DNA of 45,125 bases from Candidatus Zhuqueibacterota bacterium. Lineage in GTDB: Bacteria > Electryoneota > RPQS01. Shown piece after piece: positions 1 to 45,125 of the stretch (its first letter is position 1; every line of letters starts with the position of its first letter). The stretch lies in contig RPQS01000028.1 of NCBI GenBank assembly GCA_003818605.1, positions 1-45,125 of the forward strand, given 5' to 3'. The notes under the pieces were generated by a model that saw only the letters and a program-made list of their open reading frames with translations, ran no database searches and was not told the origin of the DNA. A program made the translations under genes and the position numbers.

Positions 1-40
1 ACGGGGCGATCACCGCCCACTGTTCATCGGTCAAATCCAT
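1..40 (-). CDS. IS5-family transposase, N-terminal fragment
   Basis: An ATG at 40-38 on the minus strand opens a frame reading MDLTDEQWAVIAP up to the window edge. That is the stereotyped start of IS5-family (DDE, DUF4096-type N-terminal region) transposases. A GGAGG-like sequence lies about 10 bp upstream (GCGGAGGTTCAGAAG before the ATG). Only 13 residues are visible, so the subgroup and whether the gene is intact are unknown. Confidence 0.7.
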   Translation of the reverse strand, partial: MDLTDEQWAVIAP

Positions 41-119
41 CTTCTGAACCTCCGCAAAATGAGAGGTTCACAAGATACGAGACCGCGAGCTAACTGTCAA
101 ATGTTTTTGAGATGTGCTC
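1..119 (-). mobile_element. End of an IS5-family insertion sequence (rest lies outside the window)
   Basis: Read on the minus strand, the element begins with GAGCACATCTCAAAAA at about 119-104, which looks like the terminal inverted repeat of many IS5-family elements. It continues with about 60 bp of leader and then the start of a transposase gene at position 40. The junction at 119-122 contains CTAG, compatible with the short TA-containing targets used by IS5 relatives. The reading frame of the neighbouring restriction-modification gene breaks exactly here, which supports insertion. The other end and the target duplication cannot be seen. Confidence 0.75.
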
Positions 120-2556
120 TAGTTATGTATACTTGTTTTTCGCCGTGGGCGAACCAGAGGGGAGGTCTGGGACGGTCACAAAACCTGTCATCTGGCAATA
201 TCCAAGATCGGTTAAAGCTGCGATAGGCATACCGGACGGGTGCGACAGACTTTGCCGACTTTGGTTCATCAAAGACCGGCTTAAGGCGCTCGCCGTTAAC
301 AAGATTAGCTCCGACTCGCCCGGCATGACGGCTACCTGTGGCAACCATTAGTTGATTGCGATCACTACTATCTGTTGTTATCAGCCGATTCCATCGCGCA
401 AGTAAGACTTCGCGCGTTTCTCCAATCGGCCACGTTCGTTTGAATTGAACACCCGAATGCTGCCACGGGAATAGGTCTGTTAAAGCCGGCCATTGGTAAT
501 AGTTTCCGTAACTCTTAGGTGTCAACGGCTCTTGCCATCCGGTAAAACAGGCTTGCCATTGCAAACTTGTCGAACGCTTGACTTCCGCTAATTGAGCCAG
601 CTTTTCCTCTCGTGTGCCTTCAATTTTCGCATACCAAACCTTAGCCGCCTTTTTAGGGTGCGCTTTGCCGTACCGCACTCCGACGGCAATCGCAACCGGC
701 GTCTGAATGGCGAATACGTTTTCTGTTTTGCGCGCGCCTAAGTTGTCCCCTTCCAGATCAATAATCCATAGCTCGTCGAACAGCCTTCGCATGTGCTCGC
801 GCATCCCAACAAAGGCTGGACCGCGCAGGTAAGAGGAGGCCGTGATAAAGGAAACAATGCCCGGCGCTTCGGTTTGTTCCAACACTTTCCAGAGCGCCCA
901 GCGCCAGAAATAGACGTAATCGTTGTACAGGTTTTTAAGATGTACGCCGTAACCTGCTTGCCGGGCCGGTTCCAAAAAGTCTTCCAGTAATGGACGGTCG
1001 CGTTTCTCCTTTTCCGCCTCGCCAAAACGCACCCAACCACCCTTGCGCTGCGTCAATGCATCATCACGCTCGATCTGTTGGCGGTCGTATGGCGGATTTC
1101 CCATGCACACCAACACACGCGTCTCGGCCTTAACCTTCTGCGCCCGCTTGTGCTCTTCGGCCAACCGTTTCTGAAAAACGGGAGTGGTTACGGGAAGTTT
1201 TGCATTAGGAGATTCGAGTGTATCAGATAGATAGACATGAGCACCATCGCTTGGCAGTTTCCCGCCGTAATCCAATATCGCTTGCGTCAGCCGCATATGG
1301 GCCACGGCATACGGACCCACTAACGTCTCAAAGGCGTGCATGTTTTCGGCAATCTTGGAAGCCCGCCCCGCTACCATTCCTTCACCGTATTTATTGGTTA
1401 CCGCCCTTAAGCCGTAATGGAGAGCGGCCAGAGGATAAGCTCCCGTTCCCGCGCCGGGATCTAAAAATACCACGCCATCATCCGCGAAGTTCATCGGCTT
1501 ATCGAACTCTGATTCCAAAAGCTCCGCTACTAAATTTACTTGGGCGCGGATTACTTCTATTGGTGTGTAGTAAACGCCGTAATCCCTTCGCAGTTTCGGG
1601 TCATATGCGGCAAGAAAGTATTCATAGAAGTAGAGCCAGGGGTCTTCCCTGCGACGCTGGAATTGCTCACGGTCAACCGCATTGATTGCCCGGATAAGCA
1701 ATTCTAATGGGACTTCTATGTCGTTCTGCACATCTGTCTGTCCCAGAATCCGTAACGCTTGCGCCAATACCCCATGCGCCTTGTCTAATCGCAACGGAGC
1801 ATTATCCATTGTTAACGGTTCATCACCGCTGAATCGCGCCAAAAGCAGGCCGTATGTCAGTGTCTGGGCATAAGCATCGGCGAATTTCGGATCATCCGCG
1901 TCGGGAAACAGGATTTCGCGCCATTCCCGTGCCAGCTCGGTGATATTGGATTTAGGATTTTGCAACGCATTCAGAACATCTTCGCGCAAATAATGACACA
2001 ACGGAGCCAATACATTTGCAAGTTCAACAGGGTCTTTCGGTACAATTGGATTCCACGTCAAGAACAGTTCAAATAGCCACTGAAGCCCTTGAGTTTCACG
2101 AATCGCTCGCTTGCCTTTTTTCGTAACATCGCCATCGAATTCGAATAGATCCGCAGCGCGCTTGCCGTTTTGATAAAGCCCCCATTCGGTGCCGTCAGTA
2201 TAAAAAATGTTGGGCAAGGATCGGAATCGCTTCCACTGTGCTTTATCGGCTTCGCCTTTTAACGCATCCGGATTTCCACCTTTCCCCGGAGCCTTCAATT
2301 CTATATAGCCGCACAGCAAACCGTCAACAAGAACAGCGATATCAGGCCGCCCTATTCCTCTGCCGGCGTGTGCTTCCGTACGTGTAACAACTTTCCGATG
2401 CGACAGGATTCCTGCTTGTTTTATCAACTCCTGAACGGGCGATTTGAGTTGGTCTTCGGGCTGTGCGCTCGCTTGGGCACGAAAATTCTCTTGCAGTGCC
2501 TGAGCAAAATGCTCTGCGGCTTGTTGAAAGTTGTCTGTCTTCTTTTGCTTAGTCAT
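97..2556 (-). CDS. Type ISP/IIG-like restriction-modification enzyme, 3' end cut off by an IS
   Basis: This is a single-chain restriction-modification protein (819 residues visible) that would methylate adenine N6 and cleave DNA. Near the N terminus GRPDIAVLVDG followed by YIELKAPG gives a PD-(D/E)xK nuclease signature (D72, E86, K88). The methyltransferase part has RRDYGVYYTPIEV (about 323-335), AdoMet motif I FLDPGAGTGAYPL (364-376) and catalytic NPPY (487-490). A target-recognition region would follow. There is no helicase domain, unlike long type ISP enzymes such as LlaGI. The frame stays homologous-looking up to EKQVYIT and then runs into the IS end and stops, so the C terminus is lost. 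It is probably inactive or altered. The next gene, murQ, is unrelated. Confidence 0.85.
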   Translation of the reverse strand: MTKQKKTDNFQQAAEHFAQALQENFRAQASAQPEDQLKSPVQELIKQAGILSHRKVVTRTEAHAGRGIGRPDIAVLVDGLLCGYIELKAPGKGGNPDALKGEADKAQWKRFRSLPNIFYTDGTEWGLYQNGKRAADLFEFDGDVTKKGKRAIRETQGLQWLFELFLTWNPIVPKDPVELANVLAPLCHYLREDVLNALQNPKSNITELAREWREILFPDADDPKFADAYAQTLTYGLLLARFSGDEPLTMDNAPLRLDKAHGVLAQALRILGQTDVQNDIEVPLELLIRAINAVDREQFQRRREDPWLYFYEYFLAAYDPKLRRDYGVYYTPIEVIRAQVNLVAELLESEFDKPMNFADDGVVFLDPGAGTGAYPLAALHYGLRAVTNKYGEGMVAGRASKIAENMHAFETLVGPYAVAHMRLTQAILDYGGKLPSDGAHVYLSDTLESPNAKLPVTTPVFQKRLAEEHKRAQKVKAETRVLVCMGNPPYDRQQIERDDALTQRKGGWVRFGEAEKEKRDRPLLEDFLEPARQAGYGVHLKNLYNDYVYFWRWALWKVLEQTEAPGIVSFITASSYLRGPAFVGMREHMRRLFDELWIIDLEGDNLGARKTENVFAIQTPVAIAVGVRYGKAHPKKAAKVWYAKIEGTREEKLAQLAEVKRSTSLQWQACFTGWQEPLTPKSYGNYYQWPALTDLFPWQHSGVQFKRTWPIGETREVLLARWNRLITTDSSDRNQLMVATGSRHAGRVGANLVNGERLKPVFDEPKSAKSVAPVRYAYRSFNRSWILPDDRFCDRPRPPLWFAHGEKQVYITRAHLKNI

Positions 2557-2612
2557 ATGAAATCCCTATGCAATAGAAATCCGTTTTAATGTGGGCGCAC
2601 ATCTGAACGCCG

Positions 2613-3527
2613 CTACGATTGAATTACTTTTCTCACCACCCCGCCGTTTTCTTCCAGCAATTCTCTTGCTCTGTCTGCATCCACGCCGCGGAAGTGCATC
2701 ACGAGCGCGGTCTTGAGTTCGCCGTTCGCATCCTTCAAGACTTCATCCGCCCACTCGTAATCCGAACCGGTCAACTCCATAAAGATACGGCGCGAACGCG
2801 CGCGGAGTTTTTGCGATCCCGCCCGCAAATCCACCATCAGATTCTCGTAACATTTTCCGAGCTTCACCATCGAGGCCGTGGTCAGCATGTTGAGTACAAG
2901 CTTTGTCGCTGTCCCCGCTTTCATGCGCGTGGATCCCGTGAGCACCTCCGGCCCCACCGGAACAGAGATCACCACGTCCGCCAAGTCCGCCACATCGTCC
3001 GGGGAATCGTTGCATATAACAAATATTCTCTTACAGCCACGCTCGGATGCATGTCGTAATGAACTGATAACATAGGGCGTGCGTCGCGAAGCGGTAACAC
3101 CGCACATAACATCGGTTGTATTTAAGCAACACAATTCAAGATCTTTGACTGCCTGCACTTCGTCATCTTCCGCCCCTTCCACGGCTTTAAACACGGCTTC
3201 TTGCCCGCCGGAAATGAATCCCTGTACCTGCCATGGCTCACTGGAAAAAGTCGGGGGACATTCCGCTGCATCTAAAATCCCCATCCGGCCCGATGTTCCT
3301 GCTCCCACATAGATCAACCGTCCGCCGCTTCGCAGGGCAGTCACAATCAATTCCACAGCCTTTTCAATTTGTGGCAGTGCAGTTGCCACAGCTACCGGGA
3401 CTTTGCTGTCTTCGCGATTCATCGCTTCAAGAATTTCCCGTACGGACATCGTATCCAGATTCATCGTGTCCGGATTGCGGGATTCCGTTGTAAGCTCTTG
3501 CAACTGTTCAAATACGGATTTAGGCAT
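2613..3527 (-). CDS. murQ: N-acetylmuramic acid 6-phosphate etherase
   Basis: MurQ is a cytoplasmic SIS-domain enzyme that cleaves the lactyl ether of MurNAc-6-phosphate to give GlcNAc-6-phosphate and D-lactate in peptidoglycan recycling. The 304 residues match the family length. Diagnostic stretches are GAGTSGRMGILDAAECPPTF (about 96-115) and TGSTRMKAGTATKLVLNM in the second half, and the N terminus LTTESRNPDTMNLD is typical. It starts 17 bp after the rsmG stop on the same strand, so mnmG-rsmG-murQ may be one transcript. No other cell-wall recycling gene is in the window. Confidence 0.96.
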   Translation of the reverse strand: MPKSVFEQLQELTTESRNPDTMNLDTMSVREILEAMNREDSKVPVAVATALPQIEKAVELIVTALRSGGRLIYVGAGTSGRMGILDAAECPPTFSSEPWQVQGFISGGQEAVFKAVEGAEDDEVQAVKDLELCCLNTTDVMCGVTASRRTPYVISSLRHASERGCKRIFVICNDSPDDVADLADVVISVPVGPEVLTGSTRMKAGTATKLVLNMLTTASMVKLGKCYENLMVDLRAGSQKLRARSRRIFMELTGSDYEWADEVLKDANGELKTALVMHFRGVDADRARELLEENGGVVRKVIQS

Positions 3528-3543
3528 AGGCTATTATCCGAGT

Positions 3544-4185
3544 TCAACTCTTCAAAATTGGTTCGATAACAATTAGTCTGCCGCCATCGCTTAATGGCCG
3601 CTCTTCAAGCAAGTGAATTTTCAACTGCTCAAGATTCACTTCTTTTCGCCACTCCTGACCTTTCCAAAGTATCCAACGGCCACTCGGAGCCAGAAAACGG
3701 CGCGTCCACTCGATTAATAGCGGAATGTCCACCACGGCGCGGGCGGTGATAATGTTGTATGCGGAGTTGTGCTCTGCACAGAGATCTTCCACTCGTGCGT
3801 GAACGATCTTCGTCGCGCCTTTGGCGCGCCCTGCGGTCAAACTGGCACAGCTTGTTTCACGTGAAACACGGGTTAAAAATGCCGATTTGCGGGAGTTTGA
3901 CTCGACCATCACGACTTCCAAGCCCGGTTTAGCCAAGGCAATCGGGATTGCCGGAAAACCGCCTCCGGAGCCGACATCTAAAAGTTTTCCGCTCTCTGGA
4001 ATGAACTCCAGAGCTTCCAGACTTGGCAACAGGTGTCTTTCGAGAATTCGTGCTCGGTCTCCGTGGGAAACAAGTGAAACTCCTGCTTCGCGAACCCGTG
4101 TGCAGAAGTGGATAAGCAGATCCCAGCGCGGATCTGTCTTTTCCCAGCCTGTAATTGGAAAGACTCGTTTATAAAAATTATCCAC
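3544..4185 (-). CDS. rsmG: 16S rRNA (guanine(527)-N7)-methyltransferase
   Basis: RsmG (GidB) methylates G527 of 16S rRNA using AdoMet. The 213 residues contain the AdoMet-binding loop LLDVGSGGGFPAIPIALA (about 67-84) and the acidic strand end VVMVESNSRKSAFL. HGDRARILERHLLPSLEAL is the usual RsmG lead-in. The start is GTG at 4185, the furthest upstream start in frame, and it overlaps a perfect DnaA-box sequence. It lies downstream of mnmG, the classic gidA-gidB pair. A perfect parS site is embedded in the coding sequence and encodes VSRET, a segment that is not otherwise conserved in the family as far as I recall. Confidence 0.95.
   Translation of the reverse strand: MDNFYKRVFPITGWEKTDPRWDLLIHFCTRVREAGVSLVSHGDRARILERHLLPSLEALEFIPESGKLLDVGSGGGFPAIPIALAKPGLEVVMVESNSRKSAFLTRVSRETSCASLTAGRAKGATKIVHARVEDLCAEHNSAYNIITARAVVDIPLLIEWTRRFLAPSGRWILWKGQEWRKEVNLEQLKIHLLEERPLSDGGRLIVIEPILKS
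3853..3868. promoter_or_regulatory. parS centromere site (inside rsmG)
   Basis: The 16-bp perfect palindrome TGTTTCACGTGAAACA matches the conserved bacterial parS consensus bound by ParB/Spo0J near origins. It lies within rsmG, a location also seen in other bacteria. An identical copy sits 400 bp away. Confidence 0.93.
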
Positions 4186-4186
4186 A
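4178..4186 (+). promoter_or_regulatory. Perfect DnaA-box sequence at the rsmG start
   Basis: TTATCCACA, the consensus DnaA box, occurs once here and includes the rsmG GTG start codon on the other strand. A single box 13 kb from dnaA could be chance, or could be a DnaA-titration or regulatory site. Confidence 0.35.
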
Positions 4187-4252
4187 AGAAATTCACTGAA
4201 TCATTTATCGTTCACTTGCGGCAAGTAAACGATGCAATCGCACGCTCGCGTG

Positions 4253-4268
4253 TGTTTCACGTGAAACA
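4253..4268. promoter_or_regulatory. parS centromere site (between mnmG and rsmG)
   Basis: This is a second, identical 16-bp palindrome TGTTTCACGTGAAACA, in the 95-bp gap between mnmG and rsmG. Two perfect copies 400 bp apart make a real ParB-binding locus very likely. The ParAB genes must be outside the window. Confidence 0.94.
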
Positions 4269-4280
4269 ATTCCGAAAAAT

Positions 4281-6146
4281 CTATTCTTTCTTTAGTTTTT
4301 TCAAATAGATAAGAAGTGCGGAACAGTCGGCCGGGCTGACACCGTCAATCCGGCCAGCTTGCCCGAGCGTTTGCGGACGAAAGCGATTAAGTTTTTCGCG
4401 GCCTTCAAAGGAAATTGCTGCAATAGATTTGTAATCAATTACTTCGGGCAAGCGATAGTCATCTAAAGTCCGCATCCGTTCCGCTCGTTCGTGCTCGCGG
4501 ATGATGTAACCTTCATATTTAACATCCATTTCTACGGATGCTGCTAAGTCTTCATCTTCGGTGATGCGATGAATTGGCGCAAGTTCGGGCTGAGTGGCTA
4601 CTAAATCGGCCAGCTTGATTTCCGGACGTTTCAGTAGTGCGGCGAAACGCACGCCCATTAATGATCTGTCAGACAATATTCCTTCATAAGGAATAGATTC
4701 AAGACTGGTGTTGGCAAGGAACTCTTTTACGTCTTTTAGTAATTGTTTTTTCGCTATATGTAACTCATGTTGCGCGTCGCTCACAAGACCAAGACTCCGG
4801 CCAATATCAGTCAGACGAATGTCTGCGTTGTCTTGCCGAAGTAAAAGACGGTACTCGGCGCGGGAGGTAAACATGCGATACGGTTCGACCGGAGTCTTGG
4901 TGATCAGGTCATCAATAAGAACTCCGATATAGGCTTGATCGCGGCGGAGGATCAGCGGCTGCTCACCTTTTATTTTCTTTACGGCATTGATGCCCGCGAT
5001 GATTCCCTGCGCGGCGGCCTCCTCGTATCCGGTAGTGCCGTTGATTTGGCCGGCGAAAAACAGTCGTTCGACTGGTTTCGTTTCAAGAGAGGAATGTATT
5101 TGATGGGATGGGAAGAAATCGTATTCGACGGCATAACCGGGGCGCATCATCTCCACATGCTCGAGACCTTGAATTGTGCGCAAGGCTTCAAACTGAATTT
5201 CCTCCGGCAGACTCGAGGCAAAACCGTTGATATAAATTTCAAAGGTATGCCAGCCCTCCGGTTCGAGAAAAAGTTGATGGCGATCTTTGTCGGCGAAGCG
5301 CACGATCTTATCTTCGATAGACGGACAGTAGCGCGGACCGACACCTTTGATCACACCGCCATAAAGCGGAGAACGCGAAAGTCCGCTGCGCAAAACATCA
5401 TGCGTGCGCGGATTGGAGTATGTGAGATGACAGTCGAGCTGCCGTTCGATAATATTGTGCGTGCGTTTGGAGAACGAAACGATGCGCGCATCGCCGGGCT
5501 GCATCTCGCAGCGCGAATAATCAATCGTGCGGCCGTCGAGACGCGGCGGCGTACCGGTCTTTAAACGCGCGAGCGAGAAATCGTGACGGAGCAAACTTTC
5601 TGATAAACCTAAAGCGGGGGCTTCCCCGATGCGGCCCGCGGGCTGCGAAAACTCTCCGGTAAAAATTCGCGCGTTTAAAAATGTGCCCGGACATACAATG
5701 GCGGCACGGCATTCGAAACGTTGACCTGTGACGCAAACCACTTCGGAAACTTTTCCGCCGCACGTCACGATTTCGGTGGCCATGTTTTGTTTGAGATCGA
5801 GATTCTTTTGCGATTCGAGCGCGATTCGCATGGTATGCGCGTAAAGATTGCGATCGCATTGCGCGCGCGGGGACCAAACGGCCGGCCCCTTGCTGCGGTT
5901 GAGCATCCGAAAGTGCACCATCGCAAGATCGGTCACGCGGCCCATCTCGCCGCCGAGCGCATCAATTTCCTTGACCAATTGCCCCTTGGCCAATCCTCCC
6001 ACCGCCGGATTGCAGGACATCTGGCCGATGGTGGGAAGATTCATGGTGACGAGGCAGGTGCGCATGCCCATGCGCGATGCGGCCAGCGCGGCTTCGCACC
6101 CGGCATGTCCTCCGCCGATCACGATGATGTCATAGGGGGTGGGCAT
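4281..6146 (-). CDS. mnmG: tRNA uridine-5-carboxymethylaminomethyl modification enzyme MnmG (GidA)
   Basis: MnmG is the FAD-binding partner of MnmE. Together they build the cmnm5 group on U34 of several tRNAs using glycine or ammonium, methylene-THF and NADH. The 621 residues match the family. The dinucleotide fold IGGGHAGCEAALAASRMG is at about 11-28, SCNPAVGGLAKGQLVKEIDA follows, and CPGTFLNARIF and the C-terminal helical domain (KYEGYIIREHERAERMR) are intact. It begins with ATG at 6146. Its partner mnmE is about 2 kb away on the same strand, separated by a transposase-like gene and two unrelated genes. Confidence 0.97.
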   Translation of the reverse strand: MPTPYDIIVIGGGHAGCEAALAASRMGMRTCLVTMNLPTIGQMSCNPAVGGLAKGQLVKEIDALGGEMGRVTDLAMVHFRMLNRSKGPAVWSPRAQCDRNLYAHTMRIALESQKNLDLKQNMATEIVTCGGKVSEVVCVTGQRFECRAAIVCPGTFLNARIFTGEFSQPAGRIGEAPALGLSESLLRHDFSLARLKTGTPPRLDGRTIDYSRCEMQPGDARIVSFSKRTHNIIERQLDCHLTYSNPRTHDVLRSGLSRSPLYGGVIKGVGPRYCPSIEDKIVRFADKDRHQLFLEPEGWHTFEIYINGFASSLPEEIQFEALRTIQGLEHVEMMRPGYAVEYDFFPSHQIHSSLETKPVERLFFAGQINGTTGYEEAAAQGIIAGINAVKKIKGEQPLILRRDQAYIGVLIDDLITKTPVEPYRMFTSRAEYRLLLRQDNADIRLTDIGRSLGLVSDAQHELHIAKKQLLKDVKEFLANTSLESIPYEGILSDRSLMGVRFAALLKRPEIKLADLVATQPELAPIHRITEDEDLAASVEMDVKYEGYIIREHERAERMRTLDDYRLPEVIDYKSIAAISFEGREKLNRFRPQTLGQAGRIDGVSPADCSALLIYLKKLKKE

Positions 6147-6191
6147 TGAATTAATACTTCAGATAATTCGTGTTCTTTGTGTTCGTTTAGC

Positions 6192-6485
6192 GGACATGGT
6201 CCGCCTTTGGCGAGATCTCGCTGCGCGGACAGGCCATGTCCCTACGAATTTCGCGTGCGGGCGCACTGCCGTGCGGCGCTACGGCATGACATTGTGTCCC
6301 AATTGTTCGGATGGATATCGCACGTTCGTTTAACGGACACGGCGGGCCGTGTCCCTAAAAACAATTGTGTGTCGGCGCTCTACCATGTGTTTCGCCGTCC
6401 ATTTATACAGAGCGCACTGCCGTGCGGCGCTACAGATTTTTGTGACACTCGTTCGCCTAACGGACACGACAGGCCGTGTCCCTAC
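6192..6485. repeat. Cluster of five REP palindromes next to the RAYT gene
   Basis: This fills the gap between mnmG and the transposase-like gene. The copies lie at about 6192-6245, 6259-6282, 6335-6358, 6410-6433 and 6462-6485. Four of them read, on the minus strand, GTAG followed by an imperfect palindrome. The fifth (6335) has TTAG instead. Two stem types alternate: GGACACGGC...GCCGTGTCC and CGCCGCACGGCAGTGCGC. Most copies are 24 bp. The first is longer because another hairpin, centred on the palindrome GCGAGATCTCGC, is nested between its two arms. A 5' GTAG tetranucleotide is the known hallmark of REPs recognised by RAYT proteins. Confidence 0.85.
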
Positions 6486-6491
6486 GGAAAT

Positions 6492-7028
6492 TCAACGGAT
6501 GTATACCGGATTTTCTTTGTCGCGTTCCCAGTTCAGGGGATTGTTCTGAATGTATTCGCGGATCTTGGACAGCTCGGATTCGCTGCGGATGATGTGGTCG
6601 TAGAAACGGGGCTGCCAGATATTGGATTTGTCATTCGTCATGTGGCGGATTTCGCGCGTGACCCGGGATTTGAAACCACCGATAATCGCGGACAACGAAC
6701 CGGATATCGGAGACGAGAAGGTTCGCGTAGGGACACGGCCTGCCGTGTCCGTTGTGCCGTCGTGATAATCCAATATCAGAATGCCGTGAAGATGATTTGG
6801 CATTATAATGAAATCATCAAAAACAAGGAACAGATGATGATTCGGCAGATCCAACCAAGCAGTTTTAACAATATTGCCCCAATCGTTTAATCGCATTTGA
6901 TCGTTGATAATCGAACCGAATATGAATCGCTTTGCGTGCGTGCAGATTGTCACGAAATAAATGCCCGGCCGGCAATAATCGTATTGCGATAACCTCGCAA
7001 TTTTACGTTGCGGCGTTTCCCCGGACAT
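6492..7028 (-). CDS. REP-associated tyrosine transposase (RAYT, IS200/IS605-like Y1 HUH enzyme)
   Basis: RAYTs are single-copy HUH endonucleases thought to bind, cleave and spread REP palindromes. This 178-residue protein starts at ATG 7028 (MSGETPQRKIARL). The open frame extends further upstream, but that part overlaps the cytochrome gene out of phase. It shows the family N terminus SQYDYCRPGIYFVTICTHAKR, the HUH-type motif MPNHLHGIL and the catalytic-tyrosine helix IREYIQNNPLNWERD near the C terminus. It is surrounded by REPs, as real RAYT genes are. A REP copy also lies inside the gene, in frame, encoding TDTAGRVP (6727-6750), so the gene is either tolerant of this or damaged. Confidence 0.88.
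   Translation of the reverse strand: MSGETPQRKIARLSQYDYCRPGIYFVTICTHAKRFIFGSIINDQMRLNDWGNIVKTAWLDLPNHHLFLVFDDFIIMPNHLHGILILDYHDGTTDTAGRVPTRTFSSPISGSLSAIIGGFKSRVTREIRHMTNDKSNIWQPRFYDHIIRSESELSKIREYIQNNPLNWERDKENPVYIR
6727..6750 (+). repeat. REP copy in frame inside the RAYT gene
   Basis: GTAG plus GGACACGGC, two loop bases and GCCGTGTCC make exactly 24 bp, or eight codons, so the host reading frame is kept. It is identical in design to the copies flanking the gene, but on the opposite strand to most of them. Confidence 0.85.
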
Positions 7029-7048
7029 GATCGTACCTCTCGATAAAT

Positions 7049-7072
7049 GGACACGGCAGGCCGTGTCCCTAC
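7049..7072 (-). repeat. REP copy upstream of the RAYT gene
   Basis: On the minus strand this is GTAG followed by GGACACGGC, CT and GCCGTGTCC, 24 bp. It lies between the cytochrome stop and the RAYT start. Confidence 0.85.
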
Positions 7073-7086
7073 AAAATATCTGTCTC

Positions 7087-7557
7087 TTACGGATGCGGCG
7101 GCAAACTGCGGGCGTAGAGATAGACGGCATGAACCTCATCGTCGGACATGTTCCTCGATTCAATGGCCAGCATGACCGGTGAAACCGGCGAGCCGTCGGG
7201 ATGCTTGCCTTCATGCAGCACGCGGATAAAGTCTTTTTCGGTATACGTGGAACAGACTCCGCTGCGGGTAATGTTGGCCGCCAGCGCGACCTCGCCCGAA
7301 TCTCCCGGAACCGCACCGCCGTGCAGATCGGAACCATGACAGCGCGCGCAATTCTTGAGCGCGAGATGCTTGCCGAGTATGAAGACCTCCGACTGCGCGG
7401 CGGAATCCGACGTGCTGTTCAGGTTGATCTCCTCCTGCGGCGGAGGCGGATTGTCAATGGTTCGATACATAATGAAAAGCACAATCAGCACCGCCAGAAT
7501 AATGGCCAGCACGATGCGGTGTTTTCTTATCCAGAGATTTTTGAAAAGGTTTTTCAT
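7087..7557 (-). CDS. Membrane-anchored class I cytochrome c family protein
   Basis: This is a periplasmic electron carrier tethered by an uncleaved N-terminal helix. Residues about 14-31 (RIVLAIILAVLIVLFIMY) form one membrane segment, followed by a Pro-rich linker. A single haem-attachment motif CARCH sits at about 70-74. The C-terminal part, with SPVMLAIESRNMSDDEVHAVYLYARSL, resembles the distal-ligand and last-helix region of mono-haem c cytochromes. A GGAGAAG ribosome site precedes the ATG at 7557. It follows the DinB-like gene with a 30-bp gap, so they may be co-transcribed. The redox partner is unknown. Confidence 0.85.
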   Translation of the reverse strand: MKNLFKNLWIRKHRIVLAIILAVLIVLFIMYRTIDNPPPPQEEINLNSTSDSAAQSEVFILGKHLALKNCARCHGSDLHGGAVPGDSGEVALAANITRSGVCSTYTEKDFIRVLHEGKHPDGSPVSPVMLAIESRNMSDDEVHAVYLYARSLPPHP

Positions 7558-7587
7558 GCTGCTTCTCCTTTTCCGGAACGACCCATC

Positions 7588-8061
7588 CTATTCACCCATC
7601 AACTCATTCAACTGAAACGAATGCTTCATGGGATGGACAACGGCGTGCTCGAGCATGGAGTCTATCGAGTAATCCATATCCCAGCGGGATTTGTAGCTGG
7701 GGTGCGAGCATCGGGTTTCATCAATTCGAGTCAGCGGTATGCGCCATTTCTCTAAAAGACAATTCATGTACGAATCCGCGGCGGATTCCACGCGCTCCGG
7801 CGGCGGAGCTTCTTCGATCTGCGGATCGGGCAATGCTAATTTCTCACACATCCATGTCATATAGCCGCGCGCGGCCCGGAAAACGTGATGCAGCAAGTGT
7901 TCCAGCGATTCATAATCGGGATCGTCGGTTTCGGGCAGTGCAACTTTCCGGGCCTTGGCTTTCCGCCAAACCTCCAGAAAACGGCGCATCTCGCGCTCGT
8001 GGATAAGCACAGAAGCCCGCGCGCCGCGATACGAATAGTTCGAAAGTTCGGTTAACGGCAT
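7588..8061 (-). CDS. DinB-like four-helix protein of unknown function
   Basis: The ATG at 8061 follows the mnmE stop by one base, which argues for translational coupling. The frame extends further upstream but only inside mnmE. The 157 residues include histidine-rich helices LEHLLHHVFRAARGYMTWM and MLEHAVVHPMKHSFQL. They resemble the metal-binding His triad of the DinB/YfiT superfamily of thiol transferases. The match is by pattern only, and no specific reaction can be assigned. It is one of three DinB-like genes in the window. Confidence 0.7.
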   Translation of the reverse strand: MPLTELSNYSYRGARASVLIHEREMRRFLEVWRKAKARKVALPETDDPDYESLEHLLHHVFRAARGYMTWMCEKLALPDPQIEEAPPPERVESAADSYMNCLLEKWRIPLTRIDETRCSHPSYKSRWDMDYSIDSMLEHAVVHPMKHSFQLNELMGE

Positions 8062-8062
8062 G

Positions 8063-9922
8063 TCATTTTCCGATGCAGAATTGGGAAAAGATTCTGTCCA
8101 ATATATCTTCGCCGACGGTTTCACCGGTGATTTCACCCAACGCATTGACCGCATCGCGCAAATCAGAAGCCATGAGCGTGGGCTGGGCAAGCTGCTTTTG
8201 CGCGCGGATCATGCTTTCCAAAGCGCGGGTCAGGGCATCGTGATGTCGGGCTTCGGCAATAATAATGTCATCGCTTGCGGTTTCTTCATCCACAACAAAT
8301 GAGGCCAATTGATGCAGCAGGTTTTCGATTCCCTGTCCGGTCAGGGCGGAAACGTCGGCGACGGCAAGGGGCGCGATTTCGTCCACAAAGGGCACAATAT
8401 ATTGTGCCCCTACAAGATCGTTTTTATTCCAGACCAGAATCACGCGGCGGGAAGGCAGAAGGTTTAGCGTCTCCGCATCAGGCCAATGCGGATCATTTAA
8501 ATCCACGATAACAAGCACGACATCGGCGCGCTCGACGGCGCGTTTCGTGCGGGCAATACCCTCGCTCTCGATTTTTCCTTCCGCCGCGCGCGCTCCGGCG
8601 GTATCCTGCAGAATAATTTCCAGCCCTTCCACCTCGATGTGCGCTTCCACCACGTCGCGAGTCGTGCCGGGTTCGGGACTGACAATGGCGCGGTCTTCAC
8701 CGACCAGCGCATTCAGCAGCGTGGATTTTCCCGCGTTGGGCGCGCCGACCAGAGCCACACGCACACCCTCGCGAACGAGCCGCCCGCGCTGAAAAGTTTC
8801 CGCCAGCGCCCGCAAGTCTTTTTCCAATATTCGCAGCGAAGTCTGCCGCCGTTCGCGCGTTTCAAACACCACGTCTTCTTCGGCGAAGTCGAGTTCCAAT
8901 TCGAGCAAGGCCAGCGCATCGAGAAGAATGCTGCGCATGCCGCGGACTTTCTCGCTGAGTCCGCCCTGCAATTGACGAGCGGCGGCGCGACCGGCGCGGC
9001 GCGAGCGGGCGTGAATCAGATTGGCAACCGCCTCGGCCTGCGCGAGATCGAGTTTTCCGTTCAGAAACGCGCGTTCGGTAAATTCGCCGGGGCGAGCCAT
9101 GCGCGCGCCGTTTTCGAGCAATAGTTCCAAAATCTGCGCAGCCGCATAGCGCCCACCGTGGCAAGAAATCTCCACAACATCCTCGCCCGTATACGAGCGC
9201 GGCGATTGAAAGAATGTGATGACGACTTCGTCTATCAGGACGCCGTTGCTTTCGATGCGTGCATGGTGGGCGGAGTTAGGACGAAGTTTCCCCCCGTGGA
9301 CGGGGGGATGAAAGGGGGGTATCTCTTCCTTTATTCTCAAACATACCGCGTCAAGATTCTCATATATTTCTCTGTTTGCGAATCGAATTACATGGAGACC
9401 CTGCGTCCCGAAAAACAAGCTTCGGTTCCGGTCATGTTCCTTTTGTAATTCGCTCGTATGAGTATCACCATCTACCTCAATAACCAGATTCGCTTCACGA
9501 GAATAGAAATCGGCAATATACGGCCCGATAGGATGCTGACGGCGAAACTTTACACCCAATTGACGATCGCGCAGCGCTTTCCATAGAACCCGTTCCGCCG
9601 CTGTGAGATTTCGTCTCATTTCGCGGGCATGTTCAAATGTTGCGTCGGGGACCAGCGTCCAATCGTTGTATTCGCCCTGATCTCCCACCCCCCTTTCATC
9701 CCCCCGTCCACGGGGGGAAATTTTGTGATTGTCGCAAGGGAAGCGCCCCGATGTACTTTCTTCGCCTGACTCTCCCACCCCCCGTTCATCCCCCCGTCCA
9801 CGGGGGGAAATCATTGAATGCGCAATTACAAGCGCGCGCGGCCCGGATAGACGGAGCACGGCAATCCCGCCGATGCCGGGCGGGGTCGCGAGTGCACAAA
9901 TCGTATCGGTCGTCATGGACAT
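8063..9922 (-). CDS. mnmE: tRNA modification GTPase MnmE with an in-frame DUF559 nuclease insertion
   Basis: MnmE is the folate-binding, K+-activated GTPase partner of MnmG. The chosen start is ATG 9922 (MSMTTDTICALATPPG). A TTG 48 bp upstream is also open but would translate a palindrome. From this start the protein is 619 residues, against about 450 for the family. The excess is about 174 residues (39-212) inserted in the N-terminal folate domain between ALVIAHSM and LRPNSAHHARIE. The rest is canonical: RSYTGEDVVEISCHGG, P-loop VGAPNAGKSTLLNAL, G3 DTAG, G4 NKND and the C-terminal FCIGK. A second 8-codon insert (VGAQYIVP) right after NKND comes from a REP copy. The original function is probably retained because the frame is open throughout. 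Confidence 0.93.
   Translation of the reverse strand: MSMTTDTICALATPPGIGGIAVLRLSGPRALVIAHSMISPRGRGDERGVGESGEESTSGRFPCDNHKISPRGRGDERGVGDQGEYNDWTLVPDATFEHAREMRRNLTAAERVLWKALRDRQLGVKFRRQHPIGPYIADFYSREANLVIEVDGDTHTSELQKEHDRNRSLFFGTQGLHVIRFANREIYENLDAVCLRIKEEIPPFHPPVHGGKLRPNSAHHARIESNGVLIDEVVITFFQSPRSYTGEDVVEISCHGGRYAAAQILELLLENGARMARPGEFTERAFLNGKLDLAQAEAVANLIHARSRRAGRAAARQLQGGLSEKVRGMRSILLDALALLELELDFAEEDVVFETRERRQTSLRILEKDLRALAETFQRGRLVREGVRVALVGAPNAGKSTLLNALVGEDRAIVSPEPGTTRDVVEAHIEVEGLEIILQDTAGARAAEGKIESEGIARTKRAVERADVVLVIVDLNDPHWPDAETLNLLPSRRVILVWNKNDLVGAQYIVPFVDEIAPLAVADVSALTGQGIENLLHQLASFVVDEETASDDIIIAEARHHDALTRALESMIRAQKQLAQPTLMASDLRDAVNALGEITGETVGEDILDRIFSQFCIGK
8390..8413 (-). repeat. REP copy in frame inside the mnmE G domain
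   Basis: Read on the minus strand it is GTAG plus the 20-bp perfect palindrome GGGCACAATATATTGTGCCC. It encodes about eight extra residues just after the NKND guanine-specificity motif. A close relative (C/G swap in the stem) is at 40882-40905. Confidence 0.85.
9287..9320 (+). repeat. 34-bp GC-run repeat, outer copy (3' end of insert)
   Basis: It reads TTTCCCCCCGTGGACGGGGG then GATGAAAGGGGGGT: a CCCCCC/GGGGGG hairpin followed by a spaced G run. It is inverted relative to the other two copies in this unit. Confidence 0.9.
9687..9720 (-). repeat. 34-bp GC-run repeat, inner direct copy
   Basis: This is the same 34-bp sequence as at 9287-9320 on the opposite strand. It and the next copy also share GGGAGA and then TCAGG-like bases beyond the 34 bp, so the direct repeat is about 50 bp. 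Confidence 0.9.
9777..9810 (-). repeat. 34-bp GC-run repeat, outer copy (5' end of insert)
   Basis: It is the same 34-bp element with one change (ATGAAC for ATGAAA). It encodes SPRGRGDERGV in the mnmE frame and marks the upstream boundary of the inserted unit. Confidence 0.9.
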
Positions 9923-9977
9923 ATCATATCCGTGCGGGGTCGCAGTCCCGCGCGGCGCGCCGATATTCAACCAAACA

Positions 9978-11582
9978 TCAGCGCAGCAAAATCATTTTAT
10001 GATGGAGCGAAGCCTGCGGCGTTTCCAGCCGCACCACATAAATGCCGGAAGCCAAACCATCCGCATCGAAACGGACACGCTGCGTTCCCGCACCGACCAT
10101 GCCTAATTCGCGCATGAAAACTTCGCGTCCGGTCAGATCAAAGGCGCGCAGCACGACAGACGTCGAACGCGAAAGGTTGAAGGAAATCACCGTGGACGCA
10201 TTGAACGGATTAGGATAGTTCGTCAAACTGTATTCGGTTGCGAGCGGAACGACAGATTCCTCCGCCGCATCGGGAATGTTGGCGAAAAACACGCCTTCGC
10301 CGTTCGAGGCACCGACAAGATAGATCCCGTCGGTCGCTTGCACCGTCCAATGGAATGCGGCGACTTCGTCGAGTTCCACAATGATCGGAATAAGCGCGGT
10401 GTAGCTTGTATCCGGGGTGATGAAGTGCTCGTCGAACACATAATCCGTCGAATAGACATGGAGGTCATACGTGATTCCGGCGCCGTCCGGATCGCTCGAC
10501 GCCGACCACATAAAATGAACGTAGGGGATCGGTTCCCACGGATCGAGTGCGCTGTCGGCGGGCAGCGTTCGCACAAACGGCGTAGGCATTTGATTGGCTT
10601 CTTCGCCGCCGGAAAAAGTTCTCAGAACCGCGCCGTTTTGCCCGACGGCGTAGCCGGTGTCGGCGCCGGCCATGTCTATCGCGATGAGATCGCCCGTTCC
10701 CAAATGCTGGCTGCGCCACGTATCGCCGCCGTCATCAGTGCGATAGATATTCTGATTCTCGCCGACAATCCATCCGATATCGGTGGAGATAAAATCCACA
10801 TCCCACCACGTCAGGCGCAGCGCATTGGGCAGAACTTCCCATGTCTGTCCGCCGTCCGTCGTGCGCGCGCGCAATCCCGCCGCACCGACCGCCACGCCGA
10901 AACTTTCGGTGGTGAAATCCACTCCGTAAATCGGATTGGTGGTCCAGAACACCGTGGACCACGTTTGCCCCAAGTTCGTGGAACGCACAATCGCACCTTC
11001 CTGCTGCCAGGAACATCCGGCTCCGACCAAGACACTGTCACTCAGCATAACGATGTCCACAATCGGGCCGGTGGTTGCGGGCTGGCCCGGCGGTTCCAAA
11101 TTGAACGTACGCTCGGTGACGCTTACCCAGCCGTCCGTGGTAATCTTCACCGTCGGCGTGAATCCCCAGTTCATTCCGGAGACGGCTCCGCGCAACGGCG
11201 TGCGCATGTGCGCTCCCCGGCAATCCATCATGGGACTGGAGTGTACCGTGTCCCAATCGGCTCCGTTGTTCTGCGTGAACAAGACGGCGCCGTCGGTGCC
11301 GGTAATTACTCCGACGGAAGGATTCGCAAAAGAGACTCCCCACAAAGACGCCGTAACGCCTAAGGAATGGGACGTCCATGTCTGACCGCAGTTCGTGGTA
11401 CGCAGAATGTTTCCTGTCGCGCCGACTACGGTGCCGGTGCTTCCGTCCGTGAAGTCCACCCCCCTGAAGGGCAAGGGGTCCACCGTGGCGAGCGGCTGCC
11501 ATCCCGTTTGGGCGATGGCAACGGAGCAACACATCGTCAACAGAACAAGCAAAACGAGAATTCGGTTCGCCGCCATGAGCAT
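9978..11582 (-). CDS. Secreted YCF48/BNR-type beta-propeller protein with T9SS C-terminal sorting domain
   Basis: This is a 534-residue exported protein. Residues about 1-25 (ILVLLVLLTMCCSVAIAQ) form a signal peptide. Repeated units of the form RTTDGGQTWEVLP and RTDDGGDTWRSQHL, alternating with GVDFT...GVAVGAAG, are the Asp-box/YCF48 propeller repeats. A fibronectin-III-like stretch (VHFMWSASSDPDGAGITYDL) follows at about 350-430. The last 80 residues have NYPNPFNASTVISF, LRAFDLTGREV and SGIYVVRLE, the type A sorting domain removed by the type IX system. It probably sits on or is released from the cell surface. Ligand and role are unknown. The gene ends just upstream of mnmE. Confidence 0.85.
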   Translation of the reverse strand: MLMAANRILVLLVLLTMCCSVAIAQTGWQPLATVDPLPFRGVDFTDGSTGTVVGATGNILRTTNCGQTWTSHSLGVTASLWGVSFANPSVGVITGTDGAVLFTQNNGADWDTVHSSPMMDCRGAHMRTPLRGAVSGMNWGFTPTVKITTDGWVSVTERTFNLEPPGQPATTGPIVDIVMLSDSVLVGAGCSWQQEGAIVRSTNLGQTWSTVFWTTNPIYGVDFTTESFGVAVGAAGLRARTTDGGQTWEVLPNALRLTWWDVDFISTDIGWIVGENQNIYRTDDGGDTWRSQHLGTGDLIAIDMAGADTGYAVGQNGAVLRTFSGGEEANQMPTPFVRTLPADSALDPWEPIPYVHFMWSASSDPDGAGITYDLHVYSTDYVFDEHFITPDTSYTALIPIIVELDEVAAFHWTVQATDGIYLVGASNGEGVFFANIPDAAEESVVPLATEYSLTNYPNPFNASTVISFNLSRSTSVVLRAFDLTGREVFMRELGMVGAGTQRVRFDADGLASGIYVVRLETPQASLHHKMILLR

Positions 11583-11671
11583 TTCTCCTCTTTGTTAGCC
11601 GTACATGTTGATTCTGAAACACTTTCTCCGCAGCAGAACATTTATCTAAACTGTCCGATAAAAAACGGACG

Positions 11672-12400
11672 TTAAAAACTGATACCGACGCCTCCGGTGA
11701 ATTTCAGGGATCCGTCCAGACTTATAAAAGTGACTTCGGGCAGAACAGGCCCGGCTTTGATCCCGAACGCGACCGCCGGGCACAGCCAGTTATCCTCAAT
11801 CGAGCGGGACATAATGGAATAATCCTGCGGTCCGACCTCGAAACGCGCGCGGTGAAGGAGCATCAGGATTTTCGGTTCAGTGATCAAGCTGACATTCTCG
11901 TTGACACGATAGCTGACGGGAACGTGCAGTTCGAATGCCCAGAGATGGGAGGAGGCTTCGCGATCATTCGCTTCATCCCGGTCGGACGAACCCAGAATAT
12001 ATACGGCGGCGGGCATGATGGATGCGGATGTAACCGCCTGCGTATCGGTAAACATATACTTCAGAAAAAAGCGTACGCCCGTACTGAAACCGCCCCACGA
12101 GAAACCGAGATTGAATGTGCCGCCCAGATCCGCACGATCGGAAAGTCCGGAGGAAAGACCCGTAGCAATTATAAACGATTCGTGAGGATGCTCCGTTTTA
12201 AAACCGGGATTATCATCGTCGTTTCGTATGGTCGGGCCGTACGCGCCGACGAGCTGCGCCCGCGTTTTGCCCTTGCCGCTTGTTCGACCGGTGTGATACG
12301 TGTTGGGATCATAAACCAGCGAAGTCTGGACGCAGCCGGCGAAAAGCATACCCGATACCATTGCGGCAAGCAAAGATCCGAGAATCAAACTGCGCTTCAT
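11672..12400 (-). CDS. Putative lipoprotein of unknown function
   Basis: The 242-residue product starts MKRSLILGSLLAAMVSGM and reaches a lipobox LFAGC, so Cys22 is probably lipidated. The body has alternating Gly/aromatic stretches (GGTFNLGFSWGGFSTGVRFFLKYMF, read here as a description only) and ends in GGVGISF. That resembles a small outer-membrane-type beta-barrel or a lipocalin-like fold. I do not recognise a family. It is placed between the T9SS-sorted protein and a membrane-anchored unknown, with short gaps on both sides. Confidence 0.7.
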   Translation of the reverse strand: MKRSLILGSLLAAMVSGMLFAGCVQTSLVYDPNTYHTGRTSGKGKTRAQLVGAYGPTIRNDDDNPGFKTEHPHESFIIATGLSSGLSDRADLGGTFNLGFSWGGFSTGVRFFLKYMFTDTQAVTSASIMPAAVYILGSSDRDEANDREASSHLWAFELHVPVSYRVNENVSLITEPKILMLLHRARFEVGPQDYSIMSRSIEDNWLCPAVAFGIKAGPVLPEVTFISLDGSLKFTGGVGISF

Positions 12401-12464
12401 GATGTGACATCCTATGGTTGTTGACGGCCGATCTGAGATTCATGCCCCTCCTCGGCGGACCGAT

Positions 12465-13898
12465 TTATGCGTACCAGTTCTCGGTTTCGCGCAACAGGAA
12501 TTCCCGATGCTGATGAGCCAGATGCAGGCAAGCCATGGCGGAAGGAAGAATGCTGTTTTCGCGAAGATAGCCATAGACTGCCGCTTCCGTGAATTCGGTT
12601 CCGTGCCAGTCGATATCCTGAAAACCTTCTCCCTCTATAAAATCCCGCTGGAAATTCGGGAACAACGCCGTGAATACATCCTGTTTTATAATCGTGCAGA
12701 GTAAAAATTCGGGCTTGTAGTTCAGCGGATCGAATCCGAAGCCGAGATAATACGTTTTCCACGTCCCGAGCTTGATCGCCTCGACCATTGCGCCGATGCC
12801 GTTATATTTCAGCAGATCGTTCGTGGAACGGATCTGATGGCGCATATCGCCGTGCCCGCCCACCTCTTCCGCAAATTCCCGCAGCAAGGTCCACCACAAA
12901 TCGCACTGCTCTCCGTAATGCGCGGGACTTTTAGACAGCGGTTGGAATTCACCGGCGGGCCGAACGTGCACCGTACCCATGGCCGTTTGCACTTGCGTTC
13001 GCGAACGATCCATCATCAGCGCATCGAGCCGCCCGTCCGGTCTGCGAATGAAAGTCAGGCAGCAGAGTCCCGATCCGCTATGCCGCTTCTGTAATTCAAG
13101 CAGCCAATCCCCAATGGCATGTCTCACGGAATAGTGTCTGGATGAACCGGTATCCGGATCGTGCTTCTTATCCCGGGCGCGCGCATATTCGTGAGCGAGA
13201 ACTTCGGTCGTATTCAGGTAGTCAAAATATTTGCAGATGCCGAATTTCAATTGCAGGCGAACGGAATGACCGGGTTGAATGTCTTCCGTTTGCAGGTTCA
13301 GCAGCCGGTAGCAGTCTCCGTTGTAAAATTGATCGTCTTCAAAGCTCTCGGCACGGGCGGCCTTGGGCTTTTTTCGGGACGCGGTTTTTGGCTGCCGGAT
13401 TCTGCCGACGGCTTCCGCATAATCACGAAGGCGGGTGTTCGTGTCCCCGATGCGCGGCAGCAGCTTTCTCGATTTTTCGACCACGTCATCCGTCCACGTC
13501 CGGTTTCGGTCGTCCTCCGCCGCAGGATTATATTCGATCACTAAAGGAAACTCTTTTCCGGCTCTTTCTCCCGGCTTGGGCAACGGCATGGGCCGCGCGG
13601 GAATCCAATCGGCGTGGCAGAGAAATGGAACTTTCGCGCCTAAGTGCCGATAGGCTTCATAGAGATCTCGCTTGCATTCCTTTTCGGACAGTTCGCGGCG
13701 GCGAGATGCGAGAACCTCCTCACGAATGCGGACAAACTCGGCGACGTCGGCGGCGTTCAATTGCTGATTGTCTGTCGGATGGACATGCCGAAACCATCTC
13801 TTGGGGTTGGGCCGCTTGGTTTTCGGTACAAAAAGACTGATTACTCCAACAACAACCAGTCCGACGGCGGCCAGTGCCGAAATAGTCACGGGATCCAT
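12465..13898 (-). CDS. Membrane-anchored protein with a Nudix-like domain, function unknown
   Basis: The start is set at ATG 13898 because a GAGGG ribosome site lies 5 bp upstream; an ATG four codons earlier is in frame. The first 25 residues (TISALAAVGLVVVGVISLFV) form one membrane helix, and the rest is soluble and rich in charge. Around residues 290-350 RPAGEFQPL, CDLWWTLLREFAEEVGGHGD and TWKTYYLGFGFDP appear. The REFAEEVGG stretch resembles the core of the Nudix box, and the preceding EFQPL...DLW pattern resembles Nudix-like domains in some actinobacterial regulators. The glutamate spacing is not canonical. Substrate and role are unknown. Confidence 0.6.
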   Translation of the reverse strand: MDPVTISALAAVGLVVVGVISLFVPKTKRPNPKRWFRHVHPTDNQQLNAADVAEFVRIREEVLASRRRELSEKECKRDLYEAYRHLGAKVPFLCHADWIPARPMPLPKPGERAGKEFPLVIEYNPAAEDDRNRTWTDDVVEKSRKLLPRIGDTNTRLRDYAEAVGRIRQPKTASRKKPKAARAESFEDDQFYNGDCYRLLNLQTEDIQPGHSVRLQLKFGICKYFDYLNTTEVLAHEYARARDKKHDPDTGSSRHYSVRHAIGDWLLELQKRHSGSGLCCLTFIRRPDGRLDALMMDRSRTQVQTAMGTVHVRPAGEFQPLSKSPAHYGEQCDLWWTLLREFAEEVGGHGDMRHQIRSTNDLLKYNGIGAMVEAIKLGTWKTYYLGFGFDPLNYKPEFLLCTIIKQDVFTALFPNFQRDFIEGEGFQDIDWHGTEFTEAAVYGYLRENSILPSAMACLHLAHQHREFLLRETENWYA

Positions 13899-13984
13899 GA
13901 CTGCCCTCATGTGCGTAAAACAAGAAAATTTGAAACCGGAAAATTCCCCCTTTTCGTTCCTCCTGTGGGCGGGGTAGGCGGAAG

Positions 13985-14020
13985 ATTCCGGGCAGATCAG
14001 GGGATCTGCCTCATCGGAAT
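13985..14020. repeat. TTCCG-flanked hairpin at the yidC 3' end
   Basis: ATTCCG and CGGAAT form an outer stem around GGCAGATC-AGGG-GATCTGCC. It is immediately downstream of the yidC stop codon and shares its core with copies at 29198 and 29496. It may act as a transcript 3' structure, but there is no T-run. Confidence 0.8.
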
Positions 14021-15759
14021 TATTTTTTTCGCCAGCCTTTGCGCTTTTCCTCTACAACCTCAACCGAGGGGGTGAAGTCGGGAACCTTTATCATCTGCTG
14101 CTCGACAATGGCCAGCAGGTTGAAGAGCGTGTAATAGAACGTCAAACCCGAAGGCAGGTTATTAAAAATCATCAGCATGAACACTGGCATGAAATACAAC
14201 ATGAATTTCTGGTTGGGATCGGTCACTGTCCGCTTGGACATGAAGAACTGGGTGATCGCCATAATGAGAGGCAGCACGGCAACGGCCGCACCATACATGG
14301 GAATGTTAAACGGCAGCTGGGCGACGAAATCAGGCTGGCTAAGGTCTTTAATCCATAGAATAAACGGAGCTTGGCGGAACTCTATTGTTGAACTAAAAAT
14401 GATGAACAGAGCATAGAGCAGCGGCATCTGCAGGAGTAGGGGGATGCAGCCGGACATCGGATTTACCCCCCTCTCCTTATATAAGGCCATGATGGCTTGA
14501 TTCATAGCCTGCGAATTTTTAGAATGCAGCTCGCGCAGGTTTTTGATTTCCGGTTGGAGCGCGGCCATTTTTTTCATCGAAATCTGCGACTTGCGCGTGA
14601 GCGGCCAGAGCACAAGTTTGATGAGCACGCTGAAAATCAGAATCACGATGCCGTAATTGGGAATATAGTCGTGCAGGCCGATCAAAGCCCAAAGAACCAA
14701 ACGCGAAAAAGGCTTGATTATCTGCCAACCCCAATTCATCGTCTCTTCAAGACCGACGTTTAACGCCTTGAGATTATCGAACTTCATCGGCCCCCAATAG
14801 ACCGTCCAGCGGCCCTGGGCTTGAGTGCCCCAGGACTGCCGAAGCGTGAGGTCATAATAATGCGGAGAGCTCTTTTGCTTGGGGGCGTCGTTTCGGCCTA
14901 ATAGTTCAGCTCCCGCCGCCGGTTCATCGGGAATAAGGGCGGCCATGAAATATTTAGATCGGGCGGCTACAAAATGAGTCTGGCCGGTGGCATTGAACTC
15001 TTTTTTCCGATCACCTCCGACGGTCATTTTTTCGATATCCTCGCCGACCATTGCGTACGATCCTGCGTATTGTAAATCACGCACAGAATCCATTTCCGTG
15101 ATTGGCACTCCCCCCAGCCAATGGATCTTATATTCTCCGATTTCCGGCGTACGCAAGCCGGACGTCCGAAGGGCAACCACAAAACCGTATCTTTCAGCAT
15201 CGAAAATGTAGGTCAGGAGCACAGATCTTCCGGAGGAGTCCACTGCGGAAAAAGTAACTGAATCTGCACCAGACGAAACATTTAGGCTGGTTTTAGTAGC
15301 ACGGAATGATATATTTTTTATGCTTTTGAAATTATCTCTGCCAAAATCAAAATCAACAGCACCAACTGTCGGGCGATGTTCTTGCCTTGCAAGGTGAAGT
15401 TGGATTAGAGAATTAGGTTTAATGTTGTATTTTTTTAGCGTATAACGAGATGCTTGCGCATTAGAACCAATGGTCATCTGAAAGAGCGGTGTTTCAATAC
15501 TGACTAATTCCGGATTGATCGGAATGCTGTCTGTTCCGAGCGTAGTTCCTTCCGTTTGTGCGGCAACAGCTTCCGCGGGCGCGGTTACCGGTACGGGCGG
15601 CGGTGCTGCAGTGACGGTATCGGTAGAGACAGGTTTTTTAACCGATGGATAATCCTGACCAGCCGGCTTCTTGGGAGATACCAACTCATAGTACTTGGGA
15701 AGCAGAAGCAGGACGAGTCCCACCAGGACCATGGCGATAATTGTCTTGCGGTCAAACAT
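14020..15759 (-). CDS. yidC: Membrane protein insertase YidC
   Basis: YidC inserts and folds inner-membrane proteins alone or with Sec. The 579 residues have a Gram-negative layout. An N-terminal anchor (KTIIAMVLVGLVLLLLPKYY) is followed by a large periplasmic beta-domain to about residue 345. The five-helix core then begins with LHDYIPNYGIVILIFSVLIK, continues with PLTRKSQISMKKMAALQPEI and MSGCIPLLLQMPLLYALFII, and ends in a basic tail. It belongs to the conserved rpmH-rnpA-yidD-yidC block, reading away from the origin. The long periplasmic domain supports a diderm cell. Confidence 0.97.
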   Translation of the reverse strand: MFDRKTIIAMVLVGLVLLLLPKYYELVSPKKPAGQDYPSVKKPVSTDTVTAAPPPVPVTAPAEAVAAQTEGTTLGTDSIPINPELVSIETPLFQMTIGSNAQASRYTLKKYNIKPNSLIQLHLARQEHRPTVGAVDFDFGRDNFKSIKNISFRATKTSLNVSSGADSVTFSAVDSSGRSVLLTYIFDAERYGFVVALRTSGLRTPEIGEYKIHWLGGVPITEMDSVRDLQYAGSYAMVGEDIEKMTVGGDRKKEFNATGQTHFVAARSKYFMAALIPDEPAAGAELLGRNDAPKQKSSPHYYDLTLRQSWGTQAQGRWTVYWGPMKFDNLKALNVGLEETMNWGWQIIKPFSRLVLWALIGLHDYIPNYGIVILIFSVLIKLVLWPLTRKSQISMKKMAALQPEIKNLRELHSKNSQAMNQAIMALYKERGVNPMSGCIPLLLQMPLLYALFIIFSSTIEFRQAPFILWIKDLSQPDFVAQLPFNIPMYGAAVAVLPLIMAITQFFMSKRTVTDPNQKFMLYFMPVFMLMIFNNLPSGLTFYYTLFNLLAIVEQQMIKVPDFTPSVEVVEEKRKGWRKK

Positions 15760-15935
15760 GCTTATTCTTTGTTATTTTGTTGTTTGTTGTGCTTATGAGG
15801 TGATAGCAATGACAAGAAGCGGATGACTCAGAAAGGGAACATCCGCAGAAAAAGACTCGAGACGGGAGACTTTGGCCTGAAATTCTAAACAACCCCGATA
15901 GCTATTGAAATTACCAGACTAAACGGGTTTAAAAA

Positions 15936-16169
15936 TTAGTGGTTATGTTGCTTTGGTACGGGATCATAGCCGCCGGAATGCCAAGGCCCGCACTTGACCA
16001 GCCGGACAACGGATAAGTAAATTCCTCTGAAGGGTCCATACCGGGTGATTGCCTCGTGGGCATAGCAGGAGCAGGACGGCTCGAAACGGCAACGACCCCC
16101 GAAGTGCGGCCCGATTGTTACCGCGTAGGCATCAATTAATCTCAGTAATATATAGGATAGAAGACGCAC
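15936..16169 (-). CDS. yidD: Membrane protein insertion efficiency factor YidD
   Basis: This 77-residue family member starts at GTG 16169 (MRLLSYILLRLIDAYAVTIG). The conserved CRFEPSCSCYAHEAI and HSGGYDPVP stretches are present. The protein has an amphipathic N terminus and associates with the inner membrane to help YidC-dependent insertion. It lies between rnpA and yidC as usual. A 176-bp gap to yidC holds no gene that I can see. Confidence 0.95.
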   Translation of the reverse strand: MRLLSYILLRLIDAYAVTIGPHFGGRCRFEPSCSCYAHEAITRYGPFRGIYLSVVRLVKCGPWHSGGYDPVPKQHNH

Positions 16170-16206
16170 GGCTGATCAATCAAAAATGAGAAACCCGAAA
16201 AATGAT

Positions 16207-16538
16207 TCACGCTACTGTCGAAAGGACGTTCTTCAACTGACCTTCGAGTTCCTGCCAGTCCGAAACAGGCCTGCGGATCAGAAGGAACAAATGCTGGTTG
16301 CAGGGAAATAGTTCTTTATTTAACCTATAGAATTCTCTAAGCTTGCGAATGTTTTTATGACGGCAAACAGAGTTGCCGACGGCGCGTGTGGCGGCGAAGC
16401 CGATTTTGCGACCGCCATCAACGGGTAAAAAAAAAGGACCAGCTCCGGGAGGACCCGCCGCCGGCCTTCTTTTCTCACTCTTTCAATTTCCTCGCGACCG
16501 GAAAGCCGCTCTGATCGGGGAAAACTATGAACGCTCAT
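16207..16538 (-). CDS. rnpA: Ribonuclease P protein component, reading frame broken at a T9 run
   Basis: RnpA is the protein subunit of RNase P, which matures the 5' ends of tRNAs. From ATG 16538 the frame gives [20 protein letters not shown] and on to LVLFF, then leaves the family sequence and stops at 16320 after 72 residues. The missing part ([19 protein letters not shown], then [11 protein letters not shown] and [10 protein letters not shown]) is intact in another frame down to TGA at 16207. The switch is at nine consecutive T (minus strand; 16427-16435). One added T gives a normal 110-residue protein. Because the gene is essential, this is a sequencing error or slippage rather than a true knockout. 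It overlaps rpmH by 14 bp. Confidence 0.88.
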
Positions 16539-16674
16539 CCGAAACGGTGAGACGCTTACGACCCTTGGCGCGCCGGCGCTTAAGTATATTACGGCCAGAC
16601 TTTGATGCCATTCGGGTGCGAAATCCGTGAGTGTTGGCCCGCTTACGACGGGAGGGTTGATAAGTCCGTTTCAT
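16525..16674 (-). CDS. rpmH: Large ribosomal subunit protein bL34
   Basis: Translation from ATG 16674 on the minus strand gives 49 residues beginning [20 protein letters not shown] and continuing with [20 protein letters not shown], a textbook bL34. Its last 14 bp overlap the start of rnpA, a known arrangement. It is the first gene of the minus-strand block diverging from dnaA. Confidence 0.97.
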
Positions 16675-16742
16675 GCCCAGTCTGCTCTTTCTATATCAAT
16701 TCACATAATACGTGGGGCTGCCGGAATCCAGCAGGAGACCTA

Positions 16743-16771
16743 AATATAGCAAAATGAGATATGAGGCGCAA
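16743..16771 (-). promoter_or_regulatory. Candidate rpmH promoter
   Basis: On the minus strand TTGCGC (16771-16766), 17 bp, then TATATT (16748-16743) resembles a sigma-70 type promoter about 70 bp upstream of rpmH. The -35 is weak. Confidence 0.35.
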
Positions 16772-17072
16772 CTCCGGGAGGGAAATCAGGCATTCCGGAT
16801 CAGGATCTGCCGGCATACGCGAAAGGTCGGCGCGGCAGTCTGTTGGCAATCACGCAGTAGAAAAAGTCTCGTAAAAGAAAGTTAGCAGACATGAACATTT
16901 TTTATTACGATTTGCGAAACCAAAGACTCCCTTCTTAGCTCAACCACATGAAGGGGTGAAGTAAACACCGCGTCGAGTCGCGACAATTGACACACAAACG
17001 AATACTCACCTCGCGAGTCGCTTATCATGAATCCTCTCGAAAGCCTCTCGTCGGGTCATCATGCCTCTCGGT

Positions 17073-17095
17073 CAGAGTTAAAAATTTCAACTCTG
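17073..17095. promoter_or_regulatory. Inverted repeat CAGAGTT-N9-AACTCTG upstream of dnaA
   Basis: This is a perfect 7-bp inverted repeat with a 9-bp AT-rich centre (AAAAATTTC), about 40 bp upstream of the putative dnaA -35. It could be an operator or a structural element of the origin. No regulator can be named. Confidence 0.45.
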
Positions 17096-17134
17096 TAACA
17101 ATTGTAAGTTCTCTTCAAATGAGGAGTTAATGAG

Positions 17135-17162
17135 TTGACAATAGAGAAGAACGTGTTATATT
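17135..17162 (+). promoter_or_regulatory. Candidate dnaA promoter
   Basis: TTGACA at 17135-17140, a 16-bp spacer and TATATT at 17157-17162 form a near-consensus sigma-70 promoter pointing to dnaA, 276 bp before the ATG. Confidence 0.6.
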
Positions 17163-17438
17163 GTAGTGCCTGCCAGAGAAGGGTGAAACTATCTGTTTTT
17201 TCGTTTGAGCGTGTCTCAGATGATCGTATCGTTTTCTGCCGCCCGCTTCTGTTCAGGTCTCGCGCGCACCATCCCCGAGTGCGTAAATTTCCCGGTGCTA
17301 CTTCGGCAAGGTTCTCAGCCTTGTCATAACACTAAGATAATTCATCGTACGGCAAGTTGGCAACAGCCTGTCGCGGCGATTTGTACCTTTTAAGCAGGGA
17401 CCGTTTGGCCCTAAGCGGAAACGGGTATTATTCTCTGT

Positions 17439-18824
17439 ATGGCTCAATTCGACTTATCTTCCGCCACCGCTATCTGGTCCGAACTCCTCGAAGCCTTCAA
17501 GAGCCAGATTCCCGAACAGAGTTTTGCCACATGGATTCAACCGTTGTCTCCGCAACGGTTGGAAAACAACACGCTTGTGCTGGCCGCGCCGAGTCAATTT
17601 CACCGCGAATGGATTGAAGGCCATTACGTGCGCAACATTGAGACGGCTTTGCAGGAACTTCGCGGCGAAGCGATCCGGTTAAAACTGAACGTGCAGCCGG
17701 GGAAGACTCCGAATTCGGCTCCGCCTCTCCCGCACGTTCGCGACGTCACCGAAAAAGCGGAGACGTCATTTGAGACGCATCTCAATCCACGCTATCAGTT
17801 CGAGACCTTTATAGAAGGGGATTCCAATTCCTTCGCGCGCGCGGCCTGCACGGCTGTCGCAGATGTGGTACATCGTTGTCCGTGGAATCCGCTTTTAATC
17901 TATGGCGGTACGGGATTAGGCAAAACTCATCTCTTGCAGGCCATCGGAAACCGCGTGATCTCGCGCAATAAAACACACCGCGTGTTGTTCGTGTCCTCGG
18001 AGCGATTCACGCAGGACTTCATTCAATCCGTTCAAACGCGCCACACGACGGATTTTTCCCATCGCTACCGTTCCATTGATTTACTGCTGGTGGACGATAT
18101 TCAGTTTTTTGCCGCCAAAGAACGGACGCAGATCGAATTTTTCCACGCGTTCAATACTTTGTATCAGAACGGCAAGCGGATCGTTTTGACGTCTGACCGT
18201 CCCGTTGCGGAGCTGGCCGGTTTCGATAAGCGGTTGATTTCGCGGTTTGATTCCGGCCTGGTAACCAACATTGATCCGCCGGATTACGAAACGCGCGTGG
18301 CCATTCTGCAAAATCGCGCGGACGTGGATCATTTTCCGATGACGCGGGACGTGGCGGACTTTTTAGCTTCCAATATCACGGCCAATGTGCGCGAGCTGGA
18401 GGGAGCCTATGTGACGCTGGCCGCGCGTTGTCAATTGATGCGCGTGCCGCCCACGCTGGATCTGGTGCGGGAAGTTCTGCGCTGTCGCAACGGAAACAAC
18501 AGCGTGCGCCCTCCGGCGGAAAAAATTCTGATGATGGTATCGGATCATTTTCACGTTCCGATCGAGTCCTTACGGGGAAAGTCGCGCAAAAAAGAGATTG
18601 TATTCGTGCGCATGATTGCGATGACTTTAATGACGGAATGGACGAATCTTTCCTTAAAAGCCATCGGCAATATGTTCGGCGGACGCGATCACACCACCGT
18701 AATTCACTCGCGGGACACGATTCAGGAACGCAAAGCGGCCGGCGATCAGGAAATTTTGAACGTGTTACGTGATTTACAGCATAAGGCAGGACAATTCACT
18801 CCGGCGAGTGGATTGAGTGGATAA
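17439..18824 (+). CDS. dnaA: Chromosomal replication initiator protein DnaA
   Basis: DnaA is the AAA+ initiator that binds DnaA boxes and melts oriC. All four domains are seen in 461 residues. Domain I (IWSELLEAFKSQIPEQSFAT) is followed by a short variable linker to about 110. The AAA+ core begins NPRYQFETFIEGDSN and has Walker A GGTGLGKTHL (156-165) and Walker B LLLVDDIQFF. Domain IV has the DnaA-box-reading motif GRDHTTVIHSRDTI. No ribosome site is obvious before ATG 17439, but the N terminus aligns with the usual family start. It is the first gene of the plus-strand arm, followed by dnaN after 246 bp. Confidence 0.98.
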   Translation: MAQFDLSSATAIWSELLEAFKSQIPEQSFATWIQPLSPQRLENNTLVLAAPSQFHREWIEGHYVRNIETALQELRGEAIRLKLNVQPGKTPNSAPPLPHVRDVTEKAETSFETHLNPRYQFETFIEGDSNSFARAACTAVADVVHRCPWNPLLIYGGTGLGKTHLLQAIGNRVISRNKTHRVLFVSSERFTQDFIQSVQTRHTTDFSHRYRSIDLLLVDDIQFFAAKERTQIEFFHAFNTLYQNGKRIVLTSDRPVAELAGFDKRLISRFDSGLVTNIDPPDYETRVAILQNRADVDHFPMTRDVADFLASNITANVRELEGAYVTLAARCQLMRVPPTLDLVREVLRCRNGNNSVRPPAEKILMMVSDHFHVPIESLRGKSRKKEIVFVRMIAMTLMTEWTNLSLKAIGNMFGGRDHTTVIHSRDTIQERKAAGDQEILNVLRDLQHKAGQFTPASGLSG

Positions 18825-19070
18825 GAGTGAATGGGAACGGGAATTCATTCACGTTTCCCCAAGTTCACAGGGGTGTGGAAAGAGATTTCATAAACACCGT
18901 ATTAATGAGAGCGGAAAAGTTCTTTCTTTTATTTGTGCCGCTCACTCGCAACTCTCAACGCAGAGTAATTTCAATAAACGGTTTGCGGTCTCTTTTCCAC
19001 ATGTTCACGGTCTCTGTTACTACTACGAGTTTCTCTCTTCTCTTTATAACATTTCTTTCATGAGGCTTTC
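18825..19070. other. dnaA-dnaN intergenic region with DnaA-box-like sites
   Basis: These 246 bp have no gene. TTTTCCACA at 18993-19001 differs from the DnaA consensus by one base. CTTTCCACA on the minus strand (18882-18874) differs by two. TTCACA/TTCACG words and pyrimidine-rich AT stretches near 19025-19065 accompany them. Many bacteria place oriC or DnaA-regulated dnaN control here. Confidence 0.4.
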
Positions 19071-20183
19071 ATGAAGTTCTCCGCCTCCCAGAGCAGTTTA
19101 CTTTCCGGTTTATTGCCGGTAGCGGCCGTTGTGCCGACCAAGAGTCCCATGCCGGTATTGACGCAGCTTCTTGCCGAACTTGACGGCAACACGCTGACGG
19201 TGACCGCCACCGATTTGGAAATTTCGATGGAAACAAGAATCGAAGTTGCAGGCGGAAAAAACGGCCGCACTTTGCTTCCAGCTAAGAAGTTTTTGGAAGA
19301 AATCCGCGAGTTTCCGGATGTTACGGTATCTGTAGAGGCCGCCGAGAGCGGAAGAATCAAGCTCAATGCTGAGGATAAGAGCTACGATCTTTCCGGCGAG
19401 AGCGTGCAAAACTATCCGAAAGTTCCGGCGCTGGACGAAAAAGAAACGTTTACAATGGACAGACTCCGCTTACGGAGGATGATTAATAAAGTGATGTTTG
19501 CCGTTTCGCGGGATGAATTAAGGCCACAGCTTACTGGTGTTTACATGAAGGTGATGCCGAACGAACTGCGCCTGGTAACCACGGACGGACACCGTCTGGT
19601 AAAGATCATGCAGAAACACGGTGGGTTTAAGGGCGAGGGCCACGAGTGCATTATTCCGGCTAAAGCGATGAACACCGTAGCCAGAATGTGTGAACGCGAA
19701 GGAGAAGTGCAGGTTTTTCTTGGTGACAATCAAATTGGATTCCGCTGCGGACCAACCACGCTGATTACCAAGCTGATTGAGGGCCGTTATCCGAACTACG
19801 AAGCGGTTATTCCACCGGAGAATAAGAGTTTGTTGACCGTGGATCTGGATCAGCTTCAGGCTGCGGTACGTCGCGCCGCCATCGTGTCGAATGAAATTTC
19901 GCGGCAGATTCGCTTAAAACTGCGCAACGATCACATGCAGATTTTAGTGGAAGATATTGAGCAGGGCAACGAAGGGCAGGAAACGGTTCCGTGCACATTC
20001 ACGGGAGAGCCGATGGATATCGGGTACAACGCGGGGTACGTGCTGGACATTCTCAAGCAAGTGGATACGGGCGAAGTGGTTTTTGAATTGGGGACTCCCA
20101 CTTCCGCGGGCATCGTAAAGCCCACCGAACAAGAGAAAGATGAGGACCTGCTGATGCTCATCATGCCCGTCCGATTGAACTGA
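19071..20183 (+). CDS. dnaN: DNA polymerase III beta subunit (sliding clamp)
   Basis: DnaN forms the dimeric ring that tethers replicative polymerase and partners to DNA. The 370 residues match the family. MKFSASQSSLLSGLLPVAAV is followed by TATDLEISMET, IPAKAMNTVARM and the characteristic GRYPNYEAVIPP in the middle domain. The C terminus LLMLIMPVRLN is the standard clamp ending. The gene is downstream of dnaA and followed by a good terminator. Confidence 0.98.
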   Translation: MKFSASQSSLLSGLLPVAAVVPTKSPMPVLTQLLAELDGNTLTVTATDLEISMETRIEVAGGKNGRTLLPAKKFLEEIREFPDVTVSVEAAESGRIKLNAEDKSYDLSGESVQNYPKVPALDEKETFTMDRLRLRRMINKVMFAVSRDELRPQLTGVYMKVMPNELRLVTTDGHRLVKIMQKHGGFKGEGHECIIPAKAMNTVARMCEREGEVQVFLGDNQIGFRCGPTTLITKLIEGRYPNYEAVIPPENKSLLTVDLDQLQAAVRRAAIVSNEISRQIRLKLRNDHMQILVEDIEQGNEGQETVPCTFTGEPMDIGYNAGYVLDILKQVDTGEVVFELGTPTSAGIVKPTEQEKDEDLLMLIMPVRLN

Positions 20184-20222
20184 ACCGGATAGGGACTCGT
20201 TCGGGAGCGTAGCAGGATATAC

Positions 20223-20250
20223 AGAGCGGGCGTGCGGCGCCCGCTCTTGT
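20223..20250 (+). terminator. Hairpin terminator after dnaN
   Basis: AGAGCGGGCG and CGCCCGCTCT form a 10-bp stem with a 5-base loop, followed by TTGTCATT. It lies 40 bp after the dnaN stop and isolates it from the DUF3800 gene. Confidence 0.65.
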
Positions 20251-20268
20251 CATTAGAGGACGAAATCC

Positions 20269-21189
20269 ATGAAACTTACGGAAGAACAACTTAAGAGCTA
20301 CGAGAGTATATACCTTCTCTATTTGGACGAGACGGGGCATTCCGTTTTTAATCCGAGAAAAGTATATAATGATGTCAAAGGCAGGTATTTAACGCTTGGC
20401 GGTGTATTTATTCGCGGCGATATTTACTGGACGCAGCTGTACCCAGCCATTAACCAACTGAAACAAGATTACTTTGGAACGACAGATTTTATCCTACACT
20501 ATACGGAGCTGTTTTTCACGCGGGGAACAAGGTCGCTCGATAGCGACAAACAACAAGCATTCTGGAGGGATTTTCTCGAAATTATTGCCTGCATAGACCT
20601 TCAGTTGCTGTCCATAACGATAGACAAGCAACGATTCCAGAATAAAACATACTTATGGCTATATGATCCATATCACCTCATTTTGGCGTGGCATATAGAG
20701 CGAGTGGTTTTTGCGCTTTCGAGGATCGAACGGCTACAAAAAATTATCGAAAGAGGAAAGCATCCACTCAGAGCGAGGATTGTGATAGAAGCGCGAGGTG
20801 GCAACCAAGACGCGAAAACAGGACAAGAAGGCGGTCCCGATAGAAGACTGGCAACGTCCTACAGAAGACTTTTTAAGGAAGGAAGTAAAATATTTCAGAC
20901 GGTCACTCCAAAGGAAATCCAGAAACGATTAACTTCTAATGAGATTTCCATTGCTGACAAAAAAGCGAATAAAGTGGGTCTGCAGGTGGCAGATCTCATG
21001 AGCTTTCCGATGCACTGGAACACATTATTTGAATTGTGCCCCGAAGATATTTTTGAGATGAAGGGAGAAATACGCAAATCGGCGAATGTAGAACTTTTTT
21101 GGGAGAAAGCCCGCGAAAAAATAGCCGTGGATGCGAGCGGGCACATCGAAGGCTTTGGAATAAAACTTTTTCCGGACAAGAGCGATTAA
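20269..21189 (+). CDS. DUF3800 domain protein (putative RNase H-fold nuclease-like)
   Basis: The 306-residue protein begins with the DUF3800 signature IYLLYLDETGHSVF (about 14-27) and ends with KVGLQVADLMSFPMHWN (about 240-256). The conserved Asp residues of these motifs would form an acidic cluster, and the family is thought to have an RNase H-like fold. It is frequent in phage, plasmid and defence settings, but its activity is not established. The gene is clearly AT-richer than dnaN next to it, which suggests transfer. It stands alone, followed by a hairpin and a dense repeat cluster. Confidence 0.82.
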   Translation: MKLTEEQLKSYESIYLLYLDETGHSVFNPRKVYNDVKGRYLTLGGVFIRGDIYWTQLYPAINQLKQDYFGTTDFILHYTELFFTRGTRSLDSDKQQAFWRDFLEIIACIDLQLLSITIDKQRFQNKTYLWLYDPYHLILAWHIERVVFALSRIERLQKIIERGKHPLRARIVIEARGGNQDAKTGQEGGPDRRLATSYRRLFKEGSKIFQTVTPKEIQKRLTSNEISIADKKANKVGLQVADLMSFPMHWNTLFELCPEDIFEMKGEIRKSANVELFWEKAREKIAVDASGHIEGFGIKLFPDKSD

Positions 21190-21205
21190 TCACGTAAAAC
21201 AAAAA

Positions 21206-21223
21206 CGGGCTGCAAGCAGCCCG
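21206..21223 (+). terminator. Short hairpin after the DUF3800 gene
   Basis: CGGGCTG-CAAG-CAGCCCG is a 7-bp stem preceded by A5, 16 bp after the stop. The T-tract is poor, so termination is only possible. Confidence 0.4.
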
Positions 21224-21403
21224 CTCTCGCGATGGCGATTATGTCACATCTCCCTTCGCACATAGGCGAATTATTGATAATATAACATCACCCGGGAGCA
21301 ATGTCAAGATACAAGATTAAGATATTTTTAAACTTACTTTGATGTAAAGCATGAAATAACTCGCGGTTAGTAAAGCACTCTTGTATTTGATTGAATAAAA
21401 TTA

Positions 21404-21881
21404 GGGGCATGCCATAGCATGAAGGATTGCGCCAGCGAATCCGTTTGGCGGAAAGAGAAAAACGAGATTAATGGGCGCAACGCCTTACACCCCTATGAGA
21501 AATGACTCCCTTTCGTCCCCCCGTCCGCAGAGCAAGATCTCGCCTACGGCGGACACGCAGGGGGAAATAAGAGCGCACTGCCGTGCGGGCGCTACGGAAA
21601 AAGAAAACGGGCGGGTGACACACCCGCCACGGCGGTTTCGGCAGGGTTTGGAAACCCTGCTCGGCGGACGCGAGGGGTGAGGGCACCCTCTCGCGGCGCA
21701 CCTTGCAGTGATCGCGTTGCGGAAGAGAATACGCCCCCATTGTATCCCCCCGCGAACGGAGGGAGAGAAGAAAAGATTCCGGGCACGCGAGACGCGAGCC
21801 TCGGCGACATACGGCAGGGTCAGCGACCCCGGCTCGGCGGAAAGACCTCGACAGCGAGCGCAAAGCTCGCTGTTATTGTTT
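21404..21881. repeat. Dense cluster of palindromic repeats between DUF3800 and DUF721 genes
   Basis: No gene is credible in 21190-22130. In order it holds a hairpin ending in TTTGGCGGA (21424-21452) and a GC-run repeat split by an inserted hairpin (about 21510-21566, insert 21524-21553). A GTAG-type REP follows on the minus strand (21571-21595). Two TCGGCGGA-type hairpins have cores GGCGGGTG/CACCCGCC (21610-21628) and GCAGGGTTT/AAACCCTGC (21641-21668). Then come CGCGAG...CTCGCG (21669-21695), another GC-run repeat (21732-21769) and two more TTCCG/CGGCGGA hairpins (21776-21808 and 21813-21841). Last is ACAGCGAGC/GCTCGCTGT followed by TATTGTTTT (21851-21881), which could terminate transcription. 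Confidence 0.8.
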
Positions 21882-22077
21882 TACCGGTACCGGTGTCGAG
21901 GTTTAATGACCCCTAAGAGATAAAGGACGCGAAAGTATACATATTTTAGACAGGCCTGTAAAAAATATGAAAAGTAGAAAAAACGACTCGATTTAGGAAT
22001 GAAAAGCAAGAAGCCTATATATTTATAATTATAGAATATAGGTGCTATACAATCCGACGTAAAAAAGGGGCAATTTT

Positions 22078-22106
22078 TTGTGAATGTTGCGGAAAATGCG
22101 TATATT
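22078..22106 (+). promoter_or_regulatory. Candidate promoter for the DUF721 gene
   Basis: TTGTGA, 17 bp and TATATT occur in AT-rich DNA just after the repeat cluster, about 25 bp before the ATG. The motif quality is moderate. Confidence 0.4.
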
Positions 22107-22130
22107 TCTTTTCTGCGATAAGCAGGCCCA

Positions 22131-22421
22131 ATGCGCAGCAAGAACACCATTCATATTGCCGATCTTCTGAAGCGGGTCCTTGGAGACCGCAAATTCCGCC
22201 AAGGGGTGCGCAAGGCGGAAATTGCTCTACACTGGAACGAGATTGTCGGTCCGGAAATCGCCTCGCGGACGCGGCCCGTGCAGCTTTTTCGGGGGCGGCT
22301 GATCGTGGAATGCGATCATGATGTGTGGCGGACGGAACTCACCTTTCTGAAGCCCGAGATTCTCAAACGCATTGCCGAAGTGGAAGGCGAGGGGGCGGTA
22401 AAGGAAATCTTCCTCAAGTAA
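22131..22421 (+). CDS. DUF721 family protein (DciA-like)
   Basis: This is a 96-residue basic protein of the DUF721 family. Core residues include KAEIALHWNEIVGPEIASRT (about 28-47) followed by QLFRGRLIVECDHDVWRTEL and LKPEILKRIAE. DciA members load the replicative helicase DnaB in bacteria lacking DnaC/DnaI. Placement between dnaN and gyrB, a common DUF721 site, supports a replication role. This short version consists of the KH-like domain and lacks a long C-terminal tail. Confidence 0.88.
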   Translation: MRSKNTIHIADLLKRVLGDRKFRQGVRKAEIALHWNEIVGPEIASRTRPVQLFRGRLIVECDHDVWRTELTFLKPEILKRIAEVEGEGAVKEIFLK

Positions 22422-22470
22422 CAACGAACGAGGAACGATGAAGCCGGGGGGCTGAAGGCTTGAATTAGCG

Positions 22471-22494
22471 TAGTGACGCAGCTTGCTGTGTCCT
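22471..22494 (+). repeat. REP copy (GTAG head)
   Basis: GTAG plus TGACGCAGC/GCTGTGTCC is 24 bp with one stem mismatch. A twin with a perfect stem lies at 27645-27668, and even the upstream TTGAATT is shared. Confidence 0.8.
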
Positions 22495-22559
22495 CTTGAT
22501 GTTCAACACCGCGCGGACGGATTTACTTGAAATCGTCGCGGCGCAACGAAGGGAGGCTT

Positions 22560-24005
22560 ATGAAAATCACGGCCATCATACCGAGCCTGAATGAAGAGGA
22601 AAGCATTGCCGAAGTGATCTCCATCGCGCGCGGAGAACGGCTCGCGCCGGCGGATCCGAATCCTCTTCGCAAGCTATTGTCACTGTTCGTATTCGAACAG
22701 GACGCGCTTTTTGCAGATGAAGTGATCGTGGTGGACGATCATTCCACGGACAACACGGTTGCGAGGGCTAAAGAGACCGGGGCTGACGTCATCATCAGCG
22801 CGAAACGGGGAAAAGGCGCATCCATGCGCGAAGGGCTGCTGATGGCTACGGGCGATGTCGTAGCATTTCTCGACGCCGATATTCCGGATTATCTGCCGAC
22901 GGTCGTAGACCAGCTGGTCAAGCCCATCGTCAGCGACCGCGCCGATTTCACGAAAGCAACATTCGACCGGCAAGCCGGACGGGTGACGGAATTGGTGGCC
23001 AAGCCGCTCTTAGGTCTGCTCTTCCCGGAAGCGATGAGATTTTCCCAGCCGTTGAGCGGGATGATCGCGGGTCGCCGCGAGATGCTGATGAAAGTGGAAT
23101 TCGAAAACGACTATGGCGTGGACATCGGCATTCTGCTCGACATGATTGCGGAAGGGGCGCGGATCGAAGAAGTGAGTCTGGGGCGGATTGCGAACAAGAT
23201 GAAGCAATGGCAGCAGCTTGCGCCGATGTCGCGGGACGTTGCGCGGGCGATTCTCAAGCGGGTCAAGCGCCGGGCGAACTATACACTGGAAGCGATTTCG
23301 AGTTCCACGGTGGTGCTGGATCAGCTCGATTTCGCCATCAAGGAAAGTTTGCAGGGGCTGAAGAAGATTGCGATTTTCGATCTGGACAATACGATTCTTG
23401 AGGGGCGGGTGATCGAGAAATTGGCCGAGCAATACGGTTTTCAGAAAGCGTTTCTGGACATCGTATCGGAAAATCCCAATCCGTACGTGACGACCAAACT
23501 GGTCGCGCAGCTGATCAAGGGACTGGATTTCGGGAAAATGCTTTCGGCCGTGAACGAGATACCGATTGTTCCCGACACGGCGGAGGTGATTGCGGAACTG
23601 AAAACGCGCGGCTATATTGTGGGGATCATCACCGACGGATACGAGTTTATCGCGCAGCACGTGGGACAGAAAATCGGAGCGGATTTCGTGATGGCGAACG
23701 AACTCGAATTTTCCAACGGCATTGCCACCGGAGAAGTCAAGGTTCCATCGTTTTTCACGCGGGCGCGCGGCAGCGTATGTCATCATGATTTTTGTAAAAG
23801 CAATGCGATGATTGCGCTGTGCGACCGCTATCAGGTGCATTTGGAAAACGTGATGGCGATCGGCGACGGCGAGAACGACATCTGTATGGTACGCCACGCC
23901 GGAGTGGGTATTGCCTTTTGTTCGCAGAATGTCGTCCTGAACCGGATCGCGGACAAAGTGTTGACGGAGCGACGGTTTCAACCGCTGCTGGAATACGCAT
24001 TGTAA
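22560..24005 (+). CDS. Glucosyl-3-phosphoglycerate synthase-like glycosyltransferase fused to a HAD phosphatase
   Basis: The start is ATG 22560, with GGGAGG 5 bp upstream. The 481 residues contain two enzymes. Residues 1 to about 245 resemble GT81 GpgS, with IIPSLNEEESI, VVDDHSTDNT and metal-binding FLDADIPD (D105/D107). GRVTELVAKPLLGLL, FSQPLSGMIAGRREML and NDYGVDIGILLD match the GpgS acceptor region. From about 270 a HAD-IB phosphatase follows, with nucleophile motif IFDLDNTIL, ITDGYEF and GDGENDICM. Such a chain could make glucosylglycerate from an NDP-glucose and 3-phosphoglycerate by consecutive transfer and dephosphorylation. The sugar donor and product are inferred. A mannosyl variant is the main alternative. 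Confidence 0.8.
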   Translation: MKITAIIPSLNEEESIAEVISIARGERLAPADPNPLRKLLSLFVFEQDALFADEVIVVDDHSTDNTVARAKETGADVIISAKRGKGASMREGLLMATGDVVAFLDADIPDYLPTVVDQLVKPIVSDRADFTKATFDRQAGRVTELVAKPLLGLLFPEAMRFSQPLSGMIAGRREMLMKVEFENDYGVDIGILLDMIAEGARIEEVSLGRIANKMKQWQQLAPMSRDVARAILKRVKRRANYTLEAISSSTVVLDQLDFAIKESLQGLKKIAIFDLDNTILEGRVIEKLAEQYGFQKAFLDIVSENPNPYVTTKLVAQLIKGLDFGKMLSAVNEIPIVPDTAEVIAELKTRGYIVGIITDGYEFIAQHVGQKIGADFVMANELEFSNGIATGEVKVPSFFTRARGSVCHHDFCKSNAMIALCDRYQVHLENVMAIGDGENDICMVRHAGVGIAFCSQNVVLNRIADKVLTERRFQPLLEYAL

Positions 24006-24050
24006 GCGGGGAAGGCGAAAAAGAAGACCCGAGACTTGAAAGAAGTCAAG

Positions 24051-24113
24051 ATTCCGGGCATGTCCGCGAGCGTGACCTCGTTAAAGACGACAAGGATGCA
24101 TGCCTTGGCGGAA
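24051..24113 (+). repeat. TTCCG/CGGCGGA-family hairpin with a long loop
   Basis: ATTCCGGGCATGTCC and GGATGCATGCCTTGGCGGAA bracket about 30 bp. The ends match the other family members, but the centre is longer. It fills most of the gap before gyrB. Confidence 0.65.
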
Positions 24114-24138
24114 AAGACTGATCTAATCTGGAAGATAA

Positions 24139-26142
<2,004 letters not shown>

Positions 26143-26185
26143 GGATGAAGGAAGAGGTAGAAAAAGCTGAAGGCGAAAAACTAAA

Positions 26186-26506
26186 ATGTCCGAAAAACTT
26201 CAGAAAATACTTGCCGACTTGCGGAATAGCTTGACCGAATTGTACGGAGAGCGGCTGGAACGGCTTGTGCTATTCGGTTCGCAGGCGCGCGGCGACGCGG
26301 AATCGGATTCGGATATTGACGTGCTGGTTGTATTAAGGGGCGGGGTTGATGCGGGCGCCGAGATCGAAAAATCAGGCGATATCGCCGCGTGTCTTTCGCG
26401 CGATTATGATACGGTAATTTCTTTGGTTTTCGTTTCAGATCGGCAATACGCAACCAGAAAGAGTCCGTTACTTCTTAACGTGCGGCGTGAAGGAATCGTA
26501 ATTTGA
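26186..26506 (+). CDS. Minimal nucleotidyltransferase (MNT), antitoxin-like partner of the downstream HEPN protein
   Basis: This is a 106-residue polymerase-beta-fold nucleotidyltransferase. The catalytic motif LVLFGSQARGDAESDSDIDV gives GS followed by DxD at about residues 29-47. MNT antitoxins often AMPylate or otherwise neutralise a HEPN RNase encoded next to them. The HEPN start codon overlaps this stop by 4 bp, so the two are translationally coupled. It is the first gene after gyrB. Confidence 0.88.
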   Translation: MSEKLQKILADLRNSLTELYGERLERLVLFGSQARGDAESDSDIDVLVVLRGGVDAGAEIEKSGDIAACLSRDYDTVISLVFVSDRQYATRKSPLLLNVRREGIVI

Positions 26507-26895
26507 CAGAAGATCAGCACGATCTCTTGCTCAAGGCGAAAGAGAGCCTACGCATCGCAAAAACGATTTTGCGCGAAGGCAGCAGTGATTTTGCGGCTTC
26601 GCGAGCGTATTATACCATGTTCTATGTTGCCGAAGCGTTGCTTTTGCAGAAGGAGTTTTCCTTTTCGAAACATTCCGCAGTGATTGCCGCCTTTTACCGC
26701 GAGTTCTGTAAAACAGGCGTTGTTCCGGTGGAATTCCATACAGACCTTGTTAAAGCCCAGAGTCAACGGCATAAGGCAGACTACGACGTTCGGCCGCATT
26801 TAAGTATCGCGGATGCAGAGCGACAAATCGAGCGAGCGGAAAGATTCGTCGGATTAGGCGAACGGGTACTCGGATCGGTTGACGAAGGGGATTAA
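26503..26895 (+). CDS. HEPN domain protein, toxin-like partner of the MNT gene
   Basis: The 130-residue all-helical HEPN protein starts at TTG 26503, overlapping the upstream stop (TTGA). It has the standard first helices LLLKAKESLRIAKTILREG and SSDFAASRAYYTMFYVAEAL, then HSAVIAAFYREFCKTG. The last motif is QRHKADYDVRPHLS, where RHKADYD replaces the Rx4-6H RNase motif of HepT-type toxins. It therefore belongs to the PF05168-like branch, in which RNase activity is less certain. With the MNT gene it forms a classical two-gene module. Confidence 0.85.
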   Translation: MTEDQHDLLLKAKESLRIAKTILREGSSDFAASRAYYTMFYVAEALLLQKEFSFSKHSAVIAAFYREFCKTGVVPVEFHTDLVKAQSQRHKADYDVRPHLSIADAERQIERAERFVGLGERVLGSVDEGD

Positions 26896-26943
26896 CCGAA
26901 ACCACTAAAGTGTCCAACCTGATTGCAGAGGGGAGAGTGCATC

Positions 26944-27603
26944 ATGGAGTTTGCAGATTTACCGGCGGGGACGATTCTGGAAAATTACGGCGGGGGCGGG
27001 CGCAATTTCTTCGAAAAGCTGATGAACAAAATGCTAACCAAAGCCATTCAGTTGCATCAGCGGAAAGTGTGGCCGAAAAGCGATCACGTGGATGCCGCGC
27101 ACAGCGCGATCAAACTGCCGAACGGCAAATGGCTCGCGATTGTTGCGCCGCGAGTGTCGCAAACAGACGAGCCGCTGTTTCCCAAAGAGCAGGCGCGCGC
27201 GTACCGATGGGAAGGTACGACGCATTTCACGCCGGAATGCTGGCAGGCGCTTGAGGCGGTGGCGAACAGACTCATCGGCGCGGACTACGATTTCGGACAG
27301 CTCATGGACATTGCCATCAAGCAAACCTTTGGCTGGGTGCCCGACACGGCGAGTATTTTCGATTTGGGCCGCAAGAAAAAAGTGTGCAGCGTAGGGGTAA
27401 TGGCCTGCCTTTATACGGGGTGGCAGAAGATCGCCGAAAAATTCAACACGGGCAACGACTACGGCGCGGACCGCACGGACTATTGGAAGCCCAACGCGCG
27501 CAGCGACGGCTCGACCATGAACATCGAGCGCATTCCGCCCGCCTTCTTCGAAAACGAACCGCGCTATACGCTGATCTGGGAACGCAAGGGGGAGCACGCG
27601 TGA
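26944..27603 (+). CDS. Putative papain-like (permuted NlpC/P60, YiiX-like) cysteine hydrolase
   Basis: The start is ATG 26944, preceded by GGGGAGAG; an upstream TTG in frame is less likely. The 219 residues begin EFADLPAGTILENYGGG, like the lead-in of permuted NlpC/P60 proteins. A His-containing strand SDHVDAAHSAIKLPNGKWLA (about 41-60) and a Cys-led helix KVCSVGVMACLYTGW (about 142-156) follow. In this fold His precedes the nucleophilic Cys. No signal peptide is seen, so a cytoplasmic substrate (lipid, peptide or conjugate) is possible. The family call rests on motif order only. Confidence 0.5.
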   Translation: MEFADLPAGTILENYGGGGRNFFEKLMNKMLTKAIQLHQRKVWPKSDHVDAAHSAIKLPNGKWLAIVAPRVSQTDEPLFPKEQARAYRWEGTTHFTPECWQALEAVANRLIGADYDFGQLMDIAIKQTFGWVPDTASIFDLGRKKKVCSVGVMACLYTGWQKIAEKFNTGNDYGADRTDYWKPNARSDGSTMNIERIPPAFFENEPRYTLIWERKGEHA

Positions 27604-27644
27604 AGACTTGAGACGAGAGACTTGAGACTTGAATTCCGATCTGC

Positions 27645-27703
27645 GTAGTGACACAGCTTGCTGTGTCTTCTGGTTGTCCGTAGCCGCGCAGGGCAGTGTG
27701 CTT
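27645..27703 (+). repeat. Two REP copies with different stems in tandem
   Basis: Two GTAG-headed elements are present. The first, at 27645-27668, has stem GACACAGC/GCTGTGTC. The second, at 27680-27703, has core CCGCGCAGGGCAGTGTGC. They fill the gap before the wHTH-HEPN gene and would be translated as nonsense if an upstream start were chosen for it. Confidence 0.8.
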
Positions 27704-27721
27704 ATAGAGGGAAACAAACCA

Positions 27722-28516
27722 ATGATTACAATTGATGATGCAATAGAGTATATAATCGAACAGATGTTATCTCCGCGTAAAACAGGACACGATCACGGAT
27801 TAGGCGACGACGATCATTCGGTGATTATGATAAACATCATTCAAAACTATATACGCAGAGAACACCCTCAGGTTTCAGGATCCGAATTATACCAATATTT
27901 CCCAACATACTCACAACATTTCCTTGATGCGGCGCACGAATTGTCACGCAGGGGGGTTTTTAGAATTGGGCCGCATAGAATGGAACGGAACGGTGAAAGC
28001 CTAAAGAAATGCTATGTCTTAACTGAGTTTGGACAGAAATGGATTGATACTCGTAAGACGTCAGGTGTTCCCCCAATGGAACCAGGCCGATACCCACAGT
28101 TGATTGCAGAATACGCCAAGTTATTCGGATCTGGTTTTCAACAACGTGCAACAGAGGCCATAAAATGCTATCAGGCACAGGCATACTTAGCTTGCTGTGC
28201 TATGGTTGGAGCAGCGGCAGAATCAATATTACTATATGTAGCAATAAACAAGTCTGGTGATGAAATTGAAGTCTTAAAGAAATACGGACAATCAGGAGGG
28301 GCAGGGAAAATTAAGAACGATATTTTAGCAGGAAAGAAGAGTTCCGAGCGACAGCACTTTGAAGGAATCTATGAGTTGATGAAGTATTGGCGTGATGAAT
28401 CAGCCCACGGGAAACAGAGCAATCTGTCGGAACTCGAGGCACATATGTCGCTTTTTCTTTTAATTCGTCACGCAACCTTTGTGCGAGACCAAATAGCAGT
28501 ATACACACAAAAGTAG
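27722..28516 (+). CDS. wHTH-HEPN protein of unknown function (possible defence RNase)
   Basis: The start is ATG 27722, 9 bp after AGAGGGA; the 30 codons upstream are repeat DNA. The 264 residues have two parts. An N-terminal winged-helix-like region (VSGSELYQYFPTYSQHFLDA and YVLTEFGQKWIDTR) covers about 40-115. A C-terminal helical domain has ATEAIKCYQAQAYLACCAMV near its start and MKYWRDESAHGKQSNL near its end (about 220-235). RDESAH fits the Rx4H catalytic motif of HEPN ribonucleases. The gene is much AT-richer than its surroundings and stands alone between repeat clusters, pointing to horizontal acquisition. No MNT partner is adjacent. The RNase role is inferred. Confidence 0.6.
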   Translation: MITIDDAIEYIIEQMLSPRKTGHDHGLGDDDHSVIMINIIQNYIRREHPQVSGSELYQYFPTYSQHFLDAAHELSRRGVFRIGPHRMERNGESLKKCYVLTEFGQKWIDTRKTSGVPPMEPGRYPQLIAEYAKLFGSGFQQRATEAIKCYQAQAYLACCAMVGAAAESILLYVAINKSGDEIEVLKKYGQSGGAGKIKNDILAGKKSSERQHFEGIYELMKYWRDESAHGKQSNLSELEAHMSLFLLIRHATFVRDQIAVYTQK

Positions 28517-28534
28517 GTATCTAAGATACATATG

Positions 28535-28681
28535 TTCCGGACATGCGGGGACGCATGCCTCGGCGGAGAAGGCTGAGATTCCGGCAGGGTCAGCGACCCC
28601 TGCTCGGCGGAAATGACGCCATTGCCGGTCGGGAGACCAACAACGGCGAAAAGTTGGGCGCACACTCTGGTGCGCCCCTAC
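28535..28681. repeat. Three hairpin repeats before the GNAT gene
   Basis: 28535-28567 is TTCCGG with core CATGCG/CGCATG and CTCGGCGGA. 28578-28611 is ATTCCG with core GCAGGGTC/GACCCCTGC and TCGGCGGAA. 28656-28681, on the minus strand, is GTAG with stem GGGCGCAC/GTGCGCCC. Two families thus lie side by side. Confidence 0.82.
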
Positions 28682-28692
28682 GAAACGGTTTT

Positions 28693-29172
28693 ATGATCGA
28701 GATTATCCAAGTTGAAACTCCCGCTCCCCTCGCGCAGATCAGAGCGTTGTTTCTGGAATATGCGGAATCGCTGGGGTTCAGTTTGTGCTTTCAATCGTTC
28801 GATGAGGAATTGGCGGGATTGCCGGGGATGTACGCGATGCCGGAGGGGCGGCTGCTGATCGCGTATCTGGACGGGGAACCGGTGGGATGCGCGGCTCTGC
28901 ACAAACTTGAAGACGGGATCTGCGAAATGAAGCGGCTGTACGTAAAGCCGGCGGCACGCGGCCACGGAATCGGCAAGCTGCTCTCGCAGAAAATTATCGC
29001 GGAAGCAAAAGCCATCGGCTACACGAGCATGCGGCTGGATACCATCGCCGACCGTATGCAAACGGCAGTAGATATTTATCGCACGCAGGGATTTGTCGAG
29101 ATTCCGCCCTACCGCGAGAATCCGATTGCGAGCGCGCTGTATATGGAATTGGACCTGACCAGAAAAAGCTGA
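28693..29172 (+). CDS. GNAT family N-acetyltransferase
   Basis: The start is ATG 28693 (MIEIIQVETPAPLAQIRALF); the open frame upstream is translated repeat. The 159 residues have the acetyl-CoA fold: GRLLIAYLDGEPVGCAALHK, then EMKRLYVKPAARGHGIGKLL with the RxxGxG-like pyrophosphate loop. MRLDTIADRMQTAVDIYRTQ and GFVEIPPYRENP follow. The substrate is unknown. The closest pattern is that of general small-molecule or peptide acetyltransferases. Confidence 0.9.
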   Translation: MIEIIQVETPAPLAQIRALFLEYAESLGFSLCFQSFDEELAGLPGMYAMPEGRLLIAYLDGEPVGCAALHKLEDGICEMKRLYVKPAARGHGIGKLLSQKIIAEAKAIGYTSMRLDTIADRMQTAVDIYRTQGFVEIPPYRENPIASALYMELDLTRKS

Positions 29173-29197
29173 AATCTGAAAGCGGAAAGCTGAAAAG

Positions 29198-29231
29198 ATT
29201 CCGGGCAGATCAGGGGATCTGCCTCGGCGGA
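29198..29231 (+). repeat. TTCCG/CGGCGGA hairpin abutting a start codon
   Basis: The core GGCAGATC-AGGG-GATCTGCC is identical to the copy at the yidC end 15 kb away. The element ends 1 bp before the ATG of the next small gene. Confidence 0.85.
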
Positions 29232-29232
29232 T

Positions 29233-29433
29233 ATGCCACCACCTACAGGACAAATGGAACCGGTATCAAAAGAGCATCTCTTAAAAGAGAGCCTTCTCGC
29301 GAAAGCGGAACACCGCAAAACGTTAGCACGATTGCCAATCGAAAAAAAGCTTGAGATGGTGCGGCAATTGATCAGCATTTCGCGGCAAGCGGGGCGATTA
29401 CCGGAATGGTATGAACGGTTGATGAAGAAGTGA
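29233..29433 (+). CDS. Small protein, possible antitoxin-like or hypothetical
   Basis: The 66-residue basic protein contains RLPIEKKLEMVRQLISISRQ near its C terminus. This resembles the short conserved LPxxxKLxxVxxLQ-type segment of small proteins often found near toxin-antitoxin genes. The start is immediately after a hairpin repeat, with no separate ribosome site, so an internal start (MEPVSKEHLL) is also possible. No partner toxin is adjacent. Codon use looks like real coding sequence, but the function is unknown. Confidence 0.55.
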   Translation: MPPPTGQMEPVSKEHLLKESLLAKAEHRKTLARLPIEKKLEMVRQLISISRQAGRLPEWYERLMKK

Positions 29434-29449
29434 CGTAGAGAAGAAAGAT

Positions 29450-29529
29450 ACCCCCCTTTTTCGTCCCCCCCGCAAGCGGGGCGAGAACAGAGATGATTCC
29501 GGGCAGATCTGGGGATCTGCCGCGGCGGA
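29450..29529. repeat. GC-run repeat followed by a TTCCG hairpin
   Basis: 29450-29487 is a diverged relative of the 34-bp mnmE repeat (CCCCCCTTTTTCGTCCCCCC then GCAAGCGGGG). 29496-29529 is ATTCCG with core GGCAGATC-TGGG-GATCTGCC and GGCGGA. Confidence 0.75.
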
Positions 29530-29590
29530 AATCGCAACAACGCGGACACGGCAGGCTGTGCCCGCACGAGAAAACAACAAAAAATAATCC

Positions 29591-30010
29591 ATGCATTCTT
29601 TTGAGTTGAAGACAGTGATAACGGCGCGGCCGGCGCGAGTGTTCGCGGTCATTACCGAGCCGGACTACATTACCCAGTGGGACTACTGCCGCTGGGTGCA
29701 GAACGACGGCCGCCTCGGCGGCAAACTGCGCAAGCGGGACGAAGAAGGCCGCCTGTTCAATGGCGAAATCGTGATCTTCGATCCGCCGTTCCGCTTCGGC
29801 GTGGTCATGCCGATCCTGGTCAACATGGAAGAAGAAGACGAAGGCCGCTTTCCCGTCCGCTTCGAATACAGCATTGAAGCGGCCGAAAATCAGTCGGTGC
29901 TGATCATGAAAGCCGACGGTTTTCCCACGGAGGAATTGGCCGCCCGCGAACGCAATTCGTGGGGCGGATACTTTCTGGAAAAACTGAAAAAAACAGCCGA
30001 AAATAATTGA
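29591..30010 (+). CDS. SRPBCC (AHSA1/START-like) domain protein
   Basis: The 139 residues form a helix-grip fold candidate. It opens with FELKTVITARPARVFAVITE, then PDYITQWDYCRWVQNDGRLG, IVIFDPPFRFGVVM and a final helix NSWGGYFLEKLKKT. These match the AHSA1-type SRPBCC pattern of a hydrophobic ligand pocket. Members bind lipids or small molecules or act as stress-related proteins. The ligand is unknown. A hairpin follows the stop codon. Confidence 0.85.
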   Translation: MHSFELKTVITARPARVFAVITEPDYITQWDYCRWVQNDGRLGGKLRKRDEEGRLFNGEIVIFDPPFRFGVVMPILVNMEEEDEGRFPVRFEYSIEAAENQSVLIMKADGFPTEELAARERNSWGGYFLEKLKKTAENN

Positions 30011-30014
30011 ACGA

Positions 30015-30035
30015 GCCGGCGGGGAAGCCGCCGGC
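30015..30035 (+). terminator. Hairpin after the SRPBCC gene
   Basis: GCCGGCGG/CCGCCGGC is an 8-bp stem with a 5-base loop just after the stop. No T-run follows directly, so it may be only a stabiliser. Confidence 0.45.
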
Positions 30036-30173
30036 ATAGTGAATATTCCGCCGGATTTTTTCACGGAACGACCCGGGACGGAATCCGCGTGGATTGACTG
30101 GACAAACGGCCGCGAGCCGTTTGCGGGGTGCCGGGACACAATCTTCCCGGTGAAATCTGAAGAAAGATAAAGG

Positions 30174-30629
30174 ATGAAGACTCCCATGACCGAAGGCGAC
30201 AGAAGACCCATGGAACGTTTTGCCGAGCAGCGCACCGAAACGGGCGCACCACGGCGCCGCCGCTTAATCCGCACCAGCCGGATTCCTGAAAAGCGGCAGC
30301 GCGAGTACCTTTATTACCAAGTTCATTATCAACCGGTGCCGGGGGCGCGCAAGACGCACCTTCAAGCCGTGCAACCCAAGTTGACCGAGCGTGTCTACGA
30401 TATGATCCGCCGCGGACAGCTGATTCTATGCGGCGGGTATCCCTCCTCGATCGGCGGCATGTGGCTGATTCGCGTAAAAAGCCACGCGGAAGCCGAGCGG
30501 TTGGTTTTAGAAAATCCGGCGGTAAGCTGCAATCTTGTGACGCATCGGCTGATCGAATTGCAGGATCCGATGGGCGTGATCGTTCAGCAGGAACGCATTC
30601 CGGCCTCCGCCGAGCCGGACAAGGTGTAG
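30174..30629 (+). CDS. YCII-like domain protein
   Basis: The 151 residues have a basic, probably disordered first 45 residues and then a ferredoxin-like alpha/beta unit. REYLYYQVHYQPVPGARKTH, RRGQLILCGGYPSSIGGMWL and IRVKSHAEAERLVLENPAVS match the YCII/dimeric alpha-beta barrel layout. The GG-xx-W and AExLVxxxP features are typical. YCII proteins are small and mostly of unknown function. Either ATG 30174 or ATG 30186 could start it. A terminator follows. Confidence 0.65.
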   Translation: MKTPMTEGDRRPMERFAEQRTETGAPRRRRLIRTSRIPEKRQREYLYYQVHYQPVPGARKTHLQAVQPKLTERVYDMIRRGQLILCGGYPSSIGGMWLIRVKSHAEAERLVLENPAVSCNLVTHRLIELQDPMGVIVQQERIPASAEPDKV

Positions 30630-30638
30630 GTAAATTAT

Positions 30639-30663
30639 AACGGGCTGTTGAACGCCCGTATTG
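30639..30663 (+). terminator. Terminator after the YCII-like gene
   Basis: ACGGGC...GCCCGT is a 6-bp stem with an 8-base loop in AT-rich flanks, followed by ATTGTATCCTTT. It separates this gene from the dehydrogenase pair. Confidence 0.55.
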
Positions 30664-30712
30664 TATCCTTTCATCAAGGGCAGGCGAAACGGCTTGCCGG
30701 AAAGATAGCGTC

Positions 30713-31843
30713 ATGAGCCATCCCGAAATTCTCATCGTTGGCGCGGGGTTCATGGGCCGCGCCGCCGCGTACTTCTTCCGCAATCATCCGAACGGACCGT
30801 TTCCGGTTTTGCTTTCGGATCGCGACGAAGCCGTGCTGGACAGCGCGGAACAATTCCTCGGTCAAGGAAATTATGTTAACACGATGCGGGTGGATGTCAC
30901 GCACGGCAATAGTTTGCTGCGCGGTCTGACCGGCATCCGCGTGTGTTTGTCTTGTGTGCCGCATTTCTTTAATCCGGTTGTAGCCCGCGCGTGTATGCAG
31001 CTTGGAGTCTCGTATGTGGATTTGGGAATGAATCCCGACATCACAGACAAGATTCTGGCGATGGACGAAGAAGCGAAGACACGCAACGCGGCTTTCGTGC
31101 CGGATACGGGTTTTTCACCCGGACTCACCAATATATTAGTCTGGGAACTCGTGAATCGTTTTAAAAAATGCGAATCCGTGCAACTGTGGGCCGGCGGTTT
31201 GCCGCAAAAGCCTATCGGCCCGCTGAACTATACGCAATTTTTCTCCATTCACGGACTGGTCAACGAATACTTTGAGGATGCGCGCGAAATCCGCGACGGG
31301 AAATTGGTCACGGTGCCGTCACTCTCCGACGAGGAAACCGTGGAATTCCCGGGTATCGGTACGTTCGAATCCTTTGTAACGTCGGGCGGAACGTCTACGC
31401 TCCCGCAGTCACTGCAAGGCAAAGTGAACCGCCTTAGCTACAAGACCATGCGCTATCCGGGACATCTGGCGGCATTACAGAATCTGCGGGATCTCGGCTT
31501 GGCCGAACGGCAGCCGTATATGTTCGGAGAATGTTCGGTCAGTCCGCGCGACATGCTGGTGCGCGTTTTGGAGGCCAAGCTGCCGAAACGCGTGCCGGAT
31601 ATGGTGCTGCTCCGGGTGCTGGCGCGCGGCGATGGCGGGCGTGAAGAGAAGATTGAATTGACCGTGAAGCATGATGCGAAGAGCGGACTATCGGCGATGG
31701 AGCAGTTGACGGGATTTTCCGCCGCCGCCGCCGCGCTGGCCGTCTATCAAGGCAAAGTTTCTCCCGGTGCGCACACACAAGAGCTGGTGATTCCGTTTGC
31801 TTGGATAAGGGAACAGCTCGGCAATTTCGGAATCAAGCTTTAA
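30713..31843 (+). CDS. Saccharopine dehydrogenase-like NAD(P)-binding protein, copy 1
   Basis: The 376-residue protein has an N-terminal Rossmann fold (ILIVGAGFMGRAAAYFF, GxGxxG at about 9-14). The saccharopine-dehydrogenase/lysine-6-dehydrogenase hallmarks are VCLSCVPHFFNPVVARACMQ, YVDLGMN, FVPDTGFSPGLTNI and LPQKPIGPLNYTQFFSIHGL. Substrates in this family are amino-acid-derived imines such as saccharopine, lysine or carboxynorspermidine. The substrate here is unknown. A similar gene follows directly, so the two arose by tandem duplication and may form a heteromer. Confidence 0.85.
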   Translation: MSHPEILIVGAGFMGRAAAYFFRNHPNGPFPVLLSDRDEAVLDSAEQFLGQGNYVNTMRVDVTHGNSLLRGLTGIRVCLSCVPHFFNPVVARACMQLGVSYVDLGMNPDITDKILAMDEEAKTRNAAFVPDTGFSPGLTNILVWELVNRFKKCESVQLWAGGLPQKPIGPLNYTQFFSIHGLVNEYFEDAREIRDGKLVTVPSLSDEETVEFPGIGTFESFVTSGGTSTLPQSLQGKVNRLSYKTMRYPGHLAALQNLRDLGLAERQPYMFGECSVSPRDMLVRVLEAKLPKRVPDMVLLRVLARGDGGREEKIELTVKHDAKSGLSAMEQLTGFSAAAAALAVYQGKVSPGAHTQELVIPFAWIREQLGNFGIKL

Positions 31844-31997
31844 TTCGCCTCTTTATTAGCGGCGGTCTCCGACTGGCGTCGGGAAAAAGATGAGGGATGA
31901 GGGATGAATTCATACCCTATCCGCTCATAATTTATTTTAGGATCAAACGGTGGTCGTCTTGCCGGCTGCCGATTCGACGGCTATTCCAAAGAGCATC

Positions 31998-33125
31998 ATG
32001 ACCAAACCTGAAATCGTAATTCTGGGCGCGGGTTTGATGGGGCGCGTGGCCGCGTATTTTTTCATGAACCATCCGGACGGACCGTTTCGCGTGCGGCTGG
32101 CTGAAAAAGACAAGGCTGTGCTGCAGGAAGCGACCGACTGGTTGCGCAGCGATCAGATCGAACCGATTGCGGCAGACGCCAGCAGCGAACTCGAATTAGG
32201 CGGAACGCTGGTGGGTTCCAAAGTCTGCGTGTCGTGCCTGCCCTATTTTCTCAATCCGCGCGTAGCGCGAGCCGCGATGCGAGCGGGCGTTTCCATGGTG
32301 GATCTGGGCGGGAATCCGCAAGTTACGGATATGATTTTGGGTATGGATCAGGAAGCGCAGCGCAAAGGAATCGCTTTTATTCCCGATACCGGTTTGGCTC
32401 CGGGATTGGTGAGTATTTTGGCGTGGGATTTGGTGCATCGCTTTCAGCACTGTGCGGAAGTTCACCTGCGCGTGGGCGGCCTGCCGCAAAAACCGGAAGG
32501 TCCGCTGCAATATGCGCAGGTTTTTTCTATTCACGGACTGTTGAACGAATATCTCGAAGACGCACGCGAGATTCGCAACGGAAAAGCCGTGTCGGTGCCG
32601 TCGCCGTCCGATCTTGAATCGCTCGAATTTAGCGGTTGGGGCACATTGGAAGCGTTTGTTACATCCGGTGGAACCTCCACTCTGCCGCGCACACTTTTAG
32701 GAAAGGTGCAGAGGCTGGATTATAAGACCATCCGCTATCCCGGACATTTCGCGGCTCTGAAACTTTTAATTGACATGGGACTTGCTTCACAGAAAAAATA
32801 TCGGGTAAATTCCGTGGAAATCTCTCCGCGCGAGGTGCTGACGCGAATTCTTGAAGAAACGCTGCCGAAAAACGTGCCGGATCTGATACTCCTACGGGTC
32901 ACAGCCAAGGGAGACGGCGGCCGCGAAGAAAAATTCGAGCTGGCAGTAAAACAGGATGAGCAGCGGGGAATTTCGGCGATGGGACAGATGACAGCTTTTC
33001 CGGCGGCGGCGATTGCACTGGCCATATTGGTAGGCAACGTTCCGCCCGGCGCGCATCCGCAGGAAACCGTGATCTCTTCCGCCTGGATGAAAGAGCAGCT
33101 CGGGAAGATGGGGATTGAAGTGTGA
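31998..33125 (+). CDS. Saccharopine dehydrogenase-like NAD(P)-binding protein, copy 2
   Basis: The start is ATG 31998 (MTKPEIVILGAGLMGR), chosen by alignment with the first copy; a GTG 48 bp upstream is open but unsupported. The 375 residues are similar to copy 1 throughout (VCVSCLPYFLNPRVARAAMR, FIPDTGLAPGLVSILAWDLV, LPQKPEGPLQYAQVFSIHGL). The 150-bp gap between copies holds only a degenerate hairpin. The Rossmann motif and core are intact in both, so neither is an obvious relic. The shared function is unknown. Confidence 0.85.
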   Translation: MTKPEIVILGAGLMGRVAAYFFMNHPDGPFRVRLAEKDKAVLQEATDWLRSDQIEPIAADASSELELGGTLVGSKVCVSCLPYFLNPRVARAAMRAGVSMVDLGGNPQVTDMILGMDQEAQRKGIAFIPDTGLAPGLVSILAWDLVHRFQHCAEVHLRVGGLPQKPEGPLQYAQVFSIHGLLNEYLEDAREIRNGKAVSVPSPSDLESLEFSGWGTLEAFVTSGGTSTLPRTLLGKVQRLDYKTIRYPGHFAALKLLIDMGLASQKKYRVNSVEISPREVLTRILEETLPKNVPDLILLRVTAKGDGGREEKFELAVKQDEQRGISAMGQMTAFPAAAIALAILVGNVPPGAHPQETVISSAWMKEQLGKMGIEV

Positions 33126-33167
33126 GAAGATGAAGGAAAGAATAGTTCGCAAATAACGGTAATTATT

Positions 33168-34520
33168 TTGTCCGAATATTCAACACGAACAAGATCGACC
33201 CAGATTAATCTGAAACTTGGAATAGCTCCAGATAGCACAAGGGCGGAATCCAACAGATTGCTGGCAGAAGATAGATCGGTACACGACTGGTACCGATTTG
33301 TTCTCTCTTTTCCCCCACATTTGGTTCGAACCTATTTAGAACGATTTGGTCTTAATAAGGATAACACTGTATTAGATCCGTTTTGTGGTACAGGCACAAC
33401 TTTGGTTGAATGTAAGAAGCTCGGAATAAACTGTATCGGAATTGAAGCGCTTCCGATGGCATATTTCGCAAGTCGAGTAAAGTTGAATTGGGGGGCGAAA
33501 CCGGAAGCTCTTCAACAGCACGCGTCAAAGATCGCCATCGAAACGGAACAAGAACTTGCCTATTATAAGCGGAATGGGAGATCGAATAAGACAAGCATCG
33601 AAGCTTCTCGCACCTTAGAATCATTACCTCCTGAAAAAACTACTTTGCTCATTAAAGACTCTATTAGTCCGATACCACTGCACAAAACGTTAATACTGTT
33701 ATCCGTTATTGAAAGACTGAAGAATGACCTATTCTACGATTATGAACGTCTGGCATTAGCCAAATCGTTAGTCACATCGACTGGCAATCTTCGTTTTGGA
33801 CCCGAGGTCGGAATTGGTTCTATAAAGTCGGATGCGGATGTTGTTGGGGTATGGCTGAACGAGATGGGTGCAATGACCGCTGATTTAGCAGATTTTGGAG
33901 GGATTAACGGCGCACAGAGTAGTGTTTATTGCGCGGATGCTCGTGATTTGGATCGAATTCTCAAACCGGAATCTGTGGATGTGGTATTCACATCGCCGCC
34001 ATACCCGAATGAAAAAGATTATACCAGAACTACGCGCCTTGAATCCGTGATTCTTGGGTTTATTGCAGACAAGAGCGATCTCCGCAATCTTAAACAAACG
34101 CTTCTGCGTTCTAACACGCGCAATGTTTATAAACAAGACGATGATGACAAGTGGGTGAACAATTGCGAAGAAATTCGCGAAATTTCGGAAATGATCGAGC
34201 GCAAGCGTGTGGACTTAGGCAAGACCAGTGGATTCGAGAAATTATATTCAAGAGTGACCATGCTATATTTTGGTGGGATGTATAAGCATCTATTTCAGCT
34301 ACGACCCGCGTTGAAATCTGGTGCGCGTCTCGCTTATGTGGTTGGAGATCAAGCATCTTATCTTCAGGTTATGATTCGTACCGGTCATATTCTTGCACAG
34401 ATTGCCCAATCTCTAGGTTATGAATTGGAATCGATAGATTTGTTTCGCAGTCGTTTCGCCACTGCAACTAAGCAAGATTTGCGAGAGGAGGTCGTTGTTT
34501 TGCGATGGCCAGGAAAGTAA
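33168..34520 (+). CDS. Type II DNA methyltransferase (probably N4-cytosine)
   Basis: The 450-residue modification enzyme starts at TTG 33168 (MSEYSTRTRST). The AdoMet motif VLDPFCGTGTTLVE is at about 68-81 and the catalytic motif TSPPYPNEKDY at about 275-285. The SPPY tetrapeptide is commonest in m4C enzymes, although m6A is possible. The middle region probably reads the target. The endonuclease gene overlaps its end by 16 bp, so the two form a coupled system. The pair is AT-richer than its neighbours and uses an atypical start, consistent with transfer. Confidence 0.88.
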   Translation: MSEYSTRTRSTQINLKLGIAPDSTRAESNRLLAEDRSVHDWYRFVLSFPPHLVRTYLERFGLNKDNTVLDPFCGTGTTLVECKKLGINCIGIEALPMAYFASRVKLNWGAKPEALQQHASKIAIETEQELAYYKRNGRSNKTSIEASRTLESLPPEKTTLLIKDSISPIPLHKTLILLSVIERLKNDLFYDYERLALAKSLVTSTGNLRFGPEVGIGSIKSDADVVGVWLNEMGAMTADLADFGGINGAQSSVYCADARDLDRILKPESVDVVFTSPPYPNEKDYTRTTRLESVILGFIADKSDLRNLKQTLLRSNTRNVYKQDDDDKWVNNCEEIREISEMIERKRVDLGKTSGFEKLYSRVTMLYFGGMYKHLFQLRPALKSGARLAYVVGDQASYLQVMIRTGHILAQIAQSLGYELESIDLFRSRFATATKQDLREEVVVLRWPGK

Positions 34521-35341
34521 TTAAAAAGAATTCTGCTAAAACCGACAGAGGAACAAGTCGATATAGCCAGATCATAGAACACATTTTTCTCATGCGTTAT
34601 AAAAAAGGCGTGAATGAAGTCGAGTTCGATAGAGATGATGTGCGAGCGGCTTGTCAAAAGTTGAATGTAGATCTGGTTAAGAACATTGGTGATCTTGTTT
34701 ACAGTTTTCGATACCGTGCGACCCTACCAGAGAAAATCAGAATGCGTGCAACCGTGGGCAAGGCGTGGATTATCCAACCGGCCGGACCTGCTAAATACCG
34801 ATTTGTACTGCGCACTCTGACTATGATTGTACCGACGAAAGGTCTTGCCGAGACGAAAGTGCCCGATGCAACTCCCGGTCTGGTTGGAATGTACGCGTTA
34901 AACGATGAGCAAGGATTGCTTGCGCGAGTCCGATACAATCGGTTAATCGATCTATTTACAGGCGTTGTCTGTTACTCGCTACAAAATCATTTGCGGACAG
35001 CAATATTGAATATTGGGCAAGTAGAGACGGACGAACTCTATGTTGGGGTGGACAGGAAAGGGGCGCATTACATCTTCCCCGTTCAAGCAAAGGGCGGTAC
35101 TGACAAGCTCAGTATTGTCCAAATAGAACAAGATCTCGCTCTCTGTGCAGCCAAGTTCCCAACGTTAATATGTCGTCCCGTGGCGGCTCAATTTATCGAA
35201 GATGATCTAATTGCACTTTTTGAGTTTGAGGATAGCAAGGAAGGTGCCAAGATTTCACGCGAAAAGCACTATCGTCTTGTCCCGCGAGGGCAACTTACTA
35301 AAGCAGAACTGAAGGCATATCGAAACCGCACAGAAGATTAG
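34505..35341 (+). CDS. Putative type II restriction endonuclease partner
   Basis: The 278-residue protein overlaps the methyltransferase gene. It begins with a basic region and a probable DNA-binding helix pair (YSQIIEHIFLMRYKKG, then VEFDRDDVRAACQKL). A nuclease-like core VETDELYVGVDRKGAHYIFP then VQAKGGTDKLSIVQIEQD lies at about 175-215. It has the order D...(Q)AK of a PD-(D/E)xK site, with Gln where Glu or Asp is usual. RE identity rests mainly on context, since type II endonucleases are rarely conserved. The target is unknown. Confidence 0.75.
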   Translation: MARKVIKKNSAKTDRGTSRYSQIIEHIFLMRYKKGVNEVEFDRDDVRAACQKLNVDLVKNIGDLVYSFRYRATLPEKIRMRATVGKAWIIQPAGPAKYRFVLRTLTMIVPTKGLAETKVPDATPGLVGMYALNDEQGLLARVRYNRLIDLFTGVVCYSLQNHLRTAILNIGQVETDELYVGVDRKGAHYIFPVQAKGGTDKLSIVQIEQDLALCAAKFPTLICRPVAAQFIEDDLIALFEFEDSKEGAKISREKHYRLVPRGQLTKAELKAYRNRTED

Positions 35342-35353
35342 ACTGGAGAGCTT

Positions 35354-36208
35354 TTGTCCGACAATAAAGAACGGCGTTTTCTGCCGAAGGCTTACGATAA
35401 CCGCGAATTCCTGCACAGCGCGCAGGCGCGGACGTTGCGCATCTTAGCGGAATATCTGGAGCCGCAGGCGCGGCTAAGGCAGCATAAAATCCGCGGTACC
35501 GTAGTGGTTTTCGGATCGGCGCGCGCGCATTCCCCGGAGATGTTTGCCGAGAGCGTGCGGCGGGTGCAGGAGGATTTGAAAAAAGCATCGCCCGAAGAAG
35601 CCGTGCGTATTCGTCAAAAAATCACGATAGACGAACGAATGAGCAAGTACTATGCGGACTGCATGCGGCTGACGGGATTGCTGACCGACTATTTTCGCGG
35701 TCTGCCCGATCCGCGCAGCCACCACGTGGTTTGCTCCGGCGGCGGACCGGGAATCATGGAAGCGGCGAATCGCGGAGCGATTGAAGCGGGCGGAAAAACC
35801 GTGGGATTTTCCATCAGCCTACCGCACGAACAGGCCAACAACCGCTTTCTGGATCCGCGGCTGACCTTTGAATTCCACTACTTTTTCATGCGCAAATACT
35901 GGTTTATGTATCTGGCGCGGGGCTTGGTGGTCTTTCCCGGCGGTTTCGGAACCATGGACGAACTGTTTGAAATGATGACGCTGGTTCAGACGCAAAAAGT
36001 TCGCAAGCGGGTGCCTATTGTCCTCTACGGATCGGCCTTTTGGGAGGACGTGGTACGGTTTGAAACGATGGTTCAATGGGGTGTCATCTCTCCGGAAGAC
36101 ACGAAGTTATTCAAGATTTGTGACACACCGGAAGAGGCCCTGGAATTTCTCAAAAAAGAGATAGACGGCGGCTTGGACATGGAACCCAATCCCGCCCACG
36201 ACGAGTAA
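35354..36208 (+). CDS. LOG family protein (TIGR00730/lysine decarboxylase-like)
   Basis: The start is TTG 35354, preceded by GGAGAG. The 284 residues contain the diagnostic VVCSGGGPGIMEAANRGAIE (about 124-143) and FPGGFGTMDELFEMMTLVQT (about 195-214). LOG proteins hydrolyse nucleoside 5'-monophosphates to free base and ribose phosphate. They are not lysine decarboxylases despite older naming. This longer form has an N-terminal extension (RRFLPKAYDNREFLHSAQAR) found in the nucleotide-hydrolase PpnN-like/long-LOG group. It follows the R-M pair by 12 bp but is probably a host gene. Confidence 0.88.
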   Translation: MSDNKERRFLPKAYDNREFLHSAQARTLRILAEYLEPQARLRQHKIRGTVVVFGSARAHSPEMFAESVRRVQEDLKKASPEEAVRIRQKITIDERMSKYYADCMRLTGLLTDYFRGLPDPRSHHVVCSGGGPGIMEAANRGAIEAGGKTVGFSISLPHEQANNRFLDPRLTFEFHYFFMRKYWFMYLARGLVVFPGGFGTMDELFEMMTLVQTQKVRKRVPIVLYGSAFWEDVVRFETMVQWGVISPEDTKLFKICDTPEEALEFLKKEIDGGLDMEPNPAHDE

Positions 36209-36247
36209 AACAGACGACGCAGCAAAAAAACAGCATGGATTGATCTG

Positions 36248-36778
36248 ATGAATCTCACTCGGCAACTCATTCTAATGATCGCTCTGAGCGTGTTCTTGGG
36301 GCTTGGAGCGCGTAATATGCAGAGAAATCCGGTACCATTCTGGGGATATCCCAAGCCGATAGAACTCATCCGAACGAAAGTGGCATTTGCCGGAGCGGAG
36401 TTGGTCTCTTCCGACAGCGCATTTGTACCCGCGGACCAGCCCTATGAGGTGGATCTCTCCACGGCGATGGGTTTGTACATGAAGCGCAAGAAGAATAATG
36501 TCCATTTTATAGACGCGCGCGAAACGGAACTGTATGCGGAAGGACATATTCCCGGAGCACGAAACATCCCGTTTGATCAGATCTCCAAGTATGCGGATTC
36601 GTTGCTTACAATCCCCCAAAATGATCTCTTACTGCTCTACTGTGAGGGAGGAGATTGCCGCTCTTCCCACGATCTGGCGGAGTATATGTTGGCCAATGGT
36701 TGGAAGCGGATTACCGTATATCTCGGTGGTTGGGCGGAGTGGTCCGCAGAGACGGATTTTATAGATTCCAAGCAATAA
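36248..36778 (+). CDS. Membrane-anchored rhodanese-domain protein
   Basis: The 176-residue protein has an N-terminal hydrophobic segment (QLILMIALSVFLGLGA) as anchor or signal. The rhodanese fold has NVHFIDARETELYAEGHIPG and AR-N-IPFD, with active-site loop LLYCEGGDCRSSHDLAEYML (catalytic Cys at about 132, a second Cys at 137) and ITVYLGGWAEW at the end. It would move sulfane sulfur or sense it in the periplasm. The downstream MauE/DoxX-like gene suggests a role in envelope sulfur or thiol redox chemistry. That link is inferred. Confidence 0.9.
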   Translation: MNLTRQLILMIALSVFLGLGARNMQRNPVPFWGYPKPIELIRTKVAFAGAELVSSDSAFVPADQPYEVDLSTAMGLYMKRKKNNVHFIDARETELYAEGHIPGARNIPFDQISKYADSLLTIPQNDLLLLYCEGGDCRSSHDLAEYMLANGWKRITVYLGGWAEWSAETDFIDSKQ

Positions 36779-36799
36779 CTTAGACTTTCAGCAAGCTCC

Positions 36800-36838
36800 A
36801 AGGCAGGACGCATTTTTAGCGGCCTGCCTTTGTTTTTA
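36800..36838 (+). terminator. Terminator after the rhodanese gene
   Basis: AAGGCAGG/CCTGCCTT is an 8-bp stem, loop ACGCATTTTTAGCGG, followed by TGTTTTTA. It looks like a rho-independent terminator. Confidence 0.75.
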
Positions 36839-37046
36839 GGCACTTGGCTAATATGGCATCTGCCGATTCAATCCGGACGGTCTTTGGGAATTCGGCAGGT
36901 CGCTAAACCGAATATCTGTGAATTTTTCAGGGTTGAAAACGGGGCGCGAAAAAGCGATTTTTCTATGCTCTTTTTTTGACGTAACTTGCTAATTTTTTCA
37001 AGACTTCCCCTTGACTTTGTGAAGAAAAAGCGTTAAATTCACACGA

Positions 37047-37508
37047 ATGAGTCCAAAACCAAAAAAATGGCTTTTTGAGGCCCTGGAATGGGTTTGCCGA
37101 ATCGTGGTGGCGGCCGTATTTATTTTTGCGGCCGTACCAAAAATTCTCGATCCCACGGCCTTTGCTAAAGCCGTGGTCAACTACCGTTTGGTTCTGCCGT
37201 TGATCGGGCAAGGCTATGTTTATCCCGTAGCCATGTTCCTGCCGCCGCTGGAACTGGTGGCAGCCGTTGCCCTGCTGTTCAACCGCTGGAGAAGAGCCGG
37301 CAGCTTGGTTTGCGGCGCAATGTTGCTGCTGTTTATTGTGCTTATTGCTCAGGCGATGGTTCGCGGATTTAATATTGATTGCGGTTGTTTCGGATCGGGA
37401 GCGGCGGGGCAGGCTCTCGCGCAAAAAGTGGGTATTAAAAGAATTTTCGAAGACGTTGTGTGGCTTCTCATGTGCGCGTTTGTGTGGGTGCGGTCGAAGA
37501 AAGGGTGA
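37047..37508 (+). CDS. MauE/DoxX-family redox-associated membrane protein
   Basis: The 153-residue integral membrane protein has four hydrophobic helices (IVVAAVFIFAAVPKIL, YPVAMFLPPLELVAAVALLF, LVCGAMLLLFIVLIAQAM and a C-terminal one). NIDCGCFGSGAAGQAL carries a Cys-x-Cys pair in the loop before the last helix, typical of the MauE/DoxX group. The group is linked to disulfide exchange with periplasmic thioredoxins and to quinone reduction. It lies 268 bp after the rhodanese gene, beyond a terminator, so it is probably transcribed separately. Confidence 0.85.
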   Translation: MSPKPKKWLFEALEWVCRIVVAAVFIFAAVPKILDPTAFAKAVVNYRLVLPLIGQGYVYPVAMFLPPLELVAAVALLFNRWRRAGSLVCGAMLLLFIVLIAQAMVRGFNIDCGCFGSGAAGQALAQKVGIKRIFEDVVWLLMCAFVWVRSKKG

Positions 37509-37633
37509 GGGATGAAGCGGCCCGATTTGTGGCTGAGCAGCGAGTTTATATCTTTCGCACGGATACATACACACCCTGACGATCACCAGCGATGCAACAC
37601 GGCGGCAATTGGACAAGGGATGAAGGAGGAAGG

Positions 37634-39505
37634 ATGAACAGGAAAATCTGTACATCTCGAGGGCTTGAGATTCTTGTGATCGCGATGTTGATCCTTGCGT
37701 CCAGCACTCCCGCTCTCGCCCGTTTGATGGGAAAAGGCCAATACATTTATCAAGAGTTCCCGCCCGTCCGCCCCGCTTCCCCGCCCGCTTATCATGCTCC
37801 CCGCGCCGGTGATCGCCTCGATGAAGACTGGCAGTTTATCCAATATCTCTACGATGCGGACTCGTTGTACCCCGGATATTGGAATGCCGTACCGGTGGGA
37901 TTGGGTTTCACTCCCAAAGGCCGCGGTTTTTTAGCCACGCTGCACACGGTATTCAATTCGATGGATGGCGGCATTTCGTGGGACAATATTGATCCGAATC
38001 CGCCGCCCTCCACCCAATCCGACTTCGTAGTTCTCCGTTCTCCAACCTATATCAGCAATCTTGCCGTTCGCCCGCGATCGCGCGATACAACGCGCACGGA
38101 CACAGTGCTCATAACTACGGTCAACGGCAATCTGGATATGGGGACGGTGCGACTGATCTACAACCTCATGGGATACAGGCTTTATCCACTGGCGCAATAT
38201 ACCACCAATTACTGGCTCACTAACATTACCATTCCCGATTCGGTCACGGCCTTTGCCTATGCCGGAATGGAAGGCAGACTTTACGGCAACGACTCGCTTT
38301 GGTTGTCGCAATGGGAGTATCTGAGTTCCGACAAGGTATTGATTCGCGCCGGACGGCAGGATAGTCTCGATTTAAACGAGACGTGGGTCTCGGGGGCCGC
38401 GAATGCGGGATCGCTGATTGTGGCCGTCGGTTCGCATCATTGGATCAGCCGTGACGGGGGCCGATGGTGGCGAATCCGCCCGGCGGCCGATTCCATTTTC
38501 GACAACTGCGTGAGCTTCAGCGATACGGTTCACGGACTCACGGGCGGGGGAACGATCTCGCCGCAGTCGCAGGGCTGGGTGCATCGCACGACGAACGGCG
38601 GAGAAAGCTGGTCAGGACGCGTGCTGCAAACGGACATTCCCATCCGCTCGGTGGAAATGGTCTCACCGCAAATGGCTTTTGCCGCGGGCGGAAACTACGA
38701 ACAAGCCGTCGGAAAGATTTGGAGCAGCACAGATGGCGGTGCAACGTGGAATCAGGACTTGCTGCTTGGCGCGGAAATTAAATGTCTGGAAAGCCGTCGC
38801 GTGAACGCGGCCTATGTGGATGTGTTTGCGGCCGGAGCATTTCCCGATTTTCGCGGCGGAGTATGGCGCAAGCGAATCTTCCTTCCCGATACAACAGGTC
38901 CCGTGGTTATGGCTGATCCCGATTCGCTCAATTTCGGTTCGCTGCTGCCGGGGACGCGGGATACTCTTTTTGTGACACTGCACAATTTCGGCGGGGCTGC
39001 GGATTCCATTTTGGAGATCACGGGCGGAACGACGGAATTTATTCCGTTGTGGACAGCGGAACACGTTGAATTGCGCGCGGGAGAGGAACTTACTTTGCCG
39101 GTGATGTTCCGATCCATGACGGAAGGTGAGTTCCAATGCCATCTGCAAGTGGTCACGCAGACCAGCGGCCCGGTGGATATATTTTGCCGCGCGGAAGTTT
39201 CCATTTCTGATATCAATCGTCCCGGTGTGTCGCTGCTGCCTTCTGATGCTAAGTTGTCGGTGTGGCCGAATCCGGGCAATTCGAGTTTCGATATCCGTTT
39301 CGAATTACAGAGAGCCGCGTTGGCTTCCGTGCGCGTTTTCGATTTATCCGGCCGTTTGGTGGCCACGCTGGTGGAAGCCAGCTTCGCCGCCGGAGAATAT
39401 ACGCGGACGTGGGATGGGAACAGTCAGGCTTCGGGCATTTACTTCGTGCGCTTGGACGTGGCGGGAATGCAGGGAATCGCGCAAAAGGTTCTGCTGTTAA
39501 AATGA
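37634..39505 (+). CDS. Secreted propeller protein with ASH-like domain and T9SS sorting domain
   Basis: The start is ATG 37634, with GGAGGAAGG just before it; an upstream in-frame ATG is unsupported. The 623 residues start with a signal peptide (LEILVIAMLILASSTPALA). Asp-box-like units RTTNGGESWSGRVLQT and SSTDGGATWNQDLLL mark a BNR propeller up to about 420. An ASH/choice-of-anchor-like sandwich follows (LNFGSLLPGTRDTLFVTLHN). The final 90 residues have VWPNPGNSSFDIRFELQRA, VFDLSGRLVATL and SGIYFVRLDVAG, the T9SS type A sorting domain. Surface or secreted location is inferred. The ligand is unknown. Confidence 0.85.
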   Translation: MNRKICTSRGLEILVIAMLILASSTPALARLMGKGQYIYQEFPPVRPASPPAYHAPRAGDRLDEDWQFIQYLYDADSLYPGYWNAVPVGLGFTPKGRGFLATLHTVFNSMDGGISWDNIDPNPPPSTQSDFVVLRSPTYISNLAVRPRSRDTTRTDTVLITTVNGNLDMGTVRLIYNLMGYRLYPLAQYTTNYWLTNITIPDSVTAFAYAGMEGRLYGNDSLWLSQWEYLSSDKVLIRAGRQDSLDLNETWVSGAANAGSLIVAVGSHHWISRDGGRWWRIRPAADSIFDNCVSFSDTVHGLTGGGTISPQSQGWVHRTTNGGESWSGRVLQTDIPIRSVEMVSPQMAFAAGGNYEQAVGKIWSSTDGGATWNQDLLLGAEIKCLESRRVNAAYVDVFAAGAFPDFRGGVWRKRIFLPDTTGPVVMADPDSLNFGSLLPGTRDTLFVTLHNFGGAADSILEITGGTTEFIPLWTAEHVELRAGEELTLPVMFRSMTEGEFQCHLQVVTQTSGPVDIFCRAEVSISDINRPGVSLLPSDAKLSVWPNPGNSSFDIRFELQRAALASVRVFDLSGRLVATLVEASFAAGEYTRTWDGNSQASGIYFVRLDVAGMQGIAQKVLLLK

Positions 39506-39569
39506 CATGCGCAGCATGTCATCCTGAGCCGCCGTTGGCGGTGAAGGATCTCAAACGGAATAATGCCAC

Positions 39570-40580
39570 ATGAATCTTCGCGGGCGGCTGACCATCGAAC
39601 TTTTTCATTCGCGCTGCCTGGAGGGAAATCCCTTAGGTGATCCGGCCGTGCGCGAGATTCCGGTCTATTTGCCGGAAGGCTATGCCGCCGCGCATGAATA
39701 TCCGCTGCTTGTGATTCTGGCGGGATTCACCGGATCGAGCCGCACGCATTTGAACTGGATGCCGTGGGGGGAAACGATGCCGGAGCGGATCGAGCGCTTG
39801 ATTGCTTCGCGCAAGATTCCGCCGTGCGTGGCGATTTTTCCCGATCCGTTCACGCGGCTGGGCGGATGTCAGTACTTGAACAGCGGCGCGGTCGGCGATT
39901 ACGAAGATCATTTGGCGGGCGAACTCATTCCCTGGGCACGCGAACACTTTAACGCCGGGCGTAAACCTGCGACGACGGTCATTGCGGGAAAATCTTCCGG
40001 CGGCTTTGGTGCGTTCGCACTGGCGGCGCGGCATCCGGATCTGTTCGGTTGGATGATCATGCACAGCGGCGATTGCTATTTCGATTACTGCTGTATTCCC
40101 GATTTTCCGGTGGCGGCGGGAGAAATTCGCAAGGCGGGCGGGCCGCGCGAGTTCATGGCGAAGATCGGCCAGCCGGGATTACAGGGTAAGAATTATTTTA
40201 CGGCCGTGAATATGATTGCCATGTCCGCCTGCTATTCGCCGAATGCGGAAAGTCCGTGGGGGTTCGATCTGCCGTTCGATTGGGAAACGGGTGAAATGAA
40301 GAGCGACGTGTGGGCGAGGTGGCTGACGCATGATCCGGTGCGGATGGCGGACCGTCCTGAAGTGATTGCAGCTCTGAAAAAACTGCGCGGAATTTACATT
40401 GAATGCGGCACGCAGGATGAATTCAATTTGCAGTGGGGCGCGCGCATTCTGACCAAAAAGCTGCGCGCGGCGCGGATTGCGGTGGAGCATCGCGAATTCG
40501 ACGGCGGACACATGAATACGCACTACCGGTACGATGAGAGTTTGGGGTGGCTCGGAGAAAAGCTGAAAGCGGAAAGCTGA
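39570..40580 (+). CDS. Alpha/beta-hydrolase fold esterase (putative esterase family)
   Basis: The 336-residue soluble protein resembles the esterase D/feruloyl-esterase group. Oxyanion-side segment YPLLVILAGFTGSSRTHLNW comes first, and the nucleophile elbow IAGKSSGGFGAFALAARHPD has GxSxG with Ser at about 142. A late IYIECGTQDEFNLQWGAR supplies the acid, and FDGGHMNTHYRYD the His. No signal peptide is seen. It could hydrolyse acyl or formyl-glutathione-type esters, but the substrate is unknown. A small gene begins 1 bp after its stop. Confidence 0.85.
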   Translation: MNLRGRLTIELFHSRCLEGNPLGDPAVREIPVYLPEGYAAAHEYPLLVILAGFTGSSRTHLNWMPWGETMPERIERLIASRKIPPCVAIFPDPFTRLGGCQYLNSGAVGDYEDHLAGELIPWAREHFNAGRKPATTVIAGKSSGGFGAFALAARHPDLFGWMIMHSGDCYFDYCCIPDFPVAAGEIRKAGGPREFMAKIGQPGLQGKNYFTAVNMIAMSACYSPNAESPWGFDLPFDWETGEMKSDVWARWLTHDPVRMADRPEVIAALKKLRGIYIECGTQDEFNLQWGARILTKKLRAARIAVEHREFDGGHMNTHYRYDESLGWLGEKLKAES

Positions 40581-40581
40581 A

Positions 40582-40770
40582 ATGCCGAAAACATCCCGTT
40601 TGAATAAAGAATGGCATTTGGCGAATCCGATGCCGAAGAAGGCGACGCTCGAACAACGCATCGCATGGCACGCGGAACACGTTCAGAATTGCGCCTGCCG
40701 CGAAATGCCGCCCTCGATTGCCGCAGAAATTAGAAAGCGGAAATCTGAAAGCGGAAAGCGGAATCCGTAG
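40582..40770 (+). CDS. Small conserved Cys-pair protein
   Basis: The 62-residue protein starts 1 bp after the esterase stop. Its core EWHLANPMPKKATLEQRIAW, then HAEHVQNCACREMP, has a CxC pair and matches a small uncharacterised protein family that I recognise only by pattern. The last 12 residues run into a REP, so the native C terminus may be shorter. It could bind a metal through His and Cys. No function is known. Confidence 0.65.
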   Translation: MPKTSRLNKEWHLANPMPKKATLEQRIAWHAEHVQNCACREMPPSIAAEIRKRKSESGKRNP

Positions 40771-40950
40771 CCGCGCACGGCAGTGCGGTCCTATAAATAA
40801 TCGCGAGGGGTGAGGGCACCCGCTCGCGGCGAGGCAAGTTGTTTCGTAGCCGCGCACGGCAGTGCGAGCCGTATTGAGATTGTAGGGGCACGATATATCG
40901 TGCCCGTCGGGAAATCGCCCCCCTTTTATCCCCCCGTGAACGGAGGGAGA
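40767..40950. repeat. Cluster of REP and GC-run repeats before the YfiT-like gene
   Basis: GTAG-headed REPs are at 40767-40790 and 40846-40869 (both CCGCGCACGGCAGTGCG type) and at 40882-40905 (palindrome GGGCACGATATATCGTGCCC). A CGCGAG...CTCGCG hairpin lies between them at about 40802-40830. A 34-bp-type GC-run repeat follows at 40917-40950. No gene is present. Confidence 0.82.
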
Positions 40951-41005
40951 CCCGATTTAAGCCGGGCGGGTCATGGGTCCGCCATAGCGATTAAAGAAAT
41001 CCGAA

Positions 41006-41560
41006 ATGATTATGTCCGATCCCAGATATCCGATAGGCGAGTTTGCGTGGGCGGGAACGCTCACGGTGCAGGAACGGCGCGAAAAAATCGAAGTCATCGC
41101 CGCGCTGCCGGCAAAACTGCGCGCGGCCGTGGCCGGACTCTCGGACGCGCAGCTTGACACTCCGTACCGCGAAGGCGGCTGGACGGTGCGGCAGGTTGTG
41201 CATCATTTAGCGGACAGCCACATGAATGCTTATGTACGGATGCGGCTTGCGCTCACCGAAGACGTGCCGCAAGTTAAGCCGTACGATGAAGCGAAGTGGG
41301 CGGAACTGGCCGACGCGCGCACCGCGCCCATCGCGATCTCGCTGACATTGCTGGATGGATTGCACTCGCGTTGGGCGATGCTGCTGAAATCCCTCGAAGA
41401 AAAAGATTTCGGGCGGACGTTTACGCATCCCGAGCATAAAAACGCGCTCAGTGTGGATTGGCTTGTGGCCATTTATGCGTGGCATTGCCTTCATCATGTT
41501 GCGCACATTACCGCACTGCGCGAACGCATGGGCTGGCTCTACGTCGAGCAGGGTCGCTGA
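41006..41560 (+). CDS. YfiT/BstA-like DinB-family thiol transferase
   Basis: The 184 residues match the YfiT group of metal-dependent DinB proteins, some of which conjugate bacillithiol to electrophiles. Features are DPRYPIGEF at the start, LDTPYREGGWTVRQVVHHLA with the first metal His, DSHMNAYVRMRLALTED, FTHPEHKNALSVDWLVAIYA and WHCLHHVAHITALRERMGW with the paired His. ATG 41012 is an equally good start. The last codons and the TGA lie inside a hairpin repeat (41548-41566), so the native C terminus may have been altered by that insertion. Confidence 0.88.
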   Translation: MIMSDPRYPIGEFAWAGTLTVQERREKIEVIAALPAKLRAAVAGLSDAQLDTPYREGGWTVRQVVHHLADSHMNAYVRMRLALTEDVPQVKPYDEAKWAELADARTAPIAISLTLLDGLHSRWAMLLKSLEEKDFGRTFTHPEHKNALSVDWLVAIYAWHCLHHVAHITALRERMGWLYVEQGR

Positions 41561-41614
41561 CCCTGCCGGAGTCGGCAAGTAGCCGCGAGGGGTGTGGGCA
41601 CTCACTCGCAGCGG
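41548..41614. repeat. Hairpin overlapping a stop codon, then a long GTAG-headed element
   Basis: 41548-41566 is GCAGGGTC-GCT-GACCCTGC, the minus-strand orientation of the TCGGCGGA family, and contains the TGA of the YfiT-like gene. 41579-41614 begins GTAG, then CCGCGAGGGGTGTGGGCACT and CACTCGCAGCGG, resembling hairpins at 21669 and 40802. Confidence 0.75.
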
Positions 41615-41656
41615 GGAAAGAAGACTGTCAGACAAATCATTAACGAGAAATATAAT

Positions 41657-42250
41657 ATGCCAGCGGATATACTTAAGAGTTTGTGGGATGGACTTCGAAG
41701 CTTGATAGACATCAAACCCAGACATTGGTTTGCGCTTGCACTTATCTCTCTTTTTATCTTGTTTGCACCTCAACAAGTCGCGCAGGCTCTTCATTTAGAC
41801 GTTTTCCGCACATCCTATGGACCGTGGATTGGTGTAATTGCAGTGACTGCAATTTTTCTGGGTATCGCGCAATTGACACCGAGTTTAAGAGAGCGATTCG
41901 GTGTATTTCGGGCAAGGCGAAAGGTTTTAAAAGAGTTGTGGCTTCTATCGAGAGATGAAAGGCTCCCGCTAATTTACTGTTATCGCAATAAACAGAGGGA
42001 GATATGGTTACCATCCGATGACCCAAGAATAAAAAAGATTGCAAGACGACATATTATCATAAGTCTTTCGCAATACACAAACGGCGGGCAGTGGGAATAC
42101 ACAATACCAGAAGTGGTTTGGCGAGAACTTCAGCGGCGGTACGACAAATTCGTACGACAGGCATATCCAGATGACGCAACATTGAATAATGAAATGGATA
42201 TATTTAAACCGTATACTAAACCACGCTTCCGCTTTGAGCGCAAATGGTGA
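41657..42250 (+). CDS. SieB-like superinfection exclusion membrane protein
   Basis: The start is ATG 41657; the earlier open frame covers repeat DNA. The 197 residues have two adjacent membrane helices, PRHWFALALISLFILFAP and YGPWIGVIAVTAIFLGIAQL, preceded by a short amphipathic region. A soluble tail includes VLKELWLLSRDERLPLIYCY. This layout and the IDIKPRHW lead-in match the superinfection exclusion B family, which blocks phage infection in lambdoid systems. It is AT-richer than flanking genes and surrounded by repeats. No other phage gene is nearby, so it is probably a transferred defence gene. Confidence 0.7.
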   Translation: MPADILKSLWDGLRSLIDIKPRHWFALALISLFILFAPQQVAQALHLDVFRTSYGPWIGVIAVTAIFLGIAQLTPSLRERFGVFRARRKVLKELWLLSRDERLPLIYCYRNKQREIWLPSDDPRIKKIARRHIIISLSQYTNGGQWEYTIPEVVWRELQRRYDKFVRQAYPDDATLNNEMDIFKPYTKPRFRFERKW

Positions 42251-42296
42251 TTTCGGAGAATTGTTGCAAACATAAAGTTCTCTTAATGATATTCGC

Positions 42297-42662
42297 ATGA
42301 ACCACTTTCACATCGGATGTAATTTGAAGTCGGGGGTGGAACCGGAGAGGTTCTGTGAAAGTGCGCGCGAACTCTTGAGTTTTTTGCATGAGCGGGAGTT
42401 CATCGAAGGCTATTACATTCAGCGGCGGAAGTTCGCGGTTGAGCCGCCGGAGACGGGAGAATATCTGATTGTAGTGGAATTCTCCACCATCGAGCAGGCC
42501 AACCGCGCGTTCGAGTTCGTAACCACGGGCGGGGATGTGATCGAGGAATTCGGCAAGACCATCGAACCCGCCATCAAGGATATTCATATCAGTATGTATC
42601 GCGATTTTCCCGAACCGCGAAGAAGAAAGGAAACGGGACACAAATCGTCCGCGGGAGAATGA
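42297..42662 (+). CDS. DUF6614-like small alpha/beta protein
   Basis: The 121 residues open with MNHFHIGCNLKSGVEPERFC and have FIEGYYIQRRKFAV, TGEYLIVVEFSTIEQANRAF and HISMYRDFPEPRR. The order of FHIGC, RRK and YRDFP segments fits a small uncharacterised family (DUF6614-type) with a ferredoxin-like or dimeric barrel fold. No catalytic residues stand out. It precedes the coiled-coil gene by 44 bp and may be co-transcribed. Confidence 0.55.
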   Translation: MNHFHIGCNLKSGVEPERFCESARELLSFLHEREFIEGYYIQRRKFAVEPPETGEYLIVVEFSTIEQANRAFEFVTTGGDVIEEFGKTIEPAIKDIHISMYRDFPEPRRRKETGHKSSAGE

Positions 42663-42705
42663 ATCTTCTTCACTCCCCACGCCCGATAAAAAGGAGGAAA
42701 TGACC

Positions 42706-43074
42706 ATGTGGAAGAAATCGCTATTTGTGGTCGCTTTCCTGTTCCTGATCGGCATCATGTACGCGCAGGAAACCCCAACAGCGGCACCGGCCCAGACCGC
42801 CGATGAAAAGCAGGCCGCGTTTGACCAGCGGGAAAAAGATCTTGACAAACAAATGACCACCAACGAAGATCAGCAGCGGGAACTGGAACAGAAGATTGAC
42901 GAACTCGAGCGGCAGATCAAAGAAAGCGAAATCAATCTTGACCGCCTGAAAACGGATCAAAAAAACATCAAGCTGAAGATGAAAGCGCTGAAGGCTGAGG
43001 TCAAAGCGTTCAAGGCGGAAGAGAAAGCCCGCAAGAAAGCCGAGAAAGAGGCGGAAAAGGCCAAAGGGAAATAG
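42706..43074 (+). CDS. Exported Lys/Glu-rich coiled-coil protein
   Basis: The start is set at ATG 42706 because GGAGG lies 8 bp upstream; ATG 42700 is too close to it. The 122 residues have a signal peptide (KKSLFVVAFLFLIGIMYAQ). An Ala/Pro linker then leads to a continuous heptad region from ADEKQAAFDQREKDLDKQ to the lysine-rich end. It is a periplasmic or secreted helical rod, possibly DUF4200/OmpH-like in appearance, with no defined function. Confidence 0.7.
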   Translation: MWKKSLFVVAFLFLIGIMYAQETPTAAPAQTADEKQAAFDQREKDLDKQMTTNEDQQRELEQKIDELERQIKESEINLDRLKTDQKNIKLKMKALKAEVKAFKAEEKARKKAEKEAEKAKGK

Positions 43075-43097
43075 TTTAACCAAACGACAATTTACGT

Positions 43098-43409
43098 ATG
43101 AGCGAAACGCGCATCAAGCCGGGCTGGCAGCCCGTGGAAGACGTGAACTGGGACGCCTACATGGAGGCGATCTCCAAAGCCAAAAACAAGCAGCAGATCC
43201 TCGCGCATCTGCGAAACCTCATCGAGAATAAAGGCTATGCGAACATGATTCGCGCGGCGGAGCTGGCCTTTAACCGCCTCACCGAAGTGCTGCCGGGCGA
43301 AAAAGGCTCGATCGGCGTGCACGCCTATGTGGACGGCAAGGAAATCTACACGAATTTCCGGTTCGCTCCCCCCGGCGGCAAGGGTGACAAGGACGAGTTC
43401 AATTATTAA
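43098..43409 (+). CDS. Small protein of unknown function
   Basis: This is a soluble 103-residue protein. NWDAYMEAISKAKNKQQILA and NMIRAAELAFNRLTEVLPGE suggest a helical first half, and VHAYVDGKEIYTNFRFAPPG a beta hairpin after it. I do not recognise the family. It lies 23 bp after the coiled-coil gene on the same strand, and a repeat hairpin follows its stop. Confidence 0.6.
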   Translation: MSETRIKPGWQPVEDVNWDAYMEAISKAKNKQQILAHLRNLIENKGYANMIRAAELAFNRLTEVLPGEKGSIGVHAYVDGKEIYTNFRFAPPGGKGDKDEFNY

Positions 43410-43424
43410 TCCCCGCTTCACGAG

Positions 43425-43467
43425 CCTGCGGTCTCCGACCGCAGGAGGCGGCATGACAGAGCATGCC
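43425..43467. repeat. Two consecutive hairpins
   Basis: CCTGCGGTC-TCC-GACCGCAGG is followed by AGGCGG. GGCATG-ACAGAG-CATGCC follows. The first fits the variable-core hairpin family and the second resembles the GCATG core at 24051 and 21410. Confidence 0.65.
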
Positions 43468-43487
43468 GTCTAATCAGTAATTTTTAA

Positions 43488-43982
43488 ATGGAATCCCTCG
43501 ACAGGAAGTTTCTTATCGCCTGCGTTAATACGCTGCGGAGTTATCTACCGAAAGTGAAAGAGGCGGTGGAACTGCTCTCCGAGGAAGAAATCTGGGCGCG
43601 GCCCCATGAGACCTCGAACAGTGTGGGCAACATCCTTTTGCACATGGCGGGAAACGTGCGGCAATACTTAATTTCCGGGGCAGGCGGCGCGGCCGACGAG
43701 CGCAACCGCCCCGCGGAATTCTCCATGCGCGAAGGGGCAAGCAAAGCCGAACTTCTGGGCGCGCTAGAGCGGACGGTTTTTAAAGCGTGCGCCATTCTGG
43801 AGAAACTCGATTCCGCACAGCTTTTGGAAACTCGCACGATACAGAATCGCGAGCAGGTTCTGCTCGATGCCATCTTTCATTCCACCGAGCATTTTTGCTA
43901 TCACGCGGGACAGATTATCTATATCGTGAAGGCGCGGCGGGATCACTCTTTTCCGTGGTGGAAACACTTAGAGGCGAAATAA
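43488..43982 (+). CDS. DinB family protein (DUF1572-like)
   Basis: The 164-residue four-helix protein has metal-ligand histidines in SVGNILLHMAGNVRQYLI and in the helix FHSTEHFCYHAGQIIYIVKA (HxxxH). EEEIWARPHETSNSVG is the typical lead of the DUF1572/DinB branch. Members are probable thiol transferases or metal-binding proteins. The substrate is unknown. The next MNT gene starts on the last base of its stop codon (TAATG), so they are coupled although functionally unrelated. Confidence 0.85.
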   Translation: MESLDRKFLIACVNTLRSYLPKVKEAVELLSEEEIWARPHETSNSVGNILLHMAGNVRQYLISGAGGAADERNRPAEFSMREGASKAELLGALERTVFKACAILEKLDSAQLLETRTIQNREQVLLDAIFHSTEHFCYHAGQIIYIVKARRDHSFPWWKHLEAK

Positions 43983-44299
43983 TGCTCACACCGCAGATTC
44001 CGATAGACAGGGATAAAATCGCCGCGTTCTGTAAAAAGTGGAGCATCGTGGAGTTCTCGTTTTTCGGTTCGGTGCTCACGGATGAATTTCGCCCCGACAG
44101 CGACGTGGACGTGCTGGTGGAATTCGCGGATGACGCTCCGTGGACGTTGCTGGACATGGTAGATATGGAAAATGAATTGCAGGCAATCTTCGAGAGGGAC
44201 GTGGATTTATTAACGCGGAGCAGCGTGTCACAAAGCGAGAATTATCTAATGCGTAGAAGCATACTTGCGGGTACAAGGAGCTTTTATGCCGCGCGATGA
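43982..44299 (+). CDS. MntA-like nucleotidyltransferase antitoxin
   Basis: The start is ATG 43982; the longer open frame is out of phase with the DinB gene that it overlaps. The 105 residues have FSFFGSVLTDEFRPDSDVDV (GSx10DxD at about 28-41), the MntA signature, followed by WTLLDMVDMENELQ and RDVDLLTRSS. In MntA-HepT systems this enzyme AMPylates a tyrosine of the HEPN toxin. The HepT-like gene overlaps its end by 14 bp, a typical arrangement. Confidence 0.9.
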   Translation: MLTPQIPIDRDKIAAFCKKWSIVEFSFFGSVLTDEFRPDSDVDVLVEFADDAPWTLLDMVDMENELQAIFERDVDLLTRSSVSQSENYLMRRSILAGTRSFYAAR

Positions 44300-44630
44300 A
44301 ACCTACTTATACTTCATGCTTATGGCCGCCCGCCGAATAACTGCGTATATCGGCGAAATGAAGCAGAGTGAGTTCGATTCGGATCCTAAAACGCGGGATG
44401 CCGTTGTCCTTCAGATCGGGAACATCGGCGAAGCGGCGAGCAAGATTTCTGAAACGTTTCGGAATCAGCATCCGAATCTGCCGTGGGCGCAGATGATCGG
44501 AATGCGCCATCGCGTTTTCCACGGTTATGAGGTTCTGGATTGGAGTCGGATTTGGGCAACCGCCTTAAAGTTTGTTCCCGAATTAATTCCAATGCTGGAA
44601 ACGCTCGTACCGCCGGAAGAAAATATGTAG
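44286..44630 (+). CDS. HepT-like (DUF86) HEPN ribonuclease toxin
   Basis: The start is ATG 44286, preceded by GGAG and overlapping the MNT gene; an in-frame start 21 bp earlier is less supported. The 114 residues contain MLMAARRITAYIGEM, AVVLQIGNIGEAASKIS and the catalytic MRHRVFHGYEVLDWSRIW. RHRVFH is the Rx4H RNase motif and the following GY supplies the tyrosine AMPylated in HepT. Both elements are intact, so this looks like a functional type VII toxin-antitoxin pair just upstream of gyrA. Confidence 0.9.
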   Translation: MPRDETYLYFMLMAARRITAYIGEMKQSEFDSDPKTRDAVVLQIGNIGEAASKISETFRNQHPNLPWAQMIGMRHRVFHGYEVLDWSRIWATALKFVPELIPMLETLVPPEENM

Positions 44631-44694
44631 TACATCTGCGGATGACTATTTCACATAAACGGAGCAGGATGTGAACATCTTGCAGTTTGGATAA

Positions 44695-45125
<431 letters not shown>

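Follow-up and report, generated by a model that had tools for sequence, protein, structure and literature searches.

The window, by which we mean the whole stretch of 45,125 nucleotides analysed here, carries on its minus strand a 635-codon mnmE gene for the tRNA modification GTPase (8063–9970, assigned from its frame and by Pfam), in which an insert of exactly 525 bp, or 175 codons (9287–9811, minus strand), lies in frame between the residues ...VIAHSM and LRPNSAHHARI..., as judged by a frame check and by comparison with relatives. The initial annotation had described about 174 extra codons, right in that they are in frame and slightly short in size. The insert encodes a DUF559 nuclease domain (PF04480; 9320–9634, minus strand; residues 113–217 of the MnmE frame, Pfam E 2.5e-31) with 13 invariant columns over 50 sequences including that of the window, and the domain is complete, as had been claimed. 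The other MnmE domains are present, in line with that annotation: TrmE_N is matched in two stretches and MnmE_helical across its full profile, and the GTPase domain is present (Pfam).

Three copies of a 34-bp REP accompany the domain, and the earlier description of inverted copies at both ends plus a third, direct copy agrees with the two direct and one inverted copies found. In the sense of mnmE, copy 1 lies 5' (9777–9810, minus strand), with its hairpin followed by a G-rich tail towards the nuclease; copy 2 (9687–9720, minus strand) is direct to copy 1 at a spacing of 90 bp; and copy 3 (9287–9320, plus strand) is inverted, lies 3' of the nuclease and abuts the end of the domain match. The order is thus REP (9810–9777), spacer, REP (9720–9687), DUF559 (9634–9320) and inverted REP (9320–9287). 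The 90-bp in-frame stretch with the extra REP copy is missing from G001, another genome of the same genus as the window's own genome (G000), where that side holds one REP, and from this comparison we read the stretch as a putative duplication. The arms at 9287–9320 and 9777–9810 (34 nt) are 97% complementary, each of the three REPs folds into a hairpin with an 8-bp stem and a 4-nt loop (z of −1.9 to −2.3 versus shuffles), and a G- or C-run adjoins each hairpin. While the insert is open in only one of six frames, the 34-bp repeat by itself is open in five of six. Two further palindromes of the same family lie at 21745–21764 (plus strand, three mismatches) and 40929–40948 (plus strand, two mismatches), bringing the palindrome matches in the window with at most three mismatches to five, versus 0.01 expected by shuffling.

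Two kinds of splicing element were considered as candidates and rejected for MnmE: an intein, since no Hint or intein domain was found in the full MnmE frame (Pfam, E 0.01; the L092 intein, included in the same run as a control, gave Hint_2 and Intein_splicing), and a group I or II intron, since Rfam gave no match up to E 1 at positions 8000–10000 and the insert is an open frame. The initial annotation had likewise seen no splicing apparatus.

The DUF559 domain comprises ∼105 residues, and its AlphaFold model has a pLDDT of 89. A fold search with this model retrieved only 3hrl and 3r3p (I-Bth0305I) at E<0.001, the latter at 2.1e-4, and a sequence profile found the same two structures, with 3r3p at 5.8e-5. 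The domain is therefore predicted, by modelled fold and by profile, to be a nuclease of the EDxHD/Vsr type, akin to homing endonucleases, the group to which a DUF559 gene is assigned in PMC9403480. I-Bth0305I (PDB 3R3P) is EDxHD/Vsr-like and has the same catalytic fold, but it is named a mobile intron protein, whereas the window domain is translated within its host protein without intron or intein; moreover, I-Bth0305I is described as having long extra DNA-binding parts (PMC3943268), whereas here there is a bare catalytic domain, so that the specificity of the DUF559 nuclease is in doubt. A DUF559 protein of Caulobacter, VsrA, is described as necessary for the DNA damage response observed when no cytosine methyltransferase is present (PMC12907096), which fits nuclease activity in cells. 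A defence system was among the readings rejected, as searches against PADLOC and PHROGs mostly recovered the host protein: PADLOC matches cover the GTPase part, with a weak DpdF match at residues 153–200 (E 8.8e-5), and the best PHROGs match is to the MnmE part, with weak matches over the nuclease, for example to an HNH endonuclease family (E 5.9e-5, residues 142–216). Enterotoxin B chains among the PDB sequence matches (E 0.26 and above) were taken as chance. The initial annotation had also suggested that an internal ATG could yield free nuclease; this idea is weak because, judging from the sequence and the modelled helix, such a start would truncate the opening helix of the domain at its beginning.

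The 34-bp repeat is not confined to the insert but belongs to a dispersed REP-like family, which amends the initial annotation. With at most three mismatches, its pattern has 51 forward and 48 reverse matches in G000 and none in either direction with a reversed control, and the loci examined from this genome hold 56 distinct REP sites. Fourteen of the 56 lie inside open frames that extend for 60 codons or more to either side; three of these are the mnmE copies of the window, and three others were checked by Pfam, namely leuS (L003, G000:C72:41962-44981), where a REP stands in frame between two REP-like stretches that are divergent by eye, rarA/mgsA (L008, G000:C94) and a GatB-type gene (L047, G000:C128). 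At up to two mismatches, the palindrome occurs at 95 sites in G001 and at 0 to 26 in the remaining members of the family. By a crude test confined to G000, GTAG/CTAC occurs within 10 nt of the stem at 1/56 sites and CGTC/GACG at 3/56, giving no support for a GTAG- or CGTC-type REP superfamily. In G002, the REP beside one of the DUF559 genes has 67 genome matches versus 0 for the control. Flank repeats are established as genome-wide families only for G000 and G002, and the G000 palindrome also occurs in G001 and other relatives. G000 has a second, free-standing DUF559 gene (L002/L053, G000:C151), situated at the end of a contig and followed downstream by a REP-like stretch that, by eye, differs from the others.

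The mnmE loop was compared by eye in the 10 readable genomes of the order (of 13; G004, G005 and G012 were left out). Two carry DUF559 with REPs, four a single REP at the same site, one a REP pair nearby and three neither. G001 has the same REP-DUF559-REP arrangement at the same position as G000, and the common insert is most simply explained by descent, with no recent move visible in the window. The single REP-like elements are found in G009 and G003 (one genus), G010 and G002, that is, in three genera, none of them that of G000; the C-run comes first in G009 and G003 and the hairpin first in G010 and G002. In G008, mnmE has a REP pair some codons further on, and in G006, G007 and G011 neither REP nor DUF559 was seen at the loop. 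The only match to the palindrome in the whole G010 genome (two mismatches) is the REP inside mnmE. Comparison of MnmE, which the initial annotation had expected to expose empty sites, did so: three genomes lack the insert and four have the REP alone. The REP-only alleles fit arrival of the REP first and of DUF559 later as well as they fit loss of DUF559, and they may be scars rather than precursors. In the mnmE of G002 (L065, G002:C17), tandem REP-coded peptides also occur in the G domain, besides the REP in the N-terminal loop, and the frame stays open (619 aa).

We then aligned the 250 bp upstream of DUF559 domains with the 250 bp downstream, in both orientations, using genes of the same loci as controls. 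The first set consisted of the best 80 of at least 560 DUF559 loci from many phyla, of which 77 were usable (three with short or masked flanks were dropped). At a score of at least 20, 38/77 DUF559 domains had matching flanks versus 3/438 small genes of the same loci, and at a score of at least 16 the figures were 43/77 versus 8/438. Along the matching stretch, the 43 pairs of flanks show C- or G-runs and a stem of between 4 and 16 bp; at only 6 of the 43 loci, local alignment revealed further copies of the flank repeat in neighbourhoods of up to 20 kb. The second set covered three groups (the phylum of the window, one family of Bacteroidota and one alphaproteobacterial order), was chosen in part for long frames and excluded domains below 60 bits, duplicates and short flanks (the G004 intein locus is in both sets); here, 73/101 DUF559s reached a score of 16 versus 5/129 control genes, and 56/101 versus 1/129 reached 20. 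At a score of 16, these matches comprise 26/29 from the window's phylum, 23/42 from the Bacteroidota family (16/33 for Bacteroidota frames of at least 300 aa) and 24/30 from the alphaproteobacterial order. The inverted orientation was best in 31 of the 43 matches of the first set and 40 of the 73 of the second, the flanks being sometimes direct, and at this score 34/77 and 28/101 DUF559s had no flank match. A DUF559 match is present in 59 of the 117 genomes of the Bacteroidota family and in 44 of the 114 of the alphaproteobacterial order; within the former, frames of 300 aa or more hold 45 of the 96 matches that reach 69 bits. The association of DUF559 with repeats elsewhere, which the initial annotation had proposed to look for, is thus observed for the same kind of repeat, and so are empty sites, whose absence together with that of such an association it had named as fatal to its reading.

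Repeats at both ends of a gene might also reflect transport by another enzyme: REP pairs could be moved in trans by a transposase, of the Y1 (RAYT) type or another, with DUF559 as the cargo of a composite. Y1_Tnp matches exist in 39 of 41 genomes, with six in G000 itself, and could supply such activity; REPs in frame without DUF559, as in the G008 mnmE pair and in G000 leuS, accord with it, and for Legionella, recombination hotspots are described that consist of repeated segments carrying a transposase together with a DUF559 gene (PMC12308824). However, DUF559 recurs as the cargo across phyla, where random cargo would vary, and the GTAG/CTAC head described for RAYT-linked REPs (PMC3733652) is near only one of the G000 REPs. 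We therefore regard transport by a transposase as unlikely, if still the strongest of the competing explanations.

The nuclease is under purifying selection. Between G000 and G001, 64/104 of its residues are identical, with dN 0.27 and dS 4.0 by NG86 and dN 0.25 and dS 1.8 by LWL85, a dN/dS ratio of about 0.07 to 0.14; in the part of MnmE after the insert, 302/391 residues are identical, with dN 0.17–0.19 and dS 1.2–1.3 (0.17 and 1.2 by NG86). The 20-bp palindromes at both ends are identical in the alignment of the two genomes. Because they are unchanged though synonymous sites are near saturation, this suggests either constraint at the DNA level or homogenisation with other REPs.

A scattered distribution was seen for the inserts in LeuS, a protein that is present in 114 of 117 genomes searched and has a verified in-frame DUF559 in 16 of the 114. 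Twelve genomes have it at site B (before TTRPDTIFGV), five at site A (before TNTMPG) and one of these at both, and G059 appears from search matches to be a further case. In 34 of the other 98 LeuS, comprising the best matches and some longer frames, no DUF559 was seen; in most LeuS without DUF559 the same anchors are 22 and 16 residues apart, and a few have short REP-like inserts only. The REPs in the leuS of the window's own genome lie at site B, the site of REP-DUF559 in Bacteroidota. A LeuS tree was built from 50 rows (32 empty and 18 with insert, two from outside the family list) with the insert columns removed and with L254 (the same leuS as L135), L279, L217, L253 and L255 left out; since rows with inserts are over-represented and parts of the tree are weakly supported, its counts describe scatter, not frequency. 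On it, the 13 rows with site B require 13 changes and the presence of any insert 16, about as many as with shuffled labels, and site A requires 5 changes for 6 rows, or 4 for 5, a slight clustering that 67/500 shuffles equalled or undercut. One supported clade (99/91) unites the LeuS-borne DUF559s; of its 21 rows, one is not in LeuS, and sites A and B are mixed within it. The identity of these DUF559s tracks that of the host LeuS only weakly (rho 0.22 over 170 pairs), and it is 0.486 for the same site and 0.500 for different sites. This pattern is no more than consistent with site-specific cleavage and gene conversion of empty alleles. In the leuS of a Parafilimonas MAG (L156), a single 1315-aa frame holds a DUF559 cassette at each of two sites, plus a REP-only insert.

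These data bear on a less probable explanation, in which REPs recombine by chance and an inactive, fossil nuclease has spread by descent with many losses. The insert common to G000 and G001 would be expected from it, as would the decayed DUF559 copies with stops that do exist (e.g. G042:C70), but it accounts poorly for purifying selection at high dS with the invariant residues kept and for scattered LeuS inserts with mixed sites.

MnmE and LeuS are two of 15 conserved protein families with an in-frame, non-intein DUF559 (Pfam). The domain lies within or between host domains in LeuS, PriA, RibE and Type ISP and Eco57I-type enzymes, and further in-frame hosts are HsdR, AroC, CinA, adenine deaminase, MetH (in two places), MetRS, IspG/GcpE, an IcmF-type mutase and the Lhr helicase (Pfam, run on 30 of the 40 candidate frames of the later set; host names finer than the Pfam family are our own reading). 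The RibE call is based on two flanking Lum_binding stretches and on reading of the sequence. Hint families were absent from LeuS, PriA, RibE and the Type ISP and Eco57I-type hosts (Pfam, E 1e-5) and from HsdR, AroC, MetH, MetRS, Lhr and the other later hosts (Pfam, E 1e-8). A DUF1156 methylase (L173) and IleS (L375, cut by a contig end) are probable additional hosts, and an M23 peptidase case (L353) is a candidate.

Such breadth argues against a domain kept for its use to the host, be it a nucleic-acid function for MnmE and LeuS or Vsr-type repair, with the REPs incidental. Purifying selection on DUF559 and the VsrA-dependent DNA damage response of Caulobacter (PMC12907096) speak for such use; the hosts (LeuS, AroC, MetH, IspG, HsdR, Lhr) are, however, functionally unrelated, the sites differ within one gene and presence is patchy, making this explanation quite improbable. 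REPs can cause wrong joins in assemblies, and that of G000 is incomplete (253 contigs), yet a misassembly or binning artefact, an alternative also raised by the initial annotation, is hardly credible and was rejected, given the same insert in the separate genome G001, a frame open throughout, and the same architecture in contigs titled after strains rather than MAGs, namely those of Ilyomonas limi 17mud1-8 and of Foetidibacter luteolus YG09.

Taken together, the comparisons of sequence support mobility and selection, and we think it probable that the insert is one member of a widespread family of REP-bounded DUF559 cassettes, a non-splicing, translatable element of the homing type with the REPs as its ends or landing sites. 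Such a cassette would persist in conserved genes because the repeats and nuclease are translated as a loop of the host protein, with nothing being spliced. Most likely, a REP would first settle in a tolerant loop, as at the mnmE site of the four genomes from three other genera; the nuclease would then cut the REP or the empty allele, and repair would copy REP-nuclease-REP into the break. Repair from a REP-DUF559-REP donor would be possible because the hairpin, being nearly palindromic, supplies matching ends to either side of the break: REPs in opposite orientation still share almost the same 20 bp on either side, so that even a break in a single REP should be repairable. Loss of the nuclease would leave a REP behind. 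Within this scheme, we infer the cleavage of REPs, the target, the copying by repair, the order of the steps and a functional MnmE fusion. As for the mobile unit of nuclease plus cognate repeat put forward by the initial annotation, its in-frame entry without splicing, its empty sites and its association with repeats hold; action of the nuclease on the repeat and movement in one piece go beyond the observations and are best kept as conjecture.

Several known systems share parts of this organisation. Rickettsia palindromic elements and intragenic REPs are in-frame palindromic repeats, including in repair and tRNA-related genes (PMC3733652), and the insert shares with them a palindromic repeat of a dispersed family that is read in frame within a gene; their unit is, however, described without a nuclease ('DUF' is absent from the main text of that source), whereas the insert carries a complete nuclease domain. 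REPtrons, in which a RAYT gene is flanked by REPs (PMC3733652), likewise place the gene for a DNA-cutting enzyme between REP hairpins and are accompanied by dispersed, gene-less REPs, but their enzyme is a Y1/HUH transposase; here, the ORF between the REPs is DUF559, the Y1 genes are elsewhere in the genome, and the unit is translatable inside other genes. Inteins with DUF559, such as that of an N6_N4 methylase (G004:C434), likewise put an in-frame nuclease and REP-coded stretches into a conserved gene, but they have Hint blocks and a C-terminal HN-C (by Pfam for L092 only), of which the MnmE frame has none. The insert is accordingly filed outside the intein, intron, REPtron and repeat-only classes, because it fails the tested defining feature of each.

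The initial annotation knew of no described system of this kind, which is too strong for the parts. In-frame REPs, published without a nuclease (PMC3733652), REPtrons, EDxHD homing nucleases, with DUF559 among them, and DUF559 next to intein reports are already known (PMC3733652, PMC9403480, PMC3943268). As for the whole, titles and abstract openings of the open PMC literature, a scope outside which subscription papers fall, hold no report of a REP-bounded or non-splicing in-frame DUF559. The novelty lies in the combination, and outside literature could change that. Homing nucleases are held to invade conserved genes through linkage to self-splicing sequences (PMC3943268), whereas LeuS, PriA, MetRS, MnmE and other hosts seem to tolerate the present nuclease as a loop. 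A bolder generalisation, to which we lean neither way, is that REP-bounded DUF559s represent a third mode of homing beside introns and inteins, invading housekeeping genes and persisting translated without splicing, and that the same nucleases mobilise a large class of transposase-less, GC-rich REP hairpins. The link to DUF559 suggests, in a form open to testing, how REPs other than the RAYT-linked ones are spread; a similar question is left open for CGTC REPs (PMC3733652), a type to which the G000 repeats do not belong by our crude stem test. For annotation, many 'DUF559 fusions' would be parasites and not domains of the enzymes themselves.

Two classes of locus are apparent among the 80 of the first set, namely methylase inteins with DUF559 and inserts that are free of splicing motifs and bounded by REP-coded peptides. 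The N6_N4 DNA methylase intein (L092/L124; DPTC...HNCGSGTT) has its REP-coded stretches inside the intein, and similar DUF559 inteins occur in several phyla among L127-L192 by motif reading; intein labels in the DUF559 tree are likewise readings of Hint motifs, L092 alone having been labelled by Pfam. N-terminal fusions to HisF/HisA, ArgB-like kinases, a GHMP kinase, RimM, SufS, SufD and UreE may be separate genes with an internal start. DUF559 lies upstream of HisF in L158 (Pfam) and in L167, L172, L177, L188, L200, L202 and L205 (by reading), from Pedobacter and another of the Bacteroidota; this arrangement is conserved and may reflect either domestication or two genes sharing one frame. Finally, a 1380-aa HsdR frame (L339, G098:C9) contains, between the HsdR domains, DUF559 and a separate GIY-YIG (residues 265–331).
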